From Alteromonas sp. MMG017 (lineage in GTDB: Bacteria > Pseudomonadota > Gammaproteobacteria > Enterobacterales > Alteromonadaceae), in assembly GCF_018100795.1 (NCBI RefSeq), contig NZ_JAGJDY010000002.1, positions 124,001 to 188,000 on the forward strand: 64,000 nt of DNA, in the 5' to 3' direction. The notes beneath the pieces are model-generated. The model worked only from the letters and a program-made list of their open reading frames with translations, searched no databases and was not told where the DNA came from. The position numbers and the translations under genes were made by a program. Positions 1-64,000 of the stretch are shown in pieces. Within the stretch, counting starts at the first letter, position 1. Every line of letters begins with the position of its first letter.

Positions 1-1
1 G

Positions 2-58
2 TTAACCTACGCACTGGCGGGTGTGTTTATACTGCGCTATATATTTGACCTAAAATAG
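2..58 (+). CDS. C-terminal end of a probable membrane protein (partial)
   Basis: An open frame enters from the left edge and stops at a TAG at 56-58. The 18 visible residues are a hydrophobic stretch (ALAGVFILRYIF) with a short polar tail, which looks like the last transmembrane helix of an integral membrane protein. It is followed by an intrinsic terminator, which supports a real gene end. The family cannot be named from so little. Its position next to the purine genes makes a purine permease possible, but that is only a guess. Confidence 0.4.
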   Translation, partial: LTYALAGVFILRYIFDLK

Positions 59-84
59 TAAACACAGCCCTATGCTTAACATAT

Positions 85-119
85 AAAAAAACGGTGAAGA
101 TAATCTTCACCGTTTTTTT
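85..119. terminator. Intrinsic terminator, bidirectional
   Basis: A perfect 10-bp stem (91-100 with 104-113, loop TAA) is flanked by an A-tract on the left and a T-tract on the right. It can end the rightward gene entering from the edge and also the leftward lipoprotein/puuE transcription unit. Confidence 0.85.
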
Positions 120-207
120 ATGCTTAACCTAAACTCATTGACCTATCTAGACCATCTAAATTATCTACACTGCTTAGGCGGCTATACGTAGATTGAACTT
201 TCTAATC

Positions 208-465
208 CTACTCTAAACCATCGTAGCTAAAGGTAACCGCTTTATCGCCCATAAAGACTATCTTTACGTGCTTCGCTTCTTCGTTACCCCAAACGCACGA
301 CACTGCGCCCATAGTTTTTGCGCAATTATCTGCAGCCCCTATCACTGATGACACTTCATCTTGTGACATACCCATTTTTAGTTTGTCGTAGTTTTCTTTA
401 TTTAGCTTCGAACAGCCCGTTAACACGAGTGCTGTTAATAAACATAAGGCAATTTTTGCTTTCAT
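208..465 (-). CDS. Small lipoprotein, DUF3862/SmpA-OmlA-like
   Basis: This 85-residue protein has a type II signal peptide with lipobox LTGC (Cys18), so it should be a lipid-anchored envelope protein. The mature part, with a KLKMGMSQDEV segment, resembles the small BamE/SmpA-like fold seen in DUF3862 proteins. In that fold a short helix (GMSxxEV) leads into a beta sheet. Two further cysteines (near residues 48 and 57) could form a disulfide. A clear GGAG ribosome site precedes the ATG. It lies 51 bp downstream of puuE on the same strand and could be cotranscribed, though nothing ties it to purine metabolism. Function unknown. Confidence 0.75.
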   Translation of the reverse strand: MKAKIALCLLTALVLTGCSKLNKENYDKLKMGMSQDEVSSVIGAADNCAKTMGAVSCVWGNEEAKHVKIVFMGDKAVTFSYDGLE

Positions 466-516
466 TTTTATATCTCCAGTTTATATAGCGTAGCTTACTT
501 CTTATAGCTTTACACT

Positions 517-1443
517 TTACTGAGATTTTTCAACCATTGGATGTTCGGCTAACCAATGTCGAGCAATGTCTTCACGGGTAGCAAGCCACACTTTATCGTG
601 AGATTTCACATATTCGATGAAACGTTTCAACGCCGCCATTCTTGCCGGACGCCCTAAAATACGGCAATGCATGCCTATTGATAACATTTTAGGTGCTTCG
701 CTGCCCTCTTCGTACAACACATCAAAGGCGTCTTTTAAATACTGGAAGAACTGCTCGCCACTATTGAAACCTTGTGGTGCAGCAAAGCGCATATCATTGG
801 TGTCTAGGGTGTAGGGCACCATTAATAGGGGTTTACTGTAATGGTTATCAAAATAGGGTAAATCATCGGCATAAGAATCGGCACAGTAGAGAATGTCTTC
901 GCGCTCAGCAATAAGTTTGAGCGTATTAGGACTGGTTCGCCCTGTATACCAGCCAACGGGTTTCTTGCCGGTGAGTTGCTCATGCAAATTAATAGCGTCA
1001 TCGATTTCTTTGCGTTCAGTGTCTTCATCCATGTCTTGATAATGAACCCACCGCATAGCATGACTCGCTATTTCCCATTTAGCATCTAACATAGCCTGCA
1101 CCGCATCGGGGTGACGCTGCATGGCCATAGTGACGCCAAAAACCGTTACGGGAATATTGTAGCTGGTAAGCAACCTATGAAGTCGCCAAAACCCTGCTCG
1201 ACTGCCGTATTCGTAAATAGATTCCATACTAAGGTGTCTATCATTGAATGCTTGAGCACCGATGATTTCAGACAAAAACGTTTCTGAGTGCTCATCGCCA
1301 TGAAGCACGCAGTTTTCGCCGCCTTCTTCATAATTTAATACAAACTGGAGGGCAATTTTAGCGCCGTTCGGCCAGTTTGCTTTAGGTACATCAGCCCCGT
1401 AACCGATAAGATCGCGAGGGTAAGCGTGGGAGTTATTCGACAT
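517..1443 (-). CDS. puuE: Allantoinase PuuE (polysaccharide-deacetylase family)
   Basis: PuuE is the metal-type allantoinase of the NodB/polysaccharide-deacetylase superfamily. It opens allantoin to allantoate, the last purine step present in this window. The N-terminus (YPRDLIGYGADVP, then WPNGAKIALQFVLNYEEGGE) and the SHAMRWVHYQ and GWYTGRTSPNT segments are characteristic. I place the start at the ATG at 1443 (308 residues), where homologues begin and where a GAGA ribosome site lies a few bases upstream; the open frame extends to 1488 but without support. The start overlaps the end of the upstream tetR/rutR-like gene by 11 bp, so the two are translationally coupled and the enzyme is coexpressed with its presumed regulator. 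Confidence 0.93.
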   Translation of the reverse strand: MSNNSHAYPRDLIGYGADVPKANWPNGAKIALQFVLNYEEGGENCVLHGDEHSETFLSEIIGAQAFNDRHLSMESIYEYGSRAGFWRLHRLLTSYNIPVTVFGVTMAMQRHPDAVQAMLDAKWEIASHAMRWVHYQDMDEDTERKEIDDAINLHEQLTGKKPVGWYTGRTSPNTLKLIAEREDILYCADSYADDLPYFDNHYSKPLLMVPYTLDTNDMRFAAPQGFNSGEQFFQYLKDAFDVLYEEGSEAPKMLSIGMHCRILGRPARMAALKRFIEYVKSHDKVWLATREDIARHWLAEHPMVEKSQ

Positions 1444-2092
1444 CAACATTCTCAATATAACGACTTGGCACAGGCAGATTGCAGCCACCTAGCACTAATT
1501 GAATTAACTGGCGTGTGGCCGTTTCAAAATCTGCTTTAATCATTTTACGACCACGAAGACGGGTAATTTGGGCAGAGAAATCGGCATAATGCTGGGTGCT
1601 GGCCCAAATGGTATAAAGTAAGTATTCGCCATCAAGCTGGGGGAGTTTACCGACTTCAATCCACTGATCGATAAGTGCTAAGCGCCCTTCCATCCATTTG
1701 GCATGTTCTTCATCAAAATAACCGGTTAAGTTCTGCGCACCGTTAATAATTTCCATCGCAAATATTTTAGAAGCTTGGGGATGGGTGCGAGATACTTCCA
1801 TTTTTTCTGTGATGTATGCCGCTAACACTTCAGCGGGATCGTCTTCTACAGTGGCTCTGTCGAAATGGGAGTTCCATAAAGACAGTGTTTCTTCTAACAC
1901 TGCCACATACAATTCTTGCTTCGTTTTAAAATAATAAAGCACATTGGTTTTTGGCAGGTTCGCTTCATCGGCAATTTTTTGAACCGCCGTACCTTTGAAG
2001 CCGAACTGGGCGAAACATTTTTCAGCTGCTTGCAGTATGTTTCTTTTGTTTGTGGCGCCGACACCTGCGTCCGTGTCTCTTAATTTGGTCAT
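1433..2092 (-). CDS. RutR-like TetR-family regulator of purine catabolism
   Basis: This 219-residue TetR-family protein has an N-terminal helix-turn-helix (about residues 17-65; FAQFGFKGTAVQKIADEA, then KTNVLYYFKTKQELY). Its C-terminal ligand domain closely resembles E. coli RutR: KMEVSRTHPQASKIFAME and the IWASTQHYADF segment match the remembered RutR sequence almost residue for residue. RutR is a uracil/thymine-responsive regulator of pyrimidine and purine catabolism. Here the gene is divergent from the xdh operon and overlaps puuE. A near-consensus RutR operator lies in the divergent promoter region at 2322-2337. I infer that it represses both transcription units; the effector (uracil, xanthine or another base) cannot be read from sequence. 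Confidence 0.9.
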   Translation of the reverse strand: MTKLRDTDAGVGATNKRNILQAAEKCFAQFGFKGTAVQKIADEANLPKTNVLYYFKTKQELYVAVLEETLSLWNSHFDRATVEDDPAEVLAAYITEKMEVSRTHPQASKIFAMEIINGAQNLTGYFDEEHAKWMEGRLALIDQWIEVGKLPQLDGEYLLYTIWASTQHYADFSAQITRLRGRKMIKADFETATRQLIQLVLGGCNLPVPSRYIENVDVE

Positions 2093-2321
2093 CGTTATTA
2101 TTTTATCCTTTACTACACATCTGGCATCCGTTTGTATTACGTTATCACGGTTTTAGCGCAAAACAGAAAACGTAAACACTGTACCGTTACCTCAACTGAA
2201 CATTGTGTTCTCTATATTCAACCTTGCATGATTCTTGCCTGTATTACATCAACAAGTATGCAGCTTTGCTTACCAGATCAGGGGCTATTCTCAAAGGAAG
2301 CCTTTTTTTTAAAGCAATTTT

Positions 2322-2337
2322 TTGACCAAATGGTCTA
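2322..2337. promoter_or_regulatory. RutR-type operator in the divergent rutR-like/xdhA region
   Basis: The palindrome TTGACCA-AA-TGGTCTA matches the E. coli RutR consensus TTGACCA-N2-TGGTCAA at 13 of 14 defined positions. It lies 66 bp upstream of the xdhA start. Its left half also reads as a plausible -35 hexamer (TTGACC), so binding would occlude the promoter. The rest of the 310-bp intergenic region (2093-2402) is AT-rich and shows no second good copy. An AGGTG ribosome site sits just before xdhA. Confidence 0.8.
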
Positions 2338-2402
2338 CTTTTCTTTCAAGAATACCGCTATATTAATGGATATATCAATGAAAATAGTTATGAGGTGCGG
2401 GT

Positions 2403-3866
2403 ATGATTCGCTTTCTTATTAATCAACAACTCGTTGAGCTGGACGATACCCGGGCTGAGCTAACGTTACTCCAATTCTTACGCGAGCACAGAAAACTTAC
2501 GGGTACAAAAGAAGGGTGCGCCGCTGGCGATTGCGGTGCATGTACCGTTGTTATTGCAGAGCCAACGCCACAGTTTAATGCGTTACATTACCGTACGGTA
2601 AACAGTTGTATTACCTTAATGTCTGCTGTGCACGGAAAGCAACTCATTGCGGTAGAACATTTAGCTCAAGACAATACATTACACCCGGTACAACAAGCAC
2701 TTATCGACTTTCATGGGTCACAGTGCGGCTTTTGCACGCCAGGGTTTATTATGTCTATGTTCGCTTTATATCATCAAGAAGGTACGCCCAATCGCGATGA
2801 TGTTTTGCATGCACTATCGGGCAACCTTTGCCGCTGTACCGGCTATCGTCCGATTATTGATGCTGCACTATCCGTGTGTGGAAACACACCTGATGACACA
2901 TTTGCGCGTAATGAAGCCGATACCTTGAGCGCGTTAAAGCAACTCACCAGTACGCCTGTAATTGGTACTAATAATTTGCTTGTGCCAGATTCCCGCACTG
3001 CATTAGCTGATGCCATCGCACAGCACCCAGATGCACTCTTAGTGGCAGGCAGTACCGATTTAAGCTTGATGTTTACTCAACAACTTAAAGATGTGAGCAC
3101 GTTAATCAGTTTAAGCGGCGTAAAATCTTTAAAGGGATGCACTGTAAACGAACATTCGATCACCTTTGGTGCAGCCACACCACTAAGTGATTTAACACAG
3201 CCGTTATTAGCGCACTTTCCTCAGTTGGCAGAGTTGATTACCCGCTTTGCTTCATTGCCTATTCGCAACCAAGCCACCCTAGGCGGCAATGTTGCTAACG
3301 CTTCACCAATAGGTGATATGCCGCCGGTATTGCTTGCCTTGAACGCGGTATTGCATATTGATAATGGAACAGACACTCGCGCTGTACCTGTGAATTCGTT
3401 TTTTACTGGCTATCGCCAAACGGCGCTACAAAAAGGCGAATGGCTATCTGCCATTGAAATTCCTTACCTAACGGCCAATGAATTAGTGGCCGCGTACAAA
3501 ATTTCAAAACGCATGGAAGATGATATTTCTGCCGTGTGTGCCGTGTTCAAGGTAACCTTGAATGACGGCAAAGTGGAAGATGTTAGCACTGGGTTTGGCG
3601 GTGTTGCCGCAACCCCTGCTAGCTGCGATGCATTAAATAGCGCACTAAATGGCAAACAGTGGGCTAGTAGCGAGTGCTTAAGTATTGGTAAGCAGATTTT
3701 GAGCGAAGCTTTCTCCCCTATTGATGATGTGCGCGCGAGCGCAGAATATCGTAAAACGGTACTGGCTAATTTGTGGCATCGGTTTTGGCTAGAGCATCAA
3801 AACGCTAGCCAAACTGGCGGTCACACAAGTAACAAAATTGAAACTCGGGTGGTGCAACATGCGTAA
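2403..3866 (+). CDS. xdhA: Xanthine dehydrogenase small subunit XdhA (2Fe-2S and FAD)
   Basis: XdhA carries the iron-sulfur and FAD parts of xanthine dehydrogenase, which oxidises hypoxanthine and xanthine to urate in the cytoplasm. The first [2Fe-2S] motif is at Cys39, Cys44, Cys47 and Cys69. The second uses CGFC followed by CRCTGY, near residues 110-150. The FAD-binding domain follows, with a VAGSTDLSL segment and LGGNVANASPIGDMPP. At 487 residues it is normal for bacterial split XdhA. It is the first gene of a tightly packed rightward operon (xdhA-xdhB-xdhC-uraD-uraH-guaD-puuD) and is preceded by the RutR-type operator. Confidence 0.96.
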   Translation: MIRFLINQQLVELDDTRAELTLLQFLREHRKLTGTKEGCAAGDCGACTVVIAEPTPQFNALHYRTVNSCITLMSAVHGKQLIAVEHLAQDNTLHPVQQALIDFHGSQCGFCTPGFIMSMFALYHQEGTPNRDDVLHALSGNLCRCTGYRPIIDAALSVCGNTPDDTFARNEADTLSALKQLTSTPVIGTNNLLVPDSRTALADAIAQHPDALLVAGSTDLSLMFTQQLKDVSTLISLSGVKSLKGCTVNEHSITFGAATPLSDLTQPLLAHFPQLAELITRFASLPIRNQATLGGNVANASPIGDMPPVLLALNAVLHIDNGTDTRAVPVNSFFTGYRQTALQKGEWLSAIEIPYLTANELVAAYKISKRMEDDISAVCAVFKVTLNDGKVEDVSTGFGGVAATPASCDALNSALNGKQWASSECLSIGKQILSEAFSPIDDVRASAEYRKTVLANLWHRFWLEHQNASQTGGHTSNKIETRVVQHA

Positions 3867-6231
3867 ACTCATCGATAGCGCAAAAGATTCAGCCTCAACA
3901 CAGGTTGTTCATACCTCGGTAAAGCATGAAAGCGCAGCTAGGCAGGTTCAAGGAAATGCGAAATACATTGACGATTTAGTAGAACCGCAAGGCATTCTGT
4001 ATGCTGCTATTGGCACCAGCCAGTGCGCGGCCGGAATTATTGAGTCTATGGATTTGTCTGCCGTACGTGCAAGTGAAGGTGTGGTTGATGTTATTACCAT
4101 CGATGACGTACCAGGTCATAAAGACATTGGGCCGGTTTTTGAAGGCGATCCTTTGCTGGCCAATGGTGAAATTAAATTCTACGGTCAGCCGTATTTTGCC
4201 GTACTTGCTACCTCAGTACATTTAGCCCGTAAAGCGGCATTAAAAGGTACTGTTCAGGTTATTCCTACAGCCCCTGTGTTTACCACCGATGAAGCACACA
4301 AGCACGAACGCTTTGTACGCCCTACTCATCGCTTTGGCCAAGGTGACGCTGATACCCAACTTGCAAGCGCGCCGTTAAGCTGCAAAGGTCACCTTTCGAT
4401 TGGCGGTCAAGAGCATATGTATCTTGAAGGGCAAGTCTCACTGGCTATCCCTGATGAAGATGGCCGTATGAAGGTGTATACCTCTAGTCAGCATCCTAGT
4501 GAAGTACAAAAGCTTGTAGCTGAAGTGCTTGATATTAAATTGCATCATGTGATGGTAGATATGCGTCGCATGGGCGGCGGCTTTGGGGGAAAAGAAACCC
4601 AAGCAGCCCAATGGGCTTGTCTAGCGTCTTTATTAGCTTCTCGCAATCAATGCGCAGTGAAATGCCGTTTACCCCGAAGTACAGATATGCACGTGACGGG
4701 CAAGCGTCATCCTTTCGATAATAGCTTTGAAGTTGGCTTTAACCAAAACGGTAAAATTGTCGCCACAAAAGTGGATATTAACGGCAATTGTGGGCATTCC
4801 CCTGACTTGTCAGATGCCATTGTCGATAGAGCCATGTTTCATGCCGATAACGGTTACTTTTTAGGTGCAAGCAATATTGTAGGTCATCGCCTGCAAACTA
4901 ACATAGTATCGCACACGGCTTACCGTGGATTTGGCGGCCCGCAAGGGATGATTATGGCTGAGGCCATGATGGATGCCATGGCTCGTAAATTACAGGTAGA
5001 TCCGCTAACCGTACGTAAACAAAACTTATACGGGCCGGAAACTGGCACTACTACCCCATACGGAATGAAAGTAGAGCACAACTTACTGCCTGAAATGATA
5101 GCGAAACTTGAAAAAGACGCTAATTATTGGGCACGTAGAGACGAGATTACCGAATTCAACCGCAACAGCCCTGTGATTAAAAAAGGGCTAGCCCTTACCC
5201 CTGTTAAGTTTGGTATTTCTTTTACCGCAAAGCATTTAAACCAAGCAGGCGCACTAGTACATATTTATACCGACGGTAGCATTCAAGTAAACCATGGAGG
5301 CACAGAAATGGGCCAAGGTTTGCACACCAAAATTGCACAAATTGCGGCAAATGAATTTGGTGTGTCAATGGACATGATAGAGGTGACTGCCACCCGTACC
5401 GATAAAGTACCCAACACATCGCCGACGGCGGCTTCAAGCGGCACAGATATGAACGGTAAAGCCGTGCAAAACGCTTGCATCACGTTAAAGCAACGTTTAG
5501 CACTGTGCTTTGCAACCGAGCTAGGCATGCCAGAGCAAGCTGAAAAGGTACAGTTTATAGCAGGTAACCTGGTGTTAGGTGAGCATCAAAAAGCCTTTAG
5601 CGATTTAGTTCAAGTGGCCTACTTTGATCGGGTTTCTTTATCCGCTAATGGATTCTATAAAACGCCGAAACTGCATTACAATCGTGAAACTGGCGATGGC
5701 CGCCCGTTTTTCTATTTCTCTTATGGCGTGTCGGTAAGTGAAGTCTCTGTCGACACCTTAAGTGGTGAGTATTGCGTTGATAAAGTCGATGTACTTCACG
5801 ATGTAGGTAACAGCTTAAACCCCGCCATTGATATTGGCCAAATAGAAGGTGCCTTTATTCAAGGCATGGGTTGGCTTACAACTGAAGAACTAGTATGGAA
5901 TGATGATGGTCGTTTAACCAGTGAAAACATGGCGACCTATAAAATTCCTGCCATTGGCGATACACCTAAGCATTTCGATGTGAAACTTTTTGGCAGAGAT
6001 AACGCTGAAGACAGTATTTACCATTCAAAAGCCGTAGGTGAACCTCCCTTTATGCTAGCGATTTCGGTATGGTGCGCATTGAAAGACGCCATTTCAAGTA
6101 TTTCTGGTTACACCCAAGATCCACAATTAGATACCCCCGCCACGCCAGAGCGGGTGCTTAACGCCGTAATACAAACGCAACAAGCAGCGCATTTTCAACC
6201 GGATCAGAACACAAAACAGGCACCGCAATGA
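3859..6231 (+). CDS. xdhB: Xanthine dehydrogenase large subunit XdhB (molybdopterin)
   Basis: XdhB is the molybdenum-cofactor subunit that hydroxylates the purine ring. Diagnostic segments are MRRMGGGFGGKETQ (Moco contact), the substrate-pocket region HMYLEGQVSL, AYRGFGGPQGM, GTEMGQGLHTK, and near the C-terminus KAVGEPPFMLA, which contains the catalytic glutamate. The ATG at 3859 overlaps the xdhA stop region by 8 bp and gives 790 residues. A TTG at 3838 would add seven residues but has no better ribosome site. The cofactor must be made elsewhere, because no molybdopterin genes occur in the window. Confidence 0.96.
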   Translation: MRKLIDSAKDSASTQVVHTSVKHESAARQVQGNAKYIDDLVEPQGILYAAIGTSQCAAGIIESMDLSAVRASEGVVDVITIDDVPGHKDIGPVFEGDPLLANGEIKFYGQPYFAVLATSVHLARKAALKGTVQVIPTAPVFTTDEAHKHERFVRPTHRFGQGDADTQLASAPLSCKGHLSIGGQEHMYLEGQVSLAIPDEDGRMKVYTSSQHPSEVQKLVAEVLDIKLHHVMVDMRRMGGGFGGKETQAAQWACLASLLASRNQCAVKCRLPRSTDMHVTGKRHPFDNSFEVGFNQNGKIVATKVDINGNCGHSPDLSDAIVDRAMFHADNGYFLGASNIVGHRLQTNIVSHTAYRGFGGPQGMIMAEAMMDAMARKLQVDPLTVRKQNLYGPETGTTTPYGMKVEHNLLPEMIAKLEKDANYWARRDEITEFNRNSPVIKKGLALTPVKFGISFTAKHLNQAGALVHIYTDGSIQVNHGGTEMGQGLHTKIAQIAANEFGVSMDMIEVTATRTDKVPNTSPTAASSGTDMNGKAVQNACITLKQRLALCFATELGMPEQAEKVQFIAGNLVLGEHQKAFSDLVQVAYFDRVSLSANGFYKTPKLHYNRETGDGRPFFYFSYGVSVSEVSVDTLSGEYCVDKVDVLHDVGNSLNPAIDIGQIEGAFIQGMGWLTTEELVWNDDGRLTSENMATYKIPAIGDTPKHFDVKLFGRDNAEDSIYHSKAVGEPPFMLAISVWCALKDAISSISGYTQDPQLDTPATPERVLNAVIQTQQAAHFQPDQNTKQAPQ

Positions 6232-7115
6232 AGGCGAGCACCTGGTATGAGGCGGTAGCTCAGTGTCAGCAAGACGGTGCGCCCTATGTTATCGTGACGG
6301 TCATTAGCATTGCTGGCTCTACTCCCCGTGAAGCTGGCAGCAAAATGGTGGTTACCGATGCACAAAGCATTGATACCATTGGCGGCGGGCATCTTGAGTT
6401 CGACGCCATTAAAACAGCTCGGGGAATGCTAAGTTCTGGCGCTAATGCTGGTGCTAGTGGTGGTCGCAGTGAAAACCATGCCTATAATAATGCCAACACC
6501 GAAATACGTTCTTACCCTCTTAGCAGTAAGCTAGGTCAGTGCTGTGGCGGTGCAGTCAAAGTGTTGTTTGAAGTATGCAATCGACATGCACAGCACATTG
6601 CTATTTTTGGCGCGGGACATGTGGCAAAAGCACTAGTGCCTATTCTAGCTCAACTTCCAGTACGCATTTCGTGGATTGATAATCGAGAAGACTTGTTTAG
6701 TGACCCATTGCCAGCAAACGTCAAAAAAGTCGTAGAAGAAGCGCCTGAAACCGAAGTGCGTGGCCTTGAAGAAAATACGTGGTTAATTATTCTGACTCAC
6801 GATCATCAACTCGATTACCGCATTACCGAGCAAGCCTTGAAATACCCTGCGTTGCCCTTTGTGGGGCTGATTGGTTCACAAACTAAAGCCAAGCGTTTTA
6901 TTACGAAATTAGAACATCGTGGTTTTAATGAAAGTGATTTAGCGCGCTTAGCAACCCCTATTGGCGATACTTCAATACCCGGCAAGCGCCCTATTGAAGT
7001 AGCGGTGTCTATTGCCTCACAAATTATTCAGCGCTTACATGCTAGTGAGAACAATGATCAAAACACTGCCATTACTAACGCCGCGACATCCATGAATAAG
7101 GAACATAATGTATGA
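6228..7115 (+). CDS. xdhC: Xanthine dehydrogenase accessory protein XdhC
   Basis: XdhC binds the molybdenum cofactor, promotes its sulfuration and delivers it to XdhB. The N-terminal XdhC/CoxI domain has the hallmark GSTPREAGSKMVV and IGGGHLEFDAI and a GQCCGGAVKVLFEV segment. The C-terminal Rossmann domain starts with IFGAGHVAKAL. The 295-residue length is usual, with a Gly/Asn/Ser-rich insert around residues 68-92 that is probably a flexible loop. The start codon overlaps the xdhB stop (ATGA), so the two are translationally coupled. Confidence 0.94.
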   Translation: MKASTWYEAVAQCQQDGAPYVIVTVISIAGSTPREAGSKMVVTDAQSIDTIGGGHLEFDAIKTARGMLSSGANAGASGGRSENHAYNNANTEIRSYPLSSKLGQCCGGAVKVLFEVCNRHAQHIAIFGAGHVAKALVPILAQLPVRISWIDNREDLFSDPLPANVKKVVEEAPETEVRGLEENTWLIILTHDHQLDYRITEQALKYPALPFVGLIGSQTKAKRFITKLEHRGFNESDLARLATPIGDTSIPGKRPIEVAVSIASQIIQRLHASENNDQNTAITNAATSMNKEHNV

Positions 7116-7630
7116 CCTTAAACGAACTTAATACCTTATCGGCCAGCGCTGCTACCGATTGGTTTCAACAAACCTGCGCAGCACAGTCGTGGATTTACAG
7201 TATGGTAAACGGTCGCCCTTTTGGTACCGTTAACGATGTGAAAGAATTTGCAAAAACTGCATGGTCAAAATGCGGTAAAGACGATTTTTTAGAAGCCTTT
7301 ACCGCTCATCCTATGATTGGCGATGTAGATTCGTTACGTAAAAAGTTTGCCAATACAAAAACTATTGCTAGTGGCGAACAATCAGGCACGGCCAGTGCAT
7401 CAGAAGCTACATTGCTTACGTTAAAAGAAGCAAACCAAGCTTACCTGGAAAAGCATGGTTTTATTTTCATCATTTGTGCCACTGGGCTGTCGGCTGACGC
7501 CATGCTTAGTGCCTTGCAAGCACGATTACCCAATAGCACCGATGAAGAGATTCGTAACGCCGCCCAAGAACAAATTAAAATTACCTTGTTGCGCATAGAC
7601 AAAGCGTTAACTGCCAAGGATGAACATTAA
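7112..7630 (+). CDS. uraD: OHCU decarboxylase UraD
   Basis: UraD (2-oxo-4-hydroxy-4-carboxy-5-ureidoimidazoline decarboxylase) converts OHCU to S-allantoin, the third step after urate oxidation. The 172-residue all-helical protein has the expected RPF segment, the catalytic-site AHPMIGD motif around residue 68, and the GFIFIICATGLSADAML segment that shapes the active site. It overlaps xdhC by 4 bp (ATGA) and is followed without a gap by uraH, the enzyme that supplies its substrate. Confidence 0.93.
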   Translation: MTLNELNTLSASAATDWFQQTCAAQSWIYSMVNGRPFGTVNDVKEFAKTAWSKCGKDDFLEAFTAHPMIGDVDSLRKKFANTKTIASGEQSGTASASEATLLTLKEANQAYLEKHGFIFIICATGLSADAMLSALQARLPNSTDEEIRNAAQEQIKITLLRIDKALTAKDEH

Positions 7631-7950
7631 TGAATACTTTATCTAGTCATGTATTAGACACTACATCGGGCAAACCTGTTGAAGGCATTGCGCTTACCCT
7701 TACCTTGCCTAACGGTGAAGTGCTTACCGGTAAAACCGATAACGATGGACGCTTCAACCAATGGGGCCAAAAATTTGAAGCCGGCGTGTATACCTTACGC
7801 TTTCATAGCCATGACTACTTAATTGCTACGCATGGAAAAAGCTTTTACCCCCATATTGATATTGCGTTTGAACTTGAAAGTAACGGCGGTCATTATCATG
7901 TGCCTTTGCTTATCTCTCCTTTTGGCTTCAGCAGTTACAGAGGCAGCTAA
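7630..7950 (+). CDS. uraH: 5-hydroxyisourate hydrolase UraH (transthyretin-like)
   Basis: UraH hydrolyses 5-hydroxyisourate, the product of urate oxidation, to OHCU. At 106 residues it has the transthyretin-like features: LSSHVLDTTSGKP at the N-terminus, an internal GHYHVPLL strand, and the C-terminal YRGS tetrapeptide that distinguishes HIU hydrolases from true transthyretins. No signal peptide is visible, so it is cytoplasmic. Its ATG begins on the last base of the uraD stop codon. Confidence 0.94.
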   Translation: MNTLSSHVLDTTSGKPVEGIALTLTLPNGEVLTGKTDNDGRFNQWGQKFEAGVYTLRFHSHDYLIATHGKSFYPHIDIAFELESNGGHYHVPLLISPFGFSSYRGS

Positions 7951-7955
7951 TTATA

Positions 7956-9272
7956 ATGCAGCTTTTTCGTGCGAATATTGCACACTTTCCAACGCCCAGC
8001 GCTGCGCCATCTTCCTTTGCACAAGATATTAGTGTTATTCACGATGGTGGTTTAGTAATCGATGGCAAAAAAATTATCGCTACCGGCTCGTTCAAAAGCA
8101 TGCGTGAACAATACCCCAATGCCGTGTTGCATAATCATAAAGACAGCTGGATTTTACCCGGGCTAATCGACAGCCATTTGCACTATCCGCAAACTGAAAG
8201 TATTGCCAGCTATGGCGAACAGCTATTAAGTTGGTTAGAAAACTATACGTTTCCTACCGAAAAGCAGTTTGCAAGCGTGGAGCATGCAGAGAAAATTGCC
8301 AAGGTGTTCTTGCAACAGTTATTAAAGAACGGCACAACTACTGGCTTCGTTTTTTCATCGGTGCATCAAAGTTGCTGTAACGCGTTATTTAGCGCCGCCA
8401 GCGAAATAGACATGGCGATAGTGGCAGGTAAAGTATGTATGGACAGAAACTGCCCAGCAGACTTGCAAGATTGCCCAGACACCGCACAAAAAGACAGTGC
8501 CGTGTTAATCGAAAAATGGCACAACACAGGCAGAAATCGCTACGCCATTACGCCACGATTTGCGCCAACTAGCTCTGAAGCGCAATTAGCGGCTTTAGGT
8601 GAACTGGCCACCCAATACAAAGATGTATTTGTGCAAACCCATTTGTCTGAAAATAAAGATGAAATTGCTTGGGTAAAATCCTTATTTCCACATGCTTCTG
8701 GTTATTTAGACGTTTATGACAAGTACAACTTGGTGCGTCCGCGTTCTGTTTTTGGCCATGGTATTCACCTTTCCAGTGATGAATGGCAACGGTTAGGTGA
8801 AGCAGAGGCTACTTTGGCGTTTTGCCCAACCTCGAATTTATTTTTAGGCAGCGGATTGTTCGATCTGCAAACCGCACGAGCCAATAATGTACATGTGGCA
8901 TTAGCCACCGATGTAGGCGCGGGTACCAGCTTTAGTATGTTAAAAACCTATGGCGATGCCTATAAGGTTAGCCAGTTGCGCCACGCACCTATCGACCCTA
9001 TTGAAGGGTTTTACTTAATGACCCAAGGCGCTGCGGTAGCACACAAACTAGATGACGAAATTGGCAATCTTAACGCGGGTTCAGTGGCCGACTTTATTAT
9101 TGTAGCGCCGCGGTATGATGAACTAATGGAATTACGAATTAAGCCTAATGCTGAATTTGACGATGTCTTTTTTGCGCTTAGTATTTTGGGTGATGATCGC
9201 GCTATTGCAGAAACCTGGATAAGCGGTCAATGCTGTTATAATAAGAAGGAAACACACTATGCCATGGCTTGA
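7956..9272 (+). CDS. guaD: Guanine deaminase
   Basis: Guanine deaminase hydrolyses guanine to xanthine and so feeds the xanthine dehydrogenase encoded upstream. The 438-residue amidohydrolase shows the metal motif GLIDSHLHYPQTE, the QTHLSENKDE histidine, FGHGIHLS and the LATDVGAGTSFSML aspartate segment, in the usual order. It starts 5 bp after uraH; its 3' end overlaps puuD by 14 bp. No ribosome site stronger than a GAGG some 12 bp away is seen, so coupling to uraH is likely. Confidence 0.93.
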   Translation: MQLFRANIAHFPTPSAAPSSFAQDISVIHDGGLVIDGKKIIATGSFKSMREQYPNAVLHNHKDSWILPGLIDSHLHYPQTESIASYGEQLLSWLENYTFPTEKQFASVEHAEKIAKVFLQQLLKNGTTTGFVFSSVHQSCCNALFSAASEIDMAIVAGKVCMDRNCPADLQDCPDTAQKDSAVLIEKWHNTGRNRYAITPRFAPTSSEAQLAALGELATQYKDVFVQTHLSENKDEIAWVKSLFPHASGYLDVYDKYNLVRPRSVFGHGIHLSSDEWQRLGEAEATLAFCPTSNLFLGSGLFDLQTARANNVHVALATDVGAGTSFSMLKTYGDAYKVSQLRHAPIDPIEGFYLMTQGAAVAHKLDDEIGNLNAGSVADFIIVAPRYDELMELRIKPNAEFDDVFFALSILGDDRAIAETWISGQCCYNKKETHYAMA

Positions 9273-10488
9273 TTGGATAAGCTTATTTGTACGCTGGTTT
9301 CACGTTATTGCCGGCGTGGCCTGGATTGGCGCATCGTTTTATTTTGTCTGGTTAGACAATAATTTGCGCACCCCTCCTAAGTGGAAAGAAGATAAAGGTA
9401 TTAAAGGCGACTTGTGGGCTATACATGGCGGCGGCTTTTATGAAGTAGCCAAATATGCCTATGGCCCAGAAAAAATGCCTGAAACTTTGCACTGGTTTAA
9501 ATGGGAAGCCTATACCACGTGGCTTTCGGGCTTTGCACTTCTGATTATTGTGTATTACTTTGGCGCTTCAGCGTACTTGATTGACCCTCAAGTTAACGAT
9601 ATGTCGCCTACGATGGCGATATCCTTAGGTCTTGGGCTTATATTTGGTGGCATTGCCATTTACGAATTTGCCTGCAGAAGCCCGCTGGCTAAATACCCTG
9701 TCGTATTTGCGTTATGTTTAGTGACACTTATTTGCGTAGTGACCTACCTGTCAACACAATGGTTTAGTGGTCGCGGTGCTTACATTCATGTGGGTGCGTT
9801 AATTGGTACCATTATGGTGGGTAACGTGTTTTTCAACATTATGCCAAACCAACGTAAAATGGTAGCTGCGGTACAAGCGAAAGAAAGTATCGACCCTCAA
9901 TGGGGTGCGGGCGCTAAATTACGTTCGATGCACAATAACTACTTCACCTTGCCGTTATTGTTCATCATGATTTCAAATCATTACCCTATGACCTATCAGC
10001 ACGAGCAAAACTGGTTGGTACTTATTGCATTGATGGCAGCTGCCGCATGGATACGTCACTTTTTTAACTTGCGTCATGTGGGTAAAACTAAGCCATCAAT
10101 TTTGGTATCGGGTGCGGTTGCCATGCTGGCTATTGCCCTTTGGGTTTCATGGCCGCAAACGCCAGCCCATGTTGAGGTAACTGGCTCTGACAATGGATCT
10201 GTCAATGAAAGTGCGGCTGTGGTTACTGATGAACGTGTGGCAGAGCTTGTGAATACCCATTGTGTAGGGTGTCATTCGCGTACCCCTACTGATGATATAT
10301 TCAAAGTTGCGCCCCTGGGTGTAGTGCTAGATAGCTGGGAAGATATCACTCGGTATGCACCTCAATTAGTAAGACGCACTACCGTGACCAAAGACATGCC
10401 GTTTTTGAATAAAACCGGCATGACAGAGGAAGAGCGGGCTGAAATAGCGGTGTGGTTTAGCACTACGCATGCTAATAAAGACAACTAA
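9259..10488 (+). CDS. puuD: Membrane urate oxidase PuuD with cytochrome c domain
   Basis: PuuD is an inner-membrane urate hydroxylase that passes electrons through its own cytochrome c domain instead of reducing O2 directly. The N-terminal part (to about residue 300) is a multi-helix membrane domain starting FHVIAGVAWIGASFYF. The C-terminal 90 residues form a c-type cytochrome with heme motif CVGCH (near residue 334), with a downstream methionine in KDMPFLN as a likely axial ligand. It replaces soluble uricase in this pathway and completes the route guanine, xanthine, urate, HIU, OHCU, allantoin. AAGGAA precedes the ATG inside the guaD end. Confidence 0.93.
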   Translation: MPWLDWISLFVRWFHVIAGVAWIGASFYFVWLDNNLRTPPKWKEDKGIKGDLWAIHGGGFYEVAKYAYGPEKMPETLHWFKWEAYTTWLSGFALLIIVYYFGASAYLIDPQVNDMSPTMAISLGLGLIFGGIAIYEFACRSPLAKYPVVFALCLVTLICVVTYLSTQWFSGRGAYIHVGALIGTIMVGNVFFNIMPNQRKMVAAVQAKESIDPQWGAGAKLRSMHNNYFTLPLLFIMISNHYPMTYQHEQNWLVLIALMAAAAWIRHFFNLRHVGKTKPSILVSGAVAMLAIALWVSWPQTPAHVEVTGSDNGSVNESAAVVTDERVAELVNTHCVGCHSRTPTDDIFKVAPLGVVLDSWEDITRYAPQLVRRTTVTKDMPFLNKTGMTEEERAEIAVWFSTTHANKDN

Positions 10489-10516
10489 ATTTTAAAGGGC
10501 AATATCATATTACCCG

Positions 10517-10544
10517 GCCTTACCGATAAATTAGGCTCTTTTTT
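10517..10544 (+). terminator. Possible weak terminator after puuD
   Basis: A short stem GCCT (10517-10520)/AGGC (10533-10536) is followed by a run of six T. The stem is only 4 bp and the T-run overlaps the end of the convergent cyclase gene, so this is a weak call. It is the only termination-like signal after the purine operon. Confidence 0.35.
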
Positions 10545-11922
10545 ACACTACCTTTTGAACGCCAGTATTTGTTTTATGCTGGCGTTTTTGTTTATACATT
10601 GCTTCATCAGCTGCATCTACCCAGTTTTGTGCAGTCACTATGCTTGAATCCCATGTGTGCCACCCCAAACTAAATGACAAAGATGTTTTAGTCATCGTCT
10701 CACTATCACCCTTTTTTGCGCCCTGTTGTTGCTCGCCGTTGTTTGCTAATTCATTGTCAAACTCACCGTCAAATTCTATATCAAATTCAGTTTGCATTAA
10801 GCGCTCGTAAAACACCTCTGCATCGGCGTCATCAGAACCGAATAAAAGCACAACGAATTCGTCCCCCCCTAAACGCGCAAAACGATCAGTTTCACGTAGG
10901 GTGTTTTTCATAATTTCTGAGAAGCTTACTAATGCTTTATCTCCGGCCTTATGACCAAAGGTGTCATTGATACCTTTAAAGTCGTTAAGGTCTATGAATA
11001 CAAGCGTTGAGGGTTTCTGGCCGCGGTTCATTCGTTGTATTTCTTTATCTAACTGAATGAACATCTCTCGTCTGTTTGAAATACCGGTGAGTGGATCGGT
11101 CTTTGATAGATACTCAAGTTTAGAAATCGCTTCTAATAATGCTTGCTGTTGCTCTTTTTCATGAGAAACATCATCAGCGGTGCCTACCACTAATATCTGT
11201 TGATCGTTTTCATCAAACAGTGGCACCCCCCTATCATGAATGTACTTTATCTCTGCATTACTGGTTTTAATACGATATTGTAAATCCCAGCTTTCTAACG
11301 GCTTCGCTTTGTACGCCTTTTCCACTAGCAAGCGGTCATCTTCATGCACATAGGACAAAAACGCATCGGGCTTGGCGTGCAGCTCATATTCGTCACGCCC
11401 ATAAATATTGCGATAACCTTCGTTGATGTAATGAATGCGGGTTAATTCGGGGTTTGCTACCCATACAAAAGTATGTGCAGAAAAGGCGGCTACTATCTTG
11501 CTGAACAGCGCCTCTGCTTTATAAAGTTCAGATTCAATGCGCTTTTTATCATCAATGTCTTCAACAACAGAAATAAAATAATCAGGCTCGCCTTGTTCAT
11601 CACGTACAAGGGTAACCGTTAACTTAGCCCAAACGGAATGACCTTTAGCATGAATGTATTTTTTTTCTATTGTGTAAGTATCTATTTCTCCACGAAGTAC
11701 TTGATGCAGAAGGTATAAATCCTCTTGAAGATGTGCGGATTCCGTAATACTTTGAAAAGACATTGTGACAAGTGTGGCACTTTCATAACCTAAAAATTCA
11801 CTTAGCTTACTATTTGCGCGAATAAGATCGCCATGTGGACTAACATGCGCCAATCCCACGCCACACTGCTCAAATGTTTTTTCGAAAATATCCTTTTCTC
11901 TCATTAGCCCCGCGCTATCCAT
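10543..11922 (-). CDS. Diguanylate cyclase with two PAS domains
   Basis: The 459-residue cytoplasmic protein carries two PAS/PAC sensor modules (about residues 12-130 and 140-262) followed by a GGDEF domain with an intact active site (GGDEF at 352-356). An RETD motif five residues before it matches the product-inhibition I-site (RxxD), so an active, feedback-inhibited c-di-GMP synthase is expected. No membrane helix is visible. An acidic, Asn/Gln-rich insert (about residues 381-411) interrupts the second half of the GGDEF domain, which is unusual. The PAS ligand is not evident. It is transcribed alone, convergent with the purine operon. Confidence 0.88.
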   Translation of the reverse strand: MDSAGLMREKDIFEKTFEQCGVGLAHVSPHGDLIRANSKLSEFLGYESATLVTMSFQSITESAHLQEDLYLLHQVLRGEIDTYTIEKKYIHAKGHSVWAKLTVTLVRDEQGEPDYFISVVEDIDDKKRIESELYKAEALFSKIVAAFSAHTFVWVANPELTRIHYINEGYRNIYGRDEYELHAKPDAFLSYVHEDDRLLVEKAYKAKPLESWDLQYRIKTSNAEIKYIHDRGVPLFDENDQQILVVGTADDVSHEKEQQQALLEAISKLEYLSKTDPLTGISNRREMFIQLDKEIQRMNRGQKPSTLVFIDLNDFKGINDTFGHKAGDKALVSFSEIMKNTLRETDRFARLGGDEFVVLLFGSDDADAEVFYERLMQTEFDIEFDGEFDNELANNGEQQQGAKKGDSETMTKTSLSFSLGWHTWDSSIVTAQNWVDAADEAMYKQKRQHKTNTGVQKVV

Positions 11923-12203
11923 TCACTACCTACTTGCCCTATTTTTTCAACCCAAACCTCAAGTGTAGTCAATATTTCTCTGCTGCGACGGAATATAAAG
12001 ATATTTTCGCCAATTACTCATGTTATAAGCAGCAAGAAACCACTTTAAATAGTGCGTATCTTTTTAACTTTAAAGATTCTGTAAGTGTTTAGCACCAGTG
12101 CCTTGCCTACTCATGCCTTACAGGTAGATGTATCAGGTGGGAAATTTCAAAATACTGAAATAACACATACGACCGAGTTATCACCGATTGTGACATTCAC
12201 AAT

Positions 12204-12236
12204 AGAAAAAGCTCACCAACATATTGTGATGAGCTT
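12204..12236 (-). terminator. Terminator of the di-heme lipoprotein gene
   Basis: Read leftward, the inverted repeat AAGCTCA/TGAGCTT (12230-12236 with 12209-12215, plus inner pairs) is followed by a T-rich tract. It sits 90 bp after the stop of the leftward gene at 12326. The remaining intergenic DNA (11923-12325) holds only short unconvincing frames and presumably the promoter of the PAS cyclase. Confidence 0.65.
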
Positions 12237-12325
12237 GTATTTAACGAAATGCCTTACGCATTGTTAAATTTGAAAGGAAAAATACGGTTAGGCGCTTGTT
12301 CTTTATAACGCTGAGTGCCAGAACA

Positions 12326-13996
12326 TTACTGCCCTGCCACTTCATGTGTATCTTTTTCATTCCAATTTAAACGCATATCCCATTTAAAGCGATGCTCTGG
12401 CTTCAGCGGAGGTTGTGCAGCATCAATATGACTCAATACGTTGGTGGCTTCTGTGAGTGTAGCATCACGGCCAAACAAGTAGCTTTGCTCTTGTACAATG
12501 GTTAAGTACGCTTTGTTTAGCGCTAATGCGCGTTCGGGGCTTGGCGTGATGAGTTCATAAACAGACGCTGCCTTACTTACTTTTTCCGCATTTACCATGC
12601 CGTTTTCACTAAACCACTTCGCTAGCATCTCGCCGTTTTGGCGAAATTCATCGCCCCCACCTACCCGTTGCATGTAAGTAAGAAATTCACCTTGCTCTTC
12701 GTTAATATTGGGCACATCTTCCATCGCGTGCAGGTTGATATAACCCCAGCCGTTGCTTCCTGGTACTTTGCGGGCAAAGGAAAAGGTTTGATCGAATGTA
12801 GAGCCTACGGTTTTGTGACATCCATTACAAAACGCGAGCTCTTGATCATGCTGAGCCCGCAACTCACCTTGCTCATCTTCAATAAAGCCATTAATGGTCC
12901 AGCCAAATCCGTTTTCAATGCCCTGCTCACCTAAATAGCGCGTTTGCGGTAGATTTTCGAAATGCTTGTCTTTTGCCTCTGCGTAATAAGCTGACGCTAA
13001 ACTCTCAAGGCTTCTAAAGCGGTGCTTTTGCATATACCGCACTTCTTTCATGCGTTCAGCGTTGTATATATCGCCGTTCTCATCCACACCAATGTAGCGC
13101 ACGGTGTGCAAAAACTCGGTGCCTTCCGGGAACAACATATGCGCAAGTTCAACATGATCAGCATCGCCAATGTAATGGGGCTGACGCACCATGGTGGTTA
13201 CGTGTTCACTTAATGCATTGTCACCGTTTATATCAAGCCCCAGTGTCTTTTCATTAAGTCCGGCTACCGGCAACGTATCAACTTCTTTTAGCGCCATTTC
13301 AACGAGGGTTAAGTTCGCTAAGTATACATCACGACTGTATTGCCCTTTATGTTGCTGAAAGGCGTGTGGCAGTCGAATCATAGCATCGCCTGTTGAGCCA
13401 TTGGTGGGCCAAAAAGTACTGGGGAAAGGCTTGTAGTTATACGATACCCACCCGCTATTGTCTTTCGCGAACCCGTCTTCATCAAATGCAGCAGCACCGG
13501 TACTTAAATTTTCGATATGCATATAGCTTGGAATAGTGCTATCGCCTTCAATGGCCGCGGTATAGTTATCTTGGGCTATGTACTCCAAAATGGCATCGTC
13601 TTTTATGCCCGCTATTAATTCTCGTCTATCAATAAATAGGTTTTTCCAGCTATTGGTTAGCCCCACCTCTGAGAATTCATAATTGCCTTGAAGTGTGCCA
13701 TCACCCATTTGATTCGGGCGTTTTTCGGTGCGGTCGTAGCTTTGATGGCACGCATAGCACGGGTTATTTTCACCTTGGGTTTTAGTGTAACACTGAGGTG
13801 GAATGACCGACTCAGGGTTATAGACTTCGTTATGCTCTATGTAGGCCAGTGCGGGAATGGTATCCCCTTCTTGGTAAGGGTATGTATTCGTTTGTTCTGC
13901 TAACACAGCTTCAACCTGCTGGGCAGGTGAACACGCAAACAATAAAGGCAGCATAGAAGCAGTGAATAAAGGTAGTAATTTAGTTTGTATTTTCAT
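12326..13996 (-). CDS. Di-heme c-type cytochrome lipoprotein of unknown function
   Basis: I start this at the ATG at 13996 (556 residues), because that exposes a type II signal peptide with lipobox LFAC (Cys22); the open frame runs further upstream without a signal. Two heme-c motifs are present, CYACH at 80-84 and CNGCH at 390-394, so it should be a periplasmic, membrane-anchored redox protein. The rest of the sequence matches no family I can name with confidence. It follows the PhoX-like gene after 58 bp containing a strong hairpin, so it is probably expressed with the phosphatase but at a lower level. A link between heme chemistry and phosphorus acquisition is inference only. Confidence 0.72.
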   Translation of the reverse strand: MKIQTKLLPLFTASMLPLLFACSPAQQVEAVLAEQTNTYPYQEGDTIPALAYIEHNEVYNPESVIPPQCYTKTQGENNPCYACHQSYDRTEKRPNQMGDGTLQGNYEFSEVGLTNSWKNLFIDRRELIAGIKDDAILEYIAQDNYTAAIEGDSTIPSYMHIENLSTGAAAFDEDGFAKDNSGWVSYNYKPFPSTFWPTNGSTGDAMIRLPHAFQQHKGQYSRDVYLANLTLVEMALKEVDTLPVAGLNEKTLGLDINGDNALSEHVTTMVRQPHYIGDADHVELAHMLFPEGTEFLHTVRYIGVDENGDIYNAERMKEVRYMQKHRFRSLESLASAYYAEAKDKHFENLPQTRYLGEQGIENGFGWTINGFIEDEQGELRAQHDQELAFCNGCHKTVGSTFDQTFSFARKVPGSNGWGYINLHAMEDVPNINEEQGEFLTYMQRVGGGDEFRQNGEMLAKWFSENGMVNAEKVSKAASVYELITPSPERALALNKAYLTIVQEQSYLFGRDATLTEATNVLSHIDAAQPPLKPEHRFKWDMRLNWNEKDTHEVAGQ

Positions 13997-14010
13997 AATA
14001 GTAACAACGA

Positions 14011-14037
14011 CAAAATCCGGGCACGATGTGCCCGGAT
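14011..14037 (-). terminator. Perfect hairpin between phoX-like and cytochrome genes
   Basis: A perfect 10-bp GC-rich stem (14015-14024 with 14028-14037, 3-nt loop) is followed, reading leftward, by TTTTG. It lies between two leftward genes, so it looks like a partial terminator or mRNA-stabilising hairpin that would lower downstream expression relative to the phosphatase. Confidence 0.65.
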
Positions 14038-14054
14038 GAATTAAAAGGAAAAAC

Positions 14055-15920
14055 TTACTTATCTGCTGGCTCGTACATCCACAGCGTATTATTTTCCTGG
14101 AAACCGTCTTCACCGATAAGAATACGGCCGTCGTTCATCACCACTACGTTATCAGGTTGAGATAGCTGTTCTACATCACAACGCTCTGCACCAGTTAGGC
14201 TTGAGCGGTAAGTACCGCCCATAACAACAGGCTCAATGCGAGTAATGTCATAGCCAGCTTCCAGACGTGCACGATACACACCGCCACAATCTTTAACGCG
14301 AGCAGAAAGCTGAATATCACCTTCATCATCAACCATGGTGTTATCTAGGTCAGCTATGCCAATATAAAGGTAAGCATTTTCAACCACTTCACCCTCAATA
14401 GTATCGGTGCCTTCCACGGCTTCTTCAGCGCGTTTAAGGTTAATTGAAATACCTTCAAGTTTACGCCATTCAGCGGTGGCTCCTTTAGCTCGCGCCGCCG
14501 CACGTGATTCTAAGAACGCCACGCGATCGTCCATCGGCTCACCTGCAGTTTGGCTACTACCACCCTCTTCAACAGTAGGGTATGTAGCATCGCCATTTGC
14601 CCACGCTTCTACATCGGCCATGGTAATGTAAGAGCTTTGGCCCTCTACATAATCATCTGTGCCAATCCCGTTGTACTCGTCAACCCATGCACGAATCGTC
14701 ATGTTATCGCCGCTAGCCAGCTCAACCCACTCAACGGCAAAGCCTGTTGTAGCAGGGTCATTTTGACCAACATCTTGCGTTAGCTTGGCGCCGAAAAGGG
14801 TACCCGAAGAAAGGTCTTCAGCAGTATCAGCAACAAATTTGAATAACACGCCACCGGTATCATCTTGAGAAAGATAAACGGTTTTTCCATCAGGCATAAC
14901 CGTTGAGTTTTCATGCTCGTAGCGACCCATTGCTAGGTGCTTAACAATCACTGGCTCATCAGCAAGTGGCTCGGTCACTTCGGCAATGTAACCATAGTTA
15001 TAAGGATTTGACGCATCAGGCGCAGTCATTTGCCACATACGACCAAGACGCGCTTCTGTTGCTACCGCTTCTGGGTTATTCCAGTTAGGTGATGTGGTTG
15101 AATCTACTTCTGAATCTACTACCCATTCTTCAGAGGTTAACGGCGTATTCCACGGTGACATTGAACCGAAACAGTTTGCCGCTGTGCCCCATACTGGCGA
15201 GAAATCAAGCATCATGGCTTCGGTAACTTGCCACATGCCAAAGTCGTCTTTTTCAACTTTCATACGGCTCATGCCGCCTGGAAGCTCTTCCCAGTTTGAG
15301 AACAAGTAGCCTTCGCCAGTATCAGTAGAAATGAAGCCATTAAAGTCTGGCATATCGTTTTCTAAAACAAGCTCTTCACCATCTAGCGTATAGATGTGAC
15401 CTAGGCCTTCTGGTAGTTCAGTACCAAAGGTGTCGCCCGTTTGACCAAGTACTTGATATTGACCAATGGCTGAAACCACCACTTCTTTTTCTTCATCAGA
15501 AGCAGGTACAGGTGAATTAGGAAGCGTAACCGGTAAGTTATTGAAGTTAGCACCAGCTAATACACCTACCGTGCCAGTATTAATAGGCATAGCGTTAACG
15601 TCATTAGTCACTGAGTTAGTGCCCGAAGGATGTTGAACGTTGAAGAAAAGGTCCCCCTCGTCGGTTAAGAAAATACCCGTTACCTCAGCACCAAGAGGAA
15701 CAGTAGCAATACGGGTTAATGTTCCCGCTGTATCGCCTTCTTCACCTTTATCGCCTTGCTCTCCCTGCTCACCTTGTTCGCCAACAGGGCCTTGCTCGCC
15801 AATTGCTCCAGCAACACCATCTTCTCCGTCATCGCCTTCTAATGAACAAGCAGAAATGCCAAATGCAACCGCTAAAGCTAGCGCCGAATATTTTAAATCG
15901 CGTAAACGTTCAATTTTCAT
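14055..15920 (-). CDS. PhoX/DUF839-type alkaline phosphatase lipoprotein with collagen-like stalk
   Basis: From the ATG at 15920 (AGGAT ribosome site) the 621-residue protein has a type II signal peptide (lipobox ISAC, Cys25). Twelve uninterrupted Gly-X-Y triplets follow (about residues 29-64), and then a PhoX-like domain. Signature segments are NCFGSMSPWNTPLTSEEW (equivalent to the PhoX C..G..TPWGTWLT.EE motif), MGRYEHE, the RKLEGI glutamate and DNVVVMNDGRILIGED. PhoX enzymes are Ca/Fe-dependent monoesterases for organic phosphate. Most are Tat-exported soluble proteins, whereas this one should be lipid-anchored on a rod-like stalk. Five tandem Pho-box units upstream support phosphate-starvation control. 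Confidence 0.8.
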   Translation of the reverse strand: MKIERLRDLKYSALALAVAFGISACSLEGDDGEDGVAGAIGEQGPVGEQGEQGEQGDKGEEGDTAGTLTRIATVPLGAEVTGIFLTDEGDLFFNVQHPSGTNSVTNDVNAMPINTGTVGVLAGANFNNLPVTLPNSPVPASDEEKEVVVSAIGQYQVLGQTGDTFGTELPEGLGHIYTLDGEELVLENDMPDFNGFISTDTGEGYLFSNWEELPGGMSRMKVEKDDFGMWQVTEAMMLDFSPVWGTAANCFGSMSPWNTPLTSEEWVVDSEVDSTTSPNWNNPEAVATEARLGRMWQMTAPDASNPYNYGYIAEVTEPLADEPVIVKHLAMGRYEHENSTVMPDGKTVYLSQDDTGGVLFKFVADTAEDLSSGTLFGAKLTQDVGQNDPATTGFAVEWVELASGDNMTIRAWVDEYNGIGTDDYVEGQSSYITMADVEAWANGDATYPTVEEGGSSQTAGEPMDDRVAFLESRAAARAKGATAEWRKLEGISINLKRAEEAVEGTDTIEGEVVENAYLYIGIADLDNTMVDDEGDIQLSARVKDCGGVYRARLEAGYDITRIEPVVMGGTYRSSLTGAERCDVEQLSQPDNVVVMNDGRILIGEDGFQENNTLWMYEPADK

Positions 15921-15992
15921 CAACTATCCTTTTTATAATCGTTAGGTTGAGACGGAACAAATTCATTCATCTCTGAAATGGTCTTAGCGGCG

Positions 15993-16062
15993 AATATAGT
16001 GAGGGAGTTATGTGACTGATAGGTGACACATTATTGACATAAAATTGAAGCTTTCTTGACAG
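15993..16062 (-). promoter_or_regulatory. Five-unit Pho box and -10 element of the phoX-like gene
   Basis: On the minus strand, five 7-mers lie at exactly 11-bp spacing: CTGTCAA, GCTTCAA, ATGTCAA, GTGTCAC and CAGTCAC (plus-strand starts 16056, 16045, 16034, 16023, 16012). These match the PhoB half-site CTGTCAT with its 4-bp spacers. A -10-like TATATT (15993-15998) follows 13 bp after the last unit, with no proper -35, as usual for PhoB-activated promoters. The remaining part of this 373-bp divergent region (to 16293) is AT-rich and presumably holds the promoter of the rightward cyclase. Confidence 0.85.
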
Positions 16063-16293
16063 AGTCCTATTGCGCCGTTTTATGTTGTATTTGCAAACAA
16101 CGAGAAATAATTGCGATGTATTAAAGGCACTGTTGTTTTTATAACGTATGGGAAATAACAACGTTGAAGCTATCATTATCTCTTTGCATCGCTAAATTTG
16201 TGTAAAGATGCTGTTGTAAAACATTAAGTTATGACTTTATGAGATGCTATAATTGGAATGCGACGAACGTAACTTGGTCAACGAGTGACATCA

Positions 16294-18213
16294 ATGGATA
16301 GAACTATAAATACAATACGCTATAGCAATCGTGCTTGGCTAATAGCGTTAACTTTCACCCTATGGGTTTGCACAGGGAAGTTTAGCCTTGCTCAAGATGG
16401 AAACACAAATCCTTTCATTGGTGCGCCAGATTACCAAAATACACAAACGTTGCTCAGTGACTTTAGGCAAAGCAGGCTTGATTACTTAGAAAATGAAGAC
16501 GCCCTCATAAACGCTTTTACGTTAACTAAAGCGCAAAACTGGGACGCCCTTCATAGAGAAGCTGCGGCGTTGTATTCCGAATTACTTTTTAGACAAGAAA
16601 AATACGCAGTCCTAGAGAGCCATTTATCACTTTATCTAGGTGAAACAAACCAACAAGAGCAAACTGACATAGATTTGCTTTTTTTAGAATCGAAATTAAA
16701 GACGTTATCTAAAGCTGGAGATCCAGAGCCAGGTAGAGCCCTCGCTAAACAATTAGAAGCACAAATTCCACAGCATACATCAGAAGAAAAAATCATTATT
16801 TTTCGGGCATTGGCCTACTACTACACCGACACTGATGTGTTGAGAAAAACCCTTAATGCCGCGTTGGAAGGCCTTGAATTGGCAATAAAAAACGGGGATA
16901 TCGCATCGCAAGGCTATTTTTACCGAAAAATAGCGGATGCGTATAACTATTTAAGCGAAAAAACCAAAGCCATATACTATGCAAAAAAGGCGGTAGACAC
17001 CTATGAAAATACCAATGACGGGCTATTTACGGCCAAAGCGCATTGGAGCTTAGGCAATATCCTTCTTGAAGAAGATGACACAGAAGCCGCCTTAGTATAT
17101 TTAAATAAGGCGTTAGATTATTTCAAAAAAGTAAATATGAGAAAGGGCTTAGCGTTCGCTCAATACTCAATAGCAAGTATTCAATACCTCCAGGCTAACT
17201 ACGATACCGCACTCACACTAGCAAAAGAAAATATCGAACTTGCTCGCGCGGCGGGGATTGATGATATGCAACTTGCGTCTATGATTTTACTCTCCAACAT
17301 CTATTTAAAACAGGGCTTTTTAGAAGAAGCCGAACAAGTAAATGACGACGTTTACTCACTCATAGATAAATTTAGTCGCAGCATTTATAAAGCAGAATTT
17401 TTGAGCGAACGTTATAAATTAAAGCGAGAGCTCAATCATATTGATGATGCGTTTGATGCCATCGAAAAGAAGCTTTTTTATACCAAAAAGCATTATGAGG
17501 CTACGAGTGAAAGCAACATTAAAGCCTTACAAATAAAGTTTGAAGTAAAAGAAAAAGAAGACAAAATTCGTAAGTTAGAATATCAAAAAGATATTAGTAA
17601 CCTTCAAGCTAAAGAAGAATATCAGCAAAAAATAATATGGCGTCTTAGTGCTACCATTGCGTCTATTTTAGTGCTGGTGGTTTTGCTACTGTTTTATCGA
17701 CAAGCCTTACAACGTAAAAAATATCATCGTATTGCATCTACTGATTATCTGACGAAGAGTTTTAACCGCAGAGGTATATTGAAAACCGCTGAGGCTAGAC
17801 TTGCTCAACAAGATATGGCAATTGCCATTGTTGATTTAGATTACTTTAAAAAAATCAACGACGAGTATGGCCACGATGTGGGCGATTTAGTGCTTATAGC
17901 ATTCGCTAATGCTGCGAAAGACACATTGTCTAACGATGATGAGTTTGGCCGCTATGGTGGTGAAGAATGGTTATTTGTGTTGCATTCTACTGACGAAAAA
18001 GTCATTAAAAATACGTTTGAAAAGCTTGCTGCAAACTATCAAAAGTACTGCAATAACTTAGATGCATTTACGAACAATATAAACATGACATTTAGTGTTG
18101 GCGTATCTGTTGGTAATAAATCGAATAAAACATTAGATACGCTTATCAAGCGCGCAGACAGTATGCTTTATGAAGCAAAAGAAAACGGTAGAAATCAGGT
18201 AATTGTAAATTAA
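16294..18213 (+). CDS. Diguanylate cyclase with periplasmic TPR-like sensor
   Basis: Starting at the ATG at 16294 (GAG ribosome site; a GTG at 16285 is possible), this is a 639-residue membrane protein. An N-terminal signal/anchor (WLIALTFTLWVCTG) precedes about 400 residues of helical TPR-like repeats such as AKAHWSLGNILLEEDD and ALVYLNKALDYFKK. A short coiled coil (about 410-445), one transmembrane helix (about 450-470) and a C-terminal GGDEF domain with GGEEW at 555-559 follow. GGEEx is compatible with activity. The I-site arginine is missing (SNDD in the RxxD position), so product inhibition is unlikely. It is divergent from the phoX-like gene; a shared regulatory region is possible. Confidence 0.85.
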   Translation: MDRTINTIRYSNRAWLIALTFTLWVCTGKFSLAQDGNTNPFIGAPDYQNTQTLLSDFRQSRLDYLENEDALINAFTLTKAQNWDALHREAAALYSELLFRQEKYAVLESHLSLYLGETNQQEQTDIDLLFLESKLKTLSKAGDPEPGRALAKQLEAQIPQHTSEEKIIIFRALAYYYTDTDVLRKTLNAALEGLELAIKNGDIASQGYFYRKIADAYNYLSEKTKAIYYAKKAVDTYENTNDGLFTAKAHWSLGNILLEEDDTEAALVYLNKALDYFKKVNMRKGLAFAQYSIASIQYLQANYDTALTLAKENIELARAAGIDDMQLASMILLSNIYLKQGFLEEAEQVNDDVYSLIDKFSRSIYKAEFLSERYKLKRELNHIDDAFDAIEKKLFYTKKHYEATSESNIKALQIKFEVKEKEDKIRKLEYQKDISNLQAKEEYQQKIIWRLSATIASILVLVVLLLFYRQALQRKKYHRIASTDYLTKSFNRRGILKTAEARLAQQDMAIAIVDLDYFKKINDEYGHDVGDLVLIAFANAAKDTLSNDDEFGRYGGEEWLFVLHSTDEKVIKNTFEKLAANYQKYCNNLDAFTNNINMTFSVGVSVGNKSNKTLDTLIKRADSMLYEAKENGRNQVIVN

Positions 18214-18224
18214 ATCAAAAGAAG

Positions 18225-18301
<77 letters not shown>

Positions 18302-18339
18302 AAATGTACTTCGGCAGAACTGCCTTAAGGACGGCGAGC

Positions 18340-18368
18340 ATAATAGCGATGCGCAGTGCGTCCTGCAA
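18340..18368 (-). promoter_or_regulatory. Sigma-70 promoter of tRNA-Val
   Basis: Leftward -35 TTGCAG (18363-18368) and -10 TATTAT (18340-18345) are separated by exactly 17 bp. A GC-rich discriminator GCTCGCCG follows, typical of stringently controlled stable-RNA promoters. Confidence 0.8.
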
Positions 18369-18419
18369 GTATATTTTGTGTTTAAGGTGTGCGATTGATT
18401 GATTTGCCACCATTTGTTC

Positions 18420-18447
18420 AAAAAAAATAGGTGTTTCACTCCTATTT
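18420..18447 (-). terminator. Terminator overlapping the patatin stop codon
   Basis: Read leftward, AAATAG pairs with CTATTT with an inner GTG/CAC pair and a two-base bulge, followed by eight T. The stem begins in the last codon of the patatin gene. Confidence 0.75.
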
Positions 18448-19528
18448 AAACGTTCTCGCGCTGCACAAATGGCAACGGCTTGATGTTATCAACAATACTG
18501 CCATCACTCGCTATTTTCATGAAGTACTCCCCTAACCTATCGGTTTCTTGCAATACCGTTTGCCAATACTTAATACGGGTAGTGGCATCGAGTTGCTCGA
18601 AGTCTTTTCGATCTGGAATTTTACCGTATGGCAGGCTTGCCACGAACTCGGCAGATGGCACCAGCATGACCACATTGTCGTAACTATTTTTATGTGCAAC
18701 GCGGCGTTTTAAGCCTTTATCGAACCAACCAGGTATTGGTTTGGGGTAAAAATGTGGATACAGCACTAAGCCCTTTTCAGGGCCGAACTCTAGGTCAAAA
18801 TGATAATCAACAATACCACCATCGCGATACATAGCTTGAGGGGCACCTGCAATATCTCGAATTCCTTCAAGTACAACAGGAATAGCACCGGAAGCTAGCA
18901 GTGCATTGTGGATATTTTCGTTGTTTAATTCGTAGTGTTCAGTGGGAAGTTGATAAGGGTCTTTCACTGAAAACTCGGTATTAGGCGAAGAAAAAATACA
19001 GCGTGTATAGTATCTACCTAAGTTTTTTCGCGTAACCGCGTTAGCCGCGGCGCTCATGGCAAGACCGGATAACTGCGAAAACTTATGCTCGCGGCGGGTA
19101 GCCCCTAAACATTTAGCGACAAAGATGTGTGCTTTAAATCGCTGGTTTGCCAATACTTCCTTTTTACCTTCGCTATCCACCATTTCTTTCACTAGCGCTT
19201 CGGCCTTGCGGGTTATTTCCGCAGGCGTAGGCTTATCGCTGTAGGTAGTCGTGGAATAAGAGGTAGCTAGCCGATTAATGGCAGCAAGTGGGTCATCTTG
19301 TACTGCACAGATAGCCCTGAAAGCACCGGCCGATGAACCTATAACATGTATTTGATGGTCGACATTTTTAAACCACTCTGGAAAGAGTACTCTGTCTAAT
19401 CCTGCCAATGAAAACCATTTTGGACCGCCTGAAGCGCCGAGAAAATAACTGAATAATTCGGGGTGAAAGCCTTGTTGCTTAATGGTATTCATTGCCCCAT
19501 TGCCGGCATAAATTTCTAGCGGTGCCAC
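18446..19528 (-). CDS. Patatin-like phospholipase
   Basis: This 360-residue protein has the patatin fold signatures: an oxyanion-type glycine segment GASGGPKW (about residues 32-39), the nucleophile elbow GSSAG (about 64-68) and the catalytic aspartate in YRDGGIVDYHFD (about 231-242). Together these give a Ser-Asp dyad lipase or acyl hydrolase. No signal peptide or membrane segment is seen, so it is probably cytoplasmic or secreted by another route. The substrate is unknown. It is transcribed alone, divergent from hmgA, and ends in its own terminator. Confidence 0.86.
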   Translation of the reverse strand: MAPLEIYAGNGAMNTIKQQGFHPELFSYFLGASGGPKWFSLAGLDRVLFPEWFKNVDHQIHVIGSSAGAFRAICAVQDDPLAAINRLATSYSTTTYSDKPTPAEITRKAEALVKEMVDSEGKKEVLANQRFKAHIFVAKCLGATRREHKFSQLSGLAMSAAANAVTRKNLGRYYTRCIFSSPNTEFSVKDPYQLPTEHYELNNENIHNALLASGAIPVVLEGIRDIAGAPQAMYRDGGIVDYHFDLEFGPEKGLVLYPHFYPKPIPGWFDKGLKRRVAHKNSYDNVVMLVPSAEFVASLPYGKIPDRKDFEQLDATTRIKYWQTVLQETDRLGEYFMKIASDGSIVDNIKPLPFVQRENV

Positions 19529-19652
19529 GTGTTGTCTCTATTATCATGTTTGCGCCTAATTTATCAGTAAAAGCCGTAAAATCAATGGGCCGTCCATCAC
19601 CTTTATGAAACCACTACTATAAGTGAGCGCTTATGTAGGAAGTTGCCGCCTG

Positions 19653-19670
19653 TGTAAACAAATCATCACA
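19653..19670. promoter_or_regulatory. Weak TyrR-box-like element upstream of hmgA
   Basis: TGTAAA-N6-ATCACA matches the TyrR consensus TGTAAA-N6-TTTACA at 10 of 12 positions. It lies about 110 bp upstream of hmgA in the divergent region with the patatin gene. A single degenerate copy is weak evidence on its own, but tyrosine-pathway control is plausible. Confidence 0.3.
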
Positions 19671-19782
19671 CATCGCCATTTCACTGAAATCCTATCGGCA
19701 CCACGCAATTGATTTACTTATTATTAATATTTACGCTACATAAATAGTCGCGTTAAGCATCAGTAGTATTTGAAAGGTGGGT

Positions 19783-21087
19783 ATGGTGAATCAACTAACT
19801 TATTTGTCGGGTTTTAATAATGAGCATGAAACTGAAGCCTTACCTAATGCATTGCCAAATGGGCAATTTAGCCCGCAGAAAGTCAATTATAAACTCTATG
19901 CCGAGCAGTTCAGTTCCAGTGCTTTTACCGCGCCTAGAGCCGAAAACAGACGTACTTGGACTTATCGCATACGGCCTTCTGTTGCCATGGGCGATTTTTC
20001 ACCTTATAAAAACATGCAGCTTAAAACTGGGCCTGAAATCAATTCGCCATGCCCTCCCAATGTGATGCGTTGGAACCCCTTACCCTTGCCCGATGAAAGT
20101 AGCAGCATAGATTTTATTGAAGGTTTAGTCACCATAGCTACAAATGGCGATGCGAAACACCAAACCGGAATGGGCATTCACTGCTACAGTGCGAACTCGG
20201 CGATGGGAAATAAGGTATTTTACTCATCAGACGGTGAGATGTTGTTCGTGCCACAGCATGGAAACATGGAAGTAAAAACTGAGTTTGGCAAGTTACACCT
20301 ATCCGCGGGTGAAATTATGGTGATCCCTCGAGGGGTGCGTTTCAGCATTACTCCTATCGATGACGCAATTCGAGGGTATATTTGTGAAAACTACGGCCAG
20401 TCATTTGTTTTACCAGAACGAGGCCCGGTAGGTGCGAATGGATTTGCTAATCAAAGAGACTTTTTATACCCCACTGCGTGGTTCGAGGATGTCGACACGC
20501 CCCATGTTATTATCAACAAGTTTTGTGGGCACTTATACGAAGCACCACTTTCACATTCCCCCTTTGATGTGGTGGCTTGGGTAGGTAATTCAGCGCCTTA
20601 CAAGTATGATCTTAAGCGCTTCAATGTGATCAATACCGTCAGCTATGACCACCCTGATCCTTCCATATTTACGGTACTCACTTCGCCATCTGAATTAGCA
20701 GGGACTGCTAACGTTGATTTTGTCATTTTTCCGCCTCGTTGGATGGTGGCTGATAACACTTTCCGCCCGCCTTACTTCCATAGAAACGTGATGAGTGAGT
20801 TTATGGGCTTAATAGAAGGCAGTTACGATGCTAAAGAAAAAGGGTTCATGCCTGGCGGTATGAGTTTGCATAATTGCTTTACCCCACATGGCCCCGAAGC
20901 CTCTGTGTTCGAAGCGGCATCAAATGCCGAGTTAGCTCCCCATAAATACGAAAATACACTGGCGTTTATGTTTGAATCTCGCTTTCCCATCGCCCCCACT
21001 GAGTTTGCACTGAGTACCCCGCTTCGCCAAACCGACTATATCGATTGTTGGAAGGGGATAACCAAGCATTTCGACGGTAAAATATAG
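19783..21087 (+). CDS. hmgA: Homogentisate 1,2-dioxygenase
   Basis: HmgA opens the ring of homogentisate to maleylacetoacetate, a non-heme-iron step of tyrosine and phenylalanine breakdown. The N-terminus YLSGFNNEHETEALP and AEQFSGxAFT-like AEQFSSSAFTAPR are diagnostic. The C-terminal iron-site region RPPYFHRNVMSEFMGLIEG and SLHNCFTPHGPE is intact. The ATG at 19783 follows an AAAGGTG ribosome site and gives 434 residues; a GTG at 19777 is less well placed. hpd, which makes its substrate, follows 320 bp downstream. The genes for the next two steps (maleylacetoacetate isomerase, fumarylacetoacetase) are not in the window. Confidence 0.96.
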   Translation: MVNQLTYLSGFNNEHETEALPNALPNGQFSPQKVNYKLYAEQFSSSAFTAPRAENRRTWTYRIRPSVAMGDFSPYKNMQLKTGPEINSPCPPNVMRWNPLPLPDESSSIDFIEGLVTIATNGDAKHQTGMGIHCYSANSAMGNKVFYSSDGEMLFVPQHGNMEVKTEFGKLHLSAGEIMVIPRGVRFSITPIDDAIRGYICENYGQSFVLPERGPVGANGFANQRDFLYPTAWFEDVDTPHVIINKFCGHLYEAPLSHSPFDVVAWVGNSAPYKYDLKRFNVINTVSYDHPDPSIFTVLTSPSELAGTANVDFVIFPPRWMVADNTFRPPYFHRNVMSEFMGLIEGSYDAKEKGFMPGGMSLHNCFTPHGPEASVFEAASNAELAPHKYENTLAFMFESRFPIAPTEFALSTPLRQTDYIDCWKGITKHFDGKI

Positions 21088-21094
21088 GCGCAGA

Positions 21095-21147
21095 GCTGTT
21101 GGGTGTTTTCATTAAATGTACCTAAAAATGAACATCAGCCCAACAGC
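21095..21147. repeat. Imperfect inverted repeat after hmgA
   Basis: A perfect 9-bp outer arm (21095-21103 with 21139-21147) continues into TGTTTTCATT/AATGAACA with a bulge. It begins 7 bp after the hmgA stop. No T-tract follows, so it is either a weak terminator or an mRNA 3'-end stabiliser. The rest of the hmgA-hpd gap (to 21407) shows nothing else clear. Confidence 0.5.
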
Positions 21148-21407
21148 ATCAAATAAAAACAAACCAATTAAATACAGCAACTTAATTATTTAACGAGGGA
21201 TTCAAATTGCCTTTTATCGCAACTGAAAACTAATCGTTACACTGAATATACAACAGCACCTCGCGTCATGTTTTAACAGTCTATTGCCCTTATATTTACC
21301 TCGCCATTACAATCAAATCTTCTATTTATATCCGCCTTTGCATGGGTTCAATAACAAAAACGACTTAACTAACGCAAAGGCTCTGACTTCAGTAAGCGAG
21401 AAAGAAA

Positions 21408-22481
21408 ATGGCAGACGTATTTGAAAATCCAATTGGGTTAGATGGTTTTGAGTTTTTAGAATTTACCGCGCCGAAAAAAGGTTTATTGGAGCCTATGTTT
21501 GAAGCTATGGGGTTCACCCGAGTAGCAAGGCACAAATCAAAAGATGTAGAGCTGTGGCGCCAAGGCGATATTAACCTTTTAAGTAATTATGAAAAAAACT
21601 GTCACGCTTCCTACTATGCCGAAGAGCACGGCCCTTCAGCGTGTGGCATGGCCTTTCGTGTTAAAGACTCTCAGCACGCGTACTCTGAAGTACTAAAGCG
21701 TGGCGCACAGCCAATGGACACCCACACAGGTCCTATGGAACTGAAATTGCCAGCAATTAGAGGCATTGGTGGTGCGATGCTTTATTTAATTGATCGCTAT
21801 CAAGGCGAAAACACCATTTATGACATCGATTTCACCTGGATTGAAGGTGTAGACAGACATCCCATAGGTTGTGGTTTCCATACGCTAGATCACCTTACCC
21901 ACAATGTGTATCGCGGGCGAATGAACCATTGGGCAAAATTCTACGAATCGTTATTTAACTTTCGCGAAATTCGCTACTTTGACATTAAGGGTGAGTACAC
22001 TGGGCTACTGTCAAAAGCCATGACTGCGCCTGATGGAAAAATTCGTATTCCACTCAATGAAGAAGCGGTTGGCGGTGGCGGTCAAATTGAAGAATTCTTA
22101 ATGCAATATAATGGTGAAGGTATTCAGCATATTGCCTTTGCTTGTGACGACCTTATAAGCTGCTTAGATAAACTAAAGGCAAAGGGCATGAAGTTTATGA
22201 CGCCGCCACCTGATACCTACTACGACATGTTAGAGGAACGGTTACCCGGTCACGGTGAGCCTGTTGGCGAATTCAAACAGCGAGGTATTCTGCTAGACGG
22301 TACCACTGAGGGCGAGTCTCCTCGTTTGTTACTGCAAATTTTCTCAGAAACGGTTTTTGGCCCAGTATTTTTCGAGTTTATTCAGCGCAAAGAAGATGAT
22401 GGATTTGGCGAAGGCAACTTTAAAGCGTTATTTGAATCGATTGAACGGGATCAGGTAAATCGCGGTGTGTTAAGTAAGTAG
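21408..22481 (+). CDS. hpd: 4-hydroxyphenylpyruvate dioxygenase
   Basis: Hpd converts 4-hydroxyphenylpyruvate to homogentisate. The 357-residue protein has two vicinal-oxygen-chelate modules. The Fe(II) ligands are visible as the histidine in TLDHLTHNV (about 164), the histidine in [11 protein letters not shown] (about 243), and the glutamate in FFEFIQRK (about 324). The C-terminal gating segment [14 protein letters not shown] is also present. It is separated from hmgA by 320 bp and probably has its own promoter. Confidence 0.96.
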
Positions 22482-22616
22482 TAGCCCAACGCTTCCTTAC
22501 CGATTTACATATAATGGCGTTAGTGGTGTCAGCCCCCTTAGCTACAGGCTGACACCATCCTGTATATTCTTACAATATCTTTATTTTATTCCTGCGCGAT
22601 CCTTGCCATACGTTTA

Positions 22617-22982
22617 TCAATCTGCGCCTTGTTCATAAAGCGCACAATACGCCCCTGATGGGTCTTTGATAATGCAAAAACGTGAAGTGCCATGGTGACG
22701 AATGTCTCCAATTTGTTCCCCACCAGCGCTTTTAGATGCGGCTAATGCTGCGTCTAATTCGGCTACCGTGAAATACGGCACCCAACCACCAGGAATATTG
22801 CTATTGCAGCCTCGCTTATGACATATGCCACCAGCAGGGATACCATCTTCTTTCATCATGACATAATCGTTGTAGCCACCCATGTCGAAGGCTTCTTTTT
22901 TCCACCCCATTACATTGACGTAAAAATCAGCTAATTGGTCAGCGTCATCGGTGGTGATATCCATCCATAAACTATCGCTCAT
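22617..22982 (-). CDS. VOC (glyoxalase/bleomycin-resistance) family protein
   Basis: This 121-residue single vicinal-oxygen-chelate protein starts WMDITTDDADQLADFYVNVMGWK, the usual first strand and helix of the family. It ends with a DPSGAYCALYE strand carrying the second metal glutamate. A dimer would form the metal site. The cysteines in GGICHKRGCN are unusual. Its substrate is unknown; the nearby hpd belongs to the same superfamily but is on the other strand. Confidence 0.82.
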   Translation of the reverse strand: MSDSLWMDITTDDADQLADFYVNVMGWKKEAFDMGGYNDYVMMKEDGIPAGGICHKRGCNSNIPGGWVPYFTVAELDAALAASKSAGGEQIGDIRHHGTSRFCIIKDPSGAYCALYEQGAD

Positions 22983-23178
22983 TTCATTCCCCTTTTGAGG
23001 TTTTGTGCTCTAAGACTAGCGAGCCAGTATTTTTACTTATTATTCATTGATAGTTGCACACTCATTGATAATAAACCACGTAGTGATCGCGTTTATTACG
23101 TTGGATAAAAGATAGCAGTGTCAAGACAAGAAATTGCAAAATAAGCAGAACAATTTTTAAATATGTATAGACAGAGGC

Positions 23179-23355
23179 TGTGGAAAATGCTTGTGAATAG
23201 GTAAATGTTATCCACTGGCTATTGTTTGTACAGTTTATTTTATTGTTTAAATTCATGCAGTTAAACAAAAGCCCCAAACTACTCAACAAACTTATCCACA
23301 GATTAAGTGGATAACACGTAGCACTTAACCACAGATAGTGTTTTAATGTGGATAC
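23179..23355. promoter_or_regulatory. Cluster of seven DnaA-box-like 9-mers
   Basis: In 177 bp of AT-rich intergenic DNA I find one perfect DnaA box, TTATCCACA (23292-23300), and six 9-mers with one mismatch to TTATNCACA. These are at 23179-23187 (-), 23192-23200 (-), 23208-23216 (+), 23306-23314 (-), 23325-23333 (+) and 23347-23355 (-). The region lies between the leftward VOC gene and the rightward ACT-domain gene. No GATC cluster is seen, and no replication gene is adjacent. It could be a DnaA-titration or DnaA-responsive promoter site. The open frame at 23062-23289 inside it is not convincing. Confidence 0.7.
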
Positions 23356-23385
23356 TTTGATTGAAACCTTTTTTTCCGGTTATTC

Positions 23386-23775
23386 ATGCCAAAACAAACA
23401 CTCGCTGTACGCCCCCAACAATTTACGATCCACAGCCTAGATGGTGACAGTGCCATTCCTGCAAATGTACTTCAAAGCCCACTATTTTTCTTGGGCAAAA
23501 CAGAAGATGAACTGTCTATTGTTATCCCTTCAAACCTAGATGTAGATTCACTTGATTCTGACGAAGGCTGGCGAGCACTTGAACTGCTCGGGCCGTTGCA
23601 TTTATCTATGGTAGGTATTATGGCGCAGATAGGCGCGGTGCTTGCCGCAGTAAAAGTCTCTATCTTTGTTGTATCAACTTTCGAAACCGACTTTTTCCTT
23701 GTGAAAGATAATAAACTTGCTGATGCAACTAAGGCATTAAAAAATGCAGGCTATACGGTTCTTGAGGGCAAGTAG
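23386..23775 (+). CDS. ACT-domain protein (ACT_7/CASTOR-like)
   Basis: The 129-residue protein has the family pattern: a first half ending DELSIVIPSN, then GWRALELLGPLHLSMVGIMAQIGAVLAAVKVSIFVVSTFETDFFLVKD. This is the amino-acid-binding ACT fold found in tandem in CASTOR-type sensors. No enzyme domain is attached, so a small-molecule sensing role is likely. The ligand is unknown. Its stop codon overlaps the GTG start of the EIIA-like gene by one base, so the two are made together. Its start lies 30 bp after the last DnaA-box-like element. Confidence 0.8.
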   Translation: MPKQTLAVRPQQFTIHSLDGDSAIPANVLQSPLFFLGKTEDELSIVIPSNLDVDSLDSDEGWRALELLGPLHLSMVGIMAQIGAVLAAVKVSIFVVSTFETDFFLVKDNKLADATKALKNAGYTVLEGK

Positions 23776-24278
23776 TGTTGATAGAAAAGCAACTCACCGC
23801 GCCTCCTGAGCAATTTAAAAAAGCCATTCCTATTGCATCACCGGTTTCAGGACAATGTGTTTTACTGCAACACGTTAATGATGACTTAATAAATGTTGGT
23901 GCATGGGGGCCGGGTTTAGCGCTTGTTACTGCTTCAAGTAAAGTGGTATCCCCCTTTAATGCAACTGTAATGAAAATAGATCCCCTCGACTATTCAATTG
24001 AAATTAAATCTTCTTTTGGGCTTAAATGTCGAATCAAATATGGCTTACACACCCAAATGCTGTGCGGGGCGCAGTTTTTAACTCCGTTAAAACAAGGCCA
24101 GCAGATTAAAGCCGGTGCGATGTTATTTAGTGTAAATTCTGCGTGGCTAAAACAACAAGGCGTGGAAAATATTTGTATAATGACCCTATTAAATGCCAAA
24201 GCCTTGTTAGGTGTTCTACCTACGCATCAAAAATTTGTTGATGCGGGTAGCGACACACTGTTAACCCTGTATATTTAG
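23775..24278 (+). CDS. EIIA-Glc-like protein lacking both active-site histidines
   Basis: The 167-residue protein aligns along its length with the Crr/EIIA-Glc fold: SPVSGQCVLL near residue 22, VSPFNATVMKI near 58, GLKCRIKYGLHT near 82 and the KQGQQIKAGAML region. By my alignment the phosphorylated histidine (E. coli His90 in VHFGIDT) is Lys88 here. The partner histidine (His75 in TNHAFS) is Tyr73. It therefore should not carry phosphate and probably acts as a binding or regulatory protein. It starts at a GTG overlapping the ACT-gene stop, with GAGGG just upstream. No other PTS gene is in the window. Confidence 0.75.
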   Translation: MLIEKQLTAPPEQFKKAIPIASPVSGQCVLLQHVNDDLINVGAWGPGLALVTASSKVVSPFNATVMKIDPLDYSIEIKSSFGLKCRIKYGLHTQMLCGAQFLTPLKQGQQIKAGAMLFSVNSAWLKQQGVENICIMTLLNAKALLGVLPTHQKFVDAGSDTLLTLYI

Positions 24279-24304
24279 GCAAATTCGAACCCTTTTTGAA
24301 AATG

Positions 24305-24323
24305 TATAATAACGCGCTTATTA
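24305..24323 (+). promoter_or_regulatory. -10 element with overlapping palindrome before yffB-dapE
   Basis: A perfect -10 TATAAT (24305-24310) overlaps the palindrome TAATAA-CGCGC-TTATTA (24307-24323). The -35 region is weak (TTCGAA at 24284). The palindrome is placed as an operator would be. Confidence 0.5.
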
Positions 24324-24362
24324 TGCACCTATTCTAACTTCACGCTGTAACGGAGTATCCTT

Positions 24363-24710
24363 TTGAGTACAACAATGTATGGCATCGCAAATTGCGACAC
24401 GATTAAAAAAGCTAAGAAATGGTTAGCTGAGAACAACATCGAATTTACTTTTCACGACTATAGAAAAGACGGCATAGACGCTGAATTTCTCGCCGACGCT
24501 GAAGCCAACCTTGGCTATGAAGTGATGTTGAACAAACGTGGGACTACCTTTCGCCAACTTGATGACAGTGATAAAACAGATATCACCCGCGAAAAAGCGT
24601 TAGCCTTGTTACTGGAACACCCTGCGATGGTGAAGCGTCCTATTTTAAATCATAACGGCACGTTTCACATTGGCTTTAAACCTGCGCAGTATGAGGAAAT
24701 ATTTTGTTAA
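24363..24710 (+). CDS. yffB: ArsC/Spx-family reductase-like protein YffB
   Basis: This 115-residue thioredoxin-fold protein begins [17 protein letters not shown], with the redox cysteine in NCDT, and contains the RGTTFRQL and VKRPIL segments of the ArsC/Spx family. It lacks clear evidence for arsenate reduction; YffB proteins are glutathione-dependent thiol reductase candidates. As in E. coli it lies directly before dapE. I choose the TTG start at 24363 because GGAG lies 7 bp upstream; an ATG at 24375 is the alternative. Confidence 0.9.
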
Positions 24711-25837
24711 ACGATAACGTAATAGACATTGCTAAAAACTTAATGAACAGGCGTTCGGTTACCCCTGAAGATGAGGGCTGCCAAGAAGCCATGAAAGACT
24801 TCTTAGGTACCTTAGGATTTAACAATGAAACCATGGTGTTTGACGATACCACCAACCTTTGGTCTCGTCGTGGTACCGAAGGCCCAGTTTTTTGCTTTGC
24901 TGGTCACACCGACGTGGTGCCTAGTGGCCCAGAGAGCGCATGGAAAACTCCGCCTTTTACGGCTACTGAAGTAGATGGCTATTTACATGGCCGTGGTGCT
25001 GCCGATATGAAGGGTAGCTTAGCGGCAATGTTAGTGGCAACCCGCCAATTTGTAGCCGATTATCCCGATCATAAAGGAAGTATTGCCTACCTTATTACTA
25101 GTGACGAAGAAGGGCCGTTTATTAACGGTACTACACGTGTCATTGATACCCTTGAAGCGCGCAATGAGAAAATTACTTGGTGCTTAGTGGGCGAACCATC
25201 TTCTACGGATGAAGTGGGCGATATTGTCAAAAATGGCCGTCGTGGATCATTAACTGGCGATCTCACTGTTAAAGGTATTCAAGGTCATGTTGCTTACCCA
25301 CATTTAGCTAAAAACCCGGTTCATTGTGCTACTCCGGCATTAACTGAATTAGCGCAATCTCATTGGGATAATGGCAACGAGTTTTTCCCCCCCACCAGCT
25401 TTCAAATTTCAAACATTAATGGCGGTACAGGTGCAGGTAATGTTATTCCTGGCGAACTTCATGTGTGCTTTAACTTTCGGTTTTCAACCGAAGTAACAGA
25501 TCAAGAACTGATTAAGCGTGTTACGACTATTTTAGATAAACACGAACTTGATTACGACATAAAGTGGACGTTTAACGGCCAGCCTTTTTTGACTGACTCG
25601 GGCCCACTATTAACTGCCACTGAAAAAGCGATTGCCGATGTACGTGGTAAACCCACTATTTTGTCTACCGCAGGCGGCACATCTGATGGCCGCTTTATTG
25701 CGCCGACGGGCGCGCAGGTTATCGAACTAGGGCCAGTAAACGCCACCATTCATAAAATAGATGAATGCGTGAAAATGAGCGACTTAGAGTCTTTAAGCGA
25801 CATGTATTACGGTATTTTGGTTAATCTGCTCGCATGA
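24704..25837 (+). CDS. dapE: Succinyl-diaminopimelate desuccinylase
   Basis: DapE releases succinate from N-succinyl-LL-diaminopimelate in lysine and peptidoglycan precursor synthesis. It is a dinuclear zinc M20-family enzyme. The 377-residue sequence shows [39 protein letters not shown] (catalytic and metal Glu), [23 protein letters not shown] and near the end [11 protein letters not shown]. The only start that preserves the conserved N-terminus is a TTG at 24704, with GAGGAA five bases upstream, overlapping yffB by 7 bp. Confidence 0.97.
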
Positions 25838-26517
25838 ACCCCGCTATCTGGCTAGGGCAAGACAATCCTCACCTTGTTGATGCAGGAAATGGACATTCCT
25901 TGCATGCTAACGTGCTACCCCCCTTTGTTAATATGCAACAAGCTGCCCGTGATGATGGTATAGATTTATGTTTAGTGAGCAGCTTTCGTCAGTTTGATAA
26001 ACAGTGCGCTATTTGGAATAGAAAATGGCGCGGCGAAGCGGCGCTATTGGATAGCAAGGGTACCGCATTAAACCCGAATACGTTATCGGACGTAGAAAAA
26101 CTACATGCAATACTGATGTGGTCAGCGTTGCCTGGCGGTAGTCGTCATCACTGGGGTAGTGATTTTGATGTTTATGACAAGCACGCGGTTGAACAATGGG
26201 ACGGTAAATTTTCATTGGTTGACAGTGAATACCGTGAAGGTGGGCCTTGCTTTGCACTGGCTAAGTGGCTTGAAGCGAACATGCGCACTTTTGGCTTCTT
26301 CCGCCCGTTTAGTGAAAACAAAGGAGGCGTGGCGTGTGAGCTTTGGCATCTGAGTCATCAGGGCGTTGCCACTGAATTTGAACAAGCGCTTTCCCTAGCA
26401 GCACTGACTAATGCTATTGAATGCAGCATCATTGAAGGTAAAGCCGTTGTGCTTGAGCATATTGAAGAGATTTACTTTCGCTATGTGTTAAATCGTGGCA
26501 TGGCGTGGGAGGAATAA
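25834..26517 (+). CDS. M15-family (VanY/LAS) D,D-carboxypeptidase-like protein
   Basis: The 227-residue protein has the LAS metallopeptidase zinc motifs: [11 protein letters not shown] (SxHxxGxxxD, about residues 105-115) and CELWHLSH (ExxH, about 167-174). A conserved [10 protein letters not shown] precedes them. It is therefore a probable zinc D-Ala-D-Ala carboxypeptidase acting on peptidoglycan or its fragments. No signal peptide is visible, which would put it in the cytoplasm, perhaps in muropeptide recycling. Its ATG overlaps the dapE stop (ATGA), so it is translated with a peptidoglycan-precursor enzyme. Confidence 0.85.
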
Positions 26518-26599
26518 GCTCATACATAGCTGCAAACACATCACTGTGTGTAGAAGCGCGTACAAGAAGTTTAAGTAAGAATAACTAATGGAGACAGGG

Positions 26600-26767
26600 A
26601 TGAATACGCTTTGGGTCGTCATTATTATCGTTATTGTATTGGGCGTGGTCGTTGGCAATATTACGCTGTTAAAATACAGTGCTAAATTTAAATTCCCAAC
26701 GCCGCTTAAAAAGAACGACGATAAGCAAAAGAAAAATGGGTTTGAAGATGAAGAGGACGACTGGTAA
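26600..26767 (+). CDS. Small membrane protein, DUF2897 family
   Basis: A 55-residue gene. The ATG at 26600 follows a GGAGACAGGG ribosome site. The protein has one N-terminal transmembrane helix (WVVIIIVIVLGVVVG), a basic segment with KFKFPTP, and a very acidic tail ending EDEEDDW. This layout fits the DUF2897 family of small gammaproteobacterial membrane proteins. Function unknown. It lies 82 bp downstream of the M15 peptidase gene on the same strand. Confidence 0.75.
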   Translation: MNTLWVVIIIVIVLGVVVGNITLLKYSAKFKFPTPLKKNDDKQKKNGFEDEEDDW

Positions 26768-26851
26768 AACAGTCGCCCTGCTGAAAAGTGCCCCATATTC
26801 AATTTTCGTACACTGGACTTGAACTAGAGTTTGGGCTCGAACTCGGATCTG

Positions 26852-26887
26852 GGCTAAAACGAATCAGAACGTAGAATCGTTTTAGCC
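26852..26887. terminator. Hairpin between convergent DUF2897 and ybjQ genes
   Basis: A perfect 11-bp stem (26852-26862 with 26877-26887) lies 11 bp after the ybjQ stop and 84 bp after the DUF2897 gene. The arms contain AAAA/TTTT but no long T-tract follows, so its efficiency as a terminator is uncertain. Confidence 0.5.
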
Positions 26888-26897
26888 TAACGGCTTC

Positions 26898-27224
26898 TTA
26901 TAGCGGCGACGTTTTTACTGCAGTACCGCTAATACTCACCATCAACATACTGCCCTTATCCCCGATAACTTGGTAATCAAGATCTATTCCCACAACCGCA
27001 TTTGCTCCCATGCTACGAGCCTCATGTTCAAGTTCCGTAAACGCCAGTTTTCTCGCTCGGGTTAACTCTTCTTCATAAGAACCAGAACGACCACCTACAA
27101 TATCGCGAATAGAGGCAAATAAATCTTTGACTATGTTAGCGCCCATTACGGCTTCGCCAACCACAATGCCATAGTAGGCTTCAATCTTTTGGCCTTCTAA
27201 AGTAGGCGTAGTTGAAATTATCAT
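26898..27224 (-). CDS. ybjQ: YbjQ/UPF0145 family protein
   Basis: This 108-residue protein has the YbjQ pattern: [22 protein letters not shown], the [15 protein letters not shown] segment, and [17 protein letters not shown] near the C-terminus. The family forms a small pentameric fold annotated as a putative heavy-metal-binding domain, without a proven role. It stands alone on the minus strand, with a perfect inverted repeat 45 bp upstream of its start. Confidence 0.9.
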
Positions 27225-27268
27225 GGGTTGCTCCTTGCTGAGTTATTATGAAAATTGCGTTTATATTT

Positions 27269-27286
27269 TGGTCTTTTAGTAGACCA
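27269..27286. promoter_or_regulatory. Perfect inverted repeat upstream of ybjQ
   Basis: TGGTCT-N6-AGACCA is a perfect 6-6-6 palindrome in the promoter region of ybjQ. It has the size and symmetry of a dimeric regulator site. It is not the RutR site, in which the half-sites face the other way with a 2-bp spacer. Confidence 0.5.
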
Positions 27287-27349
27287 TGAATTATTCACAG
27301 AAGTGCTAGCCACCTAGCACACAATTGACCTGTACACGGTTACCCTAGC

Positions 27350-27754
27350 CTATTTAGATAATGCCTGTTTCAGCGCATCAACCAATTCAGTCGCTTTATC
27401 GTCAGGGTAAGCCACAACAGCTTGCGCGCCCCAAATTGGCTTTGGCCATGCGATATCACTTTTATACCTTGCAACATGGTGAATGTGCAACTGACTCACC
27501 ACATTACCAAGCGCCGCTATATTTAATTTATCAGGTGAAAACTGAGTTTGTAATAAACGACTTACCTGTGCTGATTCTTTTAAAAATTGCTGCTGTTGCT
27601 CGTCTGATAATTCAATGATTTCAGTTACCCCATCTACACGAGGCACTAATATTAACCATGGAAACTGGCTATCATTCATGAGTAATACCCGACAAAGGGG
27701 CAAATCGTGAATGAAAATCGTATCAGACTCTAGCCTTGCATCTAACTTAAACAC
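27350..27754 (-). CDS. HIT-family nucleotide hydrolase
   Basis: The 134-residue HIT protein has the histidine-triad segment QLHIHHVAR (about residues 88-96) and the upstream PWLILVPR strand, typical of nucleotidyl hydrolases such as Fhit or HinT relatives. The second triad position is shortened (HIHH), which is common in this bacterial subgroup. It overlaps astE by 8 bp on the same strand, so the pair is cotranscribed. A functional connection to arginine catabolism is not apparent. Confidence 0.88.
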   Translation of the reverse strand: MFKLDARLESDTIFIHDLPLCRVLLMNDSQFPWLILVPRVDGVTEIIELSDEQQQQFLKESAQVSRLLQTQFSPDKLNIAALGNVVSQLHIHHVARYKSDIAWPKPIWGAQAVVAYPDDKATELVDALKQALSK

Positions 27755-28784
27755 TGAGTTTCTCCAACTTTGTGGGTACCACTGTTAATAAAGCGCGTTG
27801 CCCTATTGCCACATTCGCATTAGGAAACACTATCGCTTCTCCGTCTTGCTGTGCAGTGTAGGTAGCACCAGTTTCAGTAGCTAATATTGTGCCTTTCGCA
27901 TAATCCGTAAAATTAGGCGTATCGTCATCGAAATGCAACGTAAAATCGTCTTGATGGCGATTGATAACTTGATTCACCCGATAAATATCTAGCGAGTCTA
28001 TATCAACCTCGGGTCTAAAGTCATCGTTACAAATAAGTGCAGTAATGGATTGTTTTGCTGCTTCAAAACGGCTCATGTCGTTTTGACCAAATGGCTGCAC
28101 TTTACCTAATTCAACGGTAAAGGCATGCGCTTGATGCTGCACAGAAGAAGAGTAACTAAACGTTGTGGTCGCTGACTCAGATAACAAGATAGTTTGAATA
28201 CCGCAGGCGGCTAAAAAACCAAGCTGGCTTTTACTGTGCGCTTTGCCATGTAAATACGGATACACCGCAAACTTTTCATTTTTAGACTCTCGAATAGCCG
28301 TATGTAAGTCGTAGTGATATTTCTCGTCGCCAGGACGTGCCACAGCAAAGAAATCGGTTATCGCATCTTCTAGCGCTTTAGCCCGTTTGCGCTCGTTATT
28401 GTTACAACCTTCACCTTTAGAGTGTGCACCATTAAACAACCGGTTCATGTTTTCTTCTACAAACCTTTCGGCAATATCCATAGCGGGTAAGTTACCAAAC
28501 AGAAAAAGTACCCGATGGCTAAGCGCTATTTTACCGGTAAAAATATGCTGTACCAGCTCGTCGCATATTTCGATAGGGGCGGTTTCATTTCCATGAACCC
28601 CGCTAGATAACACAACGTGTTTATTTACCGACGTTTTTGCACGTGGCGTAAAGGCGATAATACCCGGCACGGTAATAGCAACGTCAGTACCATTGTCTAA
28701 TGAAAATTGAATTGGAGAGGTAAATAACTCAGGTTGAGTTCTAGACAAAGAAAGAAAATTCCCTTGTTCGATAAGTTGCTGCAT
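27747..28784 (-). CDS. astE: Succinylglutamate desuccinylase
   Basis: AstE performs the final step of the arginine succinyltransferase pathway, splitting succinylglutamate to succinate and glutamate. It is a zinc carboxypeptidase-like enzyme: SSGVHGNETAPIEIC gives the His and Glu ligands (about residues 64-67), DLHTAIR the second histidine, and FTVELGK the catalytic glutamate. At 345 residues it has the normal length. The other ast genes are not in this window, so it is detached from the usual operon. No strong ribosome site is seen before the ATG. Confidence 0.92.
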   Translation of the reverse strand: MQQLIEQGNFLSLSRTQPELFTSPIQFSLDNGTDVAITVPGIIAFTPRAKTSVNKHVVLSSGVHGNETAPIEICDELVQHIFTGKIALSHRVLFLFGNLPAMDIAERFVEENMNRLFNGAHSKGEGCNNNERKRAKALEDAITDFFAVARPGDEKYHYDLHTAIRESKNEKFAVYPYLHGKAHSKSQLGFLAACGIQTILLSESATTTFSYSSSVQHQAHAFTVELGKVQPFGQNDMSRFEAAKQSITALICNDDFRPEVDIDSLDIYRVNQVINRHQDDFTLHFDDDTPNFTDYAKGTILATETGATYTAQQDGEAIVFPNANVAIGQRALLTVVPTKLEKLSV

Positions 28785-28874
28785 ACATAAACCAATAATA
28801 GCTTGAATAGCACTAGTTTAGCGATTTGGTCAGGCTAATGCACGTATTGCCACAGTTAGCAGAAGGTATTTTAT

Positions 28875-30176
28875 TTACGCTCGTAAAGGAGAGTTACCGA
28901 CAATAATTTCTTGCTGCGCCAACTCAATAAAATCATTCAATGGAATGGCTTTTGAAAACAAATAACCCTGCCCTATGGTTACACCTACCTCTCGAAGAAT
29001 GTGTAGTTGAGCAATAGTTTCCACGCCCTCGGCGATTACATCGCAGTTCTTGGCTTTTCCGATGACTTTGGCAGCTTCGATAATGGCTCGATTTACAGGA
29101 TGTTTAGCTAATTCTATGACAAACGTTTTGTCTATTTTAAGGGCACTTAAATCAAGATCGCGTATATAAGCTAAGTTTGAATATCCCTTACCAAAATCAT
29201 CTACTGAAATAGCGACCCCTAACGCTCGTAACTCATCGAGCTGCTTTTTCACCATAAGTGAATTAGACAAGGCCACGTCTTCCGTTAATTCTAACTCTAT
29301 GCGTGTAAGCGGCATGGCGTACGATTTACTGAGCATCTTTAACGAGGGGATCAGATGATTATCATACAATTGAGTAGGCGAAATATTAACGGATAAGGTT
29401 AGCGATAAACGGTGAAAATCAAAATCAACTAAGCTTCTAAACGCTTGCTCTAACGTCCAATAGCCCAGCTCATTCATCATGTTATACGACTCTGCCGCTT
29501 CAATAAGTGGGCCTGGAAATAACACACCGTCTAACGGATGATTCCAGCGAAGTAGGCACTCTGCGCCAATGACTTCAAGGGTTTGCAAATTTACTTTAGG
29601 CTGATAGTAAAGCTCTAATTCATTTTGCGACAAAGCGCGTTTCAAATCGGCTTTTAATGCAAGGCTTCGACCTGTGTCTGTTGTATCTTGCATACTGTAC
29701 AGACAGAAATTTTCGTACTTATTTTCTTTAGCTTGCTTTAATGCAGCCTCTCCGCGAGATACAAATGCTGTAATTTCGAAGGCTTGGCTATCTGATGTCA
29801 CTACACCTACATTAAAATCGGCAATGAATGCATGGCCGTCGTGATGCATGGGGGTTTTGAAATGTTCTACCAACCGTTCGAACATGTCGCGCATTTGGCT
29901 GGGACTGCGCATACCAGGAAACGCAATACCGAACACATCACCGCTTATTCTTCCTAGGCCAATATCTGCACCAAATAGGGAATGAATACGATTAGCAATT
30001 TCTAGCAGAAATCTATCGCCAATATTAATCCCCAAACTGGTCGTGACATCTGAAAAACGGACCACATCTACCAGCATTAGTGATAACGACGGATGTAATA
30101 CACCACACTTCGAAATGGTATCGATAAACGCAAATCGATTGGGAAGTGTAGCCAGCGACTTATGATGTTGGCTCAT
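28875..30176 (-). CDS. c-di-GMP phosphodiesterase with degenerate GGDEF domain
   Basis: The 433-residue soluble protein has an N-terminal GGDEF domain in which the active site reads SGDVF, so it should not synthesise c-di-GMP but may bind GTP. The C-terminal EAL domain (about residues 175-425) keeps the catalytic set: ECLLRW (ExL variant of EAL), NISPTQL, ELELTED, VDDFGKGYSNL, KIDKTFV, AEGVET and QGYLFSK. An active phosphodiesterase is expected. No sensor domain is present. It is monocistronic. Confidence 0.87.
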   Translation of the reverse strand: MSQHHKSLATLPNRFAFIDTISKCGVLHPSLSLMLVDVVRFSDVTTSLGINIGDRFLLEIANRIHSLFGADIGLGRISGDVFGIAFPGMRSPSQMRDMFERLVEHFKTPMHHDGHAFIADFNVGVVTSDSQAFEITAFVSRGEAALKQAKENKYENFCLYSMQDTTDTGRSLALKADLKRALSQNELELYYQPKVNLQTLEVIGAECLLRWNHPLDGVLFPGPLIEAAESYNMMNELGYWTLEQAFRSLVDFDFHRLSLTLSVNISPTQLYDNHLIPSLKMLSKSYAMPLTRIELELTEDVALSNSLMVKKQLDELRALGVAISVDDFGKGYSNLAYIRDLDLSALKIDKTFVIELAKHPVNRAIIEAAKVIGKAKNCDVIAEGVETIAQLHILREVGVTIGQGYLFSKAIPLNDFIELAQQEIIVGNSPLRA

Positions 30177-30376
30177 GACAGATTCCTTGCACTAAACGGC
30201 GGCTAGGTACTAAAAATTGGCAAATGGTAGTTCAACATGACTTATCACTAAGCGCAACGGCCGCTAAGTATATAAGTCCATACTTAATTATAAATCGTAG
30301 GCCTTTTTTCTTATGATCTGACTACGTATTGATTTTAATTTGTTTTTTTCTTTATGCTGACACACCATACCACAAC

Positions 30377-30413
30377 AAAAAGCCCAGAAAGCATAGCATT
30401 TCTGGGCTTTTTT
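30377..30413 (-). terminator. Strong terminator after glgP
   Basis: A perfect 10-bp stem (30381-30390 with 30399-30408) carrying GCCCAG/CTGGGC is flanked by A- and T-tracts on both sides. It ends leftward glgP. There is no rightward gene here to need it. Confidence 0.88.
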
Positions 30414-30429
30414 CAGAGACTAGTTGAGA

Positions 30430-32907
30430 CTAGTTTTCTATCTTGCACGGTGAAAGTTTCCAAATACGTTCTACATAATCTTTGATTGAACGGTCTGAGG
30501 TAAACTTACCCATTTTAGCGGTATTAATAATAGCCATTTTAGCCCAACGCGCTTTATCGCGATACGCTTCATCAATAGCGATTTGTGCATCACAGTAGCT
30601 GCGGAAGTCAGCTAGCACCATGTATTGGTCACCATGATCCAACAAGCTTTGCTTAATCGATACTAACGCACCTGGCTTGCCTGGCGTGAAGTAATCGGTT
30701 TCAAGCCAATCTAATACCGCTTTAATTTCAGGGTCGCGATAATAGTAATCGTAAGGCTTGTAGCCTTTCTCTTGCTGTTCGTGCACCTCTTCAACGGTTA
30801 GGCCGAAGATAAAGATGTTGTCATCGCCGACTTCTTCAGCAATCTCAACGTTAGCACCATCTAGCGTACCTACGGTAATCGCGCCGTTAAGTGCTAACTT
30901 CATGTTACCGGTTCCTGACGCTTCTTTACCTGCGGTACTGATTTGCTCAGACACATCAGATGCCGGAATCATTTTCTCAGCAAGAGACACGCGATAGTTC
31001 GGCAAGAACACAACTTTAATTTTGTTATTTACACGCGGGTCATTATTGATTTTATCAGCCACTTTATTGATGGCGTAAATAATATCTTTCGCTAATTTGT
31101 AGCCCGGAGCCGCTTTCGCACCAAATATGAATACGCGAGGTACCATATCGTAATCTGGGTTTTCTAATAGACGGCGATACAAAGCCATAATGTGAAGCAA
31201 GTTCAAGTGCTGGCGTTTGTACTCGTGCAAGCGCTTAATTTGCACATCGAAAATAGCGTTTACGTCTACTTCGATGTCTAACGACTCGCGAATTTCATCA
31301 GCAAGTAACTGCTTGTTATTCAGCTTCACTTGCATGAATTGCTTTTGGAACGTCTTGTTGTCGGCGTACTTTTCTAGCGCCTCAAGTTTGTATAAGTCTT
31401 TTGGCCAGTCGGTGCCAATTTTCTTATCAATTAATTTAGAAAGCTCTGGGTTACACGCTTTCAACCAACGGCGTGGTGTAATACCGTTCGTTACGTTAGT
31501 TAATTTACCCGGCCATAACGCATCAAACTCTGGGAACAAATCAGACTTAACTAGGCGAGAATGCATTTCAGCTACGCCGTTAACCGCAAATGAACCGATA
31601 ACCGATAAATGGCCCATACGTACCATTTTCTCGTTGCCTTCTTCAATAATAGAAAGCTTCGCTTTAATGCGGTTATCGCTTGGCCACTTCTTATCGACCT
31701 CAGCCATAAATCTATGGTTAATTTCATAGATGATTTCCAAATGGCGCGGTAAGATTTTTTCAATCATGCGAGCAGGCCACTTTTCTAGCGCCTCAGGTAA
31801 CAAGGTGTGGTTGGTATAAGCAAACACTTTCGTGCTGATGCCCCATGCTTGATCCCAATCTAATTCCGCGCGGTCAACTAAGATACGCATAAGCTCAGGG
31901 ATTGCGATGGCTGGGTGAGTATCATTTAATTGAATAACCACTTGATCAGCAAAACGGCTCCAGTCATCACCATGCGCACGCTTATAACGGCGAATAATAT
32001 CTTTCAACGAACATGAGCAGAAGAAATACTGTTGAATCAAGCGAAGCTCTTTACCCGCTTCGGTTTCATCGTTCGGATAAAGCACTTTTGAAATGGTTTC
32101 CGCTTGCACGTTTTCTCGCTGTGCATCTACATAACCACCGGCGTTAAATACATCCCAGTTGAAGTAGTCAGAAGAGTCTGACTGCCATAAACGCAACACG
32201 TTTACGGTTTTGCCTTCATATCCAACAACAGGAATATCCCAAGGGATACCTTTTACAATCGAGCCAGGATGCCACTCTTTTTGAATACGGCCGCTTTCGC
32301 CATACTTGGTTTCTACATAACCAAATAGAGGCACTTCTTGAATTGATTCTGGGCGGCAGATTTCCCACGGATTACCGTAATCGCGCCAGCTATCAGGGCG
32401 TTCTATCTGAGCGCCACTCTTAATTTCTTGACGAAAAAGTCCATGCTCATAGTGAATACCATAACCAATTGCAGGCAATTCCATCGTTGCAAGTGAGTCG
32501 ATAAAGCACGCCGCTAAGCGCCCTAATCCACCATTACCTAGCGCCATGTCTGGCTCTTCTTCCATGATGTCGGTAATCTCAACACCCAACTCTTTCAACG
32601 CGCCACTAGCAATGTCAAATAAACCCAAGTTTTGAAGGTTGTTTGACAACAATCTGCCCATTAAGAATTCGGCAGAAAAATAGTGTACTGCGCGAGTATC
32701 ATTGAAGTAGTGACTTTTTTGGGTTTTGCGAAGGCCTTCTAATACCTGAGCCTGAATGGCAGCACAGGTGGCTTTCCACCATGCGTGGTTATTAGCCTTA
32801 TTTTCATCCGTACCTAGCGTACAGTGAAGGTGCTTAACAATAGCGGCTTTAAATTCAGCCTTATCTAGCGGTAAAGAGGTTTGCGTTTTGGCAGCTTTTG
32901 CATTCAT
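30430..32907 (-). CDS. glgP: Glycogen/maltodextrin phosphorylase
   Basis: GlgP releases glucose-1-phosphate from alpha-1,4-glucans using pyridoxal phosphate. I start at the ATG at 32907 (825 residues), which has GAGA seven bases upstream; the open frame extends to a TTG at 32949. Diagnostic segments are [40 protein letters not shown], the FNAGGY and [14 protein letters not shown] segments, and the PLP-lysine site [16 protein letters not shown]. It lies downstream of pgm, which converts its product to glucose-6-phosphate, but a terminator separates them. Confidence 0.96.
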
Positions 32908-33040
32908 TTTGCGTCTCACTCTGGTTGACGTGTACAAAGGCACACTCAATGTGTAATTTAATTACAGAAAAAACCAACGATATGAGAGCAATATAGCAGT
33001 GCTTAAACGATTATGTTGTGATAATTTTGTTAAAATAACA

Positions 33041-33073
33041 AAAAACCGGATGAAAACGTATGCATTCATCCGG
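33041..33073 (-). terminator. Terminator after pgm
   Basis: Read leftward, a 9-bp stem (33065-33073 with 33046-33054) is followed by TTTTTTG. It separates pgm from glgP transcription. Confidence 0.85.
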
Positions 33074-33124
33074 CTTTTAACTTATATGTAACAAATAAAG
33101 GCTTTAGGTGGTTAGTTTTTAGCC

Positions 33125-34777
33125 TTATTTGATAATTTTACCTACTAACGCTTCTGCTTCTTGAATCAATTCCTGTAAGTGAGTTTCACCTTTGAAGCTT
33201 TCAGCATAAATTTTGTAGATTTGTTCAGTACCAGATGGACGTGCTGCAAACCAACCATTTTCAGTAGATACCTTTACACCACCAATAGCGGCATTGTTAC
33301 CCGGTGCATGGGTTTGCACTGCCGTGATAGGTTCACCTGCTAGGGAATCACTAGTAACTACCGAAGCATCCATTGCAGAGAGCTTCTGCTTTTGCTCTAA
33401 GGTAGCAGCGACATCTACGCGATTATAAACTGGCGCCGAAAACTGTTCGGTCAGTGTTTGATAATGTTCACCAGGATCTTTCTTGGTCACCGCCAAAATC
33501 TCAGCGGCCAGTAAGCAAAGAATAAAGCCATCTTTATCGGTAGCCCAAGTCTCGCCATCACGTTGCAAGAAAATACCACCGGCACTTTCTTCACCTGCAA
33601 AACCAATATTGCTGTTCGATAGGCCATCAACAAACCATTTAAAACCAACGGGCATTTCGGCAAGCGGCTTATCTAAGCTATTTGCCACGCGGTCAATCAT
33701 GCTGCTCGAAACCAGTGTTTTACCGATTTTCAGTGAAGCTGGCCATTGTGGTCTGTGTGTATATAAGTACTGAATAGCCACCGCAAGATAATGATTAGGG
33801 TTCATCAGACCGGCACTTTTACATACAATGCCGTGGCGATCGAAATCTGGATCATTACCCCAAGCTAGGTCAAAATCGTCTTTTAATTCGATTAAGCCTG
33901 CCATAGCATAAGCGCTTGAACAGTCCATGCGTAATTTACCGTCTTTGTCACGACGCATAAATCCAAACTGAGGGTCGACAGCAGGGTTCACAACCGTGAT
34001 GTCTAATCCGTATTTCTCGGCAATACGTGACCAGTACCCAATACCAGCACCACCCAATGGATCGGTACCTAGTTTTAAGCCGGCCTTAGCAATGGCCTGC
34101 ATATCAATAACCTGAGCAAGGTCATCAATATAAGGTTCCATGAAATCTTCTTCGCGAACTAAACTTCTGGCTCTAACCGAACGGATATCAATGCGTTTAA
34201 CGTCTTTATTGCCCTCGGCAATAAGCGCATTAGCGCGGTTTTGAATTTTCGTCGTCACGTCGCTATCTGCAGGGCCACCATGAGGAGGGTTATATTTAAA
34301 ACCTCCGTCTTCAGGTGGATTATGTGATGGGGTTATGACTACCCCATCAGATTTAACAGCCCCGTTTTCACGATTGTAACGAATGATAGTACGGGAAATG
34401 ACCGGCGTTGGTGTATAGCCTAAGCTTTCGTTGTCGCTCCGCTGGATAACAACATCTACCCCGTTGGCACTGAGTACTTCAATAGCGGTGATCATGGCAG
34501 GCTCAGACAAAGCATGGGTATCTTTACCTATAAATAGCGGGCCTGTAATACCTTCTGATTCACGATATTCAACTAATGCTTGGCATATTGCACTAATATG
34601 GGTATCGGTAAAAGTATAGTTCGACGCCGATCCTCTGTGCCCTGAAGTACCAAAACTTACTGCTTCAGTAGGGGCAGCGGCGTCTGGTTTGTAGCTGTAA
34701 TATTGGCTAACAAGTTGCGCCACATTAATCAGTTGCTCAGGTGCAGCTGGTTTACCAGCCTGCGGATGTAAAGCCAT
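33125..34777 (-). CDS. pgm: Phosphoglucomutase (alpha-D-glucose-specific)
   Basis: Pgm interconverts glucose-1-phosphate and glucose-6-phosphate. The 550-residue protein has the four expected elements: the N-terminal [11 protein letters not shown], the catalytic phosphoserine in [17 protein letters not shown] (about residue 149), the metal loop [12 protein letters not shown], and the phosphate-binding [15 protein letters not shown] near the end. It lies 27 bp downstream of seqA on the same strand, the same seqA-pgm arrangement as in E. coli. Confidence 0.97.
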
Positions 34778-34804
34778 GAAAAGTCCTTATTTTAAGTTAA
34801 GCGT

Positions 34805-35542
34805 TTATTTGCCCTCTGGGGCGAATCGACTTACTACCGTTTCGACGACATCGGGCTGATACCCTAATGTACGCAAAACTTGTTCCAGCATGTTTACTTT
34901 TTTCGCGGTATTGTTGTTGGTGACTACCCAAAATGGGCTATCAGGAATGGCTTTAGGGTTAGTACTACTGCCATTTTCTAACAATGCCTCTTTGCTTGTA
35001 GCAAAATAGGTACGATTTTTACCGATAATCGATTTAACATTTTCAAAGGTATCGCTATTTAGCTTATGCGCAGCACTTAAAATAAATAAGAACTGATCGA
35101 CACGTTTAGTAAACGTCGATAACGCATCTTTAGATACCATACCCACAATATCATCTTTATTGTGATTTTCTATTTCAGTCACTACTGGCGCGGTCACGTC
35201 TTTTTTAACAGGCGCTTTGGCGGGGGTTGTTGATTTTGCAACAGGTGATTTTGTCACAGGCGCTTTGGCTGCAGTTGCTTTAGGCGCCGCTTTTGCAACG
35301 GTTTTACTAGCGGGCTTCACTTGTGCTTTTTGCGCCGAAGCGGTAACAGTAGGGGCAGCTGCAACCGGTGCTGGCGTCGCTTGTACTGACTCATCAGGTA
35401 GGGAGGCGTTGCTTGCACCCTTTATTTCACCATCTTCAGGCAACAAAAGCCTACGTAAAATTTCTGATGCGCTCTCGCCTATATGTTTTGTTTGGCTGGC
35501 GATAAAGGCATACAAATCATCATCTATTTCAATGCTTTTCAT
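34805..35542 (-). CDS. seqA: Replication-initiation regulator SeqA with long basic linker
   Basis: SeqA binds hemimethylated GATC clusters and sequesters new origins. The ATG at 35542 has an AAGGAAG ribosome site and restores the conserved N-terminus (KSIEIDDDLYAFIASQTKHI, GESASEILRRLL; multimerisation, residues 1-35). The C-terminal DNA-binding domain (about 130-245) has FLFILSAAHK, NRTYFA and SPFWVVTNNNTAKK. Between them lies an Ala/Lys/Pro/Thr-rich linker (about 36-125) resembling histone H1 tails. This makes the protein 245 residues against about 181 in E. coli. The gene is followed by pgm. Confidence 0.95.
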   Translation of the reverse strand: MKSIEIDDDLYAFIASQTKHIGESASEILRRLLLPEDGEIKGASNASLPDESVQATPAPVAAAPTVTASAQKAQVKPASKTVAKAAPKATAAKAPVTKSPVAKSTTPAKAPVKKDVTAPVVTEIENHNKDDIVGMVSKDALSTFTKRVDQFLFILSAAHKLNSDTFENVKSIIGKNRTYFATSKEALLENGSSTNPKAIPDSPFWVVTNNNTAKKVNMLEQVLRTLGYQPDVVETVVSRFAPEGK

Positions 35543-35760
35543 AACTACTTCCTTAACAAGATGCCCCATTATAGACAACCGATACGCACAGCGCAGCACT
35601 ATTTCTAACCTAGCCCTAAATTCGTTAAAACCAACATTAAAATGATGCTTTTAAGATGTTAAATAACCAAGCTTATACCTTTGTATGGGAGCCAACTGCT
35701 ATTTCAGCACTTTAGTTGCTACTATCAGTATATAAGGGGTTTAAAAGGTAACGTTTTATC

Positions 35761-36672
35761 ATGCGAAAAGAGATTCAATTAGTGCATGACGCGCTAAGTC
35801 AGAAAATTATCGGCAAATCTGAACAGCTAAAACTCGCGGTGACGTGTTTACTAGCACATGGTCATCTCCTTATTGAAGATTTACCTGGCATGGGTAAAAC
35901 CACACTTTCCCACGCACTTTCCCACGTATTCGGTCTTCAGTATTCGCGTATCCAATTTACGTCAGACTTGCTCCCATCAGACATGCTTGGCGTGAATGTT
36001 TATCAAAGTCACAATGGTGAATTTCAATTTAGACACGGCCCCATATTTAGCCAAGTTGTTCTTGCCGATGAGCTGAACCGAGCCAGCCCTAAAACGCAAA
36101 GTGCCTTGTTAGAGGCGATGGAAGAACGCCAAGTGAGTATTGATGGCACCACCCACGCGCTACCTTCGCCCTTTTTTGTTATTGGCACTCAAAACCCTGG
36201 TTATCAATCTGGCACCTATCCGCTGCCTGAATCACAACTAGACCGCTTTTTTATGCGTATATCGCTGGGCTTTCCTAATTGGGAAGCCGAAAAAGCTATG
36301 CTACAACAATCAACCGACGTCCAGCAGCAGATAGTGTCGTGTTTATCGCAGACCGATTTGATCACGATGCAAGATGCGGTTACCCATGTGCATGCTAGCG
36401 ATGATGTGATTAATTATATATTGCGATTAGTGACAGAGAGCCGAGCACAAGGGCGCTACCCTACCCCATTATCGCCACGGGCTAGCCGAGCCTTGTTGCA
36501 AGCTGCTAAAGCTTGGGCTTATATGCACGATAGAACCTTTGTTACGCCAGATGATGTGCAAGCTATTTTCATTGCCGTTACTGAGCATAGGCTTAGTGCA
36601 AGTACCCCTGAACATACGGGCTCGTCACTAAGTCAGCATTTACTGGATAGTATCGATCCGCTGGCGGCGTAA
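35761..36672 (+). CDS. MoxR-family AAA+ ATPase
   Basis: This 303-residue MoxR ATPase has Walker A GMGKTTLS (about residues 44-51), Walker B VVLADELNRASPKTQ, sensor 1 IGTQNPGYQ and the lid helix SPRASRALLQAAKAWA. MoxR proteins act as chaperone-like ATPases that activate partners, often together with DUF58 proteins. It heads a tight three-gene cassette (DUF58 protein 3 bp downstream, then TgpA). Confidence 0.93.
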   Translation: MRKEIQLVHDALSQKIIGKSEQLKLAVTCLLAHGHLLIEDLPGMGKTTLSHALSHVFGLQYSRIQFTSDLLPSDMLGVNVYQSHNGEFQFRHGPIFSQVVLADELNRASPKTQSALLEAMEERQVSIDGTTHALPSPFFVIGTQNPGYQSGTYPLPESQLDRFFMRISLGFPNWEAEKAMLQQSTDVQQQIVSCLSQTDLITMQDAVTHVHASDDVINYILRLVTESRAQGRYPTPLSPRASRALLQAAKAWAYMHDRTFVTPDDVQAIFIAVTEHRLSASTPEHTGSSLSQHLLDSIDPLAA

Positions 36673-36675
36673 TCC

Positions 36676-37770
36676 ATGTTTAAAAAGGTATTTCACAAGC
36701 CTTGGCTTGCTTGGCTAGATAAACGCATTCCGCCGAATCCTTCACATGCACTGAATATGCGTTCGGTATTTATTTTACCGAGCCGTTTTGGCTGGGGATT
36801 TATCGTGATGTGTATGTGCTTATTTCTTTTAGGCACTAACTATCAAAATAACCTCATGTTGCTATTAAGCTATTTGTTACTTAGCGTAATGTTACTCACG
36901 TTGTTTTACAGCTATCAAAATTTTGCGGCTATTGCCCTTAGCGTGTCGCCGCCAAAAACCGTTTTTGCTAACACGACAGCACACCTAACTCTCAATCGGG
37001 TTAAGCACTCCAACTACAAAACCAAACCTGAAGGTTTATTGCAGGTTCAGTGGCTTCAGATTCATAAGCTCAAGCTGCCGAAGCTCAAAGATACGACCTC
37101 AATAACCTTTGATATTGGTAATCAAGAACATCGACTTTCTATTCCGGTGTTACTTTATACCAGAGGTGAACACAAACTTCCCCGCTTAACGTTAAAAAGC
37201 GCCTACCCCTTCGGGTTATTTAATTGCTGGACCCACCTAGATTTTGACGTAGAGGTTATGGCATATCCAGAGCCAAAAGCTGGGAAACTTGGTGAAGTGG
37301 TTCACCACACGCAAGACGCTGCTGGAAGTAAAGAAGATGAGCGACAAGGTAATGAGGACTTTTTTGCCCTTACCGATTTCATTGAAGGCGAACCATTAAA
37401 CCGAGTTGCATGGAAACAGGTCGCTAAAACAGGAAACTGGGTGGTAAAGCAGTTTAGTGAACAAAAAAGTGATGACGTATATTTAAGCTTACCGCCAAAC
37501 ATACCACTCGAAGAAGGGTTAAGTGCGTTAACCCAAAAAATAGTGTCGATGCAATCACAAGGTGTGCACTATGGTTTAAAGCTAGGTAGTACAACCTTTA
37601 CGCCCAATAACTCTATTGCACATATGCATCAATGCCTAAGGGCACTGGCGACTTACCCCAACACAACTTTTGCGGTCAACAGTGCTTCTACCACTCCAGT
37701 TGCCGCAGCCTCATCCTCATTAGCAGCCCAAACCACAGGTGACAGCGCTTCGAAAGGGCTTAGCAAATGA
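36676..37770 (+). CDS. DUF58 membrane protein
   Basis: The 364-residue protein has two N-terminal transmembrane helices (about residues 37-58 and 62-80), a beta-rich stretch, and the DUF58 core: DDERQGNEDFF-like EDERQGNEDFFALTDFIEG followed by NRVAWKQVAKTGNW. DUF58 proteins partner MoxR ATPases and transglutaminase-like proteins and have a von Willebrand-like fold. The final 25 residues are a low-complexity Ala/Ser/Thr tail. It overlaps the tgpA-like gene by 4 bp (ATGA). Confidence 0.88.
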   Translation: MFKKVFHKPWLAWLDKRIPPNPSHALNMRSVFILPSRFGWGFIVMCMCLFLLGTNYQNNLMLLLSYLLLSVMLLTLFYSYQNFAAIALSVSPPKTVFANTTAHLTLNRVKHSNYKTKPEGLLQVQWLQIHKLKLPKLKDTTSITFDIGNQEHRLSIPVLLYTRGEHKLPRLTLKSAYPFGLFNCWTHLDFDVEVMAYPEPKAGKLGEVVHHTQDAAGSKEDERQGNEDFFALTDFIEGEPLNRVAWKQVAKTGNWVVKQFSEQKSDDVYLSLPPNIPLEEGLSALTQKIVSMQSQGVHYGLKLGSTTFTPNNSIAHMHQCLRALATYPNTTFAVNSASTTPVAAASSSLAAQTTGDSASKGLSK

Positions 37771-39794
37771 ACCATAAAGCAAATATGCTGCTAGCCACCT
37801 GCTTTATGGTATTAACGCTTAGCCTGCTTACCCCACTGCTAACTTGGGTGGTATTGCTCGCCATATGCGCGGTTATTATGCAAAGCGCATTGTATTTTAG
37901 GTGGCAAGAATATAACCCAAGTAGCCGCACCGTAAATTTATTAGCGGTTCTGTCCTTAATAGCGTTAGGTTGGTTTGGTCTTTCTATTGGTTTGCTCAAT
38001 AGCATGATTAACCTCTTAGTCATCGCCTGCTCATTGAAGCTTATGCTGCTTTCAAGAACAAAAGATTTTTTACAGCTTTTCTGCTCCTGCATATTTCTTG
38101 TGGGCTGCGGTTTTATTTTTGCGCTAGGGTTAGAAGCGTGGCTAGGCTACGTCGCGGTAATTGTGCTTTTGTTTACTGCTTTATCATTGGTATACGCCCC
38201 CGCCAGAAGTTTTAGGGTGTCTATGCGTAAATCGGCGGTATTACTGCTGCAAGCATTTCCTTTGGCTGCATTGTTATTTGTAGTGATGCCGCAGCTTCCG
38301 CCTTTATGGCAAATGCCGACGTCTAAATCGAATGAAACGGGTTTATCGGACTCGGTCACGCCAGGGGATATTGCTTCACTGGCGAGATCGTCCGATTTAG
38401 CTTTCACTGCAACCTTTGAGCAAAGCCCGCCTTTGGCCGAACAGCGATATTGGCGCGCCATGACGATGGAAGCCTTTGACGGTAAAACGTGGGCCATTAG
38501 CCCAAGACGAAAACAAGCTGAAGCACAGCTTAAAACCATGGGCCGAAGTCTTGCAGCGCCCTCAACTAAGGCATCATTAACACCCTCAGAAAACTACCAG
38601 TTGATTGTAGAGCCCAGCAATCAGCGCTGGCTATACTCTCTTGATGTGTCTGCTGAAAACACAGATTTAGACAATCCTGAGATGTGGCGTCAGTTTAATT
38701 ATGCATTAAGAGCAGCACGTCCAATTGTGGGTAAACGAGCGTTTTATTTAACTTATTTTCCAGATACGCCACTTGTTAGTGAGATATCTGATTTTGATTA
38801 TCAGCTTAATATTCAATACCCAATAGACAGTAACCTACGTACCCAAGCGTGGGTAAAGCAGCTAACGGCAAATGTACAAAGTGAGCGAAGTATTGCCGAA
38901 GATATTTTACGTCACTTTAAAACCGGTGGATTTAGCTACACCCTACAACCTAACGCTATGCCGAACTCGCCTATAGACACCTTTATGTTCGAAGCAAAGG
39001 CAGGATTTTGTGCCCACTATGCCAGCGCCATGGTGTTTGCCCTTCGGGTTGCGGATATTCCTGCTCGTATGGTGACAGGCTATCAAGGTGGTGAGTTATT
39101 AAGTGATAACGTAATACAAGTTCGCCAATATGATGCCCACGCTTGGGTGGAAGCGTTAATAGACGGCGTTTGGGTGTCGTACGATCCTACCAGTATGGTT
39201 GCTCCCTCTCGCATTTCCTTTGGGTTAGAGCAAGCACTAGCCGATTTTAACGAAACCCGCAGTGAAGGCATGTTTAAAGATTTAGGTTCTGCTGAGCTGT
39301 TTTTATCGATAAGAGGATGGTTTCGCCAGCTAGATTATCAGTGGAGTAGATTAGTACTGGGTTTTGATAATCAAACACAAACGGATTTATTGAAAAAACT
39401 CCTTGGCGATTTAACCTCTCAAAAAATGACGTTTTTCTTTCTAAGCGTACTTGGAATAGTGAGTATTTTTTTGCTGGTGTTGTTCTTCCCTATTAGAAGA
39501 AAGTCGACCTTGCCTAAACATCAACGCATTTATTTAAACGCCGTTGAGTTGGTGTCGAATTTTACTCAGATAGCGAGAGAAAATAAGGGAAGTACTGCCT
39601 ACTTCAAACAAGTGAAACCTTTTTTACCAGCAAATGCAGCATCGCTATTTAACACGCTTACTCAAGATTTTGAACATGCACAATATCAAGGTGCCACAGA
39701 CGGTGGTCGCGATAGCCAAAAGCAAAAAGAACGTACCATGACAGATGCACTTGCTGCGTTACAAAAAGACTTAAAGCGAACAAAACCAAATTAA
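37767..39794 (+). CDS. TgpA-like transmembrane transglutaminase (DUF3488)
   Basis: The 675-residue protein starts with a block of about six membrane helices (residues 5-170, DUF3488). A periplasmic transglutaminase-like domain follows with the catalytic triad: Cys in GFCAHYASAMVFALR (about residue 415), His in YDAHAWVEA and Asp in SYDPTS. One more transmembrane helix (about 552-574) and a cytoplasmic DUF4129-like tail complete it. P. aeruginosa TgpA has this layout and is essential there; the substrate is unknown, with a cell-envelope role likely. It completes the MoxR/DUF58/TgpA cassette. Confidence 0.9.
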   Translation: MNHKANMLLATCFMVLTLSLLTPLLTWVVLLAICAVIMQSALYFRWQEYNPSSRTVNLLAVLSLIALGWFGLSIGLLNSMINLLVIACSLKLMLLSRTKDFLQLFCSCIFLVGCGFIFALGLEAWLGYVAVIVLLFTALSLVYAPARSFRVSMRKSAVLLLQAFPLAALLFVVMPQLPPLWQMPTSKSNETGLSDSVTPGDIASLARSSDLAFTATFEQSPPLAEQRYWRAMTMEAFDGKTWAISPRRKQAEAQLKTMGRSLAAPSTKASLTPSENYQLIVEPSNQRWLYSLDVSAENTDLDNPEMWRQFNYALRAARPIVGKRAFYLTYFPDTPLVSEISDFDYQLNIQYPIDSNLRTQAWVKQLTANVQSERSIAEDILRHFKTGGFSYTLQPNAMPNSPIDTFMFEAKAGFCAHYASAMVFALRVADIPARMVTGYQGGELLSDNVIQVRQYDAHAWVEALIDGVWVSYDPTSMVAPSRISFGLEQALADFNETRSEGMFKDLGSAELFLSIRGWFRQLDYQWSRLVLGFDNQTQTDLLKKLLGDLTSQKMTFFFLSVLGIVSIFLLVLFFPIRRKSTLPKHQRIYLNAVELVSNFTQIARENKGSTAYFKQVKPFLPANAASLFNTLTQDFEHAQYQGATDGGRDSQKQKERTMTDALAALQKDLKRTKPN

Positions 39795-39902
39795 CGCTGT
39801 GTGTTGTTGATCCGCTTTAGTGTTCACTATAGTGATCAGCGAAAAATGCGTAAGTACATTTGGTTTAATATCCACCAATTCAGTGCACCTTAGCACTTCA
39901 TT

Positions 39903-39918
39903 TGCACCATTGTGGTTT
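39903..39918. promoter_or_regulatory. NtrC-like enhancer site
   Basis: TGCACC-ATTG-TGGTTT matches the NtrC consensus TGCACC-N4-TGGTGCA in the whole left half and in the TGGT core of the right half. It lies about 115 bp upstream of the predicted sigma-54 transcription start, a normal enhancer distance. A further inverted repeat AGTGC-N6-GCACT lies just upstream at 39882-39897. Confidence 0.55.
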
Positions 39919-40004
39919 GATTCTGATCATTCCAGCAATACATTAGCTTAAGTGAATAATAATAAAGCACTGATTTTAAACAATTTAAAATAAAATCGCT
40001 TTTT

Positions 40005-40020
40005 TGGCACTATTCTCGCT
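40005..40020 (+). promoter_or_regulatory. Sigma-54 promoter of the FNT-kinase-cyanase operon
   Basis: TGGCAC-N5-TCGCT matches the sigma-54 consensus TGGCAC-N5-TTGCW, with GG (40006-40007) and GC (40018-40019) at the required spacing. The predicted start is near 40031. Together with the upstream NtrC-like site this indicates nitrogen-limitation control. Confidence 0.7.
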
Positions 40021-40030
40021 AACCATTAAT

Positions 40031-40133
40031 TAGTACGAGTCAGTGTGTAAACTGGCTATCACAATCTATCGAATTGGATAAAGACGTCCACAACCTTCTT
40101 TGGAAACAGGGAATGGTGTGGACGTTTTTTTTT
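40031..40133 (+). promoter_or_regulatory. Attenuator leader: two hexaloop hairpins and an intrinsic terminator
   Basis: The predicted transcript begins with P1 (7-bp stem 40038-40044/40051-40057, loop GTGTAA) and P2 (4-bp stem 40067-40070/40077-40080, loop GAATTG). Three bases later comes a strong terminator (stem 40084-40092/40117-40125 followed by a T9 run). All of this precedes the FNT gene by 75 bp, so transcription should stop unless antitermination occurs. Two hexaloop hairpins before a terminator is the layout bound by ANTAR antiterminators such as NasR. However, the loops lack the A1/G4 bases I recall as their consensus, so another factor is possible. Confidence 0.7.
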
Positions 40134-40208
40134 GTTCGTTTGTTCTATCGATGAAAGCAGTGATGTGGCTCGTTATTTTAAATAAATTACAAATCAGGGT
40201 GATTAATT

Positions 40209-41057
40209 ATGGCTTATTTACTTCCCGCCGAGTTTGCTACGAAAATGGTAGATGCCGGTGAATCTAAAATCTACATGTCTACACGCGATACACTTATTCG
40301 TGCGTTTATGGCAGGTGCAATATTAGCGCTAGCCGCCGTATTCGCCATTACCATTGCCGTACAAACAGGCATCTTCTTACTGGGCGCGGTATTGTTCCCG
40401 GTGGGCTTTTGCATGTTGTATTTAATGGGATTCGATCTGCTAACCGGCGTATTTGTACTTACGCCGCTCGCCTGGCTTGCCAAGCGACCCGGTGTTACCC
40501 CTAAACAAATTTTACGTAACTGGGGTTTAGTATTTTTAGGCAACTTTGGTGGTGCACTCACGGTGGCCTTCATGATGTCTTTCATTTTCACCATGGGTTA
40601 CAACGTAGATGGTGGCGCAATTGCAGCTAAAGTGGCTAGCATTGGTGAAGCAAGAACATTAGGTTACGCCGAACATGGCACTGCAGGTTGGTTTACCATT
40701 TTTATTCGCGGCATGCTGTGTAACTGGATGGTATCACTAGGTGTGGTTGGCGCTATGATCTCTACGCATGTAAGTGGAAAAGTACTGGCCATGTGGATGC
40801 CTATCATGCTGTTCTTTTTCATGGGCTTTGAACACTCTGTTGTTAACATGTTCCTATTCCCATTCGGCCTTATTATGGGTGGCGAATTCTCTATCATGGA
40901 TTACTTCGTGTGGAATGAAATTCCAACAGCCCTTGGTAACCTAGTGGGTGGTTTAGCATTTACTGGTTTAACGATTTACAGTACACACGTTAAAACTGCA
41001 CCTAAGCGTAAAATTCCTGTTGCTGAAAAAGCACCAGCTAAAGTCGCTGCAGTATAA
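40209..41057 (+). CDS. Formate/nitrite transporter (FNT) family channel
   Basis: The 282-residue protein has six transmembrane segments and FNT signatures (LLGAVLFPVGFCMLYLMGFDLLTG, NWGLVFLGNFGGAL, and GFEHSVVNMFLFPFGLIMGG near the end). FNT proteins are pentameric channels for small monovalent anions: formate, nitrite, hydrosulfide. The gene is followed by a kinase/phosphatase and cyanase and sits behind a sigma-54 promoter and attenuator. The substrate is therefore more likely a nitrogen source (nitrite or cyanate) than formate; this is inference. A terminator separates it from the next gene, giving another control point. Confidence 0.9.
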   Translation: MAYLLPAEFATKMVDAGESKIYMSTRDTLIRAFMAGAILALAAVFAITIAVQTGIFLLGAVLFPVGFCMLYLMGFDLLTGVFVLTPLAWLAKRPGVTPKQILRNWGLVFLGNFGGALTVAFMMSFIFTMGYNVDGGAIAAKVASIGEARTLGYAEHGTAGWFTIFIRGMLCNWMVSLGVVGAMISTHVSGKVLAMWMPIMLFFFMGFEHSVVNMFLFPFGLIMGGEFSIMDYFVWNEIPTALGNLVGGLAFTGLTIYSTHVKTAPKRKIPVAEKAPAKVAAV

Positions 41058-41063
41058 TTTAAC

Positions 41064-41098
41064 AAGCCCGATACGCTTCCTCTGTATCGGGCTTTTTT
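41064..41098 (+). terminator. Intrinsic terminator abutting the kinase start codon
   Basis: An 11-bp stem (41064-41074 with 41084-41094) is followed by T6. Only three bases separate the T-tract from the ATG of the kinase gene, so read-through transcripts carry the hairpin where a ribosome site would normally be. Confidence 0.88.
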
Positions 41099-41101
41099 CT
41101 T

Positions 41102-42910
41102 ATGCAGATACAGTCTTTATCACTTCACTATAGCGAATGTAGCAGCGCTGGCGTAAAGCCTATAAATCAGGACGCTTGCGATGCATTTATTCCCGCTAAC
41201 ACTAGCCCAGCGTTGACATTAAAAGGCGCCGCCTTTGCGCTTGCCGATGGTATAAGCAGCAGTACTGTTAGCCAAATAGCCAGTGATTTAGCAATTAAAG
41301 ATTTTATAAAACAATACTTTTGTACCCCCGAAACTTGGGGAGTAGCGCAAAGTGCTAAAACCGTTATACAAAGTATCAATGCCACTTTATATACCAAAAC
41401 CCAGCAAAGCCCTTTTTGCTATACCCCTGATAAGGGTTACGTATGCACTTTTTCTGCGGTTATTGTTAAAGGCGATACGGCGCATATCTTCCATGTGGGT
41501 GATGCCAGAGTGTGTTTGTATTCCGATGAAACGCTACAAGTACTTACCCAATCTCATCGGGTAAACCACTCAAAACATGAATCTTACCTCGCTAACGCAC
41601 TGGGCGTGCATGCTAATGTGGACATCGATTACCTTACGGTACCGTTAAAAGCAGGCGATACCCTTATTCTAATGACAGATGGCGTGTATGAGTATGTCTC
41701 TTCCCTCACACTTGCTTCACTGATATCGACGGTGCACGCACCTGAGAATGACGCTTCTGTTCGTAACAGCTCTATTCAAAACAGTTCTAGTGTAAAAAAG
41801 AGTGACACGCCTCTCGCACAACGCCTTGTTGATATGGCTTTAGAGAACGAGAGTGATGACAATGTTTCTTGCCAATGTATAACGGTAGCGAGCGTGGGCG
41901 ATGGCAAATTTGTAACACCGGAATATGCGGTTGATGAAACGTCACTTCCTATTATTAAGCAGTTAAATGTAGGAGAGACAGTAGATGGCTATCGTATTGA
42001 TCGACAACTATACCAATCCGCTAGAAGCCATGTTTTCTTGGCTTGGGATGAAAATACCAAAACCCATGTCGTTATTAAAATACCCTCTACTGAACTGGCA
42101 CAAAACGGCGAATACTTAGAACACTTTGCGTTAGAAGAATGGCTAGCACGGCGGATTAAATCTAACCATGTGATTAATGTACCTGCCCGTACTCAGCCGC
42201 CTTCATGCATGTATAGCATTAGCGAATATATTGAAGGGCAAAACTTAACCCAGTGGCTAACAGACAACCCTAAGCCAGATGTAGAAAAAGTGAGAAGTAT
42301 TATTGAGCAGGTAGCTAAAGGCTTAATGGCTATGCATCGGGAGGGGCTGCTTCATCAAGATATTCGCCCTGAAAATATCATGATTGAAGCATCTGGTAAC
42401 TGTAAAATAATAGATTTAGGCTCGGCTCGTGTTGCGGGCATTAGTGACGCACTGTTTGAACATGAGAGTGATATTATGGGCACTGCAGCTTATGTTGCTC
42501 CAGAATATTTTTTGGGTGACAGTGGCTGTGATCAATCCGACCTTTATTCCCTTGCGGTACTTACCTATTACTTACTCAGCAACCGTTTTCCTTATGGAAC
42601 ACAGGTAGCCAAAACCCGCACCGTGGCGGCGCAGCATAAACTTAAATACCAATCGGTACTTGATGATAGACGACCTATTCCAGCTTGGATAGATGACACG
42701 TTAAAACGGGCGTTACAGCCTAACCCTGAAAAGCGTTTTACCAGCTTATCTGAATTTACCTATCATCTTCGCCACCCTAGTCCAGCTTTTCTCAATCGCG
42801 TAACTGCGCCATTAATACAACGTCATCCACTGAAATTTTGGCAGGGACTTTCTCTGCTATTAGTGATTAGCAATGTAGTGACATTCTTACTGCTTTATGG
42901 CAGTCATTAA
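41102..42910 (+). CDS. Fused PP2C phosphatase and Ser/Thr protein kinase
   Basis: The 602-residue protein joins an N-terminal PP2C-type phosphatase (about 1-265; metal motifs NQDACDAF, ALADGIS, LMTDGVYEYV, ESDDNVS) to a Hanks-type kinase (about 285-560). The kinase has the HVVIKIPS lysine, the catalytic loop HQDIRPENIM near residue 419, IDLGSAR in place of DFG, and GTAAYVAPEY. It ends in one transmembrane helix (about 578-598). The glycine loop is poorly conserved and HRD is HQD, so kinase activity may be unusual. Similar fusions occur beside nitrate-assimilation genes in pseudomonads. No alternative start or good ribosome site is visible. Confidence 0.88.
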   Translation: MQIQSLSLHYSECSSAGVKPINQDACDAFIPANTSPALTLKGAAFALADGISSSTVSQIASDLAIKDFIKQYFCTPETWGVAQSAKTVIQSINATLYTKTQQSPFCYTPDKGYVCTFSAVIVKGDTAHIFHVGDARVCLYSDETLQVLTQSHRVNHSKHESYLANALGVHANVDIDYLTVPLKAGDTLILMTDGVYEYVSSLTLASLISTVHAPENDASVRNSSIQNSSSVKKSDTPLAQRLVDMALENESDDNVSCQCITVASVGDGKFVTPEYAVDETSLPIIKQLNVGETVDGYRIDRQLYQSARSHVFLAWDENTKTHVVIKIPSTELAQNGEYLEHFALEEWLARRIKSNHVINVPARTQPPSCMYSISEYIEGQNLTQWLTDNPKPDVEKVRSIIEQVAKGLMAMHREGLLHQDIRPENIMIEASGNCKIIDLGSARVAGISDALFEHESDIMGTAAYVAPEYFLGDSGCDQSDLYSLAVLTYYLLSNRFPYGTQVAKTRTVAAQHKLKYQSVLDDRRPIPAWIDDTLKRALQPNPEKRFTSLSEFTYHLRHPSPAFLNRVTAPLIQRHPLKFWQGLSLLLVISNVVTFLLLYGSH

Positions 42911-42950
42911 CTCATATCAATAACCCGTATCACTCGAAAAAGGAAATGCA

Positions 42951-43400
42951 ATGATTACCAATCGAACTCAAGTTACCGACATGATCCAGTCTTCAAAAAT
43001 TTCTAAAGGAATTAAATGGAGTGAAATTGCCCAAGCTGTCGGACAATCTAAAGAATGGAGTACCGCAGCTTGCTTAGGCCAAATGGCCATGACTAAAGCT
43101 CAGGCAACGGCCGTAGGTGAAATGCTTGAACTGAGTGATGAAGCTATTGCGTGGTTGCAGATTGCGCCCTATAAAGGCTCATTGCCAACCGAAGTACCTA
43201 CCGATCCGCTTATCTATCGCTGGTACGAATTAGTAAGTGTTTATGGCACTACCTTAAAAGAACTTATTCATGAGGAATTTGGTGACGGAATTATGAGTGC
43301 TATCGATTTCTCGATGGATTTACAACGTGAGAACGATCCAAAGGGTGACCGTGTAAGCGTGGTGATGTCTGGAAAGTTCCTACCTTACAAGATGTATTAA
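42951..43400 (+). CDS. cynS: Cyanase (cyanate hydratase)
   Basis: CynS converts cyanate and bicarbonate to ammonia and CO2, detoxifying cyanate and supplying nitrogen. The 149-residue protein has an N-terminal helical DNA-binding-like domain and the C-terminal decamer domain. The catalytic residues are all present: Arg90 (IYRWYE), Glu93 and Ser116 (DGIMSAIDF), equivalent to E. coli Arg96, Glu99 and Ser122. It follows the kinase gene by 40 bp with AAGGAA before the ATG and ends the operon. Confidence 0.96.
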   Translation: MITNRTQVTDMIQSSKISKGIKWSEIAQAVGQSKEWSTAACLGQMAMTKAQATAVGEMLELSDEAIAWLQIAPYKGSLPTEVPTDPLIYRWYELVSVYGTTLKELIHEEFGDGIMSAIDFSMDLQRENDPKGDRVSVVMSGKFLPYKMY

Positions 43401-43545
43401 TTAGCCAAGGTGCTATTGGTAATAGATTATGGCTGAAGCGGCCTTTACTCACTTCTTATAAGAGTGTCCTGAAGTAACCCACTTAGTCGCTTTGTGTAGA
43501 AGCTCCGCGTGGCGAAGCAGGCATAATGTGCGTAGCGTTAAGCAA

Positions 43546-43580
43546 CAAAAAAGCCCGTCTGGTATGCCAGACGGGCTTTT
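43546..43580. terminator. Bidirectional terminator between cynS and the EF-G gene
   Basis: A perfect 12-bp GC-rich stem (43551-43562 with 43567-43578, 4-nt loop) is flanked by A- and T-tracts. It can end both rightward cynS transcription and the leftward elongation-factor gene. Confidence 0.9.
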
Positions 43581-43630
43581 ATATGCTCCACACTAAGGTA
43601 AGCATGAATGCCTACCTAGTTAGTCGCTAA

Positions 43631-45715
43631 TTACTTAGCTTCTTTACGTGCTTTAGCTTCTTCCATTACTTTGTCTGCTACGTTTTGTGGACAAGCTGCG
43701 TAGTGTGAGAACTCCATAGAGAACTGACCACGACCAGATGTCATTGTACGTAGTGAACCGATGTAACCGAACATTTCTGATAACGGAACGTCTGCTTTAA
43801 TGCGAACGCCAGTTAAACCAGCTTCTTGGTCGCTAAGCATACCACGACGACGGTTAAGGTCACCGATTACATCACCAACGTGATCTTCTGGCGTGAATAC
43901 GTCAACTTTCATGATTGGCTCAAGAAGTTGTGCACCCGCTTTAGGGATCGATTGGCGGAAAGCGCCTTTAGCTGCGATTTCGAACGCGATTGCTGATGAA
44001 TCCACTGCGTGGAAGCCACCGTCAAAAAGTTCAACTTCAACGTCTAGTACTGGGAAGCCAGCTAGAACACCTTCGCCCATCATTGACTTGAAGCCTTTCT
44101 CTACTGCAGGCCAGAATTCTTTTGGTACGTTACCACCAACAACTGATGAAGTGAACGTGAAACCAGAGTTCGCTTCGCCAGGCTTGATGCGGTAGTCGAT
44201 TTTACCGAACTGACCAGAACCACCAGATTGCTTCTTGTGCGTGTAGCTATCTTCAATTTCTTTAGTGATAGTTTCACGGTAAGCAACTTGAGGTTGACCA
44301 ACAATAAGGTCTACACCGTAAGTACGCTTAAGAATGTCTACTTTGATGTCTAAGTGAAGCTCACCCATACCTTTAAGGATGGTTTCGCCTGAATCTTCAT
44401 CAGTTTCAACTTGGAAAGAAGGATCTTCTGCAATCATTTTACCGATAGCGATACCCATTTTCTCGTTTCCGCCTTTATCTTTAGGCTGAACAGCAATCGA
44501 GATTACTGGAGTTGGGAATACCATTGGCTCAAGTGTTACTGGATCTTTCGGATCACAAAGTGTGTGACCAGTTTGTACGTTCTTCATGCCTACGATTGCA
44601 ATGATGTCACCCGCTTGTGCGCTAGATAACTCAATACGTTCGTCAGCTTGCATCTCAACCATACGGCCAACACGCTCAGTTTTACCTGTAAACGAGTTAA
44701 GGATGGTGTCACCCTTATTCAACTTACCAGAGTAAATACGTACGAATGTTAGTGCACCAAAACGGTCATCCATGATCTTAAATGCCAACGCTTTAAACGT
44801 TTCATCAGCAGATACGATTGCATGTTCACCGTTTTCAACGCCTTCTTCATCCATAAGAGGCTGAGGATCAACTTCTGTAGGAGATGGTAAGTAGTCAACA
44901 ACAGCGTCAAGTACTAGTTGAACACCTTTGTTTTTGAATGCAGAACCACAGAACGTAGGGAAGAAAGCAAGGTCACGTGTACCTTTACGGATACAACGCT
45001 TAATGTCTTCAACCGAAGGTGTTTCACCTTCCATGTACGCTTCCATTAGGTCATCGTCTTGCTCTACAGCAGTTTCGATAAGCATTTCATGGTATTCATC
45101 AACTTTGTCTACCATGTCTGCAGGAACGTCTTTAATTTCGTAGTTTTCAGGAAGACCAGTGTCATCCCAAACGTATGCTTGTTTAGTCAATACGTCTACT
45201 ACACCTACGAAGTCATCTTCGATACCAATTGGTAGCGTCATAACTAGTGGTACAGCACCAAGTACTTTACGTACTTGCTCAGTTACACGGTAAAAATCAG
45301 CACCCATACGGTCTAATTTGTTTACGAAGATAATACGTGCAACTTCTGATTCGTTAGCATAACGCCAGTTAGTTTCTGATTGCGGTTCAACACCACCAGA
45401 ACCACAGAATACACCGATACCGCCGTCTAATACTTTTAATGAACGGTAAACTTCAACTGTGAAGTCAACGTGTCCAGGAGTATCGATAACGTTGAAGCGG
45501 TGATCTTTCCAGAAACAGCTTACTGCTGCCGACTGGATAGTAATACCACGCTCAGCTTCTTGTTCCATGAAGTCAGTAGTTGACTCACCGTCGTGTACTT
45601 CACCGGTTTTATGGATTTGACCAGTAAGCTTCAAAATACGTTCTGTAGTGGTAGTTTTACCCGCGTCTACGTGGGCGAAAATACCAATGTTTCTGTAATG
45701 GGATAAGTCTGACAT
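43631..45715 (-). CDS. Elongation factor G, stand-alone paralogue (EF-G2 type)
   Basis: EF-G is the ribosomal translocase GTPase. The 694-residue sequence has all GTPase motifs ([40 protein letters not shown]) and five domains ending at the C-terminal EF-G fold. The N-terminus ([13 protein letters not shown]) and switch-region details differ from the str-operon FusA that I recall for gammaproteobacteria (about 704 residues). It stands alone, with no rpsL, rpsG or tuf neighbours. It is therefore probably the second EF-G found in many marine gammaproteobacteria and pseudomonads. Whether it is translocation- or recycling-specialised cannot be told here. Confidence 0.9.
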
Positions 45716-45910
45716 TAGTTCACTTTCATTGATTCAGCGTAAAAAAAACGGCCGGATTATAAAGGATTTCTGTACAAGAGATATACCTTTATTTAGCACA
45801 AACTCTGAAAATGTTTGTGGAAAACCGAGCCACCATTAATTTTTTATTTAAATATCAATAGCATAAGCAATATGAATATTTTATTAAAAATAACAAAAAC
45901 ACACCTCGTT

Positions 45911-47005
45911 TTACGAAGTGCGTACAATCGTTACTGTAACTTCATCTCTGTCATGATAGAGATGTCTTACCTTGACAGTGAATGCATCGTCTAACGCATC
46001 CAATCTGGTCATTAACGTCGACATGGCCTCGATTACGGTTTCATATCGTCGTTTCATGGGTAGCTTTAAATTAAACACTGCGTGAGTGGCCCAATGTTTT
46101 ACCAACCAGTCACCCATCAGCTTTGCTACCCGATCGGGTTGCTCTATCATATCACACACAAGTAAATCTACACGACCAAATTGTGGTCTGTATGTAAACC
46201 CGTCTGCAGCATGATGTTCAACAAGCCCTGTGCTCATTAAACTCTCGGCAATGGCACCATTATCAATCGCTTCTACGTACATTTCACGTTTCACCAATTG
46301 ATAAGTCCACCCGCCTGGGCAGGCCCCTAAATCTACAGCTCTGCCACCGGCTCTTAACACCAATCGTTGTTCTTCGGCACTTAGCATGTTCACCAACGCG
46401 TCTTCCAATTTAAGGGTCGAACGACTTGGCGAGTCAGAAGGGAACTTTAATCGGCAAATGCCCAAATGGTCATTAGAGCGGTAGCCAGCAAGACTATAAC
46501 CTATATAGCAGGTTTCAAAAGATTCAAAGAAAACATGCAGTTTAGGTTTAGTATCGTTTTCCTTAGGCGATAACCAGCCCTTCTTTCTTAATGCCTGACG
46601 AAGAGGAACGGTAAACTTCCTACAAAATTTCGCAAGGGTTTTGCCATCTTCCGTATCTGGGTATTCAACGTCGATAGCGCCGAATACGCCATGTGCGCCA
46701 GTGAGTTCTTCTAGCGATACATCTTCTAGCGCCTCGAGCACTTGCCCTACTCTATCGTCTTTTTCTATGTTATTCAGGGTAGCGAACACCCCAATCAATT
46801 GGCGGGGGAATATAGACTCACTCACTGCAAATAACGAAAGGGCGTTGCCCAAGCTTGTTTTGTCGTACAAATTATAATGTACAAAGCCTGTGTTCGATTT
46901 TGATACAGGATAACCAAAGAATTCTTTTTCGCCATATCGGGTAGCCAGTTCATTAGCGGTGTCGTTTTCATAGCCGGGGCGACAATAAGCCAAAATGCTA
47001 GTCAT
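45911..47005 (-). CDS. rlmM: 23S rRNA C2498 2'-O-ribose methyltransferase RlmM
   Basis: RlmM methylates C2498 of 23S rRNA. The N-terminal THUMP-like region (SILAYCRPGYENDTANELA, then SIFPRQLIG) precedes a Rossmann methyltransferase domain with the SAM loop VDLGACPGGWTYQL, the aspartate in DLLVCDMIEQP and the lysine in FNLKLPMKRRYE. The ATG at 47005 (364 residues) matches known N-termini and overlaps the ygdD-like gene by 8 bp; AGGGA precedes it. Gene order with ygdD and gcvA matches E. coli. Confidence 0.94.
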   Translation of the reverse strand: MTSILAYCRPGYENDTANELATRYGEKEFFGYPVSKSNTGFVHYNLYDKTSLGNALSLFAVSESIFPRQLIGVFATLNNIEKDDRVGQVLEALEDVSLEELTGAHGVFGAIDVEYPDTEDGKTLAKFCRKFTVPLRQALRKKGWLSPKENDTKPKLHVFFESFETCYIGYSLAGYRSNDHLGICRLKFPSDSPSRSTLKLEDALVNMLSAEEQRLVLRAGGRAVDLGACPGGWTYQLVKREMYVEAIDNGAIAESLMSTGLVEHHAADGFTYRPQFGRVDLLVCDMIEQPDRVAKLMGDWLVKHWATHAVFNLKLPMKRRYETVIEAMSTLMTRLDALDDAFTVKVRHLYHDRDEVTVTIVRTS

Positions 47006-47471
47006 TAGATTTTTCCCTACGGGTCTTTCCATTCAGAACGGCGAAGGCCAATGCTATCCACCCGATAATAAAACATAGGCCGCCCAAAGGCGTAATGGGG
47101 CCAAATAATCCGTTACCGGTTATTGCTAATAAATACAAACTGCCACTGAACAGCGCACAGCCAATTACATAAAGTGCTGCTACCGCATTAAGCCATTTAG
47201 GCGAAACGTACGCCGATAAAGCAGGAAGCGCGACTATGGCTAAACCGTGATACATCTGGTAGCGAACACCAATTTCAAATGTAGATAATGCGGCTGGTGC
47301 TAATATTGCCTTTAGCCCATGTGCACCAAAAGCTCCTAGCATTACCGCGGTAGCCGCCAAAAGAATGCCAGCGCAAAGCCAGATTTTATTTAGGCTTTGG
47401 CTATCGTTTAGCCCCTTGTTAACAGCTCCTGCGTTATCTATTGGCTTATTCAAAGCTGCTACCCATGACAT
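46998..47471 (-). CDS. ygdD: DUF423 membrane protein YgdD
   Basis: The 157-residue protein has four predicted membrane helices and the DUF423 signature: LGAFGAHGLK in the first loop, then RYQMYHGLAIVAL, GCALFSGSLYLL and TPLGGLCFIIGW. The first 28 residues are polar and may be a cytoplasmic extension, or the true start may be internal. It sits between the hydrolase gene and rlmM, as ygdD sits beside rlmM and gcvA in E. coli. Function unknown. Confidence 0.88.
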   Translation of the reverse strand: MSWVAALNKPIDNAGAVNKGLNDSQSLNKIWLCAGILLAATAVMLGAFGAHGLKAILAPAALSTFEIGVRYQMYHGLAIVALPALSAYVSPKWLNAVAALYVIGCALFSGSLYLLAITGNGLFGPITPLGGLCFIIGWIALAFAVLNGKTRREKSND

Positions 47472-47507
47472 TGAGTGAGAGTAAAACCGAAGGTAATTGG
47501 TAATTCA

Positions 47508-48176
47508 TTATGTATTTACGCGTGCCTTTATAAAATCAGCGGTCGATTTAGCCGCGCATTCTATATGGGTCTCTAACGTAAAGCCACTTTGCTTTCTAGG
47601 TTTAAAACTGTGATCGCCGTCAGCCAAATAGGAAACCGCAATAGCACTAGATAAAGAATAGGCACTCACCTCATCTTTCGTTCCAAAGGTATCACGCTCG
47701 CCTTGCAGTATAAGCAGCGGCTTGTTAAGCGTTTCTAAATGGGCGGTTCTGAGTTTTTCTGGCTTACCTGGTGGGTGAAATGGATAACCGAATGCTATAG
47801 CGCCTATTATTGATTCAGCATCATCAAGCAACATGGTTGCCATTCTACCGCCCATGGACTTACCACCGATAAAGGTAGGTACGCTAGTTTGGGTTTTAGC
47901 CACTTCGTTAATAAGCGCAGTGAAGTGTGCGAGTAACTTTTCAGCTTTATCTGGCGGTCTACGCTTCCCCGTTTCCATCATGGTTTGCATATAGGGAAAG
48001 TTAAATAGTACCACTTCAATATTTTGACTAGTTAACTGCGAAGCCATTGCTTGCATAAAATCATGGTGCTTACCCGCACCCGCGCCGTGCGCAAGAATAA
48101 GGCGGGCTATAGGTGACTTGCTCTTTTCATCGGTAATTACAGGGTGAATTTCAATATCAAACATCACCGCACTCAT
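47508..48176 (-). CDS. Alpha/beta-hydrolase (KANL3/Tex30-like)
   Basis: This 222-residue hydrolase has the oxyanion segment ILAHGAGAGKHHDFM, the nucleophile elbow GGKSMGGRMA (Ser near residue 109), an acid residue in LQGERDTFG and the catalytic histidine in DGDHSFKPR. This pattern fits the KANL3/Tex30 or dienelactone-hydrolase-like group. No signal peptide is present. The start could be the ATG at 48176 or the one at 48164, which has a GAG six bases upstream. It lies inserted between gcvA and ygdD in an otherwise E. coli-like order. The substrate is unknown. Confidence 0.85.
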   Translation of the reverse strand: MSAVMFDIEIHPVITDEKSKSPIARLILAHGAGAGKHHDFMQAMASQLTSQNIEVVLFNFPYMQTMMETGKRRPPDKAEKLLAHFTALINEVAKTQTSVPTFIGGKSMGGRMATMLLDDAESIIGAIAFGYPFHPPGKPEKLRTAHLETLNKPLLILQGERDTFGTKDEVSAYSLSSAIAVSYLADGDHSFKPRKQSGFTLETHIECAAKSTADFIKARVNT

Positions 48177-48206
48177 TATCTGAATTATTTCTATTTTTGA
48201 AATTCA

Positions 48207-49100
48207 TTACTCTTGCTCTTCTTCTACCAAGCCTAAGATCCACTCTCTGAACGCGGCAATCTTACCTAACTCAGCTTGTGACTCTTCGCACACCAAGTAA
48301 AAAGCATCACGACTTTCTACTTTCTCTTCAAATGGCATAATTAATCGGCCTGCATCTAATTCTGGACGCGCAAGTACTGTGTTACCTAATGCAATCCCCT
48401 GCCCCAATGCGGCCGCTTGCAGTACCAGCATAGAGTGACTGAATACAGGTCCATGGTTAACATTTACCCCTGATACGCCCACATGCTTGAGCCAGTTTTT
48501 CCATGCTGCTCGGCTTAAGTCGTGAAGCAGCACATGATGACGCAAATCTGCCAAGCTTGTTAACGGCTTAGGCCCATTAAAAAGCATAGGGGAACACAGT
48601 GGAGTAAGAAATTCGCGGTGCAGTTTGTCGGCCTGCAACCCACTCCACCGGCCTTTGCCGTAGTAAATGGCAACATCTACGTCATCGTCCAAAAAGCCTT
48701 CATCAAAATCTACCGCTTTAATTCTTACGTCTATATCGGGTTGCGCCACACTAAATTGACTGATTCGAGGCACCAACCACTGACTGGCAAAACTCGGCGG
48801 CATGGCTACAGTGATGGCGCCTTTACTGCCTCTTGCCAGTAACCTTTCCGTCGCTTCTTGTAAGTTTTTAAAGATGTCCTTCAACTCAAGGAAATAGGCT
48901 TGACCTTCTTCGGTCAAAAGCAAGGTTCTGTTACGACGAATGAATAACTTCATCGATAAGAATTCTTCAAGCGCTTTTATTTGGTGACTAACCGCAGCTT
49001 GCGTAACAAAAAGCTCATCCGCCGCTTTAGTGAAACTCAAATGCCGGGCAGCCGCTTCAAAGGCTTTTAGGGCGTTTAGAGGGGGAAGACGTCGATGCAT
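48207..49100 (-). CDS. gcvA: LysR-family glycine-cleavage regulator GcvA
   Basis: GcvA activates or represses the glycine-cleavage operon in response to glycine and purines. The 297-residue protein starts RRLPPLNALKAFEAAARHLS and continues with the helix-turn-helix FTKAADELFVTQAAVSHQIK, almost identical to the remembered E. coli GcvA. The effector domain has DDDVDVAIYYGKGRW and ends YLVCEESQAELGKIAAFREWIL. It is divergent from a small secreted-protein gene and upstream of hydrolase-ygdD-rlmM. Confidence 0.93.
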   Translation of the reverse strand: MHRRLPPLNALKAFEAAARHLSFTKAADELFVTQAAVSHQIKALEEFLSMKLFIRRNRTLLLTEEGQAYFLELKDIFKNLQEATERLLARGSKGAITVAMPPSFASQWLVPRISQFSVAQPDIDVRIKAVDFDEGFLDDDVDVAIYYGKGRWSGLQADKLHREFLTPLCSPMLFNGPKPLTSLADLRHHVLLHDLSRAAWKNWLKHVGVSGVNVNHGPVFSHSMLVLQAAALGQGIALGNTVLARPELDAGRLIMPFEEKVESRDAFYLVCEESQAELGKIAAFREWILGLVEEEQE

Positions 49101-49328
49101 GTTAAGAAATAAACCCTGTGTGACCTACTCATACTATAGTAGCAGTGTTTGCATTAGTTTTACTAATGATAACCCATACTTTTACTCGTTTTATTTTTGC
49201 ACGAATCTTGGCTACTATTTGTGCGAACTTTGAAAAGAGATACGAATATCAACTCTTTACAAAGCCTACTTGTTAAACAATTTAACAAGTGGAAACATAT
49301 TTTTAAATTATTTTTATTAGGTGTGAAA

Positions 49329-49616
49329 ATGAAAAAATTACTACTAGCTAGTGTATCTGTAATGGCTTTCGCAAGCGCTGCTGCGAATGCTAACGTTCAA
49401 CCAGAAAAGATTAATCTTCAGTCATTAATTACTACTGCAATGACCAGCGTAAACATGGCAGACGTATTGCCTGAAAACGACGCTCACATTGTTGTTAAAA
49501 AGCAGTCAGTTGCATTATTGGCAGAAGAGACGCAAATTGCGCTTCACAACAACTTACTCGCCATGGCGAAAGAAAAAAACAAAGAATCTACTGTATTAGT
49601 TGCTGAAAGCGAATAA
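49329..49616 (+). CDS. Small secreted protein of unknown function
   Basis: From the ATG at 49329 (AGGTG ribosome site) this encodes 95 residues with a clean Sec signal peptide (MKKLLLASVSVMAFASAAANA) and a mature protein of about 74 residues. The mature part is helical and has no cysteines. I recognise no family. The open frame extends upstream to 49197, but the signal peptide fixes the start. It is divergent from gcvA with 228 bp between them. Confidence 0.7.
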   Translation: MKKLLLASVSVMAFASAAANANVQPEKINLQSLITTAMTSVNMADVLPENDAHIVVKKQSVALLAEETQIALHNNLLAMAKEKNKESTVLVAESE

Positions 49617-49638
49617 TACACGCCCACACCTGATACGC

Positions 49639-49661
49639 ATGCCGGTGCGACGCACCGGCAT
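49639..49661. repeat. Perfect hairpin between convergent genes
   Basis: A perfect 10-bp GC-rich stem (49639-49648 with 49652-49661, 3-nt loop) lies between the small secreted-protein gene and convergent kdsA. No T-tract follows on either strand. It may limit read-through or protect 3' ends. Confidence 0.5.
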
Positions 49662-49678
49662 TCGCCATCAGACTTGGC

Positions 49679-50557
<879 letters not shown>

Positions 50558-50929
50558 CTAGAAAAAGGGTTGTTTGGTAACTGCCACCATCGCAGTTGTC
50601 ATCAGCACTACGAGCGCAGCAATGAAAAACGCCCAACGTCCTACGGTGGTTTTTGCTTTTTTAAGCGCAAATAAACCAAGCACGATATAGGCAATAACAC
50701 CTGCTAACTTGAATGTGAGCCATGCATTTACAATGGGATATTGAGACAAAATAACGCATAGCCAAATAGCACTGGCTAATAAAAGCGTATCAATAATATG
50801 AGGCACAATTTTAACCCATTTTTTTGCTAAAATGGTGGCGTCGAATTGTGACCAGATAAAGCGAAAAATAAACAGTAGAATACTTAGCCCGACTGCGGTT
50901 AAGTGCAGATGTTTCGCCATCATATACAT
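50558..50929 (-). CDS. sirB2: SirB2-family membrane protein
   Basis: The 123-residue protein has four transmembrane helices and the SirB2 pattern: AKHLHLTAVGLSILLFIFRF, the HIIDTLLLASAIWLC helix and WLTFKLAGVIAYIVLG. SirB2 proteins lie between prmC and kdsA in enterobacteria; their biochemical role is unclear. The usual neighbour sirB1 is absent; an HD-GYP regulator gene occupies the neighbouring slot. Confidence 0.88.
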   Translation of the reverse strand: MYMMAKHLHLTAVGLSILLFIFRFIWSQFDATILAKKWVKIVPHIIDTLLLASAIWLCVILSQYPIVNAWLTFKLAGVIAYIVLGLFALKKAKTTVGRWAFFIAALVVLMTTAMVAVTKQPFF

Positions 50930-51007
50930 ACAATAATTCCTATCGTTTTTAAGTTTTGATTATGCAATTATTCGTTATTGTACGTTATTTACAGGCATTC
51001 GACTAAG

Positions 51008-52582
51008 TTAAACATACTCAGGAATATCAGGGTGCTGATGTTGAATGGCCATAAATTTTTCAATGTGAGTCAATAAGTAATCGACTAGTTGAGGGTCGAA
51101 ATGTCGCCCTCTTTCTTCTTTGATAACCTGTTCGACCTTATCTATTGGCCACGCCGTCTTGTAAGGACGCGTATTGAGTAATGCATCAAACACATCTAGC
51201 AAGGTTGCTATGCGACTTTGTAACAAAATAGCTTGCCCTTCAAGGCTTTCAGGATAGCCTTTGCCATCCCATCGCTCGTGGTGTTGGCGCGCTAGCGTTG
51301 CGGCAAGCTGAATAGTGGGCCTAGATGAATCTTTTAAAATTTGATAGCCGAATTCAGCATGTTGACGAATAGCAAAGATATCATCTTCGGTTAATGGCTG
51401 CGTTTTACGCAAAATGGCAACAGGTACCCGAGAGTTACCAACGTCATGAAGCGGTATTGCATGCTCAAGTAACCGCACATCATTTTCATTCATGCCTATG
51501 CCACAGCCCATCACCTCTGCCATGGCACTCATTCGCACAATATGGTTACTGCCCTGCTCGTCATGCTCCATGGCTCTGCCTAAGCGCTCAATAATTTCTC
51601 TTTGGGTACTTTCTACGTCAATGGTTTTAAGCACATTATCGAACGCTAGTTGAACACTGTTCGAAAACCGTTTCACCAAGTGCTTGTCATTTTCGCCAAT
51701 GCGTCGTGGCAAGCCAGATAAATAGAGCAAAGCACCGTTTTGGGTTTTACTGTTGCAATAGGCCACTACGTGGTCTTCTGCGTACACGATTTCGCGGTCG
51801 CGCATCGCGCGCTTGCACAGTTCATATTCTTCAGGTGACACGGCATCTTTTAATAGCACTCCTTCTTTATCTGAATATTCACCGTTGCCGGCAAAAACGT
51901 ATAGCTCATTAAGATCGAGTGTATTGGTAGGATTAGGTGACGCATCAGGTGTGGCAGCTACCGCTGTGGTAATGTAGGCTGCATCTTTCGAACACCCTAA
52001 AATAGACGCAAGTTGCTGAATAATGCCTTGCATAAATTTTTCGAGCGAACTAGATGAAAATAAATCTACAGACGCATCTATAATTTTTTCCAAGCCAGCT
52101 CGGCTCTCTTCAATCACAATGATATCGCGATAAGACCGCAGTGCGGCAATGATAACGGTGAATAGCTTTTGTGCGGTAAGTTCTGTTTTAGATTTGTAGT
52201 CATTGATGTCGTAATTAATAATGACATCTTTTTCAGGCGCTTGGCCTGGCTGACCGGTACGAAGAATAATGCGGGTAAAGTGATTGTCGAGTTCGTTGCG
52301 CACATACTCAGCTACCAGCAAGCCCGCATCGTCACTTTCCATCACTACATCGAGTAAAACCACCGCAATATCATCATGTTCTCTAAAGCAACGTTTTGCT
52401 TCATCGCCACTGTAAGCACTGATAAATTCGAGGGTTTTACCGTTTAAGAAAAAGTCATTGAGAGCCAATTTTGTGATCGCATGAACTTCGGGTTCATCAT
52501 CAACAATAAGAATTTTCCATGTGCCCAACTCTTCTACTACATCATCGTCATCTTCTTCGATGAAAAATAAATCGTCACTCAT
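51008..52582 (-). CDS. Response regulator with DUF3369 and HD-GYP domains
   Basis: The 524-residue protein has a receiver domain (about 22-145; VDDEPEVHA acidic pocket, phospho-Asp in VVLLDVVM, Lys in YKSKTEL), a DUF3369 GAF-like sensor (about 155-320) and an HD-GYP c-di-GMP phosphodiesterase domain (about 335-500). The metal motif reads HDVGN where HDxGK is standard, while the GYP motif (HHERWDGKGYPE) is intact. The Lys-to-Asn change may alter activity. An acidic N-terminal tract (EEDDDDVVEE) is notable. It is embedded in the prmC-kdsA region without a partner histidine kinase nearby. Confidence 0.88.
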   Translation of the reverse strand: MSDDLFFIEEDDDDVVEELGTWKILIVDDEPEVHAITKLALNDFFLNGKTLEFISAYSGDEAKRCFREHDDIAVVLLDVVMESDDAGLLVAEYVRNELDNHFTRIILRTGQPGQAPEKDVIINYDINDYKSKTELTAQKLFTVIIAALRSYRDIIVIEESRAGLEKIIDASVDLFSSSSLEKFMQGIIQQLASILGCSKDAAYITTAVAATPDASPNPTNTLDLNELYVFAGNGEYSDKEGVLLKDAVSPEEYELCKRAMRDREIVYAEDHVVAYCNSKTQNGALLYLSGLPRRIGENDKHLVKRFSNSVQLAFDNVLKTIDVESTQREIIERLGRAMEHDEQGSNHIVRMSAMAEVMGCGIGMNENDVRLLEHAIPLHDVGNSRVPVAILRKTQPLTEDDIFAIRQHAEFGYQILKDSSRPTIQLAATLARQHHERWDGKGYPESLEGQAILLQSRIATLLDVFDALLNTRPYKTAWPIDKVEQVIKEERGRHFDPQLVDYLLTHIEKFMAIQHQHPDIPEYV

Positions 52583-52679
52583 CTATAACTTCCTGGTCCC
52601 CAAATGCTTTTAAAATACTAATGCAATACGTATTTTTAGCAAGTCTATATGGAAGTAACAAAATAGAAGTGACAAATTC

Positions 52680-53576
52680 TTAACGTGTTGTAGGTAGGTA
52701 ACCGTAAGTGACTCGATCGTTTCCACCATAATCTTTTTCGGTATGAACGTTTACAAAGCCTTGAGCCTTTAACAGGTCGCTAACTGCCTTTGCTTGGTCA
52801 AAACCATGCTCGAAAGCCAGTAAACCGCCTTCAAATAAATGCATGGGTGCAAGTGCAACAATATGCTTTATATCATCAAGCCCATCGGCGCCCGAGGTAA
52901 GCGCTGATGCTGGTTCAAAACGAACATCCCCCTTTTGAAGAAAAGGGCTGGATGTTTCTATATAGGGTGGATTGGAAACAATAACGTGAAATGTCTCGCC
53001 CGCTAAATTATCGAACCAACTGCTTTGTTTAAACTGTGCATTAGTAATGCTATTAAGCGCTGCATTGTGCGTGGAGAGTTGAACCGCTTCATGCAGTAAA
53101 TCTACACCTGTGACATTTGCATGGGGTAACTCAGAGGCCAGTGCCAGGGCAATCGCCCCCGTGCCTGTGCCTAAATCACAAATGGCTAGCTTGTTATTTT
53201 CTAACCCAGGGCCTGCGTGCTTATTATTTAAACGCGTATTGGCAAATTCAGCTGACGCGATACAAGCAAGGGCCTGCTCTACCAATACTTCTGTATCGGG
53301 TCGAGGAATAAGGGTATGGGGCGAGGTTGCTAAACGTAAAGTCCAAAAGTCACGGCTACCGGTTAGGTAAGCTACTGGCATACCTTGTGCGCGTTTAGTT
53401 ACTAACGTTTTAAAGCGGGATAACTCGTCAACGCTTAAGGTTTTATCTGGCCATGTAAATAGGTAAACTTGAGGTTTATCTAATACATGGCTTAACAGCA
53501 CTTTGGCATCAACCGCTGGCGATTCGCCTTCATGTAATTCAGCTATCGCCCAGGCTAATGCTGCGTCTATACGCAT
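52680..53576 (-). CDS. prmC: Release-factor glutamine methyltransferase PrmC
   Basis: PrmC methylates the glutamine of the GGQ motif in RF1 and RF2. The 298-residue protein has an N-terminal helical domain (about 1-75) and a SAM domain with DLGTGTGAIALALA and the catalytic VSNPPYIE. The RFEPASALTSGADGL segment also fits. It starts 4 bp after prfA, its substrate gene, on the same strand. Confidence 0.95.
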   Translation of the reverse strand: MRIDAALAWAIAELHEGESPAVDAKVLLSHVLDKPQVYLFTWPDKTLSVDELSRFKTLVTKRAQGMPVAYLTGSRDFWTLRLATSPHTLIPRPDTEVLVEQALACIASAEFANTRLNNKHAGPGLENNKLAICDLGTGTGAIALALASELPHANVTGVDLLHEAVQLSTHNAALNSITNAQFKQSSWFDNLAGETFHVIVSNPPYIETSSPFLQKGDVRFEPASALTSGADGLDDIKHIVALAPMHLFEGGLLAFEHGFDQAKAVSDLLKAQGFVNVHTEKDYGGNDRVTYGYLPTTR

Positions 53577-53580
53577 GGTA

Positions 53581-54666
53581 TTATTCGTCTGACAACGAGG
53601 CTAATAAGTCAGCTTGATGCTCTTGCATAATAGGGTCAAGAAGCTGCTTCAAATCACCTTCTATCACTTCATCTAAACGGTAAATGGTTAGGTTGATGCG
53701 GTGGTCGGTTACGCGGCCTTGCGGGAAATTATAGGTACGAATTCGCTCTGAGCGATCACCACTTCCAACTAGGCTCTTACGGGTAGATGCTTCTTCTGCC
53801 GCTCGTTTTTCTTCTTCAATGTTATTCAATCGAGCTTGCAATACCGACATGGCTTTCGCACGGTTTTTATGTTGCGAACGCTCATCCTGACATTCAACCA
53901 CTAACCCTGACGGTAAGTGAGTAATACGAATAGCAGAGTCGGTTTTGTTAACGTGCTGACCACCGGCACCCGATGCTCTAAAGGTATCGATGCGAAGGTC
54001 TGCTGGGTTAATATCAATGGCTTCTGATTCTGGAATTTCAGGTAATACCGCTACTGTACACGCAGAAGTATGTATACGACCTTGAGATTCTGTATCCGGT
54101 ACACGCTGAACGCGGTGACCACCAGATTCAAATTTCAAAATACCGTAAACGCCGTCACCACTAATATTCGCGACAACTTCTTTATAACCGCCGTGCTCAC
54201 CTTCGTTAGCGTTTACTAGCTCGACGCGCCAACCTTTGGTTTCAGCATAACGGCTGTACATACGGAATAAATCGCCTGCAAATATTGCTGCTTCATCACC
54301 ACCGGCTCCGGCACGTACTTCTAGGAAGCAGTTGCTGTCATCGTTAGGATCTTTAGGTAACAATAAAACTTGAAGCTCAGTTTCTAGGCGTTCAATATCT
54401 GCTTTCGCAATTTTTAATTCTTCTTGCGCCATTTCACGCATTTCTGCGTCATCTTCTTTGAGCATCTCATTCGCTGAATCAAGATTTTCTTGCGCTTGTT
54501 GGTATGCATTAAAGCCTGCAACTACGCTTTCTAGCTGGCTAAACTCTTTTGACAAATTACGAAACTTATCTTGATTGCCGATTACTTGTGGGTCGCCTAA
54601 TAAGGCCTGCACTTCTTCGAAGCGTTCCACCAAGTTTTCGAGTTTTCTGACAACCGAGTCTTTCAT
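53581..54666 (-). CDS. prfA: Peptide chain release factor 1
   Basis: RF1 ends translation at UAA and UAG. The 361-residue protein has the [15 protein letters not shown] segment, the PxT codon-recognition motif (PDT within [10 protein letters not shown]), the catalytic GGQ in [15 protein letters not shown] (about residue 235), and the C-terminal region [23 protein letters not shown]. It is in the conserved order hemA-prfA-prmC, 15 bp after hemA. Confidence 0.97.
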
Positions 54667-54681
54667 ATTTTTATGTTTACC

Positions 54682-55956
54682 TTATTTTTTGATATCTGAC
54701 GTAGTGTCAGATAACGATAGTGCTTGCCCCAACCACCGGCTCAGCGCCGGGTCATCATGCATGGCAGCTTCTCTAAGTGCCAGGGTTGTGGGGTGCAGCA
54801 ATGTATTGGTTAGCTTGTAGGCCATTTCACTAAGCACCGTTTCAGCATCTTTGCCTTCAGTTAACTGTGCCAATGCTTTCTCTACTACGTCGTCACGCTG
54901 TTCCATGCCCTTTTGACGATATTGCCTAACTAAATCGATAGATTGTTGAGACTGCTTCCAGCTCATATAATCGCCAGCTTGCTTTTCAATTAGCTTTTCA
55001 GCTTCAAGAGCCGCTTGCTCACGATTTTGTAAATTCTTTTGAACGATGTGCTGTAAATCATCTACGGTATATAAATAAGCATCACCCAATTCGTTCACTT
55101 GGGCTTCAATATCTCGAGGAACCGCTAAATCAACTAAAAACATTGGCATATTTCTGCGCTGTTTCAACGCTTTCTCTACCATACCCTTGCCTATTAAGGG
55201 TAGCTGACTAGCGGTAGAGCTAATAACTATATCGAAATCTTTTAAATGTTCCGGTACTTGAGACAGCGTAAATACGCTGGCATCCAAGGTTTCAGCCAAC
55301 GCTTCAGCACGTGAAATAGTTCGGTTGGCCACCGCTAAGCAACTTACCCCTTGCTCTTTTAAATGCTGAGCCACTAATTCAATAGTTTCACCCGCACCCA
55401 CCAACAAAACCGAGCGCTTAGGTAGCTCAGCAAATATATGCTTGGCCAATTGCACTGCGGCATAAGCCACACTAACCGCATTAGCACCAATTTCAGTTTC
55501 GCTACGTACACGTTTGGCAACAGAGAAAGTGTGCTGGAACAGCTTATCAAACTCGGTATTAATCATACCTGAGTGTTTGGCATCGCCAAAGGCTTGCTTA
55601 ACTTGCCCTAATATCTGTGGCTCGCCAAGAATGAGGGAATCTAAGCCACTTGCCACCCGCATAATATGTTTAACCGCGTCATCTGCAGCAAGCACATAAC
55701 TGTTGTTGGCAATTTCATCAACCTCAACATGGTGGAAGCTTGATAACCACTCTAATAATGCAGTAGCACTTTCATGCTGAGTATTCACATAAAGCTCTGT
55801 GCGATTGCACGTTGATACAATCACCGACTCATCAACCCCGTCTACCTTTCTTAATGACGCAAGTGCTTCCACCAGAGAATCTGGTGTAAAAGCCACTTTT
55901 TCACGCAATGCGACAGGGGCGGTTTTGTGATTAATACCAAGGGCGAGTAGAGTCAT
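54682..55956 (-). CDS. hemA: Glutamyl-tRNA reductase
   Basis: HemA reduces glutamyl-tRNA to glutamate-1-semialdehyde, the first committed step of C5 heme synthesis. The 424-residue protein starts LLALGINHKTAPVALREKV, has the catalytic cysteine in STCNRTELYV (about residue 50), and LGEPQILGQVKQA, the NADPH-domain VLLVGAGETIELV, and DLAVPRDIE. It heads the leftward operon and is divergent from lolB, as in E. coli. Confidence 0.97.
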   Translation of the reverse strand: MTLLALGINHKTAPVALREKVAFTPDSLVEALASLRKVDGVDESVIVSTCNRTELYVNTQHESATALLEWLSSFHHVEVDEIANNSYVLAADDAVKHIMRVASGLDSLILGEPQILGQVKQAFGDAKHSGMINTEFDKLFQHTFSVAKRVRSETEIGANAVSVAYAAVQLAKHIFAELPKRSVLLVGAGETIELVAQHLKEQGVSCLAVANRTISRAEALAETLDASVFTLSQVPEHLKDFDIVISSTASQLPLIGKGMVEKALKQRRNMPMFLVDLAVPRDIEAQVNELGDAYLYTVDDLQHIVQKNLQNREQAALEAEKLIEKQAGDYMSWKQSQQSIDLVRQYRQKGMEQRDDVVEKALAQLTEGKDAETVLSEMAYKLTNTLLHPTTLALREAAMHDDPALSRWLGQALSLSDTTSDIKK

Positions 55957-56070
55957 TCAAATCTGTGCTGGCAACGTCGGACGCGCATTGTACGAAAAAC
56001 CCAAAATGATTGAAAGTGTTGGTAGAACTGTGTTCACATAAAGTATGAACTTTACCTAAGACGATACCCA

Positions 56071-56691
56071 ATGATTCGCTTCGTTTTTATACTTGTACTG
56101 GTTAGCCTACTTATCAGCGCCTGTACCACACTACCTGATGGCCCTGAACGCGCCGTAAACCTTAGTGCCCAGCTTAAAAAGGTGGCACAAGTTGATGCCT
56201 GGCAATTGCGCGGAAAAATAGCTTTTAGGCAGGAAAAAGAAGGGGCTAGCGCTAACCTTTTGTGGAAAACCGATGATGTCGATTTTCATTTCCGATTAAC
56301 CAATTTGCTTGGTGTCACCATGGTTGATTTGAACGTAAATGGTGATAAAGCGATTTTAGAGGCGGGTAATGACGTATATGAAGACGCCGACCCCGAACCT
56401 TTAATTTACTATACTACTGGCATGGATATTCCCGTTGAACCCTTACTTTCGTGGATTAAAGGGCTTCCTCTTGCCGATGATAAATTTACTCTTACTGACA
56501 AGGGGCTACTTAATACGCTTGAAAGTAATTGTAACGCCTGTAAAGGGTGGCAAGTCAGTTATGCTAACTATGGCAATGTGACTACTCCCGAAGGCAATAA
56601 TGTGTGGCTACCCCATTCAATAAACTTGGTTCAGCCCAATCCGCCATCAACAACGCTAAAAATAAAAATATATGAATGGACGCTGCTTTAG
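56071..56691 (+). CDS. lolB: Outer-membrane lipoprotein receptor LolB
   Basis: LolB receives lipoproteins from LolA and inserts them in the outer membrane. The 206-residue protein is itself a lipoprotein (signal peptide with LISAC, Cys18). It then shows WQLRGKIAFRQ, the ANLLWKTDD strand, RLTNLLGVTMVDL (the hydrophobic loop region) and PVEPLLSWIKGLP. The divergent position to hemA and downstream ispE match the gammaproteobacterial order. Confidence 0.94.
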   Translation: MIRFVFILVLVSLLISACTTLPDGPERAVNLSAQLKKVAQVDAWQLRGKIAFRQEKEGASANLLWKTDDVDFHFRLTNLLGVTMVDLNVNGDKAILEAGNDVYEDADPEPLIYYTTGMDIPVEPLLSWIKGLPLADDKFTLTDKGLLNTLESNCNACKGWQVSYANYGNVTTPEGNNVWLPHSINLVQPNPPSTTLKIKIYEWTLL

Positions 56692-56704
56692 TGAGAAACC
56701 CAAC

Positions 56705-57580
56705 ATGACAAACCTAGATTGGTGGCCTTCCCCTGCCAAACTTAATCTTTTTCTGCATATTAACGGTCGTTACCCTAATGGCTATCACCAATTGCAAAGC
56801 TTATTTCAAATGCTTGATTACGGCGACAAGCTAGCTTTTGCAATCAATGATTCCGGCGTGATTACTATGCTTACTCCTCTTGAAGGGGTAAATGATGAAG
56901 ATAACCTTATTGTGCGTGCCGCCAAACTACTCGCTGAACATGCGAATATTCATAAAGGCGTTAGTATTAGTTTAGAAAAATGTTTGCCCATGGGCGGCGG
57001 GATTGGCGGTGGCTCATCAAATGCTGCCACCACCCTAGTCGCACTGAATCATTTATGGGGCGTAAAGTTATCAGAAGACGAACTTGCTGAGCTAGGGCTC
57101 AAATTAGGTGCAGATGTCCCTATATTTGTTCGTGGTCTTACTGCTTTCGCATCAGGCGTAGGAGAAGAAATCACCCCTGCCCCACAAGAAGAAAAGTGGT
57201 ATCTGGTGGCGAACCCCAATGTGCATATTAGTACCGCCGAAGTATTTACAGCTGAACAATTGACCAGAAATACACCAATTATGCAGTGGGAAGACTATCA
57301 ATTTGAAAAAACTCGCAATGATTGTCAGCAATTAGTCGTTAATCGCTATCCCGAAGTTGCAAATTTATTACAGTGGTTGGTACACTACGCACCGTCGCGA
57401 ATGACGGGCACAGGTGCCTGCGTATTTGCCACCTTTTCTGACCAAGTTTCAGCCGTACAAGTTCAGGCTCAACTGCCCGATACTTGGCAAAGTTTTGTCG
57501 CAAAAGGTGTGAATCGCTCACCGCTATTACAAAAATTAAAAAAATCAGAGCACGTGTACGCCACATCGGACAAGAAATAA
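56705..57580 (+). CDS. ispE: 4-diphosphocytidyl-2-C-methyl-D-erythritol kinase IspE
   Basis: IspE is a GHMP-type kinase in the MEP isoprenoid pathway. The sequence has the N-terminal [16 protein letters not shown], the ATP-binding glycine loop [17 protein letters not shown] (about residues 99-115), [10 protein letters not shown] and the C-terminal [12 protein letters not shown]. The ATG at 56705 (291 residues) lies 13 bp after the lolB stop and fits the family start; the open frame begins at 56672 inside lolB. Confidence 0.95.
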
Positions 57581-57585
57581 AAAAT

Positions 57586-57661
57586 TGGGGTATAGCCAAG
57601 TTGGTAAGGCAGCGGGTTTTGATCCCGCCATTCGTAGGTTCGAGTCCTGCTACCCCAGCCA
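57586..57661 (+). tRNA. tRNA-Gln (anticodon TTG)
   Basis: A 76-nt cloverleaf starts TGGGGTATAGCC, a typical glutaminyl tRNA acceptor and D arm. The anticodon stem GCGGG/CCCGC flanks loop TTTTGAT (anticodon TTG), the T arm is GTTCGAGTC, and CCA is encoded. It lies 5 bp after ispE and 34 bp before prs, a common position in gammaproteobacteria. Confidence 0.95.
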
Positions 57662-57695
57662 AACCTCTTTTATCAACGCACTGAGGAACCCACTT

Positions 57696-58643
57696 GTGCC
57701 AGATATGAAGCTCTTTGCAGGTAATGCCGTACCAGAACTTGCCCAGAAAGTCGCCGATCGCCTTTATACCAAACTCGGAAACGCCAAAGTAGGCCGTTTC
57801 AGTGATGGTGAAATTAGCGTAGAAATTCATGAAAACGTCCGTGGTTCGGACGTTTTTATTATCCAATCAACCTGTGCCCCCACTAATGACAACCTCATGG
57901 AATTGATCGTGATGATCGACGCTTTGCGCCGCGCATCAGCAGGTCGTATTACTGCAGTAATTCCATACTTTGGTTATGCGCGTCAAGACCGTCGCGTTCG
58001 TTCAGCCCGGGTGCCAATTACAGCAAAGGTTGTCGCAGACTTTCTTTCTAATGTGGGTGTAGATAGAGTACTTACTATCGACTTGCACGCCGAGCAGATT
58101 CAAGGTTTCTTCGACGTACCGGTAGATAATGCGTTCGGAACGCCTATCTTGTTGGCCGATATGGTTCAGCGCGATTTTGCCGATCCGGTTGTAGTATCGC
58201 CAGATATTGGTGGTGTTGTGCGTGCTCGTGCTACCGCTAAGCTTCTTAACGATGCTGACCTTGCCATTATCGATAAACGCCGCCCTAAAGCGAACGTTGC
58301 TCAGGTAATGAACATCATTGGTGACGTTAATGACCGTGACTGTATTATTGTGGATGACATGATTGATACTGGCGGTACATTAGCCAAAGCGGCTGAAGCC
58401 TTGAAAAGCCATGGAGCACGTAATGTTTATGCTTACGCCACCCATGCAATTTTCTCTGGAAACGCAGCACAAAACTTAAAAGAATCGGTTATCGATGAAA
58501 TTATCATTACCGATTCTATTCCGCTTAGTGCAGACATGCAGAAGATTGGAAAAGTGAAACAACTTACACTATCTGAAATGCTTGCTGAAACGATTCGTCG
58601 TATCAGCAACGAAGAGTCTATTTCAGCTATGTTTGAGTACTAG
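57696..58643 (+). CDS. prs: Ribose-phosphate pyrophosphokinase
   Basis: Prs makes PRPP from ribose-5-phosphate and ATP for nucleotide, His and Trp synthesis. I start at the GTG at 57696, with GAGGA eight bases upstream. This gives exactly 315 residues beginning [17 protein letters not shown], like E. coli Prs. Key segments are [58 protein letters not shown] and the PRPP loop [16 protein letters not shown]. An open frame continues upstream through the tRNA but is not coding. Confidence 0.97.
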
Positions 58644-58655
58644 TTACTCGTAATA

Positions 58656-58710
58656 GTCGAGAGTTCTCGACTTGAATAGTTATCGTGAGCATCTCAAGCG
58701 GTAACTATTC
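58656..58710 (+). ncRNA. Structured prs 3' region: two hairpins ahead of the terminator
   Basis: Starting 12 bp after the prs stop are a hairpin GTCGAGA/TCTCGAC (58656-58671) and a 12-bp hairpin with one GU pair (58674-58685 with 58699-58710), then the terminator at 58726. Three consecutive hairpins suggest a stabilised 3' end or a 3'UTR-derived small RNA; no promoter was identified. The remaining DNA to 58953 shows only an AAGGAG ribosome site before the next gene. Confidence 0.4.
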
Positions 58711-58725
58711 ACGCTTCACTTTTTG

Positions 58726-58750
58726 AAAAAGGGCCTACGGGCCCTTTTTT
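58726..58750 (+). terminator. Intrinsic terminator of prs
   Basis: A 10-bp stem (58726-58735 with 58740-58749) with a TACG tetraloop and GGGCC/GGCCC core ends in T6. Confidence 0.9.
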
Positions 58751-58953
58751 ATTGCCCGTATATTTTCGCTTTGCTCCCTACGTCCAAAACGATTAAAAAA
58801 TGTTTAAACAAACAGCCACGCTTTTACTATTATTAAAGCTCTTAAACTATCAGTCGATAACTGGTTCAGTGTTTAGCGGTTAAATGCAATGTATTCCGCG
58901 AAAGCTTTCTTATCAGCAAAATCCAAATAAAAAGTATCAAAAAGGAGCGGTTA

Positions 58954-61347
58954 GTGGATGCAAGACAAACACGCTCATTAGCAGTATTTTGGTATTGGTT
59001 GCGTTGCTTTTGGACTGATCCTGACGCCACACCTGAACTGGCTAATTATTATCGCGCACAACAAATTGATTCCTTATCCAGACAACTTCCCCTTGCAAGC
59101 AGTGCTACTGTTTTAATCGTTATTCTATGTTCCACTTTTGCTCACGGTCTTATTAACCACAACGTCTTAATTACATGGTCTATGTCGTTACTTATTATCG
59201 CCGCCGGCGATGTAATTGCATGGTACTTATTTGTTAAACGAAAGGTGAAAAATACTGGGTCAAAAGGCGCGCTGTTTGTATTGGCAGTCATGTTAGGGGC
59301 CGCCGCCCTATTATATGCGCAAATGACTACCCTATTGCTTGGCGTTTTAGATACCCAAGGCAAGATTATCTTGGTTGCTATTATTGCCGCATTTATTACC
59401 ACCGGAGCATGGCAATTTGCGTCTTTGCCTGCCGCCGCATTGGTCTGGGTTTTGTTTCTAACTCTGGGGGTATCAGTAAGTATCCATATTACTTACGTTG
59501 GTGAGTATCTTTTTATATCTGCGTTGCTGGTAATTTATTGGCTGTACCTAAGCTGTGTGGTCATGGTTACCTCGAAACGCTTTGTTTCCGGCTTAATGGC
59601 AGAAACCGCCATTGAGCATCAGCGTCAGGTTGTAGGACTGCTATTAAAGGACTTTGAAGAAAACGCCAGTGATTGGTTATGGGAAATTGATCACCAAGGG
59701 TGTTTAAAGCATGTGTCTTTACGTATGCAAGATGTACTGGGCAAACCCGTACAACAACTTTCTGGCAGCCATTTTTTAAGCTTACTCACTGAATGCACAC
59801 CCGCAGAAAATAATGCAGAATTAACAGAGTTGGCCACCAATTTTCAAAAAAATGAACCCTTCACGCTGGATAATATTCCTATTGAAATTAATGGGAATAT
59901 AAAGTGGTGGTCGCTGACTGCCCAGCCACTGATTAGCAGTAACGGTGACTTATCGGGGTGGCGTGGTGTAAGCACCAACGTTACCGATGCGCTACTTCGA
60001 GAAAACGAAATGATGTTGTTGGCTAATATCGATTCATTAACCGGGCTCGCTAATCGTCACTTATTCAGTAAAACATTACATGAAAGCTTTCTCGATAATA
60101 CTCAACTAAACAATACCGACATCGTTAACAAAGTTACATTAATAACCTTAGATCTTGATAACTTCAAAATCGTTAACGATACGCTGGGTCATTTAGCGGG
60201 GGATGAATTATTAAAAGAAATGGCCAATCGTTTTCAGGAAATAACGCCAAAAGATGTGTTGCTCTCAAGACTGGGAGGTGATGAATTTGCTTGGCTTTTT
60301 AAACATGCTCTTACACCTTTGCAAGCGACACAGTTCGGTCAAAAAGTGCATGCGCTCTTGGCTGAACCCTGGCTACACCAAGAACACGCATTTGATTTGG
60401 GCGTCAGTATTGGCGTAGCTAATGCGCCTATGGATGGTCGCTCTCCCGTGTCTCTACAAAGAGCCAGTGACATGGCGCTATACGCCGCCAAAGCAAGTGG
60501 GAAGAACAAGCTTTGTTTTTACGACCCTAAACTTGATGAATACGCTATGTTGCGATTAGCGTTGCTCAACGATTTTCGTCAAAGCTTTGCCAATAGCGAC
60601 TTCGTGGTGCTTTACCAACCTCAAATACGGTATAGCGATAATTCACTTATCGGCTTTGAAGCGTTGGTACGCTGGCACCATCCTGAACGAGGTGTTGTTT
60701 CCCCTGCCGACTTTATCCATCTGATTGAAGAAAATGGCATGATAGTGCAATTGGGAGAGTGGGTATTAAGACAGGCGTGTCGCGATGCTATGAGTTGGCC
60801 TTCGCCATTACAAATAGCGGTGAATGTTTCCCCTGTTCAAATTGAGCGAGCCAATTTGCTGACGACGGTATTAAAGTCACTTAACGCCTCCGGCTTGCCG
60901 GCCTCTCGACTAGAACTTGAACTTACTGAATCATCACTAATGTGTGATGGGGATAGCACAATTGCACTGTTAAATAACTTAAGAGAACAAGGCGTGCGTA
61001 TTGCTCTGGATGATTTTGGTACAGGATACTCTTCACTGTCTTACCTACAACGCTTCCCTTTTGACAAACTTAAAGTAGACCGAAGTTTCGTTATGGCCGC
61101 TTCAGAACACACCCAAAGCATCAATAATGTTGATGCAGAGTCTATTTTGTTTGCCATATTGCAACTAGCGAATGCATTAAACTTACAAACGACTGCAGAG
61201 GGCGTGGAGACCATAGAGGTGTCGTCCTTGTTGCAAAGTCTAGGCTTTACTAATGCTCAAGGCTTTTTTTATGGGCGCCCAATGACAGCAGAGCACGCTA
61301 AAGATTTCATCAACCAATGGCCTGACATTCAAAATAAAGAGAACTAA
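58954..61347 (+). CDS. Membrane PAS-GGDEF-EAL c-di-GMP enzyme
   Basis: The 797-residue protein begins at a GTG with AAGGAG six bases upstream. It has five or six N-terminal transmembrane helices (about 45-205), a PAS domain (about 225-345), a GGDEF domain with intact GGDEF at 440-444 and an EAL domain with EALVRW at 569-574. Further EAL signatures (NVSPVQI, ELELTES, LDDFGTGYSSL, KLKVDRSFV, AEGVET, QGFFYGRPM) are complete. Both activities are therefore possible, and the membrane domain or PAS probably decides which dominates. It is preceded by the prs terminator and has its own transcription unit. Confidence 0.9.
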   Translation: MDARQTRSLAVFWYWLRCFWTDPDATPELANYYRAQQIDSLSRQLPLASSATVLIVILCSTFAHGLINHNVLITWSMSLLIIAAGDVIAWYLFVKRKVKNTGSKGALFVLAVMLGAAALLYAQMTTLLLGVLDTQGKIILVAIIAAFITTGAWQFASLPAAALVWVLFLTLGVSVSIHITYVGEYLFISALLVIYWLYLSCVVMVTSKRFVSGLMAETAIEHQRQVVGLLLKDFEENASDWLWEIDHQGCLKHVSLRMQDVLGKPVQQLSGSHFLSLLTECTPAENNAELTELATNFQKNEPFTLDNIPIEINGNIKWWSLTAQPLISSNGDLSGWRGVSTNVTDALLRENEMMLLANIDSLTGLANRHLFSKTLHESFLDNTQLNNTDIVNKVTLITLDLDNFKIVNDTLGHLAGDELLKEMANRFQEITPKDVLLSRLGGDEFAWLFKHALTPLQATQFGQKVHALLAEPWLHQEHAFDLGVSIGVANAPMDGRSPVSLQRASDMALYAAKASGKNKLCFYDPKLDEYAMLRLALLNDFRQSFANSDFVVLYQPQIRYSDNSLIGFEALVRWHHPERGVVSPADFIHLIEENGMIVQLGEWVLRQACRDAMSWPSPLQIAVNVSPVQIERANLLTTVLKSLNASGLPASRLELELTESSLMCDGDSTIALLNNLREQGVRIALDDFGTGYSSLSYLQRFPFDKLKVDRSFVMAASEHTQSINNVDAESILFAILQLANALNLQTTAEGVETIEVSSLLQSLGFTNAQGFFYGRPMTAEHAKDFINQWPDIQNKEN

Positions 61348-61435
61348 ACCTGCTATAAAGTAGTCTTTCTATGTAGCCATATAGCCGCATTCGGTTTACG
61401 GTTGGTATCTAACAAAAATGAATAAAGAGGCATTT

Positions 61436-61891
61436 ATGAAATTCACTCGCACAATATCTACACTGTCAGCCGCTGCATTACTATTAGCCCTTGCTGGCTG
61501 TACTGATGAAGACATCAACACAGTAGATACCCCAAAAGAGCCCCTTATGACTGAAAAAGAAGATGTAAAACCACAGCAAGCCTTAGTCGCTAAAACCGCT
61601 GAACAGAAACGTCTTAGCGCTTCGGATGAACCTACCGAGGTCACCTTAACCGGTACTATTGTGTACAAAGAAATGGAAGGTGGTTTTTATGCCTTTATCG
61701 CTGAGGGTGGCGAGCGATACACCCTACGAAAACTGGATAAGAAATTTCACAGGAATGGTTTAATTGTGAAAATTACGGGAATGCCTATGCCTGATGTAAT
61801 GACTATCACCCAATACGGCACCGTGTTACAGGTTGAAAATGTAGAAATACTCGACGCCAGCAGAGTGATAGGCAATGCATCTTCTCACTAA
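61436..61891 (+). CDS. Lipoprotein with OB-fold-like C-terminal domain, function unknown
   Basis: The ATG at 61436 has GAGG six bases upstream and gives 151 residues with a type II signal peptide (lipobox LAGC). An earlier ATG at 61418 is less likely. After an acidic/Lys linker, the last 90 residues (TEVTLTGTIVYKEMEGGFYA, then YTLRKLD and VKITGMPM) look like a small five-stranded barrel of the OB type. This resembles periplasmic DNA/RNA- or oligosaccharide-binding folds, but no family can be named. It lies between the GGDEF-EAL gene and an alcohol dehydrogenase. Confidence 0.72.
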   Translation: MKFTRTISTLSAAALLLALAGCTDEDINTVDTPKEPLMTEKEDVKPQQALVAKTAEQKRLSASDEPTEVTLTGTIVYKEMEGGFYAFIAEGGERYTLRKLDKKFHRNGLIVKITGMPMPDVMTITQYGTVLQVENVEILDASRVIGNASSH

Positions 61892-61992
61892 ACATACTTC
61901 GATTAAGTTTTGCTGGGCTTGAAACAGGGAGTGATGATCGATTTCGGCTAACTACGCCGTACAAACCCCACTGTTAATAGTTGGAGAAACAA

Positions 61993-62994
61993 ATGATTAA
62001 TGCATACGCAGCAAAAGAGCCAGGCGGAAAACTGGAAAAATTTGAATATGATCCTGGCGAATTAGCCTCTCATGATGTTGAGATAGATGTGGAGAGCTGC
62101 GGCATTTGTCATAGTGATTTAAGCATGCTGGATAATGAATGGGGCATTAGTGAATACCCCTTCGTACCAGGTCATGAAGTGGTAGGAACAATAAATGCGG
62201 TTGGCGAACATGTTACGTCATTGAAAGTAGGTCAGCGTGTTGGTTTAGGCTGGCATGCTGGCTATTGTAATAGCTGTGGCACCTGTGAATCTGGCGACCA
62301 AAATTTATGTTCTGATGCCACCATGACGATTGGCGGACGCCACGGCGGGTTTGCTGATAAAGTACGAGCTCAAGCTACGGCGGTAGTGCCTATTCCTGAC
62401 GGTATAGACCCACAAAGTGCTGGGCCACTATTTTGTGGTGGCATTACGGTATTTAATCCCCTAGTACAATTTGATATTAAACCCACTTCGGTTGTAGGCG
62501 TTGTAGGTATTGGCGGCTTAGGACACTTAGCACTCCAGTTCTTAAATGCATGGGGATGTAAGGTTGTTGCTTTTACTTCAAGTGAATCGAAGAAGAAAGA
62601 AGCATTAGAGCTTGGTGCCCACGACACCTTAAATAGCCGTGATGAAGACGAACTTAAAGCCGCTGCAGGTAAGTTCGACCTTATTATCTCTACCGTGAAC
62701 GTAAAGCTTGATTGGAATTTGTACCTATCTACTTTAGCGCCTAAAGGCCGTTTACATTTTGTTGGCGCAACCTTAGAGCCGTTAGACATAGGCGCATTCA
62801 ACCTTATTGGCGGCCAGCGTTCTGTTTCAGGTTCTCCTGTAGGTAGCCCTGCTACTATCAAAACCATGCTGGATTTTGCTGCGCTGCATGATATTGCACC
62901 AGTGACCGAAACCTTTAAGTTCGATGAAGTTAATGAAGCAGTACAACGGCTTCGCGATGGTAAAGCCCACTACCGCGTGGTGTTAACTAAATAA
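61993..62994 (+). CDS. Zinc-dependent alcohol dehydrogenase (cinnamyl/YahK-like)
   Basis: The 333-residue medium-chain dehydrogenase starts at an ATG after GGAG. Catalytic zinc ligands are in ESCGICHSD and PGHEVVG. The structural zinc site is [15 protein letters not shown]. The cofactor loop is [11 protein letters not shown], followed by [10 protein letters not shown], whose Ser suggests NADPH. The pattern matches the YahK/cinnamyl-alcohol dehydrogenase branch, reductases of aldehydes with broad range. No neighbouring pathway genes indicate a substrate. Confidence 0.9.
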
Positions 62995-63100
62995 GCTTTA
63001 GGCTAGTGCCATGTTAAATTCTTCAAATGTGTGAAGTCTTGCTAATATGTGCATACCCGCCAAGTAAAATTTGTATGTTATAGGCCTCGGTGTTAGAATT

Positions 63101-63126
63101 CGCCGCCCTCAAAATTTGAGGCGGCG
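63101..63126 (+). promoter_or_regulatory. GC-rich hairpin in the rplY leader region
   Basis: The arms CGCCGC-CTCAAA and TTTGAG-GCGGCG (one extra C in the left arm) form a strong hairpin about 90 bp upstream of rplY. No T-tract follows, so it is not a simple terminator. It could be an autoregulatory target if transcription starts upstream. Confidence 0.45.
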
Positions 63127-63218
63127 ATTGTTGCTTACAATTTGTAGCTGCAACGCCCTATAACAGTAGGTTCTGGTCGCAAGAACTTACATTCTTAATT
63201 TTTTATTGGAGACATATA

Positions 63219-63851
63219 ATGTCTAAAGCAATTTTTACTCTGGACGCTACTGTACGTACAGACCTAGGGAAAGGTGCGAGCCGCCGCCTACGTCGTGAAG
63301 ACAAGCTTCCTGGTATCATCTACGGTGGTGAAGAAGCACCAGTGTCGATTACTCTTGAGCACAACAAAGTAAACAACGCTGCTGATTTTGAAGCGTTCTA
63401 CTCTCACGTTCTTACTTTGAACGTAGACGGAAAAGCGGTTGAAGTACTTGTTAAAGACATGCAACGTCACGCTTTCAAGCCTCGTATTCTTCACGTTGAC
63501 TTCCAGCGCGTAATCGCAGGTCAAGAGTTACACACTAACGTACCTCTTCACTTCATCAACGAAGACAAGTCTGCAGCTATCAAAGCTGGCGGTATCGCTG
63601 AGCACCACGTAAACGAAATCGAAATTACGTGTCTGCCTAAAGATCTTCCAGAATTCATCGAAGTAGATATTGCTAACGTTGAAATGGATGCAACTCTTCA
63701 CTTGTCTGACCTTACACTACCTGCTGGTATCACGTCTGTTGAGCTTGGAAAAGACGACGAGACTCACGACCTTGCAGTAGTTACTGTTAAGCCTGCTCCT
63801 AAAGCAGCTGATACAGAAGAAGGCGACGAAGAAGCAGCTTCTGAGGAATAA
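63219..63851 (+). CDS. rplY: 50S ribosomal protein L25, long (CTC) form
   Basis: L25 binds 5S rRNA. This is the two-domain form (210 residues, TL5/CTC type): an N-terminal L25 domain (about 1-95, [21 protein letters not shown], then ILHVDFQRV) and a C-terminal beta domain with [18 protein letters not shown]. An acidic tail ([11 protein letters not shown]) ends it. GGAG precedes the ATG. The last codons contain the ribosome site of pth, so rplY and pth are coupled. Confidence 0.96.
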
Positions 63852-63856
63852 TCAGC

Positions 63857-64000
63857 TTGGCTGATATCCGACTTATCGTGGGCCTGGGAAATCCAGGCCC
63901 CGAATATGATAATACCCGACACAATGCCGGTGAATGGTTTCTAAACCAACTTGCCGACACCTTCAATACCCCGCTAAAACCAGAATCCAAATTCTTCGGT
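63857..64000 (+). CDS. pth: Peptidyl-tRNA hydrolase (5' part, truncated by window edge)
   Basis: The first 48 codons are visible. They begin at a TTG with GAGGAA eight bases upstream (inside the rplY end) and encode [21 protein letters not shown], the start of Pth with the Asn (GNPG) and catalytic His (TRHNAG) motifs. Pth releases peptides from peptidyl-tRNA. The gene continues past the right edge. Confidence 0.95.

Follow-up and report, generated by a model that had tools for sequence, protein, structure and literature searches.

The window, i.e., the entire stretch of 64,000 nucleotides that was analysed, belongs to a genome of the genus Alteromonas (G000, in the following the own genome; L and G labels denote loci and genomes of relatives). 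It harbors three consecutive genes, all on the + strand, which encode a member of the formate/nitrite transporter family (FNT), a fusion of a PP2C phosphatase with a Ser/Thr kinase, and a cyanase. An earlier note on this DNA had placed a regulatory leader in front of these genes, and this arrangement was confirmed, with the genes at 40209-43400. The locus contains the following features:

39871-39887, 39884-39900 and 39903-39919, + strand: three NtrC-like sites with 2, 3 and 3 mismatches, respectively, to TGCACCN5GGTGCA
40005-40020, + strand: sigma-54 promoter (-24/-12) TGGCACTATTCTCGCT, one mismatch to TGGCACN5TTGCW
40038-40057, + strand: hairpin P1, AGTCAGT-GTGTAA-ACTGGCT, 7 bp, from the predicted fold; hexaloop without A1/G4
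40061-40064, + strand: ACAA element in the P1-P2 linker, kept in most FNT leaders across Alteromonas and further marine Gammaproteobacteria
40076-40089 (one extra pair, 40075-40090), + strand: hairpin P2, GGAT-AAAGAC-GTCC, putative ANTAR antiterminator according to relatives, covariation and terminator overlap
40084-40125 (stem-loop) and 40125-40133 (run of 9 T), + strand: intrinsic terminator, with the 3' arm of P2 contained in its 5' arm
40209-41057, + strand: FNT gene (PF01226, E 3e-64)
41102-42910, + strand: PP2C phosphatase-Ser/Thr kinase fusion gene, from domain matches
42951-43400, + strand: cyanase gene cynS (TIGR00673 and PF02560, both above cut-off)

The FNT protein scored under the cut-offs of the FocA and NirC family models, and Rfam at gathering scores returned two tRNAs only for the whole window. 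The gene upstream of the leader is likewise located on the + strand and ends at 39794. Many of the 49 inspected loci have cyanase after FNT-kinase; seven (L034, L035, L036, L038, L039, L141, and L142) have nirB immediately after it, and in L037 and L044 cyanase comes first and nirB second. Since FNT-kinase, with or without cyanase, adjoins nirB in some loci, the operon of the window looks like a detached piece of a nitrate cluster. The PP2C-kinase fusion (41102-42910 in the window) keeps its FNT neighbourhood in nitrate clusters even without cyanase. In L002, a gene for a SulP-family permease with a STAS domain (14652-16217) lies between nasR and nirB. Moreover, five loci (L046, L048, L050, L051, and L055) have FNT-kinase without a P2-terminator leader, with cyanase nearby in most of them; the genomes of L048, L050, and L051 have no ANTAR match.

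An NtrC-like site and a sigma-54 promoter had been proposed upstream of the leader, and both proposals held. The sites were called with consensus sequences that we take to be those of sigma-54 promoters and NtrC sites. The promoter TGGCACTATTCTCGCT has the GG and GC of the -24/-12 elements and lies downstream of the three NtrC-like sites, and transcription can be assumed to start near 40031. Within the window, the sigma-54 pattern has 46 matches vs 43 expected and the NtrC pattern 27 vs 24, so that neither exceeds chance frequency and the support for both kinds of site is comparative. Of 47 leaders of relatives, 44 have a best sigma-54 match before P2 with at least nine of the 11 letters (eight in L044, L056, and L057), at places similar to that in the window; for the window, L005, and L006 the pick of the scan was a tie or near tie, TAGCAC... 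(39891), a match without the GG. Furthermore, 44 NtrC half-sites are found upstream of the promoter in 28 representatives vs 7.0 +/- 2.5 in shuffled sequences, with a maximum of 14 in 200 shuffles. The own genome contains rpoN (one match, above cut-off) as well as ntrC (86 matches, one above cut-off), and a scan of 39700-40300 listed no sigma-70-type site. The window contains a second sigma-54-like match, TAGCACTTCATTTGCA at 39891-39906, which has one mismatch and overlaps the NtrC-like sites.

Downstream of the promoter, the earlier note had described two hexaloop hairpins and a strong terminator. The terminator was corroborated, and the leader folds much better than its dinucleotide shuffles (z -6.5, 0/200 as good). 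The terminator is absent from the list of a simple terminator scan, presumably due to the rule for unbroken stems, which would exclude it. From the two hairpins P1 stood, whereas the second one (TATC-GAATTG-GATA, 40067-40080) was rejected, as its conservation in relatives is at chance level: some hairpin of at least 4 bp can form at this site in 14/28 representatives (null 12.4; reached by 171/500 shuffles) and a hexaloop hairpin in 6/28 (null 3.9). The conserved hairpin is P2, which starts nine bases later and overlaps the rejected one. In this register its hexaloop carries A1 at 40080 and G4 at 40083, so that the claim that the loop bases are unfit for ANTAR applies to P1 (GTGTAA), but not to P2. 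ANTAR antiterminators are designed as an A1/G4 hexaloop sharing its 3' arm with the 5' arm of the terminator (PMC3369931), and the same overlap is present here. According to predicted folds, RNA ending at 40088 forms a hairpin at 40064-40079, near the rejected one, whereas RNA ending at 40090-40100 forms P1 and P2. From 40120 on, the terminator is predicted in place of P2, and the hairpin at 40064-40079 can reappear; the predicted energies in isolation are about -4 kcal/mol for P2 and -26 kcal/mol for the terminator.

The comparison drew on 146 genomes, in which 65 places have an FNT relative with at least about 50% identity. A P2 is located at a terminator in 46 of these 65 upstream regions with a minimum of 4 bp and in 47 with a minimum of 3 bp, by a search rule that itself required A1 and G4. 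The remaining 18 have no terminator by the rule used, and therefore no terminator-bearing leader without an A1/G4 P2 was encountered. The stems are of the types GGAC/GTCC, GGAT/GTCC, GAGC/GCTC, and AGAC/GTCT, besides one AGAC/GTCG with a mismatch. A covariance comparison of P1, P2, and terminator had been suggested, and for P2 it was positive: in 18 distinct stretches picked from the 47 P2 leaders, double changes occur at three of the four pairs, 98.6% of the cells pair, and the score is reached by 0/500 shuffles, whereas slid registers reach 52.8% pairing at most. Hairpins at P1 are only weakly above chance in relatives. The letters of the window P2 occur exactly once in the own genome. With one mismatch there are two places in all vs eight for the backwards control, so that only the exact match is meaningful; the additional place (G000 contig C77:73530-73543) lies between NtrC-family genes and is at chance level by this control.

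The search for ANTAR proteins proposed in the earlier note was run, and exactly one was found in the own genome, a protein of 454 residues with the NIT and ANTAR domains expected of a NasR regulon. In the PDB it matches a single entry at E <=0.001, NasR from Klebsiella oxytoca (4akk, E 9e-36), and none of the NCBIfam models matches it. In EutV, a Tyr and a Met contact the hexaloop (PMC8934654), and counterparts of both can be recognized by eye in the stretch AYRKLQKQAM of the NasR homologue. The own nasR is located on a contig other than that of the window, adjoining a nitrate assimilation cluster. A head-to-head arrangement of nasR and the FNT operon is seen in 23 genomes of the genus, with 1.55-1.69 kb from the ANTAR domain to FNT. 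Among 57 genomes of the genus, 43 have both FNT and ANTAR, 12 have neither, and two have one alone, namely G005 with FNT (and a P2 leader) without an ANTAR match and G008 with ANTAR without FNT (Fisher p 2e-10, which ignores relatedness). A hand tally gave an ANTAR match in the genomes of 46/47 P2-bearing regions vs 4/18 P2-less ones.

The nirB and nrtA leaders of the own genome contain, by eye, the sigma-54-like sites TGGCACTAATATTGGA and TGGCACGAACTCTGCT, followed by a P2 with the sequence GGC-AACGAA-GCC or GGC-ATCGAA-GCC and a terminator. This P2 type is present at 60/60 loci among the best 30 matches each for nirB and nrtA; by the rule, a T run is missing at L092 and L096, and another hairpin was chosen at L119 and L121. 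When the own genome was searched with a pattern of this P2 plus a T run, only the two places before nirB and nrtA came up, vs none in the backwards control.

P1 behaves differently from the P1 of known dual-hexaloop targets. In Klebsiella nasF, the P1 stem as well as A1 and G4 of the P1 loop are needed for antitermination by NasR (PMC3369936), and NasR binds P1P2 at near 1 uM vs near 12 uM for P2 alone (PMC7496416). The P1 loop of the window has neither A1 nor G4, and within 75 nt before the window P2 no A1/G4 hairpin of at least 2 bp was found, other registers included. Among the Alteromonas relatives, the mean score for any type of P1 hairpin was attained by 5/200 shuffles, and the mean fold z of P1 is -0.57 +/- 0.23 vs -1.2 +/- 0.29 in other genera; loop bases and lengths vary across Alteromonas. 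A consensus P1 (4 bp or more, within 50 nt) is present in 3/47 FNT (null 1.65), 0/28 nrtA (0.70; two loci without a rule-based P2 dropped), and 1/30 nirB leaders (1.11). At 3 bp or more it occurs in 11/47 FNT leaders vs a null of 3.2, seven of which belong to one related group (L029-L035). Within 55 nt, three of 103 Alteromonas leaders from the three operons have it, which is chance (null 3.3); L049 and L058, from other genera, were excluded from this set, and one of the three positives, L118, comes from the ANTAR-less G005. Six relatives (L008, L009, L012, L014, L015, and L021) have a further hexaloop hairpin with A1/G4 (4 bp or more) upstream of FNT, 44-53 nt before P2, with the loop AAAGAC, AAAGGC, or AACGGC, and in several of them another stretch able to form a hairpin lies in between.

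A different picture was obtained for relatives with short NasT-like ANTAR proteins, where eight of 12 leaders (from 10/16 neighbourhoods, with seven of 17 pattern matches inspected) have a consensus P1 (null 0.34; 0/300 shuffles), compared with 3/61 in the thinned Alteromonas set (Fisher p 5e-6). A receiver domain is present in all four short ANTAR proteins checked; the remaining ones were labelled NasT-like by length and sequence. In other named genera, P2 and terminator were found at 35/80 named loci, nine of which fall into the Alteromonas group. Among the 26 left, counted irrespective of the ANTAR type (NasR or NasT), nine have a consensus P1 (null 1.0, largest 4), and therefore it is often missing in other genera, too. 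The NasR/NasT contrast is thus an association and not a proven cause of the absence of consensus P1.

Besides P2, the tetranucleotide ACAA is kept in the linker. It starts within 23 nt of P2 in 23/28 Alteromonas FNT representatives (null 5.6; highest of 500 shuffles 12) and within 25 nt in 20/26 leaders from other genera (null 4.5, maximum 10). Within 50 nt before P2 it is enriched in nrtA leaders (26/28 vs null 13.5), but not in nirB leaders (12/30 vs null 11.3), which disfavours a general need for ACAA. Altogether it occurs in 80/103 Alteromonas and 5/12 NasT-like leaders, and the bases flanking it carry little information. By eye, ACAA does not pair consistently with either the P1 loop or the bases past the T run, and such pairing was rejected. 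A role as boxA was dropped, as the remaining letters of the boxA sequence are absent.

Based on the observed elements, their conservation, the covariation of P2, and the presence and linkage of one ANTAR gene, we consider it very probable that the leader mediates nitrate/nitrite-responsive antitermination by NasR behind an NtrC-activated sigma-54 promoter. We infer that under nitrogen limitation NtrC and sigma-54 would launch transcription near 40031. By default, the nascent RNA would fold P1 and briefly P2, until the stronger terminator captures the 3' arm of P2 and ends transcription near 40133. NasR loaded with nitrate or nitrite would hold P2 with its ANTAR domain via A1 and G4 of the loop and block completion of the terminator, so that FNT, kinase-phosphatase, and cyanase could be transcribed. 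The nirB and nrtA operons would be co-expressed through the same design of promoter and P2-terminator. The two-layer control envisaged in the earlier note, with nitrogen limitation for the start and a second signal for read-through, appears well supported by sequence comparison (conserved sigma-54/NtrC sites and P2-terminator), with NasR and its response to nitrate or nitrite as the most probable second layer. The antiterminator was suspected to be new, which was not borne out: P2 with A1/G4 is conserved and overlaps the terminator, the sole ANTAR protein is a NasR homologue, nasR is adjacent in relatives, and the same P2 type precedes nirB and nrtA, so that NasR is the most likely antiterminator. 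Counting against NasR are the P1 without A1/G4, the exceptions G005 and G008, the P2 rule demanding A1/G4, and the location of the own nasR on another contig.

Alternatively, the two hexaloops as first drawn could be used by a novel factor other than ANTAR, or by an RNA that senses cyanate or nitrite directly. The P1 loop, which is not ANTAR-like, the ACAA kept in the linker, and the cyanase within the operon would go along with this, but the 40067-40080 hairpin is at chance in relatives, the P2 overlapping it is a covarying ANTAR hexaloop at the terminator, FNT presence tracks that of the ANTAR protein, and the same leader precedes FNT-kinase-nirB without cyanase, which makes such a mechanism very improbable. 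Even less credible is that the terminator merely ends transcripts of the upstream gene and that the FNT promoter lies downstream of 40133. That gene has the same strand and ends nearby, at 39794; however, P2 and terminator are kept with FNT in the 23 genomes where the divergent nasR is upstream, sigma-54 sites precede P2 in relatives, and a sigma-70-type site is not listed in 39700-40300.

If NasR is the antiterminator, the role of P1 can be understood in two ways. It is quite conceivable, at somewhat less than even chances, that in the Alteromonas NasR regulon (FNT-kinase-cyanase, nirB, and nrtA) antitermination works from the single hexaloop P2, and that the recruitment loop of P1 was lost and replaced by the ACAA linker or by a hairpin read by its shape, or is dispensable. 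The structure of EutV with RNA redefined the minimal ANTAR motif as one hexaloop and left open how far single-hexaloop motifs reach, and a linker longer by 20 nt abolishes the action of EutV (PMC8934654). Somewhat less plausible to us is a true dual-hairpin target, in which one ANTAR domain of a NasR with relaxed specificity still recognizes the non-consensus P1. Close relatives of the window have a hairpin with a 6-nt loop 18 nt before P2, similar to the spacing of 17-24 nt of the consensus P1 in several other genera, which is in favor of such a target, but the P1 loops of Alteromonas vary in bases and length and the hairpins are weakly above chance.

If the single-hexaloop reading is true, one ANTAR hexaloop suffices for antitermination in nature, and searches for ANTAR targets would change. 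These leaders would be missed by any search that requires A1/G4 in both loops. Since a large natural regulon has kept P2 but not the consensus P1, the question is directly testable. Handling of cyanate and nitrite and a kinase-phosphatase would moreover be linked to nitrate sensing in marine bacteria. Among the papers listed by searches of an open-licence library, none dealt with this leader or with control of cyanase by NasR.

Compared with known systems, the leader resembles that of nasF in its proposed mode of action, yet fails in the P1 feature of the dual-hexaloop motif, and since this one defining feature is missing it is a variant. Ntr/sigma-54 control is presumably a further likeness to nasF. 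In the parts of the literature drawn on here, the nasF/NasR system of Klebsiella oxytoca shares a NIT-ANTAR regulator, an A1/G4 P2 overlapping an intrinsic terminator, and nitrogen assimilation genes as targets (PMC3369936, PMC7496416). In contrast to nasF as described there, the Alteromonas P1 loop has no A1/G4, ACAA is present in the linker, and instead of one operon there are several leaders (FNT-kinase-cyanase, nirB, and nrtA), with cyanase and a kinase-phosphatase among the targets. The eut leaders of Enterococcus faecalis likewise have a terminator-overlapping P2 hexaloop to which an ANTAR domain binds, this binding being predicted in our case; they differ by A1/G4 in both loops and by the dependence on linker length, and EutV is a response regulator, whereas Alteromonas uses a nitrate sensor fusion (PMC3369931, PMC8934654, as far as the parts drawn on here describe it). 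The NasT-type leaders of related Alteromonadales also have a P2-terminator before nrtA, nasA, and other nitrogen genes, but carry a consensus P1 in 8/12 and go along with a receiver-ANTAR regulator (receiver domain in 4/4 checked).
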